Shown here in pieces: positions 1-64,000 of a stretch of 64,000 bases of DNA. The first letter of the stretch is position 1. Each line of letters begins with the position of its first letter. Both the position numbers and the translations under genes were made by a program. The notes under the pieces are model-generated. The model was not told the origin of the DNA, made no database searches, and worked only from the letters and a program-made list of their open reading frames with translations. The DNA is from Sporopachydermia quercuum (taxonomy: Eukaryota; Ascomycota; Sporopachydermiomycetes; Sporopachydermiales; Sporopachydermiaceae), in the NCBI GenBank assembly GCA_001599295.1, contig BCGN01000003.1, positions 1,899,148 through 1,963,147 on the forward strand, in the 5' to 3' direction.

Positions 1-1199
1 TGTGGAGAAGTAAGTGTGGCGTAAAAGGAGGCAGACCAAGAATTACTGGAATGGGTGGAATGAGCCATATGTGGCTTTGCATTTAGGGGATGAGGAGGCG
101 AGGACAATCACTTGCGCATAAAAATATGAAAAATACGTACGCATACGAGGTCGACGTACGACTCAGAACTTAAACAAGCTTGCATAAACTAAAAAGTATA
201 TATAGATAGGAGCTTCAATCATGCAGAATTCTACATAGGATTGCATAGTGCATGAGATGTCGATTATGTCATCAGCAATGTAGCTCGGGGAGAATTGATA
301 ACGACGTAATCAGGGTTGGCCCCATATGAGTCATAGTCTCCTGAACCTATTTTGTATGATCATGAATTGGTGGTAATAATAATTTTTATATATTTTTGGA
401 GGAAAGATCAGGCTGAAAGGGCTCGATTTTGTTTCAGGCCTTCCTTCCAAATGTTGAACAATAGCATGGATTCAAAAGGGACACTGACGTTCATTGAAGG
501 ATTAGAACTGATACCACCAGTTTTACCTATCAGTCCAACCAGTTGCTCGAAATCCCAGAAAGCACCAAAATTTGTCTCAATACTTCCAAGCAATCATTTC
601 TGGTAAGAATAAGTATAAATAGCGTTAATTTCATTGGAAATTCATTACTTTGTTCACTCAGTCCGAAAGAATGTAGAAAATCGTCCCATATCAGAGGCAA
701 AAGTTGGAAACATTTTATAAAAGACAAGAGCATTAACAAATACTACAGATGTCTGCATTATCGCATATTCCCCCACATGAAATTTGCATATCTCTGCATG
801 TCTTGATTTATATTTTTGACCTGACAAAATCATGACGCAGATGACTGAACCTCGACGGATAGGCGATGACCATATAAATGAGAGTTCCCATAAGAAGCCA
901 GTTAATTATTGTGGGAATGGATCTCTGTCTCCTAGTTACATAACTCTTTTCTTCTCATTGTCAACAGATTGTAGCTTGCTTCATTTTCTGTTCTCCTTTC
1001 TTTAAAGATTTTATAAGCGTTCCAGCTGATAGTTGATAAACCCATAAAAGTGCTTGATTCCCGCTCTCTATTCATTTATATGGGAGAGGTTTCATAAGGC
1101 TTATTTGATAAGATAAACAAAGCATAGGATTTACAAAATCGGCAGCAATTCTGTTAGTATTGAAAACACTCCGAAATATTCACTCAATAATAAAGCAAG
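1..1199. other. No firm gene; weak reading frames only
   Basis: Only short frames of 60-90 codons occur. Two overlapping minus-strand frames (408-593 and 530-739) read somewhat like protein and could be one broken frame, but neither resembles a family I know. I see no RNA gene. The last 200 bases are presumably the promoter and leader of the small membrane-peptide gene that follows. Confidence 0.5.
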
Positions 1200-1496
1200 A
1201 TGTGTTGTTGCGGTTGTGGATGGGATTTCCTACTGATAATCATTGCAGTGTTCTTCCCTCCTTTACCAGTATGGATAAAAAGAGGATTATGTTCAGCTGA
1301 TGGATTTATCAATATTGCTTTATGTGTGTTAGGCTTCTTTCCAGGTCTAATTCATTCCTGGTATATCATATCCAAATACCCAAGTGGTAGATCAAGGAAT
1401 TATGATCTTGAACGACAAGGCCTTCTTGCCAATGGCAATGGTAATGATAGATGTCACCATCATATAGTGATTCAACAGGAACCACAAGGTCAGTAG
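1200..1496 (+). CDS. Sna/Pmp3-family small membrane protein (UPF0057)
   Basis: A 98-residue protein of the Pmp3/Sna family, small two-pass proteins of plasma membrane, endosome or vacuole. Seen: a Cys-rich start (MCCCGCGWD), a first hydrophobic segment with the family's FFPPLPVWIKRG motif (about residues 18-29), a second ending in GFFPGLIHSWYI (about 45-56), then a polar tail. The Cys-rich N-terminus and long tail resemble Sna4/Sna3 of Saccharomyces more than the short Pmp3; there the cysteines are probably palmitoylated. The tail, with His-His-His and Gln-rich stretches, lacks an obvious PPxY motif, so Rsp5-dependent vacuolar sorting as known for Sna3/Sna4 cannot be read from the sequence. 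Complete, no intron needed. Which paralogue it is remains open. Confidence 0.88.
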   Translation: MCCCGCGWDFLLIIIAVFFPPLPVWIKRGLCSADGFINIALCVLGFFPGLIHSWYIISKYPSGRSRNYDLERQGLLANGNGNDRCHHHIVIQQEPQGQ

Positions 1497-4400
1497 GTTG
1501 AGCATTAAAGAGCATCAAATAGAGATCTTATGATAATTGAAGGATTATATTGTTTATAGGCTAATAAATGTTTTCACTACAAAATAAACATGCTCTAAAC
1601 CGAAAAGATACTCGAGAGTGACGATTGTAACTCCGGATAGGTTGGTATCGATAGAAGCAATTGTCATCGCTGATTAAATCTACTTAGTTTGAAATTACAT
1701 ACTTATCCACATATCCTCCCTACTTTCACGAAGTGCGATGAAGCTAATTACGTTCTTTTTATTATACTGCCGGAATACTTAGGTATACAGTAGAGTTCAT
1801 TATTTTCCACTACTAAAATAAAAGTTAGTGAATTGTTTATCATACAATTGAACTGCTCACACGTTTCAATCCAATGTTAATCAAACACTGCTTTTCTTCC
1901 TCAGTCTCATTAAATCAGTAAATTTTTTTTAACAATCATCGAATAACTCTGACAGTGTGAATAAAATTAATTCGTCATAGGAAGCAATGTAACAGGTTTC
2001 ATTAAACAAGGATGGTTCGTAATAGTTATAAATTCAGGAACATACCTTCAACAAAAATGGATAATGTAGTAACAAAACCAGGATTTGATTGCTATTAAAT
2101 TTTTGTTAATAACTGATCAACTCCAATAAACAGAAAGCAAATCCTTCATCATAACACAGACGATGCTATTAGATCAATAAGTAAAGGTCAGAACACGACC
2201 ATCATCAACTCCAACAAACCAGCATCCAATTTGTACACGAGGACACCTTAAAGGAATATCGGGTAATTATGTCCGCCCGGTCGACAATTCTATCTTCATC
2301 CCAATACTAATTGATCTGGAGTCATATCATATCATATTATTGAATAGGAACTATCGATGTATACCATACCTTACAGAAAACTCGTTAGTACACTGTTCAT
2401 AAAGTGGATTAAAAAATTCCACTGAAAGTATGAAAATGTGTTTTGAAATGCTCATACAAGGCTGAAACTTAACGATAAACCAGTGTCAACATTGAATTCA
2501 GTTGGAACAATTGGTATACAATGGCAATAATCATAGCAATCAAATACATCTAAACTCATTTCATTCTCAAATGACTGAAGAAAAAGTTATTCTTACCAAT
2601 TGCAAAACTACAAACTTGTTCAAGTTTCTAAAATACAATAAACAATCACAATCACAATCAAAAAACAAGTAATAGATTCCGTATATGATACATATATACA
2701 GGAGGAATCCAGTTATTCCTGGCTGAATCCGCATATATTCTTTGATGTAAAGTGAAAAGAGCAAATTGAGATGAGCTAGAAGAAATTTTGTATGAGCGGC
2801 GAGATGAAAATTGTCAAAGGCGTTAATGCTGACATTTACGCCTTTAAAGGTATGTTAGTGGTAGGAATTAGAACAGTCACATGACATATCACGTGATTGA
2901 ATCATATCCTTGTCAACTTTATTATTAGGTGTTATTTTGAGAAAAGTGACAATTTCTAATCAAGAAACGCGTAGAGGATATTGGAAATGAATTACAGCTA
3001 GTTTGGTATTGAATAACTAAACAAAAGACAAAATAAATGGAGAGCGTAGAAGAACCCTAAGAATTTAGTATTCTAATCCGATGGTGGGACAGTATGACTG
3101 ACTACAGTGTTTTGGATGGATTGGTAGGTAGTTAGGAGCTTGCCATTTATTGACTGTTCACTGTTCTGGATTGAACGAGAGCGAATTGAGTACATTCATT
3201 ACCCGTCTTTCATAATTCCAGTACTTCATCACATGTTGCCATATAAACAAACCGAGAATATATTGAAATCATTATTGGTCGATTGAAGAATCTAACCCGA
3301 ATCAAGTTTCATTTATTCCAACGGTTATTCAAGGTTTTCTTTTCCTTCACCCATTTAGTCTTAAAAGTTTACTACCTAGCGAATCATATTTTGCTTAATG
3401 GTAATACATTCAATACAGTTTTATGGCAATATACTTGCAACTATTCCTCGCTTAGCTGAACAGAGAATACTGGACTTTATTTGATTTATTGATTGTGTTA
3501 GTCTTTCAATCTTTAACTGTAAAACAGTATAGCCTTAAGGAACAGATTTCTGGCGAACTATATACCTTTCACTTACAGTATAAATGTAAAGGTTATAAAA
3601 AGGTTTCAATATATATTAAACTATGTAACTATGAACCATAATATTCTTGATCATTCACAATGTATTTCATCTCAATGCAAATATTATTTATATTCATTGA
3701 TTTCTTCCTACAATTGAGCAATCGGGTATTGAACCTGTTATTCTTGAAGCCATATGCTCCAAATAGGGTTTATCGTTAACGTTTTCTTCCATTTGAAACG
3801 GTAATTTTATACGTAACAAAAAGTCCAAAATTTTTATTTATTTCCATACGGTGAGAATCAGTTCCCTTCTAGCCAGATAGACAGCTTTATTATCACAGTT
3901 ATGTTGAATAATAGGCTGAACTCTGATGAAATAAAAGCTAAAACTAGTCATTATAATGGCCCGCGAGTACTAGCAGTTCAGAGAAAGAAAAGAATATAAG
4001 GATCTTTGTATCATCTCAACAGTTCTCTCATTAATTCTTGTAGTAATATAAGTAGATCTTCGTTCTTGTTGCATTTAACTTGAAGCAAGTGTCGCCATCT
4101 TCTGCCTGGTGAATCTATCATCTCCCACATCCATGTAGCCAGATGAAGCCAAGTTAATACATCCCCAAGTAAATATGACGTATGCATATATCAATGCCAA
4201 CGGAAATGAATGCTATTGAAAACACACGTTGATTTGAATGAAAGTTAATTTGCTTTGACTTGACTCACAACATGGGAAAATCCGGCCATACTCACCGCTC
4301 ATGTCTGATACAACATAAATCTAGACCAGGTAATTGTACGATAAATTATATTGTTTTATATAGAAATAGTCTACAACGCTTTAATCTACATCGGATAATG

Positions 4401-5716
4401 TACAGTGTAGTCAACCGGACTCCTTGTACAATATTTCCTCAATGTATCAATAATGTCTTTCCTATTCTATTCTGTTACGGATTTGAATAAACCACCAATA
4501 CAATCCATAAAGCTGGAGCAGTACAGGATTTGCCCACACATTATTTATAACAGCCTTTCCAATTCCCCTCTAAGCAGACGCTAGAATTCCTTCAGATATA
4601 GGAATGACTTAGGATCTGGGTAAAAGAAGACCCTCTCTAACTGTTAAGTACCCAATATACGGATTTCCCATGAGCTGGTACAGTTCCAAGCAGTAACGTT
4701 GTGGTACGCCGTAGGAATGGCAATCCAAGACTGTTAAAGAACACCATATGGGACGTAAACTACAAGTGCGAGCTGGAATAAGTACAGAAAATGATGTTAG
4801 AGTTTTGGCTTTATCAAACAGAACAAAATAAGAAGTTGAGAGCTAGTTGTAGGATGAAACATTTTATCCTACAACCTATACTATCCAGCTATACTTGCTA
4901 CGTTCCGGTATTATTAATAATGCTCCATAAATTTTTCTTATAATTAACAAATATTTTAGTTACAATATCTTGTAATAAATCAAACTTGGTATAATTCTGT
5001 GGTCCTTTGAGATATTCCTGTTATATTCGTATGTCACGGGTTTCTCTTGCTCATCCAAAGTTACACTTACATGAACCCTTTCTTCACGCCTATTCAACCA
5101 CTGTTTCAACTAAACTTTCACATACCTCTGTCATGAAACTATCCAAAATAATACCATACAAAGAGAACTCTTTTACAAGGATTTCCAAATGATTTCTAAT
5201 TGTATATGCTGCACTCTCGCGATCCTGACAAGCTGCTGCTCCAATCCCTAATCACCCCAAGTGAAAAATAATTTCTTCCGTACATATGTAATCCTTCATA
5301 TAAAGTTTGACTAAATAAGTAACGTAAAGCGGAAATATATGCAAACCTTAGTCTTTAGTCAGGAATAAATTCATTTACTATGGAAAAATTTTATTTAGTA
5401 TGTAAAACTTTAAATGTAGTAAGGCATTTTTCATTATCGGTCCCTCATATGGGGAACCTGTTTCTATCATGTTATTTTCAAGGACACCGAATTGGCCAGT
5501 TATTCTTTTTGAATTATTCACTGTATAGGTCTTCGGTTTCTTTTTCCTGCTGCTTAAGTTATGTCTCCATGGGTTTTCTTGTTTTCTGCTTCATAATTTT
5601 ATCATAATTATCGAAACAATTAGTAGTTAAAGCAGTTAGCTATACGAGTTGTCTCAATATCTATAGAAGGAAGCTGCTGTTATTAATAAGTAGCTGTCGA
5701 AGAATAAAGAAACGAA
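1497..5716. other. 4.2 kb intergenic stretch without recognisable gene
   Basis: Only short frames below 80 codons, none with coding-like composition or a known family. A CACGTG E-box lies at 2890-2895. No tRNA-like A/B box pair and no long repeat was noticed. The last few hundred bases should hold the promoter of the acidic-protein gene at 5717. Confidence 0.5.
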
Positions 5717-6880
5717 ATGGCAACGAAAAGGCAAATAGAAGAAGAAAGTAAGAATGAGAATGAGTTTGAGAGTAAAAGGTCCAAACTGGTTTTACCAGAT
5801 GGATTATCAACAAAACAACTAGCAAGAAGGTTCTCTTCAAGACTAGAGATTAACTGTAAGAGAATGGTTGGAGCAAATGAACCATTTGTTCCAGCAAAGA
5901 GATCTACCAAAAGATATAGTAAGGTGAATGCTTTGAGTGATTCAGAAAACGCAAGAACATATATTAAAGAAGTTGGAAATGAGAACACACATGTAAATGA
6001 ATTAACTGTCTCTGATAAGATATCATTCAGTTTTGACTTCCCGGATTACTCGTTTACCCCTACAAGATCTATAGTTGTAACAACACCTGGTGTGCATTTA
6101 CCTTCTAGAAAATCGAGTTTAATATATGAAGAATCAGATTATGAACAAGAATTTGATTCTGATTCTGATGACAACGAGGATGATGATGAGTTGGAATCTG
6201 AGAATGAAAACGACGAGTTGTTAGTGAATCCAAAGTATAATAAATCAGAGTTAGAGGTGGTGAACAGTTTTACATTGGAAAATGCTACGAGAGAAGAATC
6301 TGAAGTTGATGAGCCCGAATCTGACTTTGAATCTGGATATGACTGTGGATTTGAGTCTGATTTTGACTATGGATTTAATAACAGTGATACAACAGATCCA
6401 CTACGGACACCTATTACCCCTCCTTCCATCATCACTGATTTATACTCTTATTTCAAGCCACATCAACAACAACAACTACAACCATCACAGGAAATAATAT
6501 CCAATTTGAATTCTAATGGTTCCGAGAATGATTATTGGGTTCCAGAAATGTCATTTACCCTTCCTGATCTTCCTGATGTTGATTTGAGCACCAGCAACCA
6601 CTTGGATGAATCGACAAGCCCCTCAGCTGAATGCTCGGTTGAGAAATTAGCGTCAGCTGAAACTGCTGCCACCTCATCTATTGATTCGAATACAGTCACA
6701 TCCATTTTCAACTCTGAAATAAAAATGGATGAGTGTATTGATTTAGAAATGGCAGACGATGAATCCATTGCTCTTTCATCTTCTCTAAACTCTTGCCGAA
6801 CGGTTTATAAATATAGGTTTTCAGGCAATATGAATCTAGGATTAATTAACATAAATGCTTCTTTTATTCCTGGAAACTGA
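5717..6880 (+). CDS. Unrecognised acidic, Asp/Glu/Ser-rich protein
   Basis: A 387-residue open frame from a proper ATG; I do not recognise the family. Seen: a basic N-terminal third (KRQIEEE, KRSK, ARRFSSR, KRSTKRYSK) that could hold a nuclear localisation signal; a hydrophobic-aromatic patch ISFSFDFPDYSFTPTRS (about 102-118); an almost uninterrupted acidic run (about 141-167); then an imperfect repeat of the type FESGYDCGF/FESDFDYGF (about 204-220), followed by TPITPP and a Gln-rich patch near HQQQQLQ. The C-terminal third is Ser/Thr-rich. No membrane segment or known domain. The acidic, low-complexity make-up suggests a nuclear or chromatin/transcription role, which is inference only. Length and codon pattern make a real gene likely. 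It is convergent with AGP2. Confidence 0.75.
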   Translation: MATKRQIEEESKNENEFESKRSKLVLPDGLSTKQLARRFSSRLEINCKRMVGANEPFVPAKRSTKRYSKVNALSDSENARTYIKEVGNENTHVNELTVSDKISFSFDFPDYSFTPTRSIVVTTPGVHLPSRKSSLIYEESDYEQEFDSDSDDNEDDDELESENENDELLVNPKYNKSELEVVNSFTLENATREESEVDEPESDFESGYDCGFESDFDYGFNNSDTTDPLRTPITPPSIITDLYSYFKPHQQQQLQPSQEIISNLNSNGSENDYWVPEMSFTLPDLPDVDLSTSNHLDESTSPSAECSVEKLASAETAATSSIDSNTVTSIFNSEIKMDECIDLEMADDESIALSSSLNSCRTVYKYRFSGNMNLGLININASFIPGN

Positions 6881-7708
6881 ATACTTGAGTATTGATCGAT
6901 ACTTTATTCATTAAAATGTCGGTCATTCTATGGTTGCGAAAAGACGATAAGTATATGTATGCCATGTTAATTGTTACTTCTCATCTTTTTGGATTTTCAT
7001 CACCTACAACAAGTACTGTGACTTTCTGTGCGTTTGGGCTTTGTTTTTTATTTTATTTTATTTTATTATTTTGGCTTATTGGTTATTGTATATATAAACT
7101 ATTGCGGTTGGTGTTACTATTTGGTGATTTTTTGTGTTATATGTTATTTTGATTCTTCTGGTTGATTGATACCTTTGATAATCTCTGAACTGTATGAAGG
7201 GTATATGAATCAATCAATATGGCATCTGACTTGGATGGAATAGACTTTTTATATCACCTTAATTTGAATTATATAGATTTTTTTGAATTTAATTGGGTTT
7301 TTTTGTTATTTTGTTAGGTGTAGGATCCTAAATATGTAAGGGAGATCGTGAATAGAATAGAAATCTATTCTATTCATCCTCAATAATCAATCAATATTTC
7401 ACTTGTTTGGCACCGAATAAAGGTTAATGAGCACGCCGCAAATTGTTGAATAAAACTTTAAATGTTCAGCAAATAACAATTTCTTACGCGTTTTCTGTTC
7501 ACTCTAATTCCAATGTTATAAATCTGGTTTGAACTAGGACAATTCAACTCCAATCCATAGTATCATATTCTTGTATGCAATAATGTATGCCTATTTTAAC
7601 CACTTTATCCATCATCACACGCATTCTATATATCTTCTATAAATCTCAAACTATTTACTCAAAAAAAGAAAAGAATTGTTGGAATTCTCTTCAGAATTCA
7701 GTCTTCAA
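6881..7708. other. Intergenic region between convergent genes
   Basis: Holds the 3' ends of the acidic-protein gene and AGP2. It is very T-rich on the plus strand near 7020-7150 and contains a perfect inverted repeat at 7350-7375. The plus-strand frame at 6892-7152 looks like low-complexity T-rich DNA rather than a gene. Confidence 0.5.
7350..7375. repeat. Perfect inverted repeat, 12-bp arms, 2-nt spacer
   Basis: GAATAGAATAGA at 7350-7361 is followed by AA and its exact reverse complement at 7364-7375. It sits between the 3' ends of two convergent genes, so it could form a hairpin in both transcripts and help 3'-end formation. That function is inference. Confidence 0.85.
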
Positions 7709-9532
7709 TCAAAAACAAAATATATGGAAGAGTCTCCTATACCATGGTCTTTGACGTTCATTCAAAGCCTGTTGTTCAGGTGTTAATCCTAACTGCTCAT
7801 AATATACTCTTTCATAATCATCAATTTCTTTCAACCCTCGCTTCAAATCAACGTCCTTGAATGATTTCCATTTAGTTCTACCAATAACAAATTTCCATAT
7901 CACGAAAATAAATATATCAATAAAGATCATCAAGTAACTAAATAGAAATGTTGGAGTTGACCAGCTGCCAGGCAAAAACACGTAGTAACCTGATAAGAAG
8001 GTCATACAGAATGCACAGAACAAACCAAAATATGCTGTATACGGCTGATACCAGCCTCTGAAAGGTAACGTTCTTCTACTTATACCTTGAGCTTTCATAG
8101 AGTAATAGAAACAAATATATGTTGTGCATAACACGCAAAAGTTGATCAATTGGGAAGCAGTAACAAGATTGATGATCCAATTCAATACAACAGAAGCAGA
8201 TTTTCCTAGTTGCAAGAAAGACAATAAGCCAAAACATAATGATATTAATACACAGTAAATTGGTACACCATTTGCCGTACATTTCTGTAGAACTTTTGGG
8301 GCATGGCCATTGAGAGATAAACCATATAATGAACGAGATGCACAGTAGGTATAAGAGTTGCCAGCAGAGAAACAAGCAGTTAAAATCAATGCATTAACAA
8401 TATCTGGTAAAACGGAAATTCCTAGTTGTTCCATAGCGATAACATAAGGAGACGAACCAGCACCTGGTAAATTGGCGTCAAGAGCATTCAAGAGCAATGG
8501 GTCATTATAAGGAACCAAAATTCCTACACATAAAGATCCACCAATAAAGAAAAAGGTTAATCTGAAAAATACAGCTTTGAAAGCCTTGGGAAGAGTCTTT
8601 CTTGGATTCTCTGTTTCTCCTGCTGCCATTGAAACATATTCAGGCCCAGCAATAGTAAAACAAGCTTGAATCATGCAAGCAAAAAAACCAAGAAATCGGC
8701 CCCAAGCCCCATCAGAAATATACTCAGCAAATGCTCCTGGGTTATTCCAATATTGGAACCCAAATGCCTTATGTTGAGGATTTCCACCAACCATTACAAT
8801 AAAGGTAAAGAACATCAATCCAATAGCTAAGAATACCTTACCAAGAGATAACCAAAATTCAGACTCACCATACCATTTGACAGCAAATATGTTAATTGCT
8901 AAGTACATAACCATTTGAATAGATAATGTGATGGCAGGTGAATAGCCAGTAACCCAGAAGTGAATAATAGAATTGACTGCAGTAATTTCAAATGGAATTA
9001 GGGCAGCTTCTAGAAAGAAAAAGTTCCAACCTGCCATGACTTCCAATGCTCCATCACAGCATCTTCCAGCCAAACGAATAAATGGAGATGAAAACGGATA
9101 CAAAGTTACCATTTCAGCAGTAGATACAGTTATGCATAAAACAGGAATACACCACAGTGTGAACCCAAGAAATAGCGATGCTGGTCCACCTTTTGTTAAT
9201 GCTCCACCAATAGCTACAAATAGGGCTGTACCAATAGTACCACCAATACCAATCAACTGAATGTGTCTATTCTTTAATTTTCTTTTGGTGTGTTCTAAAA
9301 ATGGTTTCTCATCATCGCTAGATGGGTATGTTGATCCAGTTCTTTCAATTAGCTCATCTACCGTTCGGACTCCTTGGAAGCTCCTTCTTGATTCTTCATC
9401 AATTGATTCGTTTTTAATTGATTTGGTATCATCGCTTGATTCGTTTTCAATAGAAATCTCCTGTAACTCAATGCCTGTCGTTGAAACGTTAGAGTCATCT
9501 TTTCTCTTTAGATAGTCTAGTCTGAATCTCAT
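7709..9532 (-). CDS. AGP2: AGP2-type amino-acid permease family protein (carnitine/polyamine uptake regulator)
   Basis: A 607-residue APC-superfamily (YAT family) plasma-membrane protein. It begins with a hydrophilic N-terminus, then RKLKNRHIQLIGIGGTIGTA (about 80-99) opening the first membrane segment, and about 12 hydrophobic segments. It follows remembered S. cerevisiae Agp2 closely: GGPASL, ITVSTAEMV, WNFFFLEA, TIAGPEYVSMAAGE, PGAGSSPYVIAM and NWIINLVTASQLINF all have near-identical counterparts. Agp2 mediates or senses carnitine, polyamine and amino-acid uptake. The frame extends to 9562, but that codon is GTG; the first ATG is at 9532, just after an A-run that would add an unlikely poly-Lys. 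Length fits (Agp2 is 596). It is divergent from HSL7. The ligand here is inferred from orthology. Confidence 0.9.
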   Translation of the reverse strand: MRFRLDYLKRKDDSNVSTTGIELQEISIENESSDDTKSIKNESIDEESRRSFQGVRTVDELIERTGSTYPSSDDEKPFLEHTKRKLKNRHIQLIGIGGTIGTALFVAIGGALTKGGPASLFLGFTLWCIPVLCITVSTAEMVTLYPFSSPFIRLAGRCCDGALEVMAGWNFFFLEAALIPFEITAVNSIIHFWVTGYSPAITLSIQMVMYLAINIFAVKWYGESEFWLSLGKVFLAIGLMFFTFIVMVGGNPQHKAFGFQYWNNPGAFAEYISDGAWGRFLGFFACMIQACFTIAGPEYVSMAAGETENPRKTLPKAFKAVFFRLTFFFIGGSLCVGILVPYNDPLLLNALDANLPGAGSSPYVIAMEQLGISVLPDIVNALILTACFSAGNSYTYCASRSLYGLSLNGHAPKVLQKCTANGVPIYCVLISLCFGLLSFLQLGKSASVVLNWIINLVTASQLINFCVLCTTYICFYYSMKAQGISRRTLPFRGWYQPYTAYFGLFCAFCMTFLSGYYVFLPGSWSTPTFLFSYLMIFIDIFIFVIWKFVIGRTKWKSFKDVDLKRGLKEIDDYERVYYEQLGLTPEQQALNERQRPWYRRLFHIFCF

Positions 9533-11603
9533 TTTTTTTTTTTTTTGGAAAGAGTTGTTCACGTTTATGAGTTTTTGTAGTCTCTTTGTTCTTCAGACTT
9601 AATGTTCTATCAACTGATTTTTCTCTCAACGCTGCTACAGTTGTTGAGTGAAAAAAGATTAGCAATACTACCTTGGTAAATAGTCTGCCCCTCTAATCAA
9701 AATAGAATAGCAGTCCACATAATAAAAGTTAAAACTTCCCATTTAATATAAAACAAAATCGTCCTTGCAGTTCTTGACAAAAAGAAAGAAGAACAAAGCT
9801 CTATGATCAACGAAGTATTTGAATATAAAAGAAGAAAACTCTTGTGCTGCATGAATAAACTATGTTGAGTTTGTCCCTTCTGGTAAATTATGTTTACGTG
9901 ATTTCATTAACAAAGTTTATTACTGAGAGAACAAATTTGTTTTGTACATAAGGTTTATAATTTATTCAAAAAAGGTAGAGCATGCATGAATTTAGCGATC
10001 TAAAAATCACCAGCTGGAAGCTTAATCCAGTATCGTGAAAGCGTTCCTTATTAATAGCGAAAGAATTCAAGCAGAGTAAGAATAAAAATGAAGTATTTGT
10101 ACCTCCCAACTATAAAAGTACCAAGACTTCAAGCAACTTTTTTCTTTGTTTAACGTATTTATTTACTCAATTGTCTGTCTTCTAATTCACTCCTATAGTA
10201 GAATCAAGCTTATAGATTTTAGCTCAAAGTTTCCCCAGAAAAAAGAAATTATATCATAAACTCTACTGGTACTGAGGTTGATCAACCAATAACATTAACG
10301 GACAGATGGGAATAAATGGGAAAGGATCAAGTTCTTTGAAGATAATAGGCTATTTATTATGGATTTTGATTATTTGATTAACTACACGATACGATTTAAG
10401 TATCACTCTGGTTTGAATTGCTTGAAAGAATCTGATAAAAAAAACTTATGTGAATGACAAAAGGGGTATATGTACTGGAAGTGATAATGTCCGAGGAAGC
10501 AAAATGTGAATCAGTGAGTCAAAATTCATATGTAGTAATTCCATAGTTAACGTCGAATTTTCATCATACATTCATCATGATAAATATATAGAATAATAGT
10601 CAAAATATCAACTGCTGCTCTAGAATAATTACAATTCAACAAAAACATTCCTTTTATTGTTGCAATTATTTTTATTATTCTATACTGTTTGAATCCTGCG
10701 GTCCCTGAGTGAATAGGACCTCCGTGATGGAGAGATTTCCATTCAACCGGAGATGGATTCCTCGGAAGTTGGATTTGATTTCATTCAACCATTTTCGGAA
10801 GGAACAAAAACAAAAGATCCGGTATAACTGATCATATCTCGGTCATTTATTATATTACCATAAAATAAGACAAAATTTTTTTTTTTCTCCCCTCTGTGTA
10901 GTCATGATGCTGTTTTCCTGGTTCATTGGTTTATAAAAATCTGGGGTAATTGCTCAGTGGAAAACTAGTGTCACGTGTATGCACTTTGCAGGATGCGAGA
11001 AAGAAGTTCGGAGTTCACCAAAGATCGGTATATTATTGTTAGGGAGATAAGTATTTTTTGGTATTATCCTCTTGTATTACTAAATTGAACTAGTTGAAGG
11101 AAAGCCTAACGCTGAAAGTGGCTAGGATATAAAGTGGAAAAGAGTTGATTCATCAATTCAGCTAAGATTCATTAGCTGAATTGTCATGCATATGCATTGC
11201 ATACATAGTGAATAGATAGCCAACTACCACCAGAGAATAGTGTGAGAAGAGATGGACAAGTAGGTGAGCTTTCTTTGTAAATTATTTCATCTACAATGCC
11301 ATTAAATGGGCAACGACTCAAGAAACAAAAGCTTCTAATTCTCCAGTTCGTGAAATACACTTTTACTTGATATTTCTTTGCAATCAAACAGATTCCTCAA
11401 TTCATGTTTTGGTTGTCAAGCCGAGGGTTTGATTCTGTCATACGTTGATCCTTAAACTACTTCGCCGGTATAGTCAGTATCTATTGCCGTACTCTATAAA
11501 TCGAGTGATTGGATGCCACTAAAGTTGAACCAATTGTTATTATATTCGATCTGCGTTTTGATCCTGATTGCTTATTACTTCACACTATTATGATGTACCA
11601 TAT
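9533..11603. promoter_or_regulatory. Divergent intergenic region between AGP2 and HSL7
   Basis: About 2 kb shared upstream region. It holds a CACGTG E-box at 10972-10977, a weak GC-richer patch near 10690-10800 with short complementary segments (GGTCC/GGACC), and two adjacent dyad elements at 11154-11197. No protein-coding frame stands out; the minus-strand frame at 11184-11387 is probably chance. Confidence 0.5.
11154..11197. repeat. 12-bp inverted repeat followed directly by a 12-bp palindrome
   Basis: CAATTCAGCTAA (11154-11165), the 6-nt loop GATTCA, then the exact reverse complement TTAGCTGAATTG (11172-11183). Three bases later comes the perfect palindrome ATGCATATGCAT (11186-11197). The pair lies about 400 bp upstream of the HSL7 ATG. 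It could bind dimeric regulators or form a cruciform; neither is shown by the sequence. Confidence 0.85.
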
Positions 11604-13574
11604 ATGAGTAACACTATTCGTCAATCATCAGATACTCATTGCTGGGAATCGTTTACTCCCTCGATTGGAACTTCCATCAGTAACAATGATGAATTATCTG
11701 ACTGGCATTTGTATGAGAAATCAGACCTATTGAAAGGCAAGCAACTGTTGAAGAGTTCGCATTCCCGTAACATATTTAAATCTGCCATCAACTTCTCTGA
11801 AGTGCATAATGACTTTCAAGCATTAGAATTAGAAATTGAATGGTGTATGAAGTATGAGATCAATCAAATTCTACTACCTGTAAGGGATATATCTTCAAGT
11901 ACTTTTTCTTCTATGGTACCCTGTACTAGTCTACTATACAAGATATTACAGAAATACAGGAAACTTACATTTTTATTACTCCTTGATGAAAGCAGCTTGT
12001 TATTCTGGTACCAGATCAATCAGTATTTGAATTTTGATTCTAGGATCAAACTTGCCTTAATAATCCACCAGAATGATAGGGCATTTGTCAATGACTGGTG
12101 CTCTCAAGATGTACATTTACTATGGGTTCATCAAGAAACTTCTAAAACGTACTTGGCACAATATTTGACAGCGAATCCTCATGTTGAAGTGTATTTAGAT
12201 AAAGGATCTCTGCTTTCCGTTGAATCGATAAAGGAAATGGTTAAAGGTATAGTAAGGGATTATGATCGGTGCACAAAATTTGCTTTCCAGTGTATGGACT
12301 TGCTGTCAAGTCCTCTACAACCATCGGTTGAAGATCTTGAAGATGAGTCTTATAAGGTATTTGAATTAGATGTTCCGAAATATAAGCAATATTCAAAGGC
12401 TTGTGAGCAGGCTCTGATAGATTTGATGAATACAGTGGATAAGGAGGGCCCCCCTTTAAGTATTATGGTGCTGGGATGCGGGAGAGGACCTCTTGTTACT
12501 TCCTTGTTATTAGGAGGAAGTAAATGTGTATCCATTGATCAATTGGAAGTCACGGCATTAGAAAAAAACCCTGTAGCTATTGAAACATTATTCAAGTATA
12601 AAAAAGAAATGACATGTGAAGGTACGGAATTCAATGTTTCACATCTTCCAGCAGGTTATCTTATTGATCTGGCGGATATCTCGGAGATGAATTACATAAG
12701 ACAAGGATGGAGTAACTTAAGAATAGTTGAAGGCGACGCTACAGTGATTGAATTTCCCGTTAAATTCAATCTAGTGATAAGTGAGCTTCTAGGAAGTTTC
12801 GGATGCAATGAACTGGCGCCAGAATGTTTAATTCCATTTGAGAAAAACCTTGATGGTAAGTGATTCTTCCTGGATTCGTCCTGTTTAACTATGCATTTGA
12901 GTGGGCCAATTAATCATAATCATTATATGAATTCCATGCTGACATTTATTTTCTCGCTTCTAGAAAACGGTATTATGATACCTTCAGAGTACAGCTCTTG
13001 GGTTGTTCCTTTAACATCACTGAAGCTCCATCGGCAGTTAAATTCAAAGGTGAGCAATTTTGACTACAAGGGTATCAATAAATCCCTACAGCAGCATCAT
13101 GTTGCGTATCTGAAAACACCAGTTATGATCTCTTCTCCTTTAGAATGCTGGTCATTCAAATCGGGAAGAAATCAATATTCCTGTTCGACTGAGATACATC
13201 AGCAATTGTTCTCTCGTAATGCATTCTTAAAATTCCCTTTAACGTTTGACAAATCTCAGCGAAACAAAGTTAATCTAATCCATGGACTGGCTGGCTATTT
13301 CTCAGCTCAGTTATATAAGAATATCGTAATTGATATCTTGCCCGAGAGTAATAAAAGCGAAGTGTTGACATGGTTTCCAGCATATTTTCCATTAGAGTCT
13401 CCCCTTGATGTTGGAAGCAGCTCATGGGTTCAAGTCAATATATCAAGACATAATAAGGCTACTAATAATAACAGTATGCGGACTTGGTATGAATGGTGCT
13501 TGACACTGGAAAATGGTACTTGTTCGATGATTCATAACTTAGACGGAAAATATGATTCAACTGCTTTAGATTAG
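11604..13574 (+). CDS. HSL7: PRMT5/Hsl7 type II protein arginine methyltransferase, two exons
   Basis: Symmetric protein-arginine dimethyltransferase; in yeast Hsl7 also controls the Swe1 morphogenesis checkpoint. Exon 1 runs to 12855 and exon 2 from 12964 to 13574. The 108-nt intron starts GTAAGT, has a CTGAC box and ends TTCTAG; splicing gives a continuous 620-residue protein (human PRMT5 is 637). Motifs: an N-terminal TIM-barrel-like part, VFELD whose Phe253 matches the PRMT5 specificity Phe, the SAM loop LGCGRGP (290-296), the double-E loop SELLGSFGCNELAPE with Glu394 and Glu403, the C-terminal barrel motif GLAGYFSAQLY, and WYEWCL near the end. The frame extends to 11568 from a TTG; the first ATG is 11604. 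It is shorter than S. cerevisiae Hsl7 (827). Confidence 0.93.
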
Positions 13575-16500
13575 TAATCGATGTATAACTCATTACCGTT
13601 TCAAAGGAATCCATTATTGTTTTCACATTCTTTGTTTAATAATCAGCTCTTAATAGTAGTATTGAACATTTCTAAATTTCACTTAATTTTTTGTCATTTG
13701 CTTGTCAACGATAGACAGAGACATGGGAGTCCAAGTCACTGCCTAATCGTTGCCAATGTTGAATTTTCACGTACAAATTGCAAATTCACCTATCTCAAGA
13801 TATCGGCATTATACACTTGATTATCAATAAGACTAAATGAATTGCACGTCATCATGGGAAGTCATACAGTAGTATGTGTTGGTACCTAGTGTCCGAGGAC
13901 GGGCGCTACGATGTGTCTACCAAAATTAGTAGTTAAGCATATTGATAGCTTGTAGACTTAGTAACTAGAGGGTAATGTGATATCATTACATTGCAATCAA
14001 TTGAAAAGAACGTGGCGACAATCTGTATCACTCAAATTAGAATTAGATAAATATATCGCCAGGATTGGTTAGGTAATCTTTCATCATACGCATCCTTACA
14101 TATATTACCTAATATCGGAATATTTCATTAGCTTCATTTTGATAAGAAAGTGAAGTCACCATAGAAAATATTTTATCAAGACGCTCTAATTCTTGAAAAG
14201 CCCGATGTGAATATAATCTAGTGCTTCACATGTCTATGAGGTACTGTAAGACTGATAGCAACAATTGTAATCAATGTTAGCTACCATTTTACCCATTTTA
14301 CGTTTCGTTTCTTACCCAATATCGGGATAAAGCTTATTATTTGAATTTCAATCCAGTTACCAATTTACTTTACTCACTTACCTATAAAAGAATATTATGA
14401 ATGGATGGCATATTTGGTAAATGAAATACTCTACCAAATCAGAAAGCTGTTTCTGTCAAAAGGGTAATCACCAGCAAGTCGTATCGTAAATTGAAGGGAT
14501 TCTTTTAATAAGTTTACTCCTTTCACCAATGATTTCATGGAAGGCACTTCAATCAAATTGGGTAAAAATATTTCCATTATTTGGAAGTTATTAGTCATTG
14601 ACACCAAAGAAACCAATATCTCTTGAAGAACAGGCTTGGCTCTTAAATAATAGAAGAGAATAGAAAAGAAGGTATAACAACCTGAACCATTTTTTCTTGG
14701 TTACGCTTGGCACGAATAGTTCTACGAGTAAATATATCAGTCCAGCGAAAGCGATAGCCATAAAACTTANACTTGACGCAATTTGATTAATCATCAAATA
14801 TTACCAATTCCACAGCGTAGAAACATTATATTAATTAATCACTTAATCACTTGAATTGAAAGCTTTTACAAACCTTATCTTCAATTCATCTTTTTCTGAT
14901 CAAAATCATTCTTGAATTGTTTAACCACACAGCTTGCTTCAATCCATCGAAAATAGTATTGAAATAGGAAGATAAAGACAGACAACTTAAAAAGTAAAGC
15001 TAGGACAAATCTCTGCTGANTTACCATTTTGGTAGTAATGTTCTTCATCTCATTGCCAAGTATGTACACCTGTTTTAGGGAAACTATTAATCATATGTCC
15101 TAAATAGGTAATATTTGAGAAGCTTAAAATATAGTTTAACCCTTAATTAAATATTACGAACTATTCCATAGACATTCGGGCTAGTGATTTAATATTTCTT
15201 TATTGATCTCAACCTCATTTGCAAGTTGGATGACACTAACATAGCTATTTCAGGGCTTACTTCAAATAGTGATTACCAATCTTAAAATGATTTAAGGTAT
15301 TTATTTCATAAAACCTTTAAAGTTTATCTATTCTATTCTATCCATCGTAAATAAAAGATCTACAATATTTTGACTTCTTTTTTCCTTTTTTGGAAATTGG
15401 CCTCAATTCACATCTGTAATTACCTTGAAATTTGTTCGGAGCTTCCCTTTTCTCATTACATGACAATAAAAAGAATATAGTAGGTGATATATCGATTATA
15501 CAATATAATTCGAAGATGCACTTGGTCTCAAGTCTGATTCAACTCTTTAGCTAGGCTTGGCATACCAGTACCACTTTTTCTTATCGGGATCAGATACAGG
15601 ATTCTCACAATACGCTAGTAAAAATTAGNTATTTTTTACTAATTAGTTTTTAGATCGAATATTAACAATTTGATAGGTTCACACATAGTGAGGTCTAGTA
15701 AGGAGATCCAGAACTGAAGTTTCAGCATTTAAAAAAATTATAAAACCTTCAATTCAAAATCAGCTAATTTTAAAGTTTTGCGGTGAAATAAAATAATGAG
15801 GGGGCCCCAAGATAATTATTAGATACATCTAAGTCGNGATAATTTGACAGCTCTGAGATGAAACCTAGTTGCTTCCAGAGGCAGACCGAATCAATATTAA
15901 TATGGCCTCTCAAGAGTAATCCAGTATATTGACGGCTATCTTTTTAAACTAATTGTCTTACAATTATGACCCAAATTTAACGTTCGTGATTTTCAGGTGC
16001 CGAAAACTCATGTTTTCCGTTAGGTTAGTTGATAATAGTTCACTGAAGTATGTAGACACAGAGTAGCCATCCAAACAGTTATATTTTCAGGTCTTTGATT
16101 ATAATTTAAGAAATTAGTACCTTAAAAACCATGCAAAATTTTCTCTGCTGTAGATCAGTTATTAGGATCAATTCTGAGAGCTCTTTCCTTGTCTTGACCC
16201 TCGAGTAGGCAATTTTGATTATGCTAGAATCACATGCATGCGGTGCGTGCGGAGAACTCTCGAAGTCACTATTTCCTGAATTAGTATTCTTTAACCTTTT
16301 TATTAATATTATTTTTCTTTTAAATTTAGTACCATGTTGGTTTTCACGTGTAGTAAATGAATTCAACCGAGCAACCCTTGATCATTGTTCAAACANTATA
16401 CTACTACGTCAGGCAATAGCTACATATCCTTTACATGGTATATCTGTTTTATTCCCGCTAAGATCAAGCACCAAGGAGGTAAACAAAATAGAAGAAAACC

Positions 16501-16764
16501 CTTAAAATTCATAAAAGCATTCAGGACTGAATAACTGTCGTCAAGCAAAGAAAATTACTTTTATGCTCGATAGTACAGTAGAGTTTTAATGATTCTATAG
16601 AAACAGGAAAGGCCAAGAAAACGAAACTTTATCTCAGATTATGAGTTACGATGAAAGCTGCGCAATCTGTGTATCTGTCAAAGTGTCTCATATCAAGGTC
16701 TGTTCTAATCTGTAAACGAAAACGAAGTATTCCCAGATTATGTGTGCAAACCCACAGTTACATA

Positions 16765-16786
16765 GGGGGGGGGGGGGGGGTGGGGG
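16765..16786 (+). repeat. G16 homopolymer followed by T and G5
   Basis: An uninterrupted run of 16 G, one T, then five more G, in an otherwise AT-rich gene desert. It can support a G-quadruplex on the plus strand. Homopolymer length may be uncertain in the assembly. Confidence 0.9.
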
Positions 16787-18500
16787 TCGTAGTCTACGAA
16801 GAGGAGATATCCTCTAAAAAATTATCATCAATGTAGCTAAGCTTCTAGATATGCTGTCAAAAAAAAAAACCCTTTTGAGTTACCAATATGTCATAATAAA
16901 CTTCTGTAGCAGGAAAAAACAACAATATTGTTACATGATTTTGTTGCCAAGAACAAGCCCCGTCTAAATGATGAGGAATGGACGCAATTTCGATTCCTTT
17001 AACTTAATCTCGTATTTCTTACGAGAATCTCAAGACATCAAATAAGGTTCATTTTAGGTTCAAGCTTTCAGCTTAGGTTAACGTTAATTGCCGATTTGTC
17101 TTGTCTTATGCATCAGAATCAAGAAGAGAACACGATCAAACTTCAATTAAGCGAAGCTTTCCTAAAATGCCAATCACCGAGATCAGGTGTTCTAATTGGA
17201 GAGGAAAAACTATACTGTTGCTTCAACTTGTCTCAAACAGCTTGAGGAATGATTCTATTTTCAACCAGGATTTGCTATTATTTAAGTATATGTGGATAAT
17301 TATTTGAGTGTGAGAACAGTTGATGGAAAAGCCCGTTGTTTGATAACATACCATAGAGAGCCCCAAGATGAATAGTATTAATAGAAATGTTGAATCAGAA
17401 TTACTCGATTGCTGTTATATAATATTATTTTGGAGTTGTGTGACAAGATTCGGCAGATTCTATATCGTATAAATATATAGCGGTGTTATTTTCTAATAAT
17501 CGGGCTGAATCACTTTTGGATAAGGATTATACAATTATTTGAATTCTGCCTCAGTCGATTAATCGTACATAAATATTTGGAAGTACGAGGGAAATAGTTT
17601 AATTAACGAAAATAGAGGGAGGATAACTAATTTGTATCAATGTGGAGCAGTGATAGCCATTAGTTATCTCTGCTGAATATTCTAAAACACTTGCAAGTTC
17701 AGACATTCTCACAATTCTTAAGACCCTTATGATTGCTCGATTAACTAGCAAAAAAGACAATTGAGTATCATCAGTATTTGGAACTATTATGCAATAATTT
17801 GCAGTATTCCCTTGTACAAGAACTTGTTTACTCATACACTATAATTACTCAATCATTAGTCCCATGTCATTCTCACATATTTGCCCCTGAACTTTATAAC
17901 AGCTTACGATTTAATTGAATATTGTCTATTTTGTTCCTGAAGGTAAGATCTTGTAATAGGATACAACTATTAGTCTAACAGCAAGACTATCTCTGGGTCA
18001 ATTGCTGGCCCAATGCCAAATTTATCTACAATGTTTTGAAAGACCTGACATCTATTCAATCATGATATGATCAATAAATGGGGTATCGCTTTGCATCGTT
18101 TGTTCAATGAATCATTACATATAAAGGACTCTCTCTAAATGAGAGTAAAGCATCAAAGAATTTGATCTCGATTTATCATTATTACGTTCTTCACATCTAG
18201 ATGTAATCCTACTTTTGCGACGGATTCAGATGACCTGATTGATATATGAAACATGAGCCCATCTCATCTCTATCAATTGGTCATGATGATGAAACTAGGT
18301 TCTAAGATGCCCTTTTGGGGGCCGTACATTAACAAAGGTAAATACAAGTTAAGATGTATATCTGAATTGTCCTAATTGGGTAGCACCTAAGAAAACCTTA
18401 AGTTCATTCTTGGGTGATCGTTGCTAAATTAGTCAATTACATAGATGTCGCATATCGCGGAAGATGATAAAATTCAGAACTGGTTCAATACTTGAATTAT

Positions 18501-18544
18501 AGATGAACAATAGATGAACAATAGATGAACAATAGATGAACAAG
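18501..18544 (+). repeat. Four tandem copies of an 11-bp unit
   Basis: AGATGAACAAT is repeated three times exactly and a fourth time with one change at the last base. A short minisatellite in the gene desert; no coding role is apparent. Confidence 0.9.
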
Positions 18545-20796
18545 AGACGGATCAAATAGAATGGGATCAACACATATTAATAATTTTATCTGTGAAATAT
18601 TGTTGAGCCTTAGATAGAAGTCATCCATTGTGGAGTTAACCATTCTGACCCTCATTAGGCCACTAAATCTTATTATGACTCGTTCTTTTCACATTAATAA
18701 CTCTATACTGGGACCACATTTGTTACAAAGGAATGTAAGACGACTTTCAATCATAACTGCTGGACATATGNTATAAAAGAAATGGCTCATCGTTCCTCAA
18801 CGGTCTATTACCACGTCATTTTGATTCTCAGAACCCAATTATTATACCGAATTAGTATAAAGTGTCGTTGTTTCTGTCAACAATTATATTCCTGTCCAAC
18901 ATTGTCATTTTTTTGATCGACAGAAAGACCTATTATATTATAATCAATCTTGCATATGCTGAATGATGATACTTTTGAAGTGGTTAGAGTTCCGACTCAA
19001 CGCTGCATAATATGAGCCAACAAGATTAACAGTCGCAGTAAACCCCTTCAACGGCCACAATATGTCCTGTTTTTGAAAGTCTCGATTTGAAATAGTTCGA
19101 TGGCCATCTATTTCATTGTTCGGAACATTTAATAGCGGATATTGCAATGTAGATTTAGTTGTATGGGAATAATTAAATAAAATTTAGAATATAAGGCACT
19201 TTGGTTTAAAGAAAAAGGACTCATACAAAAAGGTTAGTGTAGCAAGGCAGAAAATATATGACGTTTCATCCCAATGTTTAATGTCAGTATAATCCAGTAC
19301 TCTCGAAGGCTGATGAATTCATCGGGCAAAACAATTTAATTAGAGGCATATAGTAATTCCATATTATTGGCATCAAAATCAATTCCGTAGACGTGCTTAA
19401 ATGTTTATAGTTTNAATATTCATCATCATTAAGGTACTTGTAAGAGTTGTTCAGCCTGTTCAGGTACATCTGCCACTTACCTAACCGAGTATGGGGACCA
19501 AGTTTATTTGTTCATAGTCCCCAACTACTTGATTAGAAAAAAATCCCGTTTTCTCTTGCGCAAGCGAGAGTCCTACCTCTAATTGGAACCTCTTTTACCT
19601 GACTTAGCCACCACATCTTCTATGCCAAGATGAGATTTAGTTATAATTTTATGGGGTTTCAACTTAAGCTTTAATGTCTGAAGCTTCAAACAGACCGAAC
19701 TCTAAGTTAAACAGCTCTTCCATTTTGGGAATTACTAGAAAGTTTGCGTGACAATCATCAATAAGGCATCGTCACAAACAAAGTACTTCAACGAATAGAA
19801 AGAAGATTAATCCCCTCTCTATATGTTATCGAGTACACACTAGTAGGTTAGTATATCCAAGTTAGTGTTATGTAGTATATTACCCTTTTTGAAAACCACA
19901 TAGAGAATTTACTACCCAATACAGAGTTTCGAGTATTGAGATGTTCTTGGATTCGGATCCTTTGAAGCCATTGAGCTAAGGTTGGCTTATCGTTGGAAAG
20001 AACCATTTTGCTCCTTTCTTTGAAAGTGAGATTGATATTTCGGGATTGAACAACAAGGATAAGCAGGTAATTGAGTGTTGACACTTTGAAATGCTTGATA
20101 AATCTCTGGAAGTGCAGTGAATTGTTCCCTTAATCACTATATTACCTTCTCGAAAGCACTGCCGACCTGCACGGTATGTCATGATGGGAAAAATGTAATT
20201 TTTTGGAGGAGCTGGGTCCTTTGTGCGAGTAGTAATTTTTTAGCTAAACATTCTCATCAATTGCGTACCTATCTATGCTTCATTTCAATTGTTAGTAGAG
20301 ACTGAAGTAAAATAAGGTAATCTTTGAAGGACAAAGATTTCCCAGTTGGTAAACCTGCTGAAAGTTTAAAGAAGATTTAGGAGTTTAATTCAAATGAGGG
20401 AATCCTTCATAAAGTTTGAAAACCTTACATTAGTCATATTGAAAAAATATTTTTTTTCTTCTTTTACTCAGAAGTTAACCTTAATGCATAGTGTTTCAAC
20501 TTAAACTTACAAGTTCAACTGATGGGTTCGTGAACGTCTATCGTAAGAAGCGCTTAGGTCGTTCCCCACTGACAATTTGGCGTGATGTTGAATATATAAA
20601 TTCCTGATATTATCCATCATGCTTCCTTCTTTAACTTTGCTCTTTTTCTTCCTACTCGAAAAATTCAATTATGACTGTGTAATCAATCTTCAGGCAACCA
20701 AATGAGACGTAGACCTAGAGATTACCATACTTACTGCTTTACCAGCTCTCACATCTACACATATTGAAGCATACACTGCTTAACCTATAAAAAAGC

Positions 20797-21771
20797 ATGG
20801 CTCAATACATTATGTCTGCTCCTTCAAGGTCATCCGAGATGTCCTCCAACGTTTTCTCTGAGAACATTTCACCAAACATGCAACGAGGGCCTTATCCTGA
20901 TAGGTTTAGTTCACAACCTCAACTACCATTACAGCAAGGTAAGGAATGGTACGAGGACTTCATTGATAATGGTGCAAACGAGAGATTAGTGCATCAAACA
21001 ATGAATAGTTCAATTACCACAACTCCCACAGAATCAAATATGGGATTTGGGTATGGAACGTACAATCCAAGTGAACAATATTATACTACTACTCCAGCTA
21101 TGCCAGAACCTTCATCTTCATTAGATAACTCTCCCGATTCCAGGTACTATCAAGAAGTTGTTGAAAGACAAAGATTGACTTCAATCTCTTCAGTCTCATC
21201 TGATCCTATTGATCTGAATCAGACTATCAAAAGAGAAAGTATTGATAATTTCAGTCAATTACCAGTAAGTTCCTCCGTTAGTAACAACTTTATTTCTCGC
21301 TCACAACAAAACAATAATATTAAGAAGTCTAAGAAGAGAGCACCAAGAAAGAGATTGACCGAAGACCAAAAGCAAGCTCACAACAAGATTGAAAAGAGAT
21401 ATCGTACCAATATCAATGGTAAAATTGCTGGATTGAAAGAAATTATCCCTTGGTTGAGTTCTGAAAAAGTTGCTTTTGAGACTGGCGATCCAAAAGACAA
21501 GTTTGCATATGAAGATGAGTTTGAGAGCCCTTTTATCGGTTCGTCTAAATTGAACAAGTCAATGATTTTAGAGAAAGCTACTGCTTATATCCTCTATTTG
21601 AAAGATATGAACCGACGAATGTTAAAGGAGAACATTGAACTAACGAAAGAAATCACTGAACTAAGAAAACCTCCGGTGGTTGCTGTTGAGTACATGAACA
21701 ATGGTAATATTAATCATAGAGCTTCAATCGATAACTCTCAGTTGTTCAGAGGTGATTACACATTAATATAG
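20797..21771 (+). CDS. TYE7: SREBP-type bHLH transcription factor, Tye7-like
   Basis: A 324-residue nuclear regulator. The first 175 residues are Ser/Asn/Gln-rich and probably disordered. Then come a basic stretch KKSKKRAPRKR (about 176-186), the basic region HNKIEKRYR (195-203) with the Tyr that marks SREBP-type bHLH proteins, helix 1 INGKIAGLKEIIPW (206-219), a loop of about 30 residues, helix 2 LNKSMILEKATAYILYL (252-268), and a leucine-heptad extension (about 270-290). The flanking KRAPRKRLTE and IIPW match Candida Tye7, a regulator of glycolytic genes. No membrane segment follows, so it is not a membrane-tethered SREBP. Its expected DNA site is an E-box/SRE such as TCACGTGA. Assignment to Tye7 rather than a Hms1/Cph2-like factor is likely but not certain. 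Confidence 0.85.
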   Translation: MAQYIMSAPSRSSEMSSNVFSENISPNMQRGPYPDRFSSQPQLPLQQGKEWYEDFIDNGANERLVHQTMNSSITTTPTESNMGFGYGTYNPSEQYYTTTPAMPEPSSSLDNSPDSRYYQEVVERQRLTSISSVSSDPIDLNQTIKRESIDNFSQLPVSSSVSNNFISRSQQNNNIKKSKKRAPRKRLTEDQKQAHNKIEKRYRTNINGKIAGLKEIIPWLSSEKVAFETGDPKDKFAYEDEFESPFIGSSKLNKSMILEKATAYILYLKDMNRRMLKENIELTKEITELRKPPVVAVEYMNNGNINHRASIDNSQLFRGDYTLI

Positions 21772-23551
21772 GTGCTGTAATTTTCAACTGATAAGCTGGC
21801 TGGTTCAGATATTTATTTTAATGATTCTTATATTTTCGGGTTCACTATTGGGGTTAAAAGAGGTGTTTGTATAGAATGTTTTATTTATTCATTGTTATAT
21901 TATTAATTTTAATTTTCATTTTTTTTTCTTTCTCTTAATTCGTTTTGTTTTCTTCTACTGTATTGTGCTCTGGAAGCATTTTTGGAATAAAATACATCAT
22001 TATTATAGAATAACTATATAGTATCATCATTGTCTCTCGTAGACCAAAATTTGTAGTATTGTCTTATGTCTCATTTCTATCCTTATCATTTTATATACGT
22101 ATCGGATTGATTGATAAGAAAGCCCTCTCAAGCTTTACAAGTTTACTTAAGACATTCAGTCCCACCTCATCATCTCTTCCTTTTAGCACTTTTCAAACTG
22201 GTTTGTATCCGCTGTTCATAGTATCATAGTAATTGAGATCATGTCTCATGAAGAAGCGCCCCATTTCATCTAACATCTTATTACATGAGTTTCACGGAAC
22301 TTTTTCTCATCGGCGGTTTCTGTCAAATACTCTATTTGGTTTGATTATTCTTCCATATAGAATGTAGGTTGGGATCCTTAAATAAAACTTTCCTCCTACA
22401 TATATGTCAAAACGTTTATTTTAGCCGAGAGGTTACATCCCTTGTTGCTATCAAACTTTATTAATCCGGTTGAATATACAGTTACAATTATTATATAGTC
22501 TCAGTTTAGACATCCAGACATCCAGACATCTAACAATTCTAAAATTTATCAAATATCATTTTGCATTTTATTTCCACTATTTGTCATCTGAGACATTGTC
22601 GCTAATATATTGATTGATACACCAGGAGTGATGAAGGCTTCCAGATTTATCGCCAAGAAATAAAGTTCATGTTAGCTGGATTTAGATGGACAAAAATGGT
22701 TAAAGTTTTGAGCTCAGTTTAAATGTCTAAAACCTACTGATAGGGAGGTTTGGCTAGAATTCTATGTAACATTACGATAGTTAAAATTTAACCCAGAGCA
22801 ATAACTTCCAATTTTCATTTTTACATAATTGCCTATAAAGTAGAAAACAATAAAAATCTGGGTTTATATGCTTTCAGTCGAGACGAATTTGTATAGATAG
22901 TTGCTAACTGGATATTCAATTTGGATTAGTTTGGATGAATTAATGATAAGTCTAGCTTAACCCTAAACTCACTAAAAGTACAATTTTACGACATTTTTTA
23001 TACGAGATTGAGGTTTGTTTCCCTAAATGAACATTTTCTACCCTAAAATTCACATGGCCAAACGTTATTTTATCGAACGTTATTTTATCAACTATACTTT
23101 AAAATGTTATCTCCTTCCCATACAAAGAAAATAATACATCCTGCAGAATATGAGCAATCACGAAGTTACGAGGTTCCCATACATCTTGTCAGACATTTAT
23201 GCAATAGGCTGCAAACAAATGGTTCATTTCATTGGAACAAGGATTCTATCGTTAATAAAATTTACTAAATACATAAGCAAATAGATCAAATACTTGATCA
23301 TGCTCTTGAATCTGTCAGTCAAGTTTATTGTACGCTATGTCCTAGAATAATGCTCAAAATAACATAAAAACTGCTATTACAGATAACATGAAATTTTAGA
23401 AACTTAACAATAGTCGAACTTTCTACCTATTCTATTATTTTCTCAGAGCTTATTTCAAATGCCGAGAAAAAAGAAAAGAAATAGCAAGAAAGCCAAGTAC
23501 CAAGAAATTCGATGAGATCATAAATGAACTGAATCTTGGATGTTTCACTAT
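21772..23551. other. Intergenic region between convergent genes
   Basis: A 1.8 kb stretch between the 3' ends of TYE7 and the acyl-CoA dehydrogenase gene. It is T-rich just after TYE7 (21890-21960), which suits 3'-end formation. It contains an 8-bp tandem repeat of the type GACATCCA, about three copies, at 22509-22531. No gene seen. Confidence 0.5.
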
Positions 23552-25465
23552 TCATAAATGACTGGTAAAATGTCTAGTAACATTATCTCCATACAACAAT
23601 CTTCGATCGGTGACAAACTGGGTCTCATAGTCCAATTTGCTGTTGTAAGTTTCGTATTCATTGTTAAACTTATCTTTGTGATTAACAGTGTTATGAACCC
23701 AGAATTCACTTGTTAAAAGATCCTGCTGAACCATTTCATCACTTACATCATCTCTGTTATTGTTACGAGCATAAAGGTCGATCAACAGATGACAGACAAC
23801 TAACCTGGCTAATGTCAATGCAATGAATCGTGAGTTCAAAGCAATGTCATTGCTTTTATCATTCTGATTCAAATCACCATTCAAAAAGAACTTTTGTAGA
23901 AGTTCATCCAAGCAATCATGAACTAAACTGTTCATTTCAATAGCCTTCTGATTATAGTCCTTCTTAGGTTCGAAGAAGTCTAGTAATGCAGGAATTAATT
24001 GATTGAAGTTCCGCAAAAGAACTCTAGTGATGTCGCTGGCAAGAACGTTTGTTGTTCCTTCCCAAATAGCATTTACCTGAGAATCTTTATATAATCTTGA
24101 GATATCAATACGAGGGTCATGAGTCAAATACCCAGGGCCACCCAAAGCTTCCATACACTCTGAAATACATCCTACTGTTTCCTTACACACCAATGCTTTA
24201 GAAAGGGCAGGAATCAACCGAAACATTGTTTTTTCATTTGCAGAAGCTTTTCCGACTTCCACTTTACCTAATAAGCTTGGAGCATAGAATCCTATCATGC
24301 TGAGCCCTCTTAATGTTCTTTCTAATGTAGCCAACACTCTAACATGAGCATACGTCTCACATAGTGATTTACCAAATACTTTTCTATATTTTGAATACTC
24401 TGTTGCTATTTGCATGGCTCTTCTGAAAAAACCTAACGAACCAACACTGGAGTAGATTCTAGTGATTTGCAAAACTGTGGAGATGGTTCGCACGCCGTTA
24501 CCCAAATCACCAATTCTTTCGGCTCGAACATTTTTCAGTTCCAATTCNGCTGTAGGAAGTCCTACTGTGCCAAATTTCTCTTTTAGCCTTACAATCTGAG
24601 CCCCGCCATTGTGAACGTGAGCCAAAAAACATCCAATGGGCACACGATTCTTACCACTTTTATGCTTGTCGAAGAGTTCACTATCCTGAGCTAAAATAAT
24701 TGCTACCTCGGATTCTGTAGCCGAAGAAAAAAACTTGAACCCATTCACCTGATAATTTGTTTGTATCTCGATATCATTCTTGTTTTTATCATTCATTTTT
24801 ACAACTACTCCTAAATCATCCTTCACAGCAATAGTCTCAGTTCCTGAGATGTCACTACCTCCAGGACGTTCAGTCATCCATTGTCCTGAGGTCCATACAA
24901 ACTCAGGATCTCTGGAAATAAGGTGATAATAAGCAGGATGAATATCATCTCTTTTTCTCCTTGCTAGCTCCAATGCTCTGGCACAACCGTCCGTCATTGC
25001 CATAGGACATGTGACTATAGCTGATGATCCGGTGAATACGTAATCCTTGATGAACTGATACACTCTACTATGTTCCTTTTGTTTACGTTCATATCCAATG
25101 GCAACAATTCCTTCATTAAGTCCAAAGAACTTCAGTTGTTTCCACCCTTGTGAAGTCACAAGCTGATTGATACGATTTCCGAAAGTATCAAATGGTTTGA
25201 CNTACGGTAGATTCTTCTCACAGTCAGCAATCAGTTCAAACATTTGATCAGTCATTACTTTTTCCCCAAAAACTTCTAAATCAGGGGATATTTCTTGAGA
25301 AATGGAGGTTGGTAAAAAATAATCCATGACCTCCGGGATGAAGTTATCTTGAGTAAAGGCATTGTTGATCTTGAATGATGCTTGATGAAAACCCCTATCA
25401 GTTGTTGCGAACTGAAATTGAGAAGATGAGANGGATGGACGATAGTACTTTTTTGCGGAATCCAT
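23552..25465 (-). CDS. AidB-like acyl-CoA dehydrogenase with peroxisomal signal
   Basis: A 637-residue flavoprotein-family enzyme resembling AidB and related fungal acyl-CoA dehydrogenases, which oxidise acyl-CoA with FAD. Seen: SGQWMTERPGGSDISGTE (about 193-210), the substrate/FAD-binding segment of this subgroup; a middle beta domain; RLYKDSQVNAIWEGTTNV near the C-terminal third, holding the Glu that acts as base in many family members; and ALGGPGYLTH before it. The protein ends in Ser-His-Leu, fitting the peroxisomal PTS1 consensus [SAC]-[KRH]-[LM], so peroxisomal import is plausible. Saccharomyces lacks acyl-CoA dehydrogenases. Three N bases fall in the gene, two at third codon positions. 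Substrate unknown. Confidence 0.87.
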   Translation of the reverse strand: MDSAKKYYRPSXSSSQFQFATTDRGFHQASFKINNAFTQDNFIPEVMDYFLPTSISQEISPDLEVFGEKVMTDQMFELIADCEKNLPXVKPFDTFGNRINQLVTSQGWKQLKFFGLNEGIVAIGYERKQKEHSRVYQFIKDYVFTGSSAIVTCPMAMTDGCARALELARRKRDDIHPAYYHLISRDPEFVWTSGQWMTERPGGSDISGTETIAVKDDLGVVVKMNDKNKNDIEIQTNYQVNGFKFFSSATESEVAIILAQDSELFDKHKSGKNRVPIGCFLAHVHNGGAQIVRLKEKFGTVGLPTXELELKNVRAERIGDLGNGVRTISTVLQITRIYSSVGSLGFFRRAMQIATEYSKYRKVFGKSLCETYAHVRVLATLERTLRGLSMIGFYAPSLLGKVEVGKASANEKTMFRLIPALSKALVCKETVGCISECMEALGGPGYLTHDPRIDISRLYKDSQVNAIWEGTTNVLASDITRVLLRNFNQLIPALLDFFEPKKDYNQKAIEMNSLVHDCLDELLQKFFLNGDLNQNDKSNDIALNSRFIALTLARLVVCHLLIDLYARNNNRDDVSDEMVQQDLLTSEFWVHNTVNHKDKFNNEYETYNSKLDYETQFVTDRRLLYGDNVTRHFTSHL

Positions 25466-26732
25466 GATGTGGATTCTCAGTCTAATAGAATAACAATAAC
25501 TACTATAAGGAACACTGCTGCTAATTGCAATTGGAAAAGGCTTCCAAAATGTGGAAGTAAGAGTCTTTTTGGTTATTCTACCAGAGCAGCCAATGATGTT
25601 CCTGGGATCACAAAGATAGGTGGAAATCCGATAGTATAAATTGCCAGTTACGTCTAATGAAGTATGAAAATTATTCGAGCCTCAAATCACTTGAATTACA
25701 GTAATATTATCATGAATGTTCCACTGCTATTTTTTTTTTTTTTCTAAATATCAAACCAGATAAGGCATCATCGCTCAATTGATTGTCCTTATAAGGAGAA
25801 TCCTCATGGAGCAAAATTTCCCCACATTTATAATACAATAAAATAGAGTTCAACTATTTGTAACTAAGTAAGAACTCTATTTGATATACTAATTGTCTTC
25901 CGAGTCTCCCCCAAATCTCTCTCCCCTCTCCACATTAGATTATTATTGATCGTTCCGAGGATCTTGTGTGCTGAAAATTACTCNTGCAGACCATAATTTG
26001 CATACCACAATTGAATCTTTCACGAAAACTGTTGATTTGATTCTGCGGTTCAACTCTTGAGCATTTACTCTTACAATGATACACGAAATGGTACTGTACT
26101 TGAAGATTTGCATCATCTTTTTGTTTTGCTATTTTACGGCTTGTTGGTGTGTTATCGACGTTTGTTTAGTCGCTATTGTATATATAGTATACGGAAATAG
26201 TGTTGAAGGTATAGTGTTTGAAATATCACCAACTGGTTTCATTGTAGAATCCATAATGTAAGTCAAATAAATCAAATCAAATCAAACAGTAATACGGTAC
26301 AGTCAATGACTATCAAATCATTTACTCAGTTTATCCATCATGAGTCTTTTGTTCAAAGGATGATAACGAGTCTTAACGGCTCTATCTTATAAACCCAGCT
26401 CGTCGATTAATTTGTTTCACATGAGAAGAAAGTTTATATCTGAAAACACATCAGACTGATGATATGATAGCATGAGAAGCAGATAGTATTGCTACGATTG
26501 GCATAAGTTATAAGTTGACGTCTTGTTACTAACCTTTTCATAGTATAGAGTGTCCAAGGAATCAGATAGACGGGAAAAATGAGGGGAAAAATGAGAAGAA
26601 ACACGTGTCGAATGGGTATTCCAATAACCCAAACACATCCACTTAGGAGTTGTAATAAATAAGATATGTATTATTGTTTTTAAGTCTATTTACAAGAAAG
26701 TCTATCCAATCATGTTGTATCATGACATTGTA
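25466..26732. other. Intergenic region upstream of the dehydrogenase gene
   Basis: Holds the upstream region of the minus-strand dehydrogenase gene, a T-run near 25731-25744, an imperfect AAATC repeat at 26263-26287 and a CACGTG box at 26602-26607. The plus-strand frame at 26076-26261 is hydrophobic but short and unrecognised; I do not call it. Confidence 0.5.
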
Positions 26733-28564
26733 TCAACGCGCTTTTCCTCCGGCAGCCTTTGTTGAAAGAAGAAAGTTAGTATAACGAACTGAGGACCATG
26801 GGCAAACAATCAAACACGAACTCTTTTCAACATACCTTAAACAAAATTATGTCACCATCCTCAACAGCATATCCTTTTCCTTCTTTTGCTACTTTTACCT
26901 TAGATTTCGCATTTTCAATGGAATCAATTTTTGCCAAGTCCTCGTATTTCATAACATGAGCAGATATGAATGTTTTCTCCAAATCTAATAATCTTGTTAA
27001 TACTTTACCCGTTCCACTTATCCCTACATTTCTTCTTGCTCTATACAGCTATAGTTCTCAATGACAGCAATACATACGACTATGAATCACGCCAGCAGCC
27101 TCCGGTGCTGAAGTACCTTTTCTAATGCTCCATTCACGGGCTTCAAGTGGACCACAAGTGAAAAAGCTAATCAACCTAAGATTTTCCCTCATTGTTTGAA
27201 TAATCTTTGGTAAAACGCTACCACCAACTCCCAAATCATTGTAATAGTCCTTGGCTTCTGATTTACTCATTTCTGCTATTTTTTCTTCTAAGGAAGCAGA
27301 AAACATTAGTAATCTATCACCTGGTGAATTTCTTTCAANCCATTCCTTGATTGCTTCTAAATAGCTATTATCATTTAACGCATAGTCCTCTTCGCTGACA
27401 TTGGCAAGATAAACAACTGGCTTCGCTGTTAGCAATGTCAATCGATTGAGAACAGCAATTTCCTCGTTATTCCAAACACTATTAGCAATTCTAGCTCCAT
27501 TCCCCAATACTTCTAATGCTTTTTTACCAACCTCAACCTCTTCAGTAAGCAATCGTTTTTCACTCATGTCGTTAGTAAACTTCACTTTCTTTGATATCTT
27601 CTCCAAGTGTCTCTCGCAGAACTCCATATCTTTAAGCATTAGCTCATCTCTGACAATCTCCATGTCACGTACAGGATCGACAGATCCTTCAATATGAGTT
27701 ATCTCTTCGTCATCAAAAGCCCTGACTACTTGGTATATTCCATCTACACTTCTTATATCACTTAGAAACTGATTGCCTAGTCCTTCACCTTTGGATGCAC
27801 CTCTGGTCAATCCTGCGATGTCCCATATTGTCAATGTAGCTGGTACTTGTTTTGCTGAGCCATATACTTGCTGCAGTTTGTTTAGTTTTGCTGAGGGAAC
27901 GTTCACCCTTGCTTCTGCCGGATCAATCGTAGCAAATGGGTAGTTAGCTGGCTACGGTGATGTTAGTATGTGAAAAGCAGATCATTGACTAGGAGAGTTT
28001 CCCCATAGATTTTACATTATGGCTCGCAATCGACAATGAAACGAGACTTTGTATTGAGCTCGATCATAATACCTAATTCTAATGATTGTATGATTTTAAT
28101 GAACTTGGCAGCGGAAGGTCTACCTGACTTCCTTTACCAGGATTCAACTCATCATTATGTTTATCACCGAAGCTCATTTCTCCAAATGACGAAACATTAA
28201 CGCTTCAAAGCTTCTAATAAAAAGCACATACATTTCCAATCTTTGACTCCGTTATTGCCTGGAAGAAAGTAGACTTTCCAACATTTGCAAGTCCTACAAT
28301 ACCAGCCTATTACTGTTAGTAAACCTATTACCATCCATTGATGTTTCAAACACAACAATCATCTTGAATTCCATGAATTCCATAAATTCAACATACTGAC
28401 AGATTATTGCTGAGTCTACCCAAAAACACATGGTCATTGTTTTCTGCACCGCTTTTCTTTTCTTTTTTACCTCGAGCAGGCGCTGCGTTCACTATGGAGA
28501 CACTGCTGAAAGGTCTAGTACCGATCAGTCTCTGTCTAAACAGTGAAAAACGAGCAGTTTTCAT
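26733..28564 (-). CDS. YLF2: Mitochondrial Obg-like ATPase of the YchF/Ola1 family, five exons
   Basis: A 429-residue P-loop NTPase of the YchF subfamily, which prefers ATP and binds ribosomes. On the minus strand the exons are 28564-28397, 28306-28232, 27951-27078, 26984-26836 and 26756-26733. All four introns start GTATGT and end AG, are 90, 280, 93 and 79 nt, and have CTAAC/TTAAC boxes 8-18 nt before the acceptor. The start MKTARFSLFRQRLIGTRPFS is a good mitochondrial presequence, favouring the Ylf2 type over cytosolic Ola1. Motifs: GLANVGKST (G1), DIAGLTRGASKGEG (G3), NVSEED replacing NKxD as usual in YchF, SFFTCGP, and the TGS end GDIILFK-AAGGKAR. One junction residue (His after VIHS) is unusual; Ola1 has Asp there. 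One N at about 27339. Confidence 0.9.
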
Positions 28565-29079
28565 AGTTTATACACGTGGGCAAGCGGATTCTATGCAAGA
28601 TTGGTCTTTCAGTGTATATTCTAAAGATTCTGTTGAAGTGCAATAAATTTTCATATTTGGAATGAAAGATCCTGTTAATACTGTGTGCAGCAAAGAGAAG
28701 AAAAGAGAGATGATTGAATGGTTGAGAGAGGTGCATGCGAAGTAAAAAGAGAGGCAGAAAATGGCAAACAAAAACCTGGAAAACAAAGAAACGAGGAGAA
28801 GTAACAGCCAGATTAATATATAAAATCTACTATCGGGGTATATAATTGATTAATAGAGAATCGATACTCTACGTAGACTCGAGGTGCACTTGTTGAAACT
28901 GACAGTTGCACAAAGAACTGTGATTCACTTCGATCATTGTATAATATTCGTAATAACCTACAACGTTAATATCCAGACTGCTTCAGGAAAATCCAACGAT
29001 ACTTATATATTAATATATACATGAGTTCAGATATGAAAATTAAACGTTTATACTTTTCACTGGCGTTTATATACAGAAA
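28565..29079. other. Intergenic spacer between YLF2 and RSM24
   Basis: A 515-bp spacer between two minus-strand genes, holding the YLF2 promoter and the RSM24 3' end. Small frames here (28536-28786) overlap the YLF2 leader and are not called. Confidence 0.5.
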
Positions 29080-30084
29080 TCATTGTTGATTTTGTCTCTC
29101 AAGTCCCAATGTTCCTAACAAAGTAACATGCTTCTTCTCCACAGGGGCATCTTGTGGTCTCTTCCACTGTTCAGGGAAAGATCTACCTCTGAACAAAGGT
29201 TTATTTCTTCGTTTATATGCTTGAATATGTCTTGTATCTAAAGGAATATCAGAGAAATCATCAGATTCATCTTTTGCTTCATTCAAGAGCTTCTTGACAA
29301 TATTACCTAGGTATTTCATATTCTGAGCTGGTTCAGCAAACATTTCAGAGGAAATTTTCACTTCATCTTTTAAAATGTTGTATCTTGTACCAGCTAAAAC
29401 ACATAACTTATGAACTTGCTTATCTGTCAGACCCAAGTCTTTTGGACAAAATGTGACTACTACTTTAGAAGCAGCGGGATGTTCTTCCCCAAGATAGTTG
29501 ACAAATCTGAATTGTAGAGGATTCTTCTTTCTATCCCTTGGTACATATTCTGACCTAAACTTAGCAAGCTTAGGTAGTTCATAAGCAGCAATACGGTTAT
29601 ATTTTCTTTGCTTTCTATGTTGTCTTACTTGTTCATGAGCCATTGAGGTCAAGTCTTCCTCTGGAGCCGCAAAAAATTCTTTCTGTCCTACTTCAATGTT
29701 TCTTCCATGATAATCCCGAAGGTACTCTTCACCGCCAAAATATAGTTCTTTGATTTCTTTTTCGCTGACATTTTCATCAGCAGTTGAAAGCAAGAGCTTC
29801 AGTTCATCTTCGTCAAACTTGTAATTCCCTCCTAGTACTAGCTTCCTCTCTTTGAAGTTTACAAGGATTTCATCTTTGGAAAGTCCTTTCCATGTTGAAG
29901 GCTCAAGAACATTTACTGCTCTAGATTCCTTTATCTTTTGTTTAACCTCTGGGTTTACATCTGATGCAGAAGAGTTGTAATTATGAGTAAATGATCTGGG
30001 GATTGGTGTCCTTACTACTATCAACCCTGTAGGGATTGAAGATGCAACTCGCCTGAATGTATTGCTGACTAGAATGCTGCTCAT
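29080..30084 (-). CDS. RSM24: Mitochondrial small-subunit ribosomal protein mS35/Rsm24
   Basis: A 334-residue mitoribosomal protein (S. cerevisiae Rsm24 is 319). It starts MSSILVSNTFRRVASSIPTG, a basic, Ser-rich mitochondrial presequence, and its conserved block reads PLQFRFVNYLGEEHPAASKV, then LAGTRYNILKDEVKISSE and AQNMKYLGNIVKKLL, which match the mS35 core as I remember it. The frame extends to 30117, but that first codon is TTG; the first ATG is 30084, directly before the presequence. It is acidic-rich in the middle and basic at the C-terminus. The gene lies next to YLF2 on the same strand, so two mitochondrial genes with a link to ribosomes are neighbours. Confidence 0.82.
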   Translation of the reverse strand: MSSILVSNTFRRVASSIPTGLIVVRTPIPRSFTHNYNSSASDVNPEVKQKIKESRAVNVLEPSTWKGLSKDEILVNFKERKLVLGGNYKFDEDELKLLLSTADENVSEKEIKELYFGGEEYLRDYHGRNIEVGQKEFFAAPEEDLTSMAHEQVRQHRKQRKYNRIAAYELPKLAKFRSEYVPRDRKKNPLQFRFVNYLGEEHPAASKVVVTFCPKDLGLTDKQVHKLCVLAGTRYNILKDEVKISSEMFAEPAQNMKYLGNIVKKLLNEAKDESDDFSDIPLDTRHIQAYKRRNKPLFRGRSFPEQWKRPQDAPVEKKHVTLLGTLGLERQNQQ

Positions 30085-30706
30085 TTTCACCTTCGAGATT
30101 CTAAGCTGGAACCGCAAACAATTCTATTGATGATGACGCTTCAACTACAACTGAAATCTTTGGAACCAGAGTAAAGACCGTAAACCACACTTCTTTCTGT
30201 TAGAAAGGTGCTTTCAAGATCAATGGATCTATCACTACTTACGATTTTCATTTGTACAATTTACTCGTTGACACAAGCGCCAAATCATTTGAGATATCAC
30301 ACCCAGACACCATTCAGAACTTGGTTGATTCAAGTCTCCTCTCGTTTTGCATTTTTGATTATAGAATACANTAAGATTTTGGACCATAACTTCTATTACA
30401 CTATATTGTATTACTGCACGTCTCCTCTTGCTCCTTCATAATTTATGTTACAAAAAGTTATGAATTGAATTCTTCCTATCAAATGCTTACAGCCGTTCTT
30501 ATGATGGTGTGTAACCAGCTCTTATAAATAATATCTACAGAAAACATAGCACCACTTATGAAAACACTCTAGACATACAGTAAAAATCAATATACAATAT
30601 AAGATAAAATACAATCCTCACAATATCAAAAAGTAGGATGAAGGAAACACAACACAACTATACTAATATAACAATACACATGATACATCCAATGAACATC
30701 ATATAA
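30085..30706. other. Intergenic spacer between RSM24 and HMO1
   Basis: Holds the RSM24 upstream region and the AT-rich 3' flank of HMO1. The short plus-strand frame at 30208-30441 contains an N, resembles nothing known and is not called. Confidence 0.5.
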
Positions 30707-31862
30707 CTATTTCTCAACAGGAACCAAAGACTTCTTTTTAGACTTCTTTTCTTTCTTCTTTTCCTTAGGCTTCTTCTTCTCGGATTTATCTTCCTCGTCA
30801 TCATCTTCTTCAGTCTCTTTCACAGGTTCTTCTACAGGAGCAGGATAAGAATTACCTAATGCAGCAGCTACAACTTGTGCAGCAGCTACTTGAGATAAAG
30901 CAGCAGATTGAGAATGGACAGAAGCAGGATCAGCAGGAGCACCACGTTCTTCTGACAACTTCTTCAAGTATTCATCCTTCTCCTTTCTGTATTGCAAGAA
31001 TTGTTCATCGTAATTTCTTTTAAGGGGGGCTTTAGCTTCGTCTTCCAGATCGTTCCATTTTTTTGCAACTTCTTGAGTCATTTCAGCGTTTGATAATGGT
31101 AGAAGCTTCAATCGTTCTCTTTCTTCTTTGATTTGTTTCCGTGCTTCGGCAGCAAAAGCAAAGAACATTGTGACAGGCTTCCTAGGGGCATTTGGATCAA
31201 TAGGTGGCCTTTTAGTCTTCTTTCTTTTCTTCTTGTCAGGTTCACCTTCAGCTTCTTCACCATTGACAATTGGCAACTCCAATTGTTCATTGATGAGCCC
31301 GTTACCATTGACAAATGTTTCGTTTTTACCTAGAACATTGTTGATTGATGTAGAAAGATTTTGAAACTGTAAAGCAACTTGAGGATTCAATTGTTCTATG
31401 TTTACTAGGTTGAAGAAATTCACAACGGCTGTTGATGCTTCCTGAGCTGATTTTGATAGCTCAAATAATGAGGCCACCAGCTATATTATAATTTTTATTA
31501 GTATTAATGCTTGACTTATTATGTTTTGCAAAATGCATGATTTATCTGTGCCTATCGTGNTGTTGATAATTGCCCTTCAAATGCTTACCCTCTAACTACG
31601 CGTATGGTTTGTGTGCATTATTTCGAACTCCCACCCTCCCTCCGAAAGGATTCATTTTACGTCCAAAAATATTTCCTTTTCAATAATACTGCTGATAGTA
31701 TAGTAAATTCTATATCTTCTATTTGGCATCTCGTAAAAGTTATCTCAACAAACGCGAGTCGTATTCTTCATGTAATAATCAGCTTCTTAAAGGACAATTC
31801 ACCTACTTAATGCATATTCAACATACAGAATCTTTGGCAGCTTTCAATTCAGCTTGGGACAT
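30707..31862 (-). CDS. HMO1: HMG-box protein Hmo1, two exons with 346-nt first intron
   Basis: A 269-residue HMG protein; in yeast Hmo1 binds rDNA and ribosomal-protein promoters and aids TOR-controlled ribosome synthesis. Exon 1 (31862-31827) encodes MSQAELKAAKDS; exon 2 (31480-30707) continues LVASLFELSKSAQEAS, which aligns with the S. cerevisiae segment KSAKDSLVSSLFELSK across the junction. The intron starts GTATGT, has a TACTAAT box and ends ATATAG. Domains: a degenerate N-terminal box A, a basic linker KKKRKKTKRPP, the HMG box from DPNAPRKPVTMFFAFA to YRKEKDEYLKKL, an Ala-rich stretch, then an acidic patch and a Lys-rich tail like Hmo1. Exon 2 alone has no ATG before GTG, so exon 1 is needed. 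Divergent from the tRNA-ligase-like gene. Confidence 0.9.
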
Positions 31863-32978
31863 TGTGTTAATTCAATTGGTATCTTTTTACTTTGTTTTGT
31901 TATTATCAATTAATGTAATAATTTCAATGTACCTCATATATAGTTATAGTTATTATGATGTGCAATCCTTAACTTTTGTTGCACAGAGTGTTGTGTTGAT
32001 TCTGTGTGCCAGCCTGAGAAACTGGTGCGGAAAAGGGATGAAAGGGAGAGACTGGGGAACAGGACTCTCCAGGTATCTGTAATTCTGTGTGAGCCTCTGC
32101 ACCGAACTTTCAACGGAGACTGTCAGGGAATTGCGCTTTGGGACAGGTAATTGGCCATGGAATGGAATTTATGAGTCGTTGTTCTGTACCGAAGAACAGA
32201 GACCCTTGGATAAAGGTAGGAGTTCTGCATTTTGAGATGAGCTGATAAGGTTAACGGAAGGACAAGAGTGGGAATAGAATGAGTATAAGGAGCTGGGAAA
32301 AAGAAAGAAAAAGTTAGTNATATTTGACTGGAATAATCTTGTTTCACTGAAATGCTTTGCATATATTCAGGACATCGACTGTAGATTCNTCTTTGTTGTT
32401 ATTATGAGTAGACCCTTATCCTCTCTGTACAGTGGTTCCTCTGCAATACTGAAACTAAGTGAAATATACTCATCGTGCCAAAGCTTTGCAGATCGTGGTT
32501 CAAGTGCGAATCAAGATCCTCCGTTTGAACTTCGTCTAAATATCAATTCCAGTTAATAAATACCTGTTTCCAAAAATGCATTCGAATTTTCAACCCGCTA
32601 ATACCCATCTTCTAGTACAGCCACCATTCTTTCCCTTTGCCTATATAACTGCCTTTCGCTGTGCTCGTATTTACTCGAAGCGGTAATTACCAGCATACAC
32701 AATTTCAGTCTCCAGAACAGCCTGTCCGTCACCTTTATTCTCATCGCGCGTAATATAACATCACGTCTCTTCTCGAATTTGACGATTACACAATGGCTCT
32801 CGAACAAATATATCGAGCACATAACAACTACCTACGGCATTATTATCACATTATGCCAGGAATAACTACTATGTAAGCAGTAATGTACCATCAGGCCCCT
32901 TCTCGCTCAACAGGTCTTGTCAGGTAATTTCCAGTGCTACAGGAACTAAGTACACCATGAAATCTTCATGCCGAAATT
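31863..32978. promoter_or_regulatory. Divergent intergenic region between HMO1 and the tRNA-ligase-like gene
   Basis: A 1.1 kb region with the HMO1 promoter on one side and the start of the ligase-like gene on the other. No remnant of a tRNA-ligase adenylyltransferase domain is visible in any frame here. Small frames at 32123-32362 and 32598-32822 are unrecognised and not called. Two N bases. Confidence 0.5.
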
Positions 32979-34784
32979 ATGCATTTACGTTGTGATCTCA
33001 CGAAACTCCATAGAGCTCTCAACTCTTCATTCTACGTCACTTCAGCATTACACGTCCGACATGAGCTGCGGCGGAGCCATGTGCATCCTTTGCGCTGCTT
33101 CAGCAATATTCGATATCCCAGAGGAACTGGAATCTGCATTACAAAATCTGGTGATGCCAGAAATATTTCAAGCGTGCGAGAACTCTATTCAACCAGCTTA
33201 CGCAGAATATCATCTACCTCATCACAAGTCAAGGAATTTTCACCTTTAAACGGATCAGATTATGAATCAGACAGTTCTACCGAGCCAGCAATCCAATACC
33301 GGATTCCTGAGGGTGAAATCCGTTTTATTCTTGTCCCAATAGGCTATATAGCTTGTGGGAAGACAACCATTGCCAATTCCTTGCACCAACTCTTCGGCTG
33401 GCCTGTTGTTGACGACGATCCTTCGCAGAACCTCCCAGAGTACTGCATGAGCGTTGCCAGTGCTCTGATGTCCGAACCTGTTGTTTTTTGCGATAGAAGT
33501 AATCATCAGCAGAGCAATAGAATAGATCTGTACAACTGCATGGCCTCCATGCTGGAACCAGACTCGTTCAAGAGATTGAGGTTTATAGCGTTGTCTTTTG
33601 ATCTTTCCGACGTTGAGACCGTAATGGATGTTGCGAAGAGACGGATTCTGTTCCACGGGGTGAACGTTGAAAGCGCGGACACTTCAGATGCATCCACAGC
33701 CTCAACAGTCTCAGTAGGAACCTCTACAGGAACTTCCGTATCTACAAAACCCTATTACCTGAGAAAAAAAACGTATGATCTCAACACAGATTTAGCTATT
33801 GGAACTGTTAATTCAATTATNGAGAGATACGTACAAGCCTTTGAACCATATTCGTTCCTAGACAATCAGATCTTTGCAATGGTCATTGATCTCTCTTCTT
33901 CTACGTCAAACTCTTCGCTATCAAACGTCTCCCTTATCATAAACCTGATGAGAACGTATAATCCCAGTTTGATCCCATGGGGTATTTCTGACGAGGAAAT
34001 AGAAGCTGCTGTGTCTGCCTCCTTGGTCATCCCAGAGACGGCAAAGCTGGACCCGACACCTGAAGGGTTTACCCTGCTACCACCGCAGAGCCAAATCTCG
34101 GTGATAGTAGACAATGAGCTGCAGATCCCTCCCAGCTACTATTATCTGCGCATCAACGTGTGGAAAGACGTTCTCCGATCTGAGATCTACAAGCTTTTTG
34201 ACGCTCCAGAGATGCATTGCAACCCAGGAGCCAGAGAGGCCTTTGATACCATGTCTATGACCCAAGGCGACTTTGAATCTAAGCTTTTGGACGTGAATTC
34301 TGCTTGGAAGAAGCCAGACGCCTGGCTGTATTTACGGAAACAGGAAAGGAGATCCTTTGTTGACTACTACGTTACGCGAGAGCACCTGGCCAGCAAACTG
34401 GCTGTGACCCTGGCCGCTCCGCGGTCTCTTCGGGGCGAACTGGAAGTATGTAGAGTGTCAGCAATGCTCCAAAGTGTTATCTGGAACGAGAGAGTTGCCA
34501 TCGTGACGATTGGAATTAGAACTCCTCAGCGAACACTGCGGATTCGTGATAAGCGGATCTTTTTCGTCTTTGGTCATAAATCCAGTGTGAAGGATCCATA
34601 CCGAGAGGGAGAAGCTCTTCTGGAAAGGTGGAATGGAATGAAACGACAAGGCCGAGGGCGGACAGGAACGTTTTTGTATGAAACGGAGGAAAAGGAGGAA
34701 AGTGAGATTAGTTGTATGGAATGGAGGCAAGAGAAGCCAGTTCTGTTGGATGATTTGAAGGTGTTTAGTAAGCCTATGGTTTAG
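32979..34784 (+). CDS. tRNA-ligase (Trl1)-like kinase plus degenerate phosphodiesterase domain, no ligase domain
   Basis: A 601-residue protein matching only the C-terminal two thirds of fungal tRNA ligase Trl1. Kinase part: P-loop GYIACGKTT (122-130), D146/D147 where Trl1 has its QND motif, CDRSNHQ (171-177) matching Trl1 DRNNHQ, RFIALSF (201-207), then SSLSNV and NPSLIPWGISDEEIEAA as in Trl1. Phosphodiesterase part: SYYYLRINV, then YYVT (463-466) where Trl1 has HIT, WNERVAIV (502-509), and FFVF (528-531) where Trl1 has the second HIT. Both catalytic His therefore look replaced. No KxxG ligase motif. The N-terminus is Arg/Ser/His-rich with RCFSN, possibly a mitochondrial presequence; the ATG at 32979 is the only one before the P-loop. 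GC content is visibly higher than the surroundings. Alignment is from memory. Confidence 0.75.
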   Translation: MHLRCDLTKLHRALNSSFYVTSALHVRHELRRSHVHPLRCFSNIRYPRGTGICITKSGDARNISSVRELYSTSLRRISSTSSQVKEFSPLNGSDYESDSSTEPAIQYRIPEGEIRFILVPIGYIACGKTTIANSLHQLFGWPVVDDDPSQNLPEYCMSVASALMSEPVVFCDRSNHQQSNRIDLYNCMASMLEPDSFKRLRFIALSFDLSDVETVMDVAKRRILFHGVNVESADTSDASTASTVSVGTSTGTSVSTKPYYLRKKTYDLNTDLAIGTVNSIXERYVQAFEPYSFLDNQIFAMVIDLSSSTSNSSLSNVSLIINLMRTYNPSLIPWGISDEEIEAAVSASLVIPETAKLDPTPEGFTLLPPQSQISVIVDNELQIPPSYYYLRINVWKDVLRSEIYKLFDAPEMHCNPGAREAFDTMSMTQGDFESKLLDVNSAWKKPDAWLYLRKQERRSFVDYYVTREHLASKLAVTLAAPRSLRGELEVCRVSAMLQSVIWNERVAIVTIGIRTPQRTLRIRDKRIFFVFGHKSSVKDPYREGEALLERWNGMKRQGRGRTGTFLYETEEKEESEISCMEWRQEKPVLLDDLKVFSKPMV

Positions 34785-35712
34785 CTTGTATATAGATGGG
34801 AGGCGAGCANAATGAAAAGAATAGAAAAGGAGACAAAGGNGATAAAAGAATAGAATAGAATAATACCAATTGTAGATTGACTACACGCTGAATTTAAACA
34901 TGAAATGTGAACTCCCCAGGCTCAACCTTATCACACGGTTCAGCACCAGCAGTAACTACGTCAAATGATTATCCCTTATGAAAAAGGTAAAGTAATACTA
35001 ATAACATAATGATAGTATAATAATAACATATTAATAACATAACAATTACATGGTAGTCGCAACCGCACAACAACAACANCATCATCATCATTATACTGCC
35101 AATTAAATACATCAACTTACAAGTATCAAGTTCAAACTATTAGGGTGAGCTTCCGGCGTTTTCTCTCAAATTGAACAACTGGATTCTTATACCTACTCTG
35201 GGTTTAAAGAGTCCGTTCTATATTCATGCTATTGTTTATATAAATATTATTAATCCTTTAACAGGTATTTCATGTAATGGAATCAAATATGTTGTATACT
35301 CTCCGTCCTATAGATAACCCACTTGCTATTAGCCTCTGCACTTCGGGCTCTGCTCTGTGAAGAGTATTAGCTACATATGCATGTTTCTAATTATGATTGA
35401 CTAGAGAATAACTATGATTCTTCGATTCTTAGGTGCAACTTATCGTAATATAGAATATTTTGTAACTAAGAAAATATTATACAATATAGTATAAATCTGT
35501 ATAAGTATGATTTCTTGTCAATTCGCTATTCATAATTCTTCACTCACAATCCACAATTCAGTCATTTAATCTCAATTGATAGAAAAATTAGCGCTANTCT
35601 TTTTCGCTCATGTTCTCTTTCTTTCCTGCGCTTGATGATTATAGATTGAATCCTTATCACCAGATCTTCCGTATTATTCGACATAAATCAATAAAACTTC
35701 AACTATAACCTC

Positions 35713-35946
35713 ATGTCTAATAAGTTGAGAGATGTAATCCCATTTTATGAGAAGCCTGGAGAATGCATCATCAACACACNTTTCTCTTCATTAATAGAGC
35801 CACTAATACACATCTANCTATTATATTTTTATTGCAGATTCGATGAGGTATTGTTTTCAATGANAGTATTGCAATTCTTGAGTTCTGCCGAAGACAATAA
35901 GGATACTTTATCCGAATCATTACAAGAGTTGGATGAACTTCATTAG
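35713..35946 (+). CDS. Doubtful small protein, possibly spliced
   Basis: A 77-codon open frame from ATG. The start (MSNKLRDVIPFYEKPGE) and the end (LQFLSSAEDNKDTLSESL then QELDELH) look like real protein, but the middle is pyrimidine-rich with TTGCAG at 35832-35837 preceded by an ACTAAT box, which looks like an intron acceptor. I cannot find a convincing matching donor in the right phase, and three N bases fall inside. Family not recognised. It may be a small gene with an intron, or chance. Confidence 0.25.
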   Translation: MSNKLRDVIPFYEKPGECIINTXFSSLIEPLIHIXLLYFYCRFDEVLFSMXVLQFLSSAEDNKDTLSESLQELDELH

Positions 35947-36548
35947 AAGCATGGAATTCGAGCTTATTCAATGAAAATACTTATTTCATAAAAAAGCTAT
36001 TCAGACGAACGTAATATCATGATTTATTATAATGTAGTCGAACATCTCAACTTTCTGTGTGCTTGTGTTTGCATCGTATTGTATTGTACTGTATTGTCAT
36101 TCTCACAAGAATCAACAACTCCTTTACCTCCTTCTAAAGGTATGATTTGACTAATTAAACGGATTGGATTATAGTATGATTTTACTATGATTTTACTATA
36201 CAAAAATAGGATAAATAATAAGTACTTTCAATATATTCTTGGTAGGGTGGTGCGTCACATTCCAAAGAATCAGAACCTAGTAGAGGAAAATGGTTGAGTT
36301 GTTGGGAATTGCTCTTTGCTCGTGTATCGGAAGAAACCATGCTTTCGATTGAACCTGTTGCCTTGCTCGTTCATGTCAGAGAGCACTTAACTTGATAGTA
36401 ATATCAAAGTGATATGTAATGCTCACTTGTATCAAGAAGGGAATTCTGTCTTGGTGCTTCTACGTAAAGTAATAGTAAAAGTAAAAGTTAAAGTAAAAAG
36501 TAATAGTATAGTACAGTAGTAACAAATAGAAAACATCTCTCGTAAATC

Positions 36549-36590
36549 ACCAGGACTAATATCATCAGGACTAATATCACCAGGACAAAT
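36549..36590 (+). repeat. Three imperfect copies of a 15-bp unit
   Basis: ACCAGGACTAATATC, then ATCAGGACTAATATC, then ACCAGGACAAAT. It lies just 3' of the RAS stop codon and so probably within its 3' untranslated region. Confidence 0.85.
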
Positions 36591-36617
36591 TCTCTGCATT
36601 CAAAATAATTAATCTTA

Positions 36618-37829
36618 TTACATAATTGTACAGCATCCACCACCAGATTGTTTTGTTGGCTCAGTTTTATTAACAGCAGTTCTTCCTGAACTTGCGGTTG
36701 CTTTATTTCCTGCATTACTGGCTTTTCCACTAGTTGCACTCTTATCACCATCAGCGACATTCTGCCCTGCTTTACCACCGTTTTCACCAACAGCATCCTC
36801 AGCAGCGGGTGCTTCAGCAGGAGGGTTCTCATATACTCTGATTTGTCTCACCAATCCATAGAAAGCTTCTTCAACATTGATTCTCTGCTTAGCAGAAGTC
36901 TCCAAAAAAGGGCAGTTGTACTGCCTGGCTAATTCCTGGCCTTCTGAAATAGACACTTGACGTTCCTTCTCTAAATCGGATTTATTTCCTACTAAGACAA
37001 CAGGAAAGTAATCTACATCTTTTACTCTGAGAATCTGTTGTCTAAAAGTTGCAATCTCTTCAAAACTGCTTCTTGAATCAATGGCATAAACGAGAATGAA
37101 TCCTTCGCCTGTTCTCATGTATTGTTCTCTCATAGCAGAATATTCTTCTTGGCCGGCAGTATCCAAGACGTCTAGAATGCAAGTTTCATCATCGATTTCG
37201 CACTGTTTTCTGTACGAGTCTTCAATTGTAGGGTCGTATTCATCAACAAAGTGTGATTGAATCAGTTGGATGGTCAGTGCTGATTTTCCAACACCACCAC
37301 CGCCAACAACGACAAGTTTATAATCTCTGGGCTATAAAAGAGATACTGTTAGTATTGATACGGGAACATTAAACAGAAACTTCAAAGAAGCATTTGTTGC
37401 AGAGATTGATGATTGTTACCTGTAAAAATGTTCATATAAGTGCTGTTGATAGATATAGTGTTCGAGATATTTACTGATAGCCTGAACAAATAGTTTGATT
37501 TGATATGTAGAACATGAAGTATGATATCACAACTGTACTGTGACAACTACAACNATCACAACAACCACAACATCAACAGCAATCCATCAGAAAATGAAAT
37601 AAGTGTAATAATACATTCTCAAAATATCAACGTATAAAGCCCTTTTTCCCACTTGCATCTTTGTATTTTTTATTCTCCTATTCCACTCCTAAACACNTTG
37701 CGCGTTTGATCACCACTCGTCCCATCTCATTCAAGCAGCAAACACAACACAGATCTTCCACATAGTTCATTAATCAGAATCACCTTTCTCCATTCTCACT
37801 TAGCAATCTCTCACACATACCTTTCCCAT
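36618..37829 (-). CDS. RAS1: Ras GTPase with 3-codon first exon and 489-nt intron
   Basis: A 240-residue small GTPase, controlling cAMP/PKA and growth or filamentation in yeasts. Exon 1 (37829-37821) is only ATG GGA AAG; exon 2 (37331-36618) continues [13 protein letters not shown]. The intron starts GTATGT, has TACTAAC and ends TTTTATAG. Motifs: GGGGVGKSA (13-21), switch [23 protein letters not shown] with the catalytic Gln, GNKSDL (G4), ETSAK (G5), a Gly/Ala/Asn-rich hypervariable region, and the C-terminal CCTIM, a CaaX box preceded by a likely palmitoylated Cys. Exon 2 lacks a usable ATG before the P-loop, so exon 1 is required. Two invariant Leu (SALTIQLIQ) are CTG. Whether it is the only Ras of this yeast is unknown; the symbol names the family. 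Confidence 0.93.
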
Positions 37830-39928
37830 TCTTGCTCACAATCAATTGTAGCCAAGCTGTCAACCAAATTGAAGAACAACCACCAAGCAATCAATCGCAA
37901 CTATACTCCTGAAGCAACCAGCAATACGCTATACACTCAAGCAACACCACCAGAGGCAGAGGTCAACCAATACACACAACAAACTCAAGAAAAGTTACTA
38001 CTGCGTTTATTCAACATCAGCAAAGAATCCAGTATTCAATCGATTTCCCAGCTGCTTCTTACCTCCTTTTCTTCTATTCTCCTGAATCATGTAACAACTT
38101 TTGTATCGAACTTTACNTCTATCGAAGGAAGGAGAAGTACAATATCTGCCTGTTTTGCTTCTCAGAGACCCAACTGTGGAAGCAATAGGGTGTTTCAATA
38201 TGTCCATGTGTCTTCGAGGCTGGTAATGCATAGAACATGCATGAATGACGCAACAGGTTGGGACACTAAGCAGTGGAGAGCGTCTGAAAAGGGAAACTGG
38301 CAGTGCACAGAGCGACCATGAAAGTTGGGAGATTAAACTTTCTGGCACAGAAGGAACGCGGTGAGTTTGTGAAGGGACTGATGCACAAGGTCTTTGTGGG
38401 GCGAAGCGAGATGAGGCTGACCATGAAGTTGAAGTTGAAGTTGAAGTTGAAGTTGAAGTTGAAGTTGAAGTTGAGGTTGATTTATAGTGGATTATGTCGA
38501 TAGTTGGAAACTGGTATTGAACAATTGGACAAGATAATGGAACATTTGCGAACGCTATCAGTTGGGTTGAACTGAGCTAATAGGGGAATCATGGAGGTAC
38601 ATGTAATGAATGACTAGAAGAGCCGTTTTAGATGGTCCCTGAATAGCAAGACCAGTAAGGACCAAGGAACGAGACGAAATGGAAGGAAAATAGATAGAAT
38701 CTAAAGGTAACGGTTGGCATCGCAGCATCTTGAGGTGCACTGGCCTTCTGTTCTATAGTGTTGTTCTTCGTAGGAGAACCGGTGCCCAGTCATCGAATTG
38801 ATGCTGTTTATATTGCCATCTGAGGTCAATCACTTCACCACTGAATAAACTGATATTTCATACATTAATTGCAGTATGGTAAACCAAACCTGCTGAAAAG
38901 CTATCAAATTCCATAAGAAGGATTCCAATTATGTGTATGTACCAAGTAAGAGGAACCTTGGTGGGAGATTAGTAAAATTGGGCCCCTACGTTTATGTAAG
39001 GAAGAAGTTGTAACACAAGAACGCTGCATTAGTTCACCATTCGTTCATTTCATCCTTTACTGTGTCTACACGCTTCTATCTTTGCTTATTTCCTCCTTGA
39101 ATCAGCGTCCTCTAGTGTTTTTTCTTCTTTCTGTTGGTCCTCGTTCAATTTCTTCACTTTTCTCAATCACAACATTGCTAACAGTCAGAAAATAATCCCC
39201 AACTGAATCTCTGTCCATCAGAGCTTATATCCTCGTGGAATCATACTGAAACATATTCAATTCACATTCACATTCACATTTGCATTTACATCTATATTTA
39301 CAGTATAATTGTTATCTCTATTAATTCTCTATTATCCATTATAGACATTATTTACAAATACAAGATAATNCATTTGTCTGGACGCCCATGATAACGTAAA
39401 ACATTACGATACAATTAAGTGTTTGATAGTTTGCTAGTTTGCTAGTGGAGTCTCCCTTATAAAATAATTAACATTAGCCAAATTCCAGATCAACCATATC
39501 AAAAGTCTGTAATGCCGTATAATGTCCTATATAAAGATAGGTTCCATAGCAATTCAAGAAATGTCTTAAAATACATATTTCAATTAATAGACGACTTCCA
39601 TTCATTCTGAACTCGTAGGCTATCAATTGTTGATCATATATCGGGCTATTGTTTAACATCAAACTGCCCATTAACATAACAATCCAGTTTTCCCATTGTC
39701 CATATATCTAAACCCTTAAATTTTATCTGTAATCAGGACCCATTCTATGAATGGCTAGTATTTACTAGCATGCGCGATAAAATAAATGATAGCATACTTG
39801 ATTTTATCAAATATTCTCTTCTCTTTCTTTCCTCTTTCTTCATTCTTTCAGCATTTGGTTATCATCACAGCTTATGCTCTTCACATTTCCATTTTCTAAA
39901 GCATCACTGCGTACTTTCCTTCCTTCCT
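37830..39928. other. Intergenic region upstream of RAS
   Basis: The part next to RAS is C/A-rich on the plus strand, as expected for a RAS leader and promoter. The 150-codon plus frame at 37869-38321 is antisense to that leader, Gln/Thr-rich and unrecognised, so not called. The stretch includes the hexanucleotide repeat at 38426-38473 and a (TTCACA)n-like tract around 39261-39282. The 3' end of the first transporter gene lies just beyond 39928. Confidence 0.45.
38426..38473 (+). repeat. GAAGTT hexanucleotide microsatellite, about eight copies
   Basis: Eight near-perfect consecutive GAAGTT units, framed by single-change variants (ATGAAG before, TTGAGG after). It lies within an unassigned intergenic stretch; in one frame it would encode an alternating Leu-Lys string, which is not a likely protein. 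Confidence 0.9.
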
Positions 39929-41866
39929 TCAAACTGGAACAGGAAGGAACATTCTTCTAATAAAAGAAGCAATTCCCTTCCCCTGCAATCTCTGAATCGC
40001 CAGGCTTCCGTCCTCAACTGCTTCGTGGCTCTTTCTCTTCAGTTCCAGCTCACGGGCTTCCTCCGCAATCAGCTTTCTCACCGTGGCTTCTCGCAACAGC
40101 AATAGCATCCCACAGGATACCATGAAGACGCATCCCACGTACAACTGGGGCCCTATAAATATATTCTGGTGCACCAAAGGCTTCTCCGGATTGGGGTCCT
40201 TCTTTATGACTAAAGCAACCACTTCAGAGAACAACGAGGGCACTCCCAAAGCTATACACGCCAGCGAAAACGCACTGGGAAGTTTCTTCAGGCCTGAAAG
40301 ATCTGCTGTCATAGCAGCAAAGGTAACCCAGATGGCCCCCATAGATAAACCTACGACAGCCGCAAAGCCAATGACGCCAGCGTAGGTTTTCACCTGGGTC
40401 CATACCACAAGGCAGAAAAGACCAGTGAAGAAATTCAGGAGGCAGGTNAGACTGACTCTGCCAAACTTATCAGCCAGAAATCCAATAAAAGGCCGCGCGA
40501 CAGACTGGGATGCGTTGATTACTGACACCGCAACGGCTCCTTTATGTGCCGTGAGTCCCAGGCCTTGCGTGGCATACGCACTCAGGGAATACAACAGGAT
40601 CACGAACCCGGACTGCGAGAAGAAAATTACAGCATACAGTATTAGCAAAGGATGGTTTTTCATGAGGGAATAGTCCCATAGTTTGATATCAGGCTTTATG
40701 ATGTCGTTCCTGCTCCGGATAAGCAGGATCGCTATCACGCTGAGCACACAGTTGACGACCGCCATTACTCTGTAAGCCCATTGGACGGAAATGCTCTGGA
40801 TCAACGCCTGGCTGATCCAGGAGAAAACTATGCCCCCAATGCCAGTCCCAGCGGCGGCGATCCCGTTGGCGATGGCCCTCCGGGTGAAAAACCATTGGGG
40901 AATAATCATGGTGCTGGGGATGAAAGTGAAGCCAATGCCAATGCCTACTGTGAGCCCTTGCGCTAGGTACAACTGCCAGATTCTCTTACTGAAGCTGGCA
41001 GCAATATAGCCACCAACCTGCAGCACCAGGCCTAAACTGAGAGTGGGCTTGATGCCCAGGACACCTACGGTTAGAGAGACAAAAGGAGCTATCACGCAGC
41101 TGATGCCAATGACTAATCCGCCAATGAGAGCGAAATCCACTGTTGATGCATCCGGGTACTCCTTGTTACTGAGAAAATAGCTGAGATACACAGCAAAGGC
41201 CGAATTGGAGCCCCAGGCAGTGAAATTGAGCGTCATGGCGCATCCAACGCACACCCAGCCGTAGCCTCCATCAGGAATGCTGCTGGCGTTGATGGTGGAA
41301 GTATTGGTTTCCAGTTTCTGAAGTCTCTGCATTTTTGAGTCCTGCGATAGGGCACTTGACGGCCTCCTAGAAGCAGAATTAGGATGCTGAAGGCCTATGG
41401 GACCATCAGTAAACTCATTTTTCCTTTCAGGATACCCATTGTAGTAATAGTAGGTGTCCTCTGGTTCGTATTGTTTCTCGTACTGATTGACAGTGTTAAT
41501 TCTAGAAATGGTGATAGGATCCAAGTCGTTGGAAAGAAATAGGTTATTATTATTGTTGCTAGCCCTACTTTTGATCTTGGTTAGAAGACTCATACTGTCA
41601 GTTCCAGCGCCGGTTATTATTGGAATTTTGATAGAGCTGCTATTAGGATGAGAATGAGGACTGGAGATAAAACTAGGGGAATTGCCGATGGTCTGCCTGC
41701 CATTGCTGTTTANTAGCTGTACAGGAATTTGCTCTTCGTTTAATTCATCTGATGAATCAAAAGCGTTATCGAATGATATATCGGAAGAGGCCACAGAAGT
41801 GGCCACCGGAGAGATCACCGAAGATGTTTCGTTATTGCCGTTTGATGGGGGAGTTATCACGGTCAT
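39929..41866 (-). CDS. Monocarboxylate-transporter-like MFS permease (Mch/Esbp6 family), copy 1
   Basis: A 645-residue major-facilitator protein of the fungal monocarboxylate-porter family (Mch2, Mch4, Mch5, Esbp6). A long polar N-terminus (about 197 residues, Ser/Asn-rich) precedes PDGGYGWVCVGC, the family signature opening membrane segment 1; GIGFTFIPSTMIIPQWFFTRR and GIAAAGTGIGGIVFSWISQA match the conserved loop and segment 5. About 12 hydrophobic segments. The C-terminus ends FIRRMFLPVPV. Despite their name, yeast members are not proven monocarboxylate carriers; Mch5 carries riboflavin. The membrane part is GC-rich, while the N-terminal coding part is more AT-rich. A second copy lies 1.4 kb upstream on the same strand. 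Two N bases fall at sites compatible with silent changes. Substrate unknown. Confidence 0.88.
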   Translation of the reverse strand: MTVITPPSNGNNETSSVISPVATSVASSDISFDNAFDSSDELNEEQIPVQLXNSNGRQTIGNSPSFISSPHSHPNSSSIKIPIITGAGTDSMSLLTKIKSRASNNNNNLFLSNDLDPITISRINTVNQYEKQYEPEDTYYYYNGYPERKNEFTDGPIGLQHPNSASRRPSSALSQDSKMQRLQKLETNTSTINASSIPDGGYGWVCVGCAMTLNFTAWGSNSAFAVYLSYFLSNKEYPDASTVDFALIGGLVIGISCVIAPFVSLTVGVLGIKPTLSLGLVLQVGGYIAASFSKRIWQLYLAQGLTVGIGIGFTFIPSTMIIPQWFFTRRAIANGIAAAGTGIGGIVFSWISQALIQSISVQWAYRVMAVVNCVLSVIAILLIRSRNDIIKPDIKLWDYSLMKNHPLLILYAVIFFSQSGFVILLYSLSAYATQGLGLTAHKGAVAVSVINASQSVARPFIGFLADKFGRVSXTCLLNFFTGLFCLVVWTQVKTYAGVIGFAAVVGLSMGAIWVTFAAMTADLSGLKKLPSAFSLACIALGVPSLFSEVVALVIKKDPNPEKPLVHQNIFIGPQLYVGCVFMVSCGMLLLLREATVRKLIAEEARELELKRKSHEAVEDGSLAIQRLQGKGIASFIRRMFLPVPV

Positions 41867-43281
41867 TGTATAGATCTAAGGTGCGAATAGCGTAGAATTG
41901 TGCGTAAAATGTAGAATCTAGCTAATANTGGGGCTCTAATGGTGCTCACTGATCTAGTTGTATGCAATTCTTTCTTAATGTGACGTTTGATGTGGTCTTT
42001 TCACCTCTATTTTCATTCATATCTGTAAAACTTGTCTAATAGTATTCATACTAGCTTGATAACAAGAAACCATACAAGCAATAGGTACAAATGTAGTTAT
42101 ATTATGAGGATGAGCATGAATTAAAGCATAAACATAAAAATAACGGCAGAAATAGCAACCGTAAATTATCACTACAATGAATAGTACAACTGTTTCCCCA
42201 GTTTCTGGTTCCTGTACCTCTTAACAACTGAACAGATAGTAGCAGTTACAGTAGAATAATTACAGTATATCTTCAATTCACCAAATCAGGTCAAAATGTC
42301 GTTCTTGTTTCCTTTTTATCCTTCATTTATATATTTTTTAGTAAATATTTCTGTAAATATTCTGATAAATATTTTAATGAATCCTTTAATAAATGCCATA
42401 TGTTTCTTTATGTTTCTCTTGTTTCTCTTGTAGATCTTATCAACCAATCTAACGACTGCTCCACGGTGTACCTATTAAATCAATACTCAATAATACTCTT
42501 GCAAAACAGCTGGAAACACCAGAAAGCAGCAGAAAGCACCTGAAAATATCTACAGAAACAATAACAAAAAACAACAAACAAATCCCTATAAAATGAGTAT
42601 GAAAAGGAAATGATAGCATAAAAGAAAAGCCAGTAAATTTCTTTCCACAGTTAGGATTTTTCTGTTTGACTCATTTGATGCGAATTGACATTTTCTCAAA
42701 ACTGAACATTGTTAGCAACCATGACTCATAGTTATTCTAAATTAGGTAGTCGTAATCTTATCCATATCGGGGTATTTATGAGTCATCATTATAGATGGAG
42801 ACGAATACGGTTCGTTCGGACCATAATCAATACAAAGCCGATCTGAACGGTGTTTAATAAGTTCAATTTATTGTATCACAGATAAAAAATGAAAACAGTT
42901 TTGGATACAACTGGTTCTCAGTGGCCATCCGAAAGGCTTTATAGTCTCAACACATCACACACTATGACAGTGTAACGACAAGTATAATTTTTCTTACTTC
43001 AATATTATAGTTATAATACTTCTATTATTGATATTATATGTGGTAATGTGAAAAATATGCTATGCTGCCGAGGCTGTCCTTATAAAATAGACAGTTCTCA
43101 TGCTTCAGCATAGGTCTCCAGAAATATGCTTGTTAATATAATGATTCAGCAAATCAGTACTCTTTTTGCTGATTATGAAAATATCAACATAATACCAAAC
43201 ATCAAATTAAGGCTTGCAGGAAGAATAATCAGTAATAACAGTGTGAAAGTATAACCAAACAACCAAAAGATGCTAACAAAA
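41867..43281. other. Spacer between the two tandem transporter genes
   Basis: A 1.4 kb AT-rich spacer with promoter of copy 1 and 3' end of copy 2. Repetitive TAAATATT and TTTCTCTTG stretches occur at about 42340-42435. No gene seen. Confidence 0.5.
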
Positions 43282-44973
43282 TCATATACTCATGATACAG
43301 AACATTCTTCTGAAGAAACAAACAACCCCTTGCTGTAATAAGGCATTTATTCCATCCAATTCTTCCCTCAATTCCTTATTGACTTTCTCATTTGACTTCT
43401 CATCGTTCACATCTTCTAATTTAATGTCCGACGTTATTTTTATTTGAGATGACTCATTTTTCTCACCAATATCAGCTTCCTGAAAATTCAATTTGCCAAG
43501 TATAATATCTTTCCTTTCTTCTAATATCTTATTGACTTTATGTTCCCTGGTTAATAATAGCGATAAACTACCAACGATAAAAGCTAGACCGGCAAACAGT
43601 TGAGCATGCAAAAACACATTTGAAAGTGAACTATCACGTAATTTATAAGCAATAAGTTGGCCGAAAGTAGTGGCAAACATACAGCATATGCAAACATATG
43701 AAAAAGCGCCTGGAAAGTCCTTCAAGCCTGCAGAATCCGCTGTTAAAGCAGCGAAACTTGACCACACTATTCCTAACACTAAACCAATAAGAATAGCAAA
43801 CATCAACAAGCCAGCGAAGTTGCGAACGTTTATCCACATGCAAAGGACAAGAACACCGTTCAGAAACGAAGCTAGAAACGTGATATTGATTCTTCCATAC
43901 TTATCACAAGCAAATCCAACTAAAGGTCGTCCAACTGCTTGGGAAGCGTTTAATATTGCTGTGATGATAGACGCTTGCTTGAACGTTAGGCCTGCAGTGT
44001 CAGTAGCAAAAGTTTGTAAGGAGAAGAGAACAATAATAAAGCCAAATAACGATATCACAGCCCAGCAAATGATAGTGATTAAAGCATAATTCACCAATAC
44101 TGTTAATCTGAACATANTACGGTTAGGTTTTACCAGGTGATTTCTACTTCTGATGAGAATTGTTGATGCAATGCCTAAAACAAATATGACTATGGCCATC
44201 ATTCTATAGGCCCAATTGATAGAAGAGTTTCGGATAGTTNNCTGGCTTCCCAAGGCAAAAATAAGCCCACCAACACCTGTACCAGCTGAGGCAATGCCGT
44301 TAGCTAATGAACGTCTTTTGAGAAACCATTGAGGAATAATTAAAGTTGCAGGAATGTATAAACAGCCAGCGCCAAATCCTACTAACAGTGCCTGTATTAC
44401 AAACAGTTGCCACTTTTTAGTAGCGAATGATACTCCAATGTACCCGCCCGTTTCAAATGCTACACCTAATAGTAAAGTAGCATGAATACCAATAATGCTA
44501 GAGATGATATTGATTAAGGGTGCTATACCAACAGATATACCAATCGTGAGACCAAAGAGCAAACAATAGTCTGTCATAGTTGTGTCAGGATGAGTGTCAT
44601 TATTCATAAAGTAGTTTAGATACACACCAAATGATGCGGCTGGACCCCATGATATGACATTGAGAACGAACGAGCATCCAGCGCATACCCATCCGTACCC
44701 GCCATCGGGTGGTGTCACATCAACCGGCGGTAAAGAGGCTGCCGTAGACCCCTCTGGAGATGCTGATGCGGATACCGATGGTGACGACGACAGAGCTGAC
44801 AGCACTCTTGATGTTTGTCGGCTGGGGATGAAGAAAGAAGCGTTTTCTTCTACTTCATGTTGATTTAGGTCTGGTAGATCTGTGTATGATTGTATAGGGC
44901 TCTGTAGGAAATGTATAAGGGAGGATTCTGATTTATTTGAACGGTGAGAGGATGTTCTTGAAAGATCATTCAT
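43282..44973 (-). CDS. Monocarboxylate-transporter-like MFS permease (Mch/Esbp6 family), copy 2
   Basis: A 563-residue paralogue of the neighbouring permease. Seen: a shorter polar N-terminus with Ser/Ala repeats, PDGGYGWVCAGC before segment 1, GAGCLYIPATLIIPQWFLKRR, GIASAGTGVGGLIFALGSQ, and SQAVGRPLVGFACDKYGRI in the second half. About 12 hydrophobic segments, then a charged cytosolic stretch and the end FFRRMFCIMSI, matching the tail of copy 1. Base composition is AT-rich like the rest of the window, in contrast to copy 1. Three N bases (44117 and two adjacent at 44240-44241). Tandem duplication followed by divergence is the simplest reading. Substrate unknown. Confidence 0.87.
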   Translation of the reverse strand: MNDLSRTSSHRSNKSESSLIHFLQSPIQSYTDLPDLNQHEVEENASFFIPSRQTSRVLSALSSSPSVSASASPEGSTAASLPPVDVTPPDGGYGWVCAGCSFVLNVISWGPAASFGVYLNYFMNNDTHPDTTMTDYCLLFGLTIGISVGIAPLINIISSIIGIHATLLLGVAFETGGYIGVSFATKKWQLFVIQALLVGFGAGCLYIPATLIIPQWFLKRRSLANGIASAGTGVGGLIFALGSQXTIRNSSINWAYRMMAIVIFVLGIASTILIRSRNHLVKPNRXMFRLTVLVNYALITIICWAVISLFGFIIVLFSLQTFATDTAGLTFKQASIITAILNASQAVGRPLVGFACDKYGRINITFLASFLNGVLVLCMWINVRNFAGLLMFAILIGLVLGIVWSSFAALTADSAGLKDFPGAFSYVCICCMFATTFGQLIAYKLRDSSLSNVFLHAQLFAGLAFIVGSLSLLLTREHKVNKILEERKDIILGKLNFQEADIGEKNESSQIKITSDIKLEDVNDEKSNEKVNKELREELDGINALLQQGVVCFFRRMFCIMSI

Positions 44974-47162
44974 TTTATATGGTGATTTGAATTGATATTT
45001 TTATGATATGAAGTGTAGTGAGAGTTTAGTTTGATATCTGTTTTCAGATATTGATCTTATATTGAAGTGCTCCAGTGTTCGAATGATAAAATGTATAAGC
45101 TGCATAATAAGAAGTAGGACTTTTCTATATCCATCTATGATCCCAATGTTCTATCTAATGTTATATAATCCTACTAATTGGCTGATAAGCAACAGTANCA
45201 TTAATATTAATGCTGTCTCAACAATCAAGGATCACTGGTACTTGAAGTACTTATATTAGAATAACAATGCAAGGTAGCAAACATGAATCTGTCGATAAAA
45301 GCACCTTTCAGTTAATTTCTATTCGCATGCAACCTCTTCCGTATGACTCATTTGATGTAAAAAGAACTATCCTTCTTCAGTTAATTAGCTTCAATATCTG
45401 TAGTCGAATCTGCAAACATCTTTTCCCAGGATACAAATTTTCATCATTGCAAGAAATTCTATGACAATTTCGATACTTCACGAAATGTTTTTTTTTTTTA
45501 CTTATCTTCACATTGCCTTTCTTTATGTCTGAATGGATGAATGATCCATTTTACTGTGTTTTGCTTACTAAAGAAAGCAATGTGGGGTAGATGTCACTTC
45601 ATTTCAGGGCTAACTGTTAACAGAGAAGGTTCTGATGAATCGGGAAACAGTAAAATTAGGTTTAAAGAATGTAGGAGATTTGACCACAGGGTGATATTAT
45701 TATCATGATATTATGATAGGATTACATTTATAGTGATGATGATTCGATAGGATTAGATGAATAATGGTAATGGTCTTTTCATAGGGAACAGGAAAAGAGA
45801 AGAAGAGGGATTTTGTTAGTATTTGGTTCTTCTTAGTGTTGGTAGAATGTTACTATTTTTGTAGTTTGTANTCAAATAGGCTCTGTTGTACAATGACATT
45901 ATTCCAAGAGAGTGATCAACTTGATAATGCTCAATTAAAGGTATATCAGAGACATTCCAATGACATTTCAATGTCACTTCAATAGTCATAATAATGAGAT
46001 AATTGATGATGACTGGTGCTGATTGAATGCGAGCTATGATTTTGTAAGGAAGAACTTATGAGGCATAATTTGCTGACTCATTCATAGGTAACACAAGGTA
46101 AACTTACAATCAGCAGCATGATTTGATAGGATGAAGGAATTGATGAATGCTACGAAATGTGCTGTTTGTTTACTGATTTAATGAGTCGACGATAGATTTT
46201 CAGAGGCGGAGTGAAACAGCATCATCAAATCGTTTATAGACGGATAATGTAATCCACCTGGCATTCTGATTGCCACTCACCCAACTATTCTAAACCTTCC
46301 AACGAAATGTTCTCGGTACTATTGGCCCTTTCTACTACAATCTACACGTTATTAATCAGCTCTATTGTAGGTTCAATGTGCTTTGATCCCACTTAAATAT
46401 CAGGTAGATGAACCTGAGCTTTTGAGTGCAGAGCGGTAAATTCAATGTATATTATTTTCATTTANTTGTTAAAAATTATACAAAACCAAAACCACAAGTA
46501 AAACAAAAAATGATGTACTGGTGAATAACAACTGCTGCCTTCTTCAATAGCGTCTGTCTCAAATATGATGGAACATCTGTTTCTACAGCTTTTTATTCAT
46601 TGTAACCAAGAATAGATTTGATCTTATTTATTATTTCAGTAAAGACACCTCCCATTTACAGAGAATTACCAGCGTTCCAATTGTGACAGCAATTATTGCA
46701 ACAATCAATCTTCAAACTATCAAATGGCCATAAATCTACCTTCGCTCTTTCATTAAAGATTCAGATTCGTCATCTGTCTTATGCCAATGTTGTCATTATC
46801 AAACAATAGCACCATCATCGTTAGGTAATCTCCTATTTAATTATTTCCTTCTCTAGTGTATCTGAACCAGTTACGTCCATAGAAATCATACAATCAAATA
46901 ACCGCTTACATGCTTTCTATTCATGTTCATTCCTTCATCCATTCTTGTGCTTATTAGTCATGACAAATTGCCTAGATGCACTATTATGACAAGCTTCCTA
47001 TAAATTCTTCTTCTTCAGCACGCACAACAAACATATTATCTCATTTTGATCAAATTATGCATATACTCATTTAAACATTCTATTATGATTAGTATACAGC
47101 ACACGCACATGCACAAGCACACACTGTACGATCAGTTAATCACCCTAATGAACGACAATCGA
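44974..47162. other. 2.2 kb intergenic region
   Basis: Lies upstream of transporter copy 2 and downstream of the INSIG gene. Two weak plus-strand frames (45062-45259 and 45267-45464) are unrecognised and not called. Contains a T-run near 45488 and a CACAn-type tract near 47098-47122. Nothing else recognised. Confidence 0.5.
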
Positions 47163-48497
47163 CTAAAAGTCAACCGAGAATAAAAATCTACCTAAAATAC
47201 CAAAAACTGTTAACCCGCAGAAATAGAAACTTGTAACCCAGATGATAACTGCAACGTATTTCTCATTCCAAATGTCAGGCGCTGGGAAGTTTTCTTTGTC
47301 AAGAGTTGTTGTGACAATGAACGTAAAGAGTATCGCGACGCTTGAAGCAACCAAGAAACCGTTCCTAGTTCTATCAAATAGAATCCACATTCCAATATTG
47401 AATAATGTCCAGCTTAAAGCCGCTTGCATTGAAGATGTCCAGCTTACTTGTCTGATACCATAAGAAATCCCCAGAAATGCAACAGCACCTCTTAAGACAA
47501 GCACATTTGTTGATGTATTATTTTTGCTTTTCTCTACTGTTTCTTCAGTATTGCCATTAGTACCGCCATTGTTGTTGCCATTGTCAGTGACATTATCATA
47601 GTTTTTGCTGCTTTTAGNCGGTAAAAAATGATCTATTAATGGTAATAAAGCACCAGCAAAAATACCTTCCAAACCAGCGATTATATACTGTGGAAAATCA
47701 ATATTCAAATAGCTGGACAACATAATAGGCTGTGCAATGTATTCAGGGGTCAAATAGTGATTGTCATGTATGTTTCTTGCCATTTCAGTATACCCAATGC
47801 CAAAGATAAATAGTATGGCAATCCGTGGTAACAGGTAGGTAATGAAGTACGATGAGAAGTCAGTTAGAGCTTCAATAGCTGAAGAAAAATCACTGGGAAA
47901 CCTCGATTTGTCATTTCTAGATTGAACATGGGCCAGTGTATGTTTGGTTTCTGGGTATGTCATGGATGATGTGTATTTATGACTTGTGACATTGCCATTT
48001 CCATTCGCCAGGTCACTTAATCGACTGTTCAGAGATCTGAGGGAATCACCATTTCCTCTGGTATTATTACTGTAATCAGAATCATTTCCATGGCTTCTGG
48101 TCACATCGAGGTTCTTCCTAGTGAAATCAAGAATCGAATTGTAACTTGATAATGTCCCATTTTCATTATTCCCGTTCTCTGGGTCATAGAATTCACTGCT
48201 TTCATAAATTCCATAAAGAGAAGGCGTTGTTAGATTGGCAACTGAGTCGTTTCTCTCCATTCTTGCTGACAGGAAAAAATCCGCATCGTTATCATCTGTT
48301 GATGATGATGATGACGATGTCACATTTCTGGCTTGTCCATTACCGTTAGCATGATCTACTAGCCAGGTTGGTTTATTGTTTGCTGAATTCCCACTTGATC
48401 GATGAAGAAAAACTTCATTTTCATGCAGGGCAGATATTCTAGCATTAGGAGAAGAAGATCTACCTCTTGCTGATTGTCTTGGTGCCGTTATCTCCAT
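47163..48497 (-). CDS. NSG1: INSIG-family ER membrane protein
   Basis: A 444-residue protein with a long Ser/Asn-rich N-terminal half and a membrane half of the INSIG family, which in yeast (Nsg1/Nsg2, Ins1 in fission yeast) binds HMG-CoA reductase in the ER and stabilises it or regulates it by sterol. Seen: a first hydrophobic segment LPRIAILFIFGIGYTEMARN, a second ending GALLPLIDHFLP, an Asn/Gly-rich insertion, the segment VLRGAVAFLGISYGIRQVSW, and LFNIGMWILFDRTRNGFLVA matching the INSIG motif WxxFDRSRSGF, then two last segments. The frame reaches 48563 from a TTG; the first ATG is 48497, giving MEITAPRQS. The Asn/Gly-rich insertion between segments is unusual. Distant homology, but the FDRTRNGF motif is telling. 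Confidence 0.82.
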   Translation of the reverse strand: MEITAPRQSARGRSSSPNARISALHENEVFLHRSSGNSANNKPTWLVDHANGNGQARNVTSSSSSSTDDNDADFFLSARMERNDSVANLTTPSLYGIYESSEFYDPENGNNENGTLSSYNSILDFTRKNLDVTRSHGNDSDYSNNTRGNGDSLRSLNSRLSDLANGNGNVTSHKYTSSMTYPETKHTLAHVQSRNDKSRFPSDFSSAIEALTDFSSYFITYLLPRIAILFIFGIGYTEMARNIHDNHYLTPEYIAQPIMLSSYLNIDFPQYIIAGLEGIFAGALLPLIDHFLPXKSSKNYDNVTDNGNNNGGTNGNTEETVEKSKNNTSTNVLVLRGAVAFLGISYGIRQVSWTSSMQAALSWTLFNIGMWILFDRTRNGFLVASSVAILFTFIVTTTLDKENFPAPDIWNEKYVAVIIWVTSFYFCGLTVFGILGRFLFSVDF

Positions 48498-50110
48498 ACT
48501 CAATTGAAAAGTGGGTATATGCAAGAATATTCTGGTGGTAGAAGTGATTGAATGATTGGTCAAATAATATGCATAGAATGAATGAACGCTAGAAAGTAAG
48601 ACTTCAGAGTCACAAAAAAAAGTTCTCTAGGTATAATTGTCAGAATCTTATCCCGTAAATATTCGTAGAATCTACAAGAAGATGAAAACTGAACTGCGGT
48701 GATCTGGGGGCCAAATGTAACAGTCGGAGACCTTATTGAACGATAGATGAATCGTATATGAATCTTTCTGTTGTATTGACTGACCTCTGTCTGCTGAAAA
48801 ATGTATTGTTCTCGTTATTGAAGTTATTGTCACTAGTTTGGTGTTTTTATGCTTCAAACCATAAAAGAGTACAATGGAGCCATGTACCGTTACACCAAGC
48901 AGGGAAGACAGTTAGATATACAGTTCTGTTGGGAAAAAGAACAAATCAACAAATGAGATAAATAAGAAAGATTGACAACCAGAGCAAATAATTGTTCTTT
49001 GATATCCAGTTGCTTCGATAGCTGTTAAACACAGCAGCTCTGTCGGTTCATCAAGGCGTGGTTGGAGGTGGTGATGAACAATATGGAGAAAATGTTTATT
49101 CGTTTGTGTGTCAAATATAGTCATCCAATTTTTCTTTGGGACAAACGAATGTCAGACAAGAAATTCCTTTTATTTTGAGGTGCGTCACACAAGGTGCCAA
49201 GATGAGATACTAAATAGTGTTCTGTTGTCATGTTAGAACAGATAATNGTAATAGGGAAGTAGTATTAACGAAAAGGATAACCAGTAGTTATACTAATATC
49301 CCTTATTATCATGTTTTAATTATTATTAGGAAGTTATGGTACGATCCGTATATATTCCTTTTTTGAGGTGGCAACCTATAAATCAGTTATTGCATACATC
49401 TGGTCCTTTGTCCAACTTTCACGTTGTACCCAAACATGATTCCTGACATTCTACCAAATACTAGGACACTATGTCATTTTTGAATATGTGGAGATCATTA
49501 CTACCTTTTAATGACGAAGAATATAAACAAATCCTCCTTTCATCTGGCTACTTAAAATGAGATTTTCACTAGGATTTTCTATTTCTTTCAGCAATTGAAT
49601 CCGAATGGCTACCAGTTGAATCAGCTAATATTTCAGCGGCATATTGCAGGTGTTTCGTTATCCGAGACATCATTGAGGTTTTCTCCTCAGCAATTGGGAC
49701 CTTCTATCATCATCAAGCAGTGTGATGGTCTAATTGTGTATAGTATTAAAACAGCTATTGACTGTGCTTTGTTATCATTCCTTACGAATCAGTAATTGAA
49801 TAACGAAATTATTGGAATGTTTTGTAACCTCATCTTATCCGGAGTTTTCTCCATGGGCTCAGTCTTTTCATTTATGTTCCTTATGCTTTCTATACCGCTT
49901 AATATCAAGATACCCAGAGACGTGGATTCCATTTATGTATTCCCAATTGAATTTGTATTTTTATTTATTGGTATTACTGTAATTGAGGTTTCTGTTTAAG
50001 AGCCAGGCAACTGCATAGAATGACTATCCAGCCATTGTTACTTCCATATTCTTTCATTGACAACTATCATTTCATGCTTTTCTTCACATTTTCTACATAT
50101 CAAACCTACA

Positions 50111-50130
50111 TATATATATATATATATATA
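50111..50130. repeat. (TA)10 dinucleotide repeat
   Basis: Ten uninterrupted TA units, in intergenic DNA 3' of the endosulfine gene. Confidence 0.92.
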
Positions 50131-50217
50131 ACCATTTTCACATTCATTTACAAGTAATTACATGGCAAGAACAGACTAAAAAATAAAAATAAAAAAGACA
50201 GTAAACACACCANGCAA

Positions 50218-50244
50218 CCAATCAACCAATCAATCAATCAATCA
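50218..50244 (+). repeat. CAAT tetranucleotide repeat
   Basis: Imperfect then perfect CAAT units (CCAAT, CAACCAAT, then four CAAT in a row), close to the (TA)10 repeat. Confidence 0.85.
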
Positions 50245-50561
50245 AAACACCCATTTAATTCCAATTCGCAACCAATCATACCCGCTCAATAGATCAAATG
50301 CCATANGAACAAATGAAAACAAAACCTAAGGATGGTGAAATGTTTGCTGTTATACAGCTTATGATTAAAGAAACAGCTCGCCCTGTAAACCAGCAAACAA
50401 AGGAGTGACAATTATGAGACACATCCTTGTATTTCAATTACCCACTTATTCACTGCAAAAGCTTTCGTTACGATCAACATTAATCCCATACCTTCAATCA
50501 ACAATATCCTCCTCAGGAAATAATCGAATACCCTCTTATACTCCAAAATCCTAATTGCCAT

Positions 50562-51555
50562 TCATTGATCATTCATTTCCTTATTTTGTTCATTATTTCT
50601 AGTCCTATTGCTACTCCAATTTTTGCCGTCGTCTTCTTCACCTCCTCCGCTTATTAAATGAGAAGGATTAAGAGGCAAAGCACTTTCTGGCGATATAGAG
50701 GCTCTGGGTGATTTCAACTGAGGGCCTGATATAGAACCTGCTCTACCAGGGTGGAACCTAGGGATTTTTTCGGGACTAGGATGTTGAGACCCGGCTGTGA
50801 GACCAGGCACCTGGTTTAGTTTACCGGCCTGGCTTAAAGCATAGTCACCAGAATCAAAATATTTTCGTTCCTATACATATGTTAGTAAATAAAAAGATAA
50901 GTAGATACAACATGAATAGATGAACATGACACGATGATATCGGAGATATAAGGACAAGAATGTCATCTACCATACTTGATGGGTGTATATTCTGACTGGG
51001 AAAGTGTTGATGCTGAAACAGGACGTATGATGGAATAGTATTACGGAAGCATAAGAGCTTCATGACTGTCACTCATAAAATGGCATANTGTGGATCCATA
51101 ATCGATTTCATACAATCAAGTCCTTTTGTATCCAATATCTTCCTTCCTCCATACATCGTCTTTACTATCAACGGCTGTCTTGAAAAATTACGGCAGTTCC
51201 TTCATAATCCATACAATCTGCCAAAAGCTAATAATAAAACACTAGTTCCATAGCTCGACATCTTATCCCTATTTCTGTTCATATTCGTATTCATTTTCCT
51301 ATTTTTAAATAGTAACGTACCTTTAACCTATTAGCTAGTAAGTCTGAACGAGATGGCAGTTTGCCATACATTTTAAAGATCCGTTGTTCATCAGGAGATA
51401 ATTTCTAGATGCTTTGTTAGTACAAATTACCACTTTGATTAGATCACTATGCTAATCAAGCATTTTGATAACCCTACAAAACAATGTTAGGCAACTTGTT
51501 TGGACTTTTTAATACTTACGCTGATATCAACTGGTTGGCTTTTAGGATCGGTCAT
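50562..51555 (-). CDS. IGO1: Endosulfine/ARPP-family PP2A regulator, three exons
   Basis: A 142-residue endosulfine homologue. In yeast Igo1/2, phosphorylated by Rim15, inhibit PP2A-Cdc55 and protect mRNAs on entry to quiescence. Exons: 51555-51520 (MTDPKSQPVDIS), 51404-51321 (KLSPDEQRIFKMYGKLPSRS, then DLLANRLK) and 50870-50562 (ERKYFDSGDYALSQAGKL, then NQVPGLTAGSQHPSPEKIP). Introns are 115 nt (GTAAGT, CTAAC, ATCTAG) and 450 nt (GTACGT, TACTAAC, TGTATAG), both phase 0. The signature FDSGDY carries the Greatwall/Rim15 site, here Ser47. A second SP site in HPSPEK and others (KSPRAS, ISPES) follow in the tail. The conserved Leu of YGKLP is CTG. All joints are supported by family sequence; S. 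cerevisiae Igo1 is 168 residues. Confidence 0.93.
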
Positions 51556-54500
51556 TCTGCTATGTGCTTGACGTTGACTGTTATGGAGATATTAGAAACT
51601 CAAGTTTGATGATTCTAATAGCCTATCTTATGGTATTGTTTAAACGATAAAAAAATTGTTCGAACAAGCAGAAACAAATTAACTGTTGGTATACTGCTAC
51701 TGGTAGGATAGTTAGAGATGAGCTGGCTATTGATATAATAGTCCTCAGCAACTAAATAGTTTCACTATGTTGAGATGTTCGGCTTTTCTGTCTTCCTTCT
51801 ATCTTTGCTTTACAAATAATTGATCTTTCCAGTTGGTCGGTCAGTATATTATTCAGATCCTTGCCTCCCTTCGCACTTCTACTATTCAACGCCCTCACTT
51901 TCAGTTACAGCGATGATGGTATCAATCAATCAATTAATTCAGTATTCGTTCCAAAACCTGTTTATTATGATGATTTGATTTGAATTCTATAGTCAATACA
52001 TTAATATAATGTCAAATAATATTATACTATTGTACTGAAGCAGTCAGATCTTCATATTGACTTGTATGCATGTAGGCGTTAATACAGACAGTTCTGGCCC
52101 TTGTTGGAGATTAGTCTGTCATTGGGACTTCTTATGAGACGGTTATCACGTGGTGTCATAGGTTGTCAGGGGAGATTCAGAAATTGTCATACGTGGAGAA
52201 ATTGTGAGAATGATTCGAGATTGGTTTGATAATTGGGGATTATGAATGAAGTATTAAGTTGGTAATTGAATGAGAAGAAGAGATATCTAAAAAAAAGATC
52301 CTTTCTTAGAGTACTGTACAGGCTCAATTATAATTAAGTGTAAGTTTCATGAGGTAGCTGAAAACGATTATTGGAAGAACTGATTGAATAGTATTATATG
52401 GCGCGATTCTTAATGTCAGAATAACGTAACTGTCCATAGATCAAACTTTATGCTCTAATTTGTCAGAAATACAACTAATGAACCAATAGCTGTAACAAAA
52501 AAGAAAATTCATTAGTCTTATTTTTTTCTTCTTTTCTTTGCAGTATTAATTCTTCTTTATTTGATAGTTAGAACTTGAGAATCATTGTAGCTAAACAAAA
52601 TATATAACCATGTAGCAAGAATAAAAAGCAGCAATTAACGCCTTCATGACAATGTCTCATAACAGGAAACAAATTTTGGCAGGAAGCTCTTGAGAAGAAA
52701 GACTAAAGTTTTCCCANCCCCCTAATTCAATTGCTTTGAATGTAATAATTCTCTTTTCTTATCATTTGGATTGCAAGTAGCTGATGCCATATTAAAACTG
52801 TGTTGTTGGATTAATAACATAATATCACCAATCTTCAACANATGGTCATTTTAAATGTCTTTTCAGTCTAATTATGCAATCATTGCCTGTGGTTTGAGGG
52901 TTCCATCGTCATGTATTGTCATGCACCATAATGTATCTTTCTGACATTTCAAATCAAGTTTCAACAACTGCCAAAACAATTGGTTTCTTTGCATTTTTTC
53001 TCCTTTCTTTGCTTCATCCTCTCTCAATAATGAAATCGAGTCCTCTAAATGTTCGAAGAAGCTCAATCGTGAGTCGCTGTCGTGAATGAGAATCATCAGT
53101 TCATTTAAAGCTATTCGAAGGGAAGCGTTGTCTCGATAGCAGATTCACTACTTCATCTTCCCATCATCTGCCCCACCAACTTACGTCTCTGTTTGACCAT
53201 CCATCCAGGTAGATGCGCAAATAGATCATGATCAACCATAGANACGCTTAGTTTCTTTCAAGTGCGACAATATGATCACGCGTCGAAAACAGTGTACAGG
53301 TAACCCCTTTCTCTTTCCTTCCTATCGTATGGGGTATTCTGTTTTTGTTCTCTGGTCTTTGTTATTCATCTTAATACAGTTGCCTTTCTTTATTTCTACG
53401 TTCTTTCAATTGCTCCTTATTTTATATGGGCTTCTTCTCTTACGACCTGAATAAGACATCTGGAGCAACTTGAGAATTATACCAAAACGTATGAAAAGCT
53501 CTTATGTGATTTTTGTCGAATACTCTCTCAATTAGTTATCTTACTGTGCATTATTCTTCCTATATTGGATTCGATAGAAGAAACTCACTCATCCATTGGT
53601 GTATGGGTACCATGCTATATTTCTTTTAAATAAACCATCGAAATTGGGTTTACTAACTGCCATAACATGATAATAAACTGCTCTTAGTGATAAAACCTGA
53701 GTCCGGGCATTCTACAGTGTACTGTTATCTACTATCTTTTATAACTAGTAGGTCATTGGAGATACCTTTCTTATAATTCGATGATTCATGGATTGACTAC
53801 TGATGATTGAGAGTTTTCGAACAAGTGCGAAGCGGGTATTTCCATCAGTAGCAANTGTTTGAGCTTGTCAATTAAGCTCTGAGGGTTAAATAATCTAGTG
53901 ATAGAACGTATCAAAACTATCAGAGTATGTAGTAAAGTAAAACATAGTTAAGAAAATGACCATTTGCTAACGTTGTTGATGGGAAAAGTCTGATTGCCTG
54001 TTGCAGTATAAGTCATAGTGACATAGTACTGTTTGTTCGTGTACAGCAGTAAAATACGCCATACGAATGCAAATTTTTCTCAGGTATGACTAACGAAATC
54101 ATTAATGAGTTTAAAAAACATTCTAGTAGTCTTAAGTGCTTCCAGTTGATAATAAAAAAGGTATAAATAACCAATAAAACTGTAAANAAACCTTTCAAAG
54201 AGCCGATGAGAAGCTGCAAGAAACGTAAAGTTTGCCATATACATCAAATTTCTTACCAATTTGGCAACTGACTGTACTACTTAGCAGTGAATAAGGTTAC
54301 CGTCTATAACCCTATTTCTCAAAGTAACTCTAATCCTATTTTTATCAGCCACCTAATCTTTCTCCTCTAATACAATCTCTAAGCAACCAATAAGCAGTCT
54401 CCTATACTCCCTAAATCCTTTCCATATACTTCTAAAATATTCCTCAGTTTTGTTCTTATNTTGATAAATAATTCCACTGGAACTCATTTGGAGAACTTGA

Positions 54501-54989
54501 CCTACCGTCAATCTTCCCATTGGCTACTCATATAAAGTTCTCCTATTTTGAAATTAAACTCCAACAGACTTCTACTTTAAACTCTATACCGTATACTAGC
54601 CGTGTTAAACTTCAGCTTTTAACGTAAACCTTGTTAAGCATTGTGCATCTCTTCCAATTATAAAACCTCTTTCGGCTGTCATTTCCTCATGTCTTTCTCA
54701 GTTTACATTCTCGTTTATTATTCTGTTGATATTCCTTATTTTTAATGATTTATTAATACTATCACGAAGTACTTTTATGTCAGATTTGAAGTATATTTGC
54801 TTAACCACTGAATAGTTGATAGAATTGGTGTTAGTTTCATTCTACACCCTCTTTGGGTTTTCAAACTGATTATCATTTCACATCCTCATCAATTGTTCGT
54901 TCTTTAATAAATTATTCTATTGATTCTAATTCGGAGTTTCTGGAAGATTTATTAAAAAAAGTAGTATTAGCGAATCAACAATAGCTAAT
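51556..54989. other. 3.4 kb region with one doubtful small gene
   Basis: Includes the endosulfine promoter, a CACGTG box at 52147-52152, the doubtful minus-strand frame at 52872-53096 and several N bases. The stretch 54300-54985 is T-rich on the plus strand and presumably carries the LYC1 promoter and leader. Other small frames (53272-53454, 54013-54219) are not convincing. Confidence 0.45.
52872..53096 (-). CDS. Doubtful small protein, perhaps the last exon of a spliced gene
   Basis: A 74-codon frame with natural-looking composition: SFFEHLEDSISLLREDEAKK and QLFWQLLKLDLKCQKD would form amphipathic helices. The open frame continues upstream without a stop for about 15 codons (DNASLRIALNELMIL). 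About 90 bases further upstream on the same strand, ATG GTT GAT CAT (from about 53250) opens MVDHDLFAHLPGWMVKQR and meets a perfect GTAAGT donor, so a first exon is conceivable. No CTAAC box or clearly phased acceptor joins them. Family not recognised. Confidence 0.3.
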   Translation of the reverse strand: MILIHDSDSRLSFFEHLEDSISLLREDEAKKGEKMQRNQLFWQLLKLDLKCQKDTLWCMTIHDDGTLKPQAMIA

Positions 54990-56297
54990 ATGACAATTCA
55001 AGAGTTCTTTTTTCCTGTACCAGGTTCTGACCTGGTGCTGCGCAATATCACCGATAAACAATCTATACAACTTACACACTCCATAAACTCTGGGACATGG
55101 GCGGGAAAACTCACACAGGAACAATATGTTGCCCGGGAGGCTTTTTTGGGCTCAACAGAAGCTTGTGCAAACGGCTTGTTGACATATTGGGTTCTTACTG
55201 CAAAAGATACGCTAGAGATCACCGGGGATACTGTATTGTCTGCATGCGAAACTCTTCTCCGGAGGGGCCTAAGATCCACACCAGAGAAGGAGTATAAAGT
55301 GTGCCCCAGTTATGTTATTGGGGGTGTTTTTACCTCCCCAAAATTCCGTGGCAGAGGTTATGCGAAGATCATGATCTCTCAATTGAACCATGCCTTAACA
55401 CAGGTAGGCGATAGGATCTTTAAACATGTTTTCAAGCCTAACGAGAAAGAATACTCTCCAACTCATACTGTTGTATTATATTCCGAGGTAGGTGATTATT
55501 ATTCTCAGTTTGGGTACAGAATTAAAGATATCACCACCACGCATATTTCTGTGCGAGCCTCTGCAGCCCCTGTTGGGGGAACCGGTACAGGATTTACTCC
55601 AGGCACTAAAAGCGCTGGTACAGAGAATGACATCAGAAAAAGTGCTAGTGGGAAGAACATTTCTGCCACAGGAATAACTCTTTTGAAGAGAGGTGAATTC
55701 AAAGAAGTGTGTGCCAGAGATTGTGAATTTATTATCAATCAGTTTGTTAAGGACATTTCTCATCAGAGTCCTTCAGCCAAGTTTATTCCTTCAGTAGCTG
55801 TTCTTCCTGACTATCAAACGATCGATTGGCATCATGCAAGGGCAGATTTCATACACGGCTTCTTCAACAAGCCAAAGCCAGTCATATTTGGTGCAATCAC
55901 TGGGAAAGGCAGCTACGCAATATGGAATTTTGACTACGCAAATGACGCTCTTTACATTCTTCGTGTAAATGTTTCAGAAGCTTGCAAGAACAGTTTCTGC
56001 CAGGAAGAGCTTCAGCAGCTTTTCACAGTTGCCATACAGCAAGCTCGAGAGGCTGGACTGAAGGAGGTTGCTCTTTGGGACGATGATCTAAACGTCACTG
56101 TTGGATATCATTCNACCAACTGCGACAAGTCTCATACAGAAACTCTAGCAGAGCTGTTTGACGGCGTGCAGCTAGGCTGCCTGCCAAGTAGTTTACCTGC
56201 TGTTAGAGATGGTTACCAAGACAGCAAGGAGCAAGGAGGTCGCGAAGGTAGTGGGGAGGCCTATTGGCTGTTCTGTGGAAAATATGCTTGGTTTTAG
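54990..56297 (+). CDS. LYC1: LYC1-type GNAT acetyltransferase
   Basis: A 435-residue protein of the fungal Lyc1 family. In Yarrowia LYC1 encodes lysine N6-acetyltransferase, the first step of lysine breakdown; other members may have other substrates. Seen: the GNAT acetyl-CoA loop FRGRGYAK (119-126) in the strand SYVIGGVFTSPKFRGRGYAK, then VVLYSEVGDYYSQFGYR, the usual end of the GNAT fold; a Gly/Thr/Ser-rich linker (about 195-230); and a family-specific C-terminal half with DWHHARADFIHGF, YAIWNFDY and WLFCGKYAWF at the very end. GC content is moderately above the surroundings. An N at 56114 falls at a third codon position (Ser either way). Substrate inferred from the family name only. Confidence 0.85.
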   Translation: MTIQEFFFPVPGSDLVLRNITDKQSIQLTHSINSGTWAGKLTQEQYVAREAFLGSTEACANGLLTYWVLTAKDTLEITGDTVLSACETLLRRGLRSTPEKEYKVCPSYVIGGVFTSPKFRGRGYAKIMISQLNHALTQVGDRIFKHVFKPNEKEYSPTHTVVLYSEVGDYYSQFGYRIKDITTTHISVRASAAPVGGTGTGFTPGTKSAGTENDIRKSASGKNISATGITLLKRGEFKEVCARDCEFIINQFVKDISHQSPSAKFIPSVAVLPDYQTIDWHHARADFIHGFFNKPKPVIFGAITGKGSYAIWNFDYANDALYILRVNVSEACKNSFCQEELQQLFTVAIQQAREAGLKEVALWDDDLNVTVGYHXTNCDKSHTETLAELFDGVQLGCLPSSLPAVRDGYQDSKEQGGREGSGEAYWLFCGKYAWF

Positions 56298-57591
56298 AAA
56301 CTGTGAAAAATGTGACAGAATTTAAAAATATATGTGTATGGAAATAGAAATAATGGCAGGTCGTGACAGGGAGTAATAGCTGCTGAAGCAAAACTGTAAG
56401 AAAGTTTGAGTAGGAACTGGTTTCCCGTGGTAATTCTTGGACCGACTATCATACAGAAACTGGAATTCTTGATAGATTTATGATATTAATATCATGAATA
56501 AATCGTGCAAAGGGCCTATTGGGAGTATCGTTCTTCGAGGCATCTTACATTTTTTTACATTCTCCAAGCCTAATTTTCTACTCAGATCATTCGGCAAACT
56601 GATTGGTATTTCTAGCGGCTGTAGAACGTATTATTAGCAATAAATTATCATTAAAAAACTGCAAGTTACTAATTAACTGAAATAAGCTGTGGAATAAACA
56701 AAAGAGTCAATACGAAGATAGTTAAAAGCGCTGGGGAGGAGTTCATTGGTTCGTGATAAGTTCAGAGGAGAGAGCCGAGATCATTCATTAGCAAAATTGT
56801 TGAACTATCAAAAAGTACCGCTGAATAAGGTTTCTTAACTCGTATAATTATGCATAAATGAAACCTTATAATGTATAGCTTTCCAACATTAATTATAAAG
56901 GAGCTTGGACGCTTGAATAGTTGTGTTTACTTAGTTTCCTTGTTATCACGATTAAAGAGAGTTAAACCCCCGGGAAGTGTATCATTTTATTTATTTTATC
57001 TTCTAGTATTTCCTATAAATGCCTATAGTTAATTAGACATTGAAAAACGTAATAAGTATGTAAAAAGAAGAAAAAAAACAACCTATCTCTCGGCTACAAC
57101 TAGACTCATAAACTTTATTTGAGGATATCTTACTTCACTGCCTCATTAAATGGTGAGTATTCAGTTTTATGAAAAACCATAAATTTATTGAATGGATAGC
57201 TGTGATAAATAAACAATTTTTTTGCAGTAATTACAGCTTTACTTATTACATTTTATCTGTAAAATATGGCACTTACCACTCTCAAAATTCAGTGATTTGT
57301 TTTGAGGAGAGAAAGGTTTAATTTCATTCAGCATATGTTTCCGCTATGTTCCCGCTATTACTCTCTTTGTCTCGGACTGATCTCAAAGCTTCGGATATTC
57401 TCTCCGTTTTTAACTCTTCTGCTTACTATTTGGACTACGTTGTCACTTCCGTAATTACCTTTATTGACATTAGTATACATTAATATTAGTATCAACTAGT
57501 CTTCGTTAGTATATTTTTCCCCATTATCTTCCCCGATTCGTCTATACTACTTTTTGATATATTTTCCTATATTCTTATTATATCCTCTTTT
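56298..57591. other. Intergenic region between convergent LYC1 and SFU1
   Basis: A 1.3 kb AT-rich stretch between two 3' ends. Contains ATTAAT/TATTAG-rich DNA near 57470-57500. No gene or RNA recognised. Confidence 0.5.
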
Positions 57592-59169
57592 CTAACAAAC
57601 TAGTTTTGTTGTGGTCTCCTCTTTACCCCTCTTTGTCCGCTCGCTTATTTCTTCCTTCCGGAAACCTTCCTCTTCCACTCGCGGGGAGCTCTCCCACATC
57701 TTTTCTTCACTACTGTCGTTTTTCCCGTTCAACATTGAGCTAATTGACACCAATTTTGAAGTGCGGGGGCCAATTCCTGTACTGGAGACCGTGCTGCCTG
57801 GTGGAGTTGATAGTGCCGCTAGCTGAATTGTCACTGGTGCTGTTGGAGGTGTCAGGGAAGCGGATGTACCAACTCCTATGCAGGAGATTCCTTCGGCTTT
57901 CGGGGTAGGCAAAGAGCTTCCTGTGCCGGTCCCGCTTCTGGTTGGAGAGTCAGAACTGGACCCATTTGCCAGAGCCGTTGGTGGTCTCAATAGATCGTCC
58001 ACCGGCGGCAGGTGTGTATGCGAAAGGCCTTGCGCATGGCAGTGTGCGTGGGCAAATGAGGGCAGATGTGCTGGTTGCAGGGGAGGCAGAATCGACGGAG
58101 CTCCGGAACCAGGTGCTGTGTGTGGCCTGGGTAGAGAAAATGGTACTGTGCGGCCAAAAGAACCAGTAAAATCAATCGCAGGAGGAGCAAATGTTGATGC
58201 TCTACCCTCCGGCACATGGTGAGACTGTAGCACGTTCAATGGTGGTAAGGGAAATGTTTGGGGAGCTCCTGGTTGCACTGTGTATAGGTTCAGTGGTACT
58301 GAGGTGTTACTAGGCACGTAAGAGCTTGCAGTGGCTGCGGGAATGCCTGTTGGGGATTCTACGATTGGAGGGAACAACGGCGATTTACTTTCTGGGTCAG
58401 GCTTAATTCCTGTTGTCGTTGCCGTTGCCATTGCTGCCACTGGTCCTGCCGCAGTTTTACGGTCTTCGGAAGTGCCAAGAAGAGGCTTTCCCACACCGGA
58501 ACCTGTGGTGACGGTCCCAGTGACATGGCCTGCAGCGTTCCTCCTCCGCCGTTTGATCGTAGGCCGCTTCATATTTACCGGCCTGTGCGCGCCATGCAGC
58601 CTGTAGTACAGCCCGCAAGCATTACAGATAGTGTTTCCCATATCATCTCTACGCCAAAGAGGTGTTACTGTCGTGCCGCAGTTCTGACACGCGACAGCCA
58701 CCACGGTTTCTCCGTGCCCCAAGTGTGATGAATGGGAAGAGACAGACTCTGGAGAGGATGCTGGGGAGTCTCCGTGTCCGGATGATTGTAAATTTGGGGA
58801 CGAGGGGTTGCTGAATCGTTTATTTCCCGTAGCAAAGTGTTCGGGGCCTGTATTCACACCAGGCGTAAATGTACCTGACCCTCCGTTAGAGCCATCAATA
58901 ACTACTCGGTTATTAAATGCAGGGCATCCTTTGCATGCGGCGGATCCTCCGGTGCCGTTACAACGGCCATCACCTTTGCAAGTGCCGGATTCATTGTCGT
59001 TGTCCACCGGTACCACCACTGGCGGCCGTTTCAGGTTTACTGGCCGTTGCGAGTTGTTTGCCCGGAGATATAATCCGCACGCGTTGCACACGAGATTCCC
59101 CTGCGCCGAGCGTCTCCAAAGAGGAGTTTTTGTTGTTCCGCAGTTGGAACATACTTGTCCTGGCGACAT
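57592..59169 (-). CDS. SFU1: Two-finger GATA iron-responsive repressor (SreA/Sfu1/Fep1 type)
   Basis: A 525-residue transcription factor that in other fungi represses iron uptake and siderophore genes when iron is ample. Seen: GATA finger 1 with C7, C10, C28, C31 (CX2CX17CX2C), then RPVNLKRPP; the cysteine-rich iron-sensing region C64-X5-C70-X8-C79-X2-C82 (CKGDGRC ... CKGCPAFNN); and GATA finger 2 with C161, C164, C182, C185, followed by [16 protein letters not shown]. The long C-terminal part is Pro/Ser/Thr-rich, ending in a charged, probably helical stretch (about 485-520) like the C-terminal coiled region of the family. The order finger, Cys-rich, finger is diagnostic. The gene is markedly GC-richer than its flanks. 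Expected sites: ATCWGATAA in iron genes, not seen nearby. Confidence 0.94.
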
Positions 59170-62100
59170 GTATTAAGCTGAGGTGATGAGGTTATGAGTT
59201 GTGTGTGCGGAGTGAAATTCTGGTTGAAGTTCTGTGTGAATGAATAAATTCTGTGCTGCCGAGATGTGATGAGCTGTTTGTTAGTTACCATATCATACTG
59301 AAAACAGTGGGCACTGTGTTGTGTGTTGTTTGCTTTCCTGGCGGCTATTTATTTCCTAGAGCAGCTCTTCTCGCTAGCTGTAATGGTTAAGGGTAGTAAA
59401 ATGTTTGTTGGTCTGCTTGAACTGAATTATCGCCAATTATGCGCTGTTTGTTGTAGGTGTCCAAATTCTCCTAATTCCCAGATTTTCCTGTTTTCATTAC
59501 AGTGCTAATTGCTCTGTTCACTTCCAGTAATTCAATAATTGGGCGTTAAATTGTAACTTTGCCGGTAACAGTGATTTCTTGCCCGATTCCCCGTATTCTG
59601 GACCCTTCTGAAAATCCCTTTTGTCGTGGTTTTATTCAATTGAAGGTCTAACTGTTTGGCTGTTTAAACCTGTGAGTTAGATGTTTCTGAGAGAGTTATT
59701 GCTATTGTGTATTATAACAAATTGCCATGAAATGTCAAAGGAAGAAAAGACGTATTCTTTTATTCCTTTTCTTAGTTTTTCCGGTGTTGATGAATGATAC
59801 TTTTCTTTTATTTGTTTCGAGAAGGATTGGTTCTTTCAAAACTGTTATCCTTTGATATGAATCTTACAAGTGGTTGTAATTCAATGCCAGATATTCAATG
59901 GCGTCAATACTGGATATTCAATGCTCGTCAATGCTTGGACCTAATAATACACTAATTGTCGTCCGTTGATAGGTCTTGATAACAGAAAAAAGGTCGAAAT
60001 AACAACGTTTATCGTTTCTTATAGCTGTTGATTCCTTTACTTTCGCTGTTTGGTTTTGATTTCAGTCTCTATTTGATTGATCCTAAATGCTTACTATCAA
60101 TCGCTTGCTATTGCTTGGATTGCACTACGAATAGTCTGATTTCGAAATGAGCGGAAGAGCAGCGTAAATACGTAATAAATCTGTTATAACAGAAGTAGTA
60201 AAATGTCTGATAAACAAGCTGGCTCCGTATTTTCTAAGGCCGCTGGGAAGTGGTTTGATAGGCTAAAAGAGAGGAAGTGTTTATAAATGTGGTTATTGAA
60301 ATAAGTTGATGTGGGTTTGTTAATGAAATAAATAAAGTTAGAGTTGTAGAGCATTAGTTTTGGGATTAACGTTAGAGTTAAGCACTCATAGGTGGATTAT
60401 AAAATATAGTCTGACATGCATGAGAGAAATAAGCTCCAATCGTGATCTGTGAGTAAGCCTAGAAGAATTTTTCCGGATGAGATTGGAAATTGAAAATAGA
60501 AATATCTGCATTTGAAGAAGAATGGTTAAAGTAAACTGTAAAAAAAAGGAGTGTTATTGTAGTATTTTATTCAGNTATAATCAATGATTATTTTATCGCT
60601 ACTTTTTACTATTCAGTGTCTCACGTTGACATTTGAATCATAGTAATAGAGTTTGTCAAACAAACTAAGATTTGTTCCATACTATATAAACTACTGTTTT
60701 CCATCCCAATTTGGAAGTTAAGATAGATTAGTTTTGCAAATCTGGAATTACAAGGCAGGACATAAATTTGTCCTAAGGGGTTCTGGATCAAACGCATTCA
60801 ACTAATATATTAGTTGTTGACGTGAACACAATATTAACTCGGAGTCCCAACCATTTGATGGGTTCCAGTCACTTTTCAAATGGTGGGCATGCAAAAATTC
60901 CATACCTGTTTACTTATTCTGCAATTAAAATAAAAAAATTATTTGATTCATCCGCAAATATCTCTCGGTGATTCAGCATAAGCTATTTAGGACAATGTGG
61001 AGTGATAGAAAATGTCTTTCGTAGTTAAAAGTTGAAAGGAGTTCGTGGTGTTGACTCAATTAGGCTTTTTTCATGAGACTGCTGGGAAGGAAGTAAGACG
61101 AAGAATCTTGTCTTCCAGAAAGGACCATTAGTTGCCAAAAGTTGATAAAGCATTCTAAGAGAATTAGTAGCAAATTATTGAATGTTGGCCTTCTGTCAGT
61201 GCTCACCTTTACTCAAGTTGGCAAAAGATCAATCAGTTGTGTGAGATAGGATGAACTGATAAGGTAATGCTATTATGTGATACAATCTAATCGGCAGCAA
61301 AACTATTTGTTCATTGATCCGAAGGAGATAGGTCAAAGAATGAATAGTTTTAATATAGATCTTAATTTACAAGTAAACAAACACTAGCTGGTCATAAAAA
61401 ATTAGTGTAGCAATAAGATGAGCAACTTGAGGTAGGAATTCCCAAATCCAAACACATCTACAACTATATAACCATATAGCTCTTGATCATTTCTTCAATA
61501 TCATCTAATAGGTAAGCTCAACCCCCGTTTCTGGCGTTTTTTTATTAATTACATTTTGACTACTGTTCACTTGTAAGTTTTTGAGGTGCATGTTTTTATA
61601 TTTGATCTGATCATTGATAAGCCAGACCTAAGATCAGATCTGCACATAACTATTTCCACCAAACATAAATTTTATTCAAAATTTGAATTTGGAATCTCAA
61701 GCTCTCATATTCTATAGAACTAAAGTAATGAATATATATTAATATAGTTGATCTTCCTTCTATGTCTTTAAATAAGTAAAAACATGATAATCTCATTACC
61801 CTTATGCGAATCATCATAAGTACCATATCTCGCCTAAAGTAAACATTTACGTAAAATGAAACATAGTCACCATGAGATATGAGACAAGGGATGGATAGTT
61901 TAAATAATCTGCAAACTCTATTACCTCATTGTTACCAAAGCACATGAAAATGGGGGAATTGATTACATTTGGGAATTCTCTGATTGGCTGAATCAGGTTA
62001 TCTACTGAGTTGTTCTCAATCATTGTGTGAATAGCGCAAACTAGAACTATTACTCTAATCCATTTAAAGTTAAATTTGTCATGAACCTTAACAATATTTT

Positions 62101-62843
62101 ATTTCCGTCCGATTGATATCAGACATTCAGATATTTGTCATTCCTTCATCTGTAATTGCTTTCAAAACTTTCCATTTACTATGTTTATTGCTTCTACCAG
62201 TTATAAGACTTTCTTATTATACGAGATTGTTGATCGTTGGACTTCTTTAAATAAATTTAGTAATGAAAGTGATCCTATTATAGTTAGATTTTACTATTCC
62301 ATTAGAAATCAACTCTACCTACTATAGGGAAGTACCCTGGACTATGAAGAAGGAAGAGAAAAGAGAATGATTTGATTTGATGTTCTTCACATCGTAGTAA
62401 GTGAAGTGCAATGAAAGATTATGTTGAAGGAAATAACTCTATAGGAAGATATTAACAACTAGGAGTATATTCATGGCTTTCAATGCAATTAATGTAGTCA
62501 TAATTGTAGACATTGGAAAGAGTCCATAATATAAAAATAAGTAATGTAGCGAGATTGCTTAAAATGGATATATAAGCTTACTTCACGTAACTACATTGCT
62601 TTTATCACTTATTAAAGAGTTTCATTTTCATTACCAGACAGACTCTACCTTTCAGATCCTTTTCTTTCTCAAAGGCCTAAATATACCATCTAAAGTCTCT
62701 CTCTTCATAACTTTATAATAGTTTATTGAGGCCATCTACAGTTTATCCATTGATTATTTCAATTAGTTTACTCATCTTTCATGAAACTAATACACTTTTT
62801 CTTATTTGAAGAACATATCATAGTCAGTAGGAACAAATCTATA
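59170..62843. other. 3.7 kb region without recognisable gene
   Basis: Upstream region of SFU1, then a long AT-rich stretch without frames of note. It holds an imperfect 23-24 bp tandem duplication (59890-59937, GATATTCAATG units) and two short perfect hairpins: ACCATTTGA/TCAAATGGT at 60850-60858 and 60876-60884, and GATCTGATC/GATCAGATC at 61604-61612 and 61632-61640. Only one N (60574). Confidence 0.5.
59890..59937 (+). repeat. Imperfect 23-24 bp tandem duplication
   Basis: GATATTCAATGGCGTCAATA followed by a second, slightly changed copy beginning GATATTCAATGCTCGTCAAT. A recent small duplication in the SFU1 upstream region. Confidence 0.8.
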
Positions 62844-63665
62844 CTAGATATCTCCTTTCTGTATACGCTGCCAGGATTGGGCGATATGCTCCTCACTGAT
62901 ATCAATAGTCTCAATCCAAAGCTTGGTGTTACGTTCTGATGTTAATTTAAGCATGCGTTCAATGTCCTTAGGTGGGCCAATGGCAGAGCCACCAATTTTA
63001 TAGTTACTCATGAGTTAGGAAATTGGTGCAAACTTCACTGTTTCTCCAGAAGTATTGACGATAAGGTCGAAAGAGTCAGCATATTTCTCTTTGTAATGTT
63101 CCTTATAGGAACAATATAATGATCAACTCCCATCTTCAAAGCAACTTCCTTTTTTAGATTGCTTCTGGAAATAACCGTGACTTTGGCTCCTAAAATCTTG
63201 GGAAATAAGATAGCCATATGTTCAGTACCACAGATACCGGAAATACCTACTTTGCTGCTTTACCAATTTTTGCTTGGAATTGAGGCAACAATGCAATGAG
63301 ACCACTACATAACAGAGGAGCAACATCAACAGAGCTAAGACTATGAGGAAACTTGAAGGTGAATTCGTTGCTGACTCTAACGTGAGAAGCATTCCCACCT
63401 TGGGTGTTGGATCCTGACGGATATTGACTGAAGATTTTTTGCCAACCATTTTCTTTCAACTGTTTTGATGATCATCATGGCATCTTTGGCATCTATGACA
63501 ACAGTCATGCGCCAGAGACAGTAGATACATCGGAACTGCAGATACCACAACACTCAAATTTAATATCTATACCTTCTCTCCTTTATCCTTTTATACTTAA
63601 AAACCTTTGGGTTTCAACCACTCATCGAGATCCTGGGCACCAAGTGCTATAAGTTCATCAACCAT
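62844..63665 (-). pseudogene. Decayed ADH6/7-type (cinnamyl) alcohol dehydrogenase
   Basis: Remains of an NADP-dependent medium-chain alcohol dehydrogenase like yeast Adh6/Adh7. Reading down the minus strand: LGAQDLDEWLKPK from the ATG at 63665; IDIKFECCGICSSD (matching IDIKIEACGVCGSD); then QYPSGSNTQGGNASHVRVSN and FTFKFPHSLSSVDVAPLLCS; then LFPKILGAKVTVISRSNLKK and MGVDHYI; KYADSFDLIV; and near the end DIERMLKLTSERNTKLWIET ending KGDI at 62844. These lie in different frames, with stops and frameshifts between them. The segment that would carry the catalytic His-Glu pair and the four structural-zinc Cys is missing, and the total is about 820 nt against about 1080 expected. The protein would be inactive. 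A host gene in decay; an intact paralogue elsewhere is likely. Confidence 0.85.
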
Positions 63666-64000
63666 TGTGAATATCTGTTTACGTAATGTAATACTTTGTC
63701 AAGTGCTACTGTTGATCAATCGTCAATTGCAGTTGTATGTAGTTCCTGCCAACATAAGCGCTTTGCGAGAATTTACTGAAATTACTGTACAACTCAAAAA
63801 ATAACTAATTCAGAAAATTTTATCAACGGCAATAGGAGAAAACTGTTTCTTACATAGTTGAGATACGAATTCATTGTCTATTCTTTCTCTTCCCATGATG
63901 GAACCCCAATCTCAATTACCTTGAGTTATCAGGTTTTCTGTAGTTTATAAATACTATATGAGTTTCCGTTGGGTTGCAGGAATAAATGTTAAAACTCATT
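63666..64000. other. Window end, nothing recognised
   Basis: Upstream of the decayed dehydrogenase. The short plus frame at 63607-63804 overlaps the pseudogene and is a shadow. No other feature seen. Confidence 0.5.

Follow-up and report, generated by a model that had tools for sequence, protein, structure and literature searches.

In fungi, the tRNA ligase Trl1 joins its domains in the order LIG-KIN-CPD on a single polypeptide, and Mucorales have a stand-alone RNA ligase arrangement. For Branchiostoma floridae, excerpts of two papers describe a separate kinase/CPD healing enzyme that has both activities and carries two H-x-T/S motifs (PMC3400036, PMC5434554), and an excerpt of the second describes vertebrate CNPase as having no kinase activity, with its H-x-T/S motifs kept (PMC5434554).

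Here we analysed a 601-aa protein encoded in the window, by which we mean the whole 64,000-nt stretch of Sporopachydermia quercuum DNA under study. Like fungal Trl1, this protein has a kinase with a P-loop, an Asp and DRxN, followed in the same order by the start and, weakly, the core of a CPD. Unlike fungal Trl1, it has no ligase domain and appears to lack both the RGDNH motif and the HxT motifs of the CPD, and it carries an Arg/Ser-rich N-terminus and a Ser/Thr insert; an intact Trl1 coexists with it. It resembles the B. floridae enzyme in joining kinase and CPD in one chain that has no ligase, yet the H-x-T/S motifs seem to be absent. It shares with CNPase a related P-loop plus 2H layout, and in CNPase, as far as the excerpt describes it, the P-loop persisted although one activity disappeared; in contrast to CNPase, the 601-aa protein has apparently lost both the H-x-T/S motifs and the kinase lid. 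As in Mucorales, the arrangement departs from the fused fungal layout, but there the ligase stands alone, whereas here an extra healing half lies beside the fused enzyme. No described fungal protein with such a layout appeared among the matches listed in the open-licence literature on Trl1 paralogues or under the Pfam names.

A ligase-less Trl1 paralogue beside a complete Trl1

The ORF is uninterrupted from ATG to stop over 601 codons (Table 1). Pfam places the kinase family PF08303 at aa 117-237 (67.9 bits, cut-off 22.7) and then, in the same frame, the CPD family PF08302 at aa 312-570 (25.1 bits, cut-off 23). The N-terminal fragment (32979-33313, aa 1-111) has no Pfam match. No Pfam ligase domain was matched anywhere in the protein, which confirms the original prediction that the ORF product is missing this domain. 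A BLASTP comparison with the full-length Trl1 of the same genome gave an E value of 9e-16, with identity at 73 of 286 aligned positions. All six PDB sequences matched at E up to 1 were tRNA ligases, with the matches running through the kinase domain, and a two-sequence profile built from the 601-aa protein and its own Trl1 likewise retrieved only tRNA ligases from the PDB (10 of 10, E up to 0.001). The 601-aa ORF is real and is homologous to the fungal Trl1 kinase and, more weakly, to its CPD.

Table 1 Features of the Trl1-like locus in window coordinates, with the evidence for each.
Feature	Protein position	Window position	Strand	Evidence
Trl1 kinase-CPD paralogue, 601-aa ORF without ligase domain		32979..34784	+	ORF, Pfam, BLASTP
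N-terminal extension, Arg/Ser/His-rich, weak codon-position signal	aa 1-114	32979..33320	+	Pfam, codon measure
Trl1-type kinase domain	aa 115-237	33321..33689	+	PF08303, 67.9 bits; alignment to solved Trl1 kinases
P-loop GYIACGKTT, GxxxxGKT intact	aa 122-130	33342..33368	+	Alignment, motif check
Asp aligned with Asp of QND, kept	D147	33417..33419	+	Alignment
DRSN, DRNN equivalent, Arg kept	aa 172-175	33492..33503	+	Alignment, motif check
HGVNV, replacing lid RGDNH	aa 226-230	33654..33668	+	MAFFT, phmmer, Pfam truncation scans
Ser/Thr-rich insert after lid	about aa 233-268	33675..33782	+	MAFFT
CPD domain start, reliable part of CPD match	aa 312-411	33912..34211	+	Pfam, truncation scans
Very diverged CPD 2H core, tentative	aa 412-571	34212..34691	+	Real versus scrambled tails
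F528-F529-V530, candidate second HxT place in the Pfam register	aa 528-530	34560..34568	+	Truncation scans; other alignments prefer E545-A546-L547

We searched the 16.4-Mb assembly (12 contigs) and found one complete Trl1, on contig C1, of 843 aa with ligase, kinase and CPD domains and all of its motifs (GCGKTT, DRNN, RGDNH and two HIT). The ligase family PF09511 has a single match in the genome, in this enzyme, and a search with the 601-aa protein returned only itself and Trl1. The CPD family, searched at E up to 10, gave the full-length Trl1 only; that search is not exhaustive, since the 601-aa protein lies above the hmmscan cut-off and is nevertheless missing from it. One Tpt1 and one Ire1-type RNase domain were also found, and RtcB had no match in the genome. 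With one full-length Trl1, one Tpt1 and one Ire1-type RNase, the standard fungal pathway is complete without the window gene. Because the pathway and its full-length Trl1 are present, the 601-aa protein is, judged by its homology, an extra, diverged Trl1 paralogue and not half of a split ligase, and the proposal of a diverged kinase/CPD paralogue without a ligase thereby gains support.

The lid motif of the kinase is replaced

Of the 36 kinase columns invariant in the Trl1 proteins of the same genome, Candida and Chaetomium, 22 are kept, and the lysine and threonines of the P-loop (G122-T129), D147 and R173 are all retained. DRSNHQ begins at aa 172 and RFIALSF at aa 201. The claim of a preserved kinase signature holds for these two stretches and for GYIACGKTT; it overlooked the lid, where RGDNH reads HGVNV. 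MAFFT places H226-G-V-N-V230 at RGDNH, and phmmer against 9r3w agrees. Consistent with this, Pfam truncation scans put R533 and H537 of the full-length Trl1 in profile columns 118 and 122, which are also the columns of aa 226 and 230, so that HGVNV occupies columns 118-122. The Arg is thus changed to His, the Asp to Val and the His to Val, and only the G and N of RGDNH are kept. In the MAFFT alignment, the Ser/Thr-rich insert has no counterpart in the Trl1 of the same genome, Candida or Chaetomium.

Work by Wang and colleagues in 2006 is said to have found Asp425, Arg463, Arg511 and His515 of yeast Trl1 essential for kinase activity. The D425N form of yeast Trl1 is kinase-inactive, according to an excerpt of a separate report (PMC6456296). 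D147 of the 601-aa protein would correspond to D425, and from their spacing Arg511 and His515 would be the R and H of RGDNH, and Arg463 the Arg of DRxN. Since the R and H of the lid, both reportedly essential in yeast, are replaced, the RNA 5'-kinase ability that had been proposed is unlikely to be retained.

The CPD retains a recognisable start and has lost its HxT motifs

The segment aa 301-440 alone scores 15.4 bits to the CPD family, matched at 312-411; aa 361-601 alone have no Pfam match, and aa 299-601 searched against the PDB match no tRNA ligase. With the domain start followed by the real tail, the score was 27.6-27.7 bits, and all 18 scrambled tails (17 shuffled and one reversed) scored lower, at 12.2-23.3 bits, with 17 of them at 16.1 bits or less. 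We based the test of homology on profile scores against scrambled tails because pairwise alignment of the core was no better than shuffles: against the CPD of the full-length Trl1 the real score of 7 was reached by 332 of 500 shuffles (mean 8.8), and against the Candida CPD by 145 of 500. We take the scrambled-tail result as moderate evidence for a very diverged 2H core, against which the pairwise result counts. Single-sequence AF2 models were poor, with a mean pLDDT of 32.4 for the whole protein and 44.7 for aa 374-578. A Foldseek search with the latter, low-pLDDT model returned 742 matches at E up to 10, of which none had an E value of 0.001 or below; no protein named as 2H was among the best 50 of the 742, and we give this search no weight.

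The last 300 residues contain histidines at 413, 469 and 533 only, and H533-K-S535 is the single H-x-S/T of the whole protein, so a search for an intact HxT elsewhere in the sequence came back empty. Where the two motifs would fall is uncertain, as the alignments disagree. For the first, MAFFT and a pairwise partition model at temperature 3 point to E433-S434-K435 (model probabilities 0.39 and 0.35), and in the model at temperature 2 the first motif of the full-length Trl1 shifts to F528-V530; in the Pfam register, H695 of that enzyme is column 122, flanked in the 601-aa protein by aa 412 (column 100) and aa 513 (column 184). For the second, E545-A546-L547 is the choice of both MAFFT and the model run at temperature 3 (model probabilities E545 0.60, L547 0.67), while in the Pfam register H794 of the full-length Trl1 is column 198 (T796, column 200) and aa 533 of the 601-aa protein falls in column 203, which gives the placement in Table 1 on the assumption that there is no gap in the last five residues before aa 533. 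In the pairwise model, the probability of a His at the place of H695 or H794 is at most 0.04. Because no placement yields a His, both catalytic His motifs of the CPD are, on this alignment evidence, missing in any register considered. The motifs had been read as YVT (at aa 464, and also at aa 19) and FVF (aa 529). That both are lost stands; no alignment favours the YVT place, and the Pfam register for the second motif, equally free of His, lies one residue off FVF (529-531).

An open frame with a weak coding signal

To gauge upkeep of the frame, codons 405-843 of the full-length Trl1 were decayed neutrally to 26% identity in a substitution-only simulation without indels and with base weights chosen by us. 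The simulated frames held a mean of 18.8 stops, and at least 10 in all 300 runs; the real frame has none. The 190 open codons of the divergent tail have a chance probability of about 1.4e-5, and the 110 open codons of the N-terminus one of 0.0034. We infer past selection on the frame through most of its divergence.

The codon-position asymmetry of the ORF is the lowest of 69 ORFs. By this measure codons 111-440 are coding-like, and codons 1-110 and 441-550 fall within the non-coding range; scores as low as theirs occur in just 11 and 12, respectively, of 230 control segments. The frame has a codon log-odds value of -0.015 per codon, versus 0.228 (sd 0.091) in 47 other ORFs, though this is still above the five other frames.

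The GC3 of 0.479 is the second highest of the 69 ORFs (mean 0.305 in 47 ORFs, 20 stretches), which bears out a GC content above that of the neighbours as a figure but not as a mark of this gene, because the top four ORFs all lie in the window and the trait is regional. These four (32979-34784, 39929-41866, 54990-56297 and 57592-59169, with GC3 of 0.48, 0.55, 0.40 and 0.47) are separated by AT-rich stretches; the other three comprise an MFS transporter, a LYC1-like acetyltransferase and, by eye, a two-finger GATA factor. The neighbours 39929-41866 and 43282-44973 (-) look by eye like related MFS transporters, of which the first was domain-scanned, and their GC3 is 0.55 versus 0.35. Horizontal transfer was considered for the GC content. 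The GC rise is regional, and the kinase identities (33.0% to Chaetomium Trl1, 29.7% to the Trl1 of the same genome and 28.0% to Candida Trl1) are too close to decide. Viral contigs held no relatives detectable with the protein query or the two-sequence profile, and in prokaryote contigs one locus of 22 pattern matches was a 25-residue P-loop stretch, in Pseudonocardia. We rejected a Ser or Ala reading of CTG, since the codon falls at Leu-like positions, judged by eye, of membrane helices and of GATA fingers set against the GATA finger consensus.

A possible maintained pseudoenzyme and its alternatives

We put at roughly one in two the probability that the locus arose by duplication of the KIN-CPD half of Trl1, or from a Trl1 copy whose ligase part was lost, and has diverged into a non-catalytic protein. 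Such a protein would still bind NTP and perhaps RNA ends, and it would be unable to phosphorylate 5'-OH ends or to open 2',3'-cyclic phosphates, both healing activities being predicted absent. Any function would then be exerted by binding, for instance by competing with Trl1 or holding it on tRNA exons or HAC1 mRNA. A regulator role is conceivable, though a more specific proposal seems to us unlikely, namely a dedicated non-catalytic protein with affinity for GTP and RNA ends whose role is to regulate or antagonise Trl1 during tRNA or HAC1 splicing. If maintained as a pseudoenzyme, the protein would offer a natural non-catalytic relative that uncouples binding from catalysis in the healing of RNA ends; a decaying copy would be an ordinary duplicate caught at a late stage.

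That second outcome is the most serious competitor, and we hold it tentatively as plausible. Here the duplicate would be turning into a pseudogene under relaxed selection, with its catalytic residues lost and its frame unbroken so far by luck. The weakest codon-position signal of the 69 ORFs, the atypical GC3 and the poor codon log-odds all fit such decay, as do the catalytic positions lost in both kinase and CPD and the long Ser/Thr insert. Against it stands the stop-free run of 601 codons, and given the neutral decay simulation any relaxation of selection must have been recent. On balance we prefer a maintained pseudoenzyme to a late-decaying duplicate.

We consider it improbable that the protein is an active but altered 5'-kinase, for RNA or otherwise, with a rebuilt lid around the kept P-loop, Asp147 and Arg173, perhaps acting on another substrate or in another compartment. 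Retention of GxxxxGKT, D147 and DRxN together with the 22 invariant kinase columns would suit such an enzyme, but the replacement of RGDNH is found alike by phmmer, MAFFT and the Pfam register, and for a role elsewhere in the cell the N-terminus is not unusually presequence-like. Its first 40 residues have a net charge of +5 and a best helical moment of 0.43, compared with +5 and 0.40 in the full-length Trl1; of 60 other ORFs, five reach the charge, 18 the moment and three both. The mitochondrial targeting once proposed from the Arg/Ser-rich start thus receives no special support.

Introns and the upstream region

Six sense codons separate the ATG from an in-frame stop at 32958, and downstream of M1 the frame has no further Met before M157, past the P-loop. 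A kinase-carrying exon must therefore start between 32961 and about 33320. No branch-point-like site occurs in 32780-33330, the last YTRAY of 32300-33330 beginning at 32779, which makes a conventional splice acceptor immediately ahead of the kinase less likely; in contrast, branch-point-like CTGAC and TACTAAC are found in two likely introns at other places in the window, one in a PRMT5 and one in a Ras gene. An upstream spliced exon encoding a ligase was sought here, and neither a ligase domain nor a usual acceptor was found. A split tRNA ligase, in which the protein would heal ends while such an exon or another locus supplied the ligase, is very improbable and already contradicted: the protein's layout does resemble the separate B. 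floridae kinase/CPD protein described in an excerpt (PMC3400036), but the ligase family occurs once in the genome, inside a normal full-length Trl1, the HxT motifs are apparently lost, and both the in-frame stop and the missing branch-point-like site speak against an upstream exon.

The PRMT5 gene itself, at 11604-13574 (+), identified by a domain scan of its first ORF, consists of two ORFs that are apparently split by an ordinary intron (GTAAGT, CTGAC).
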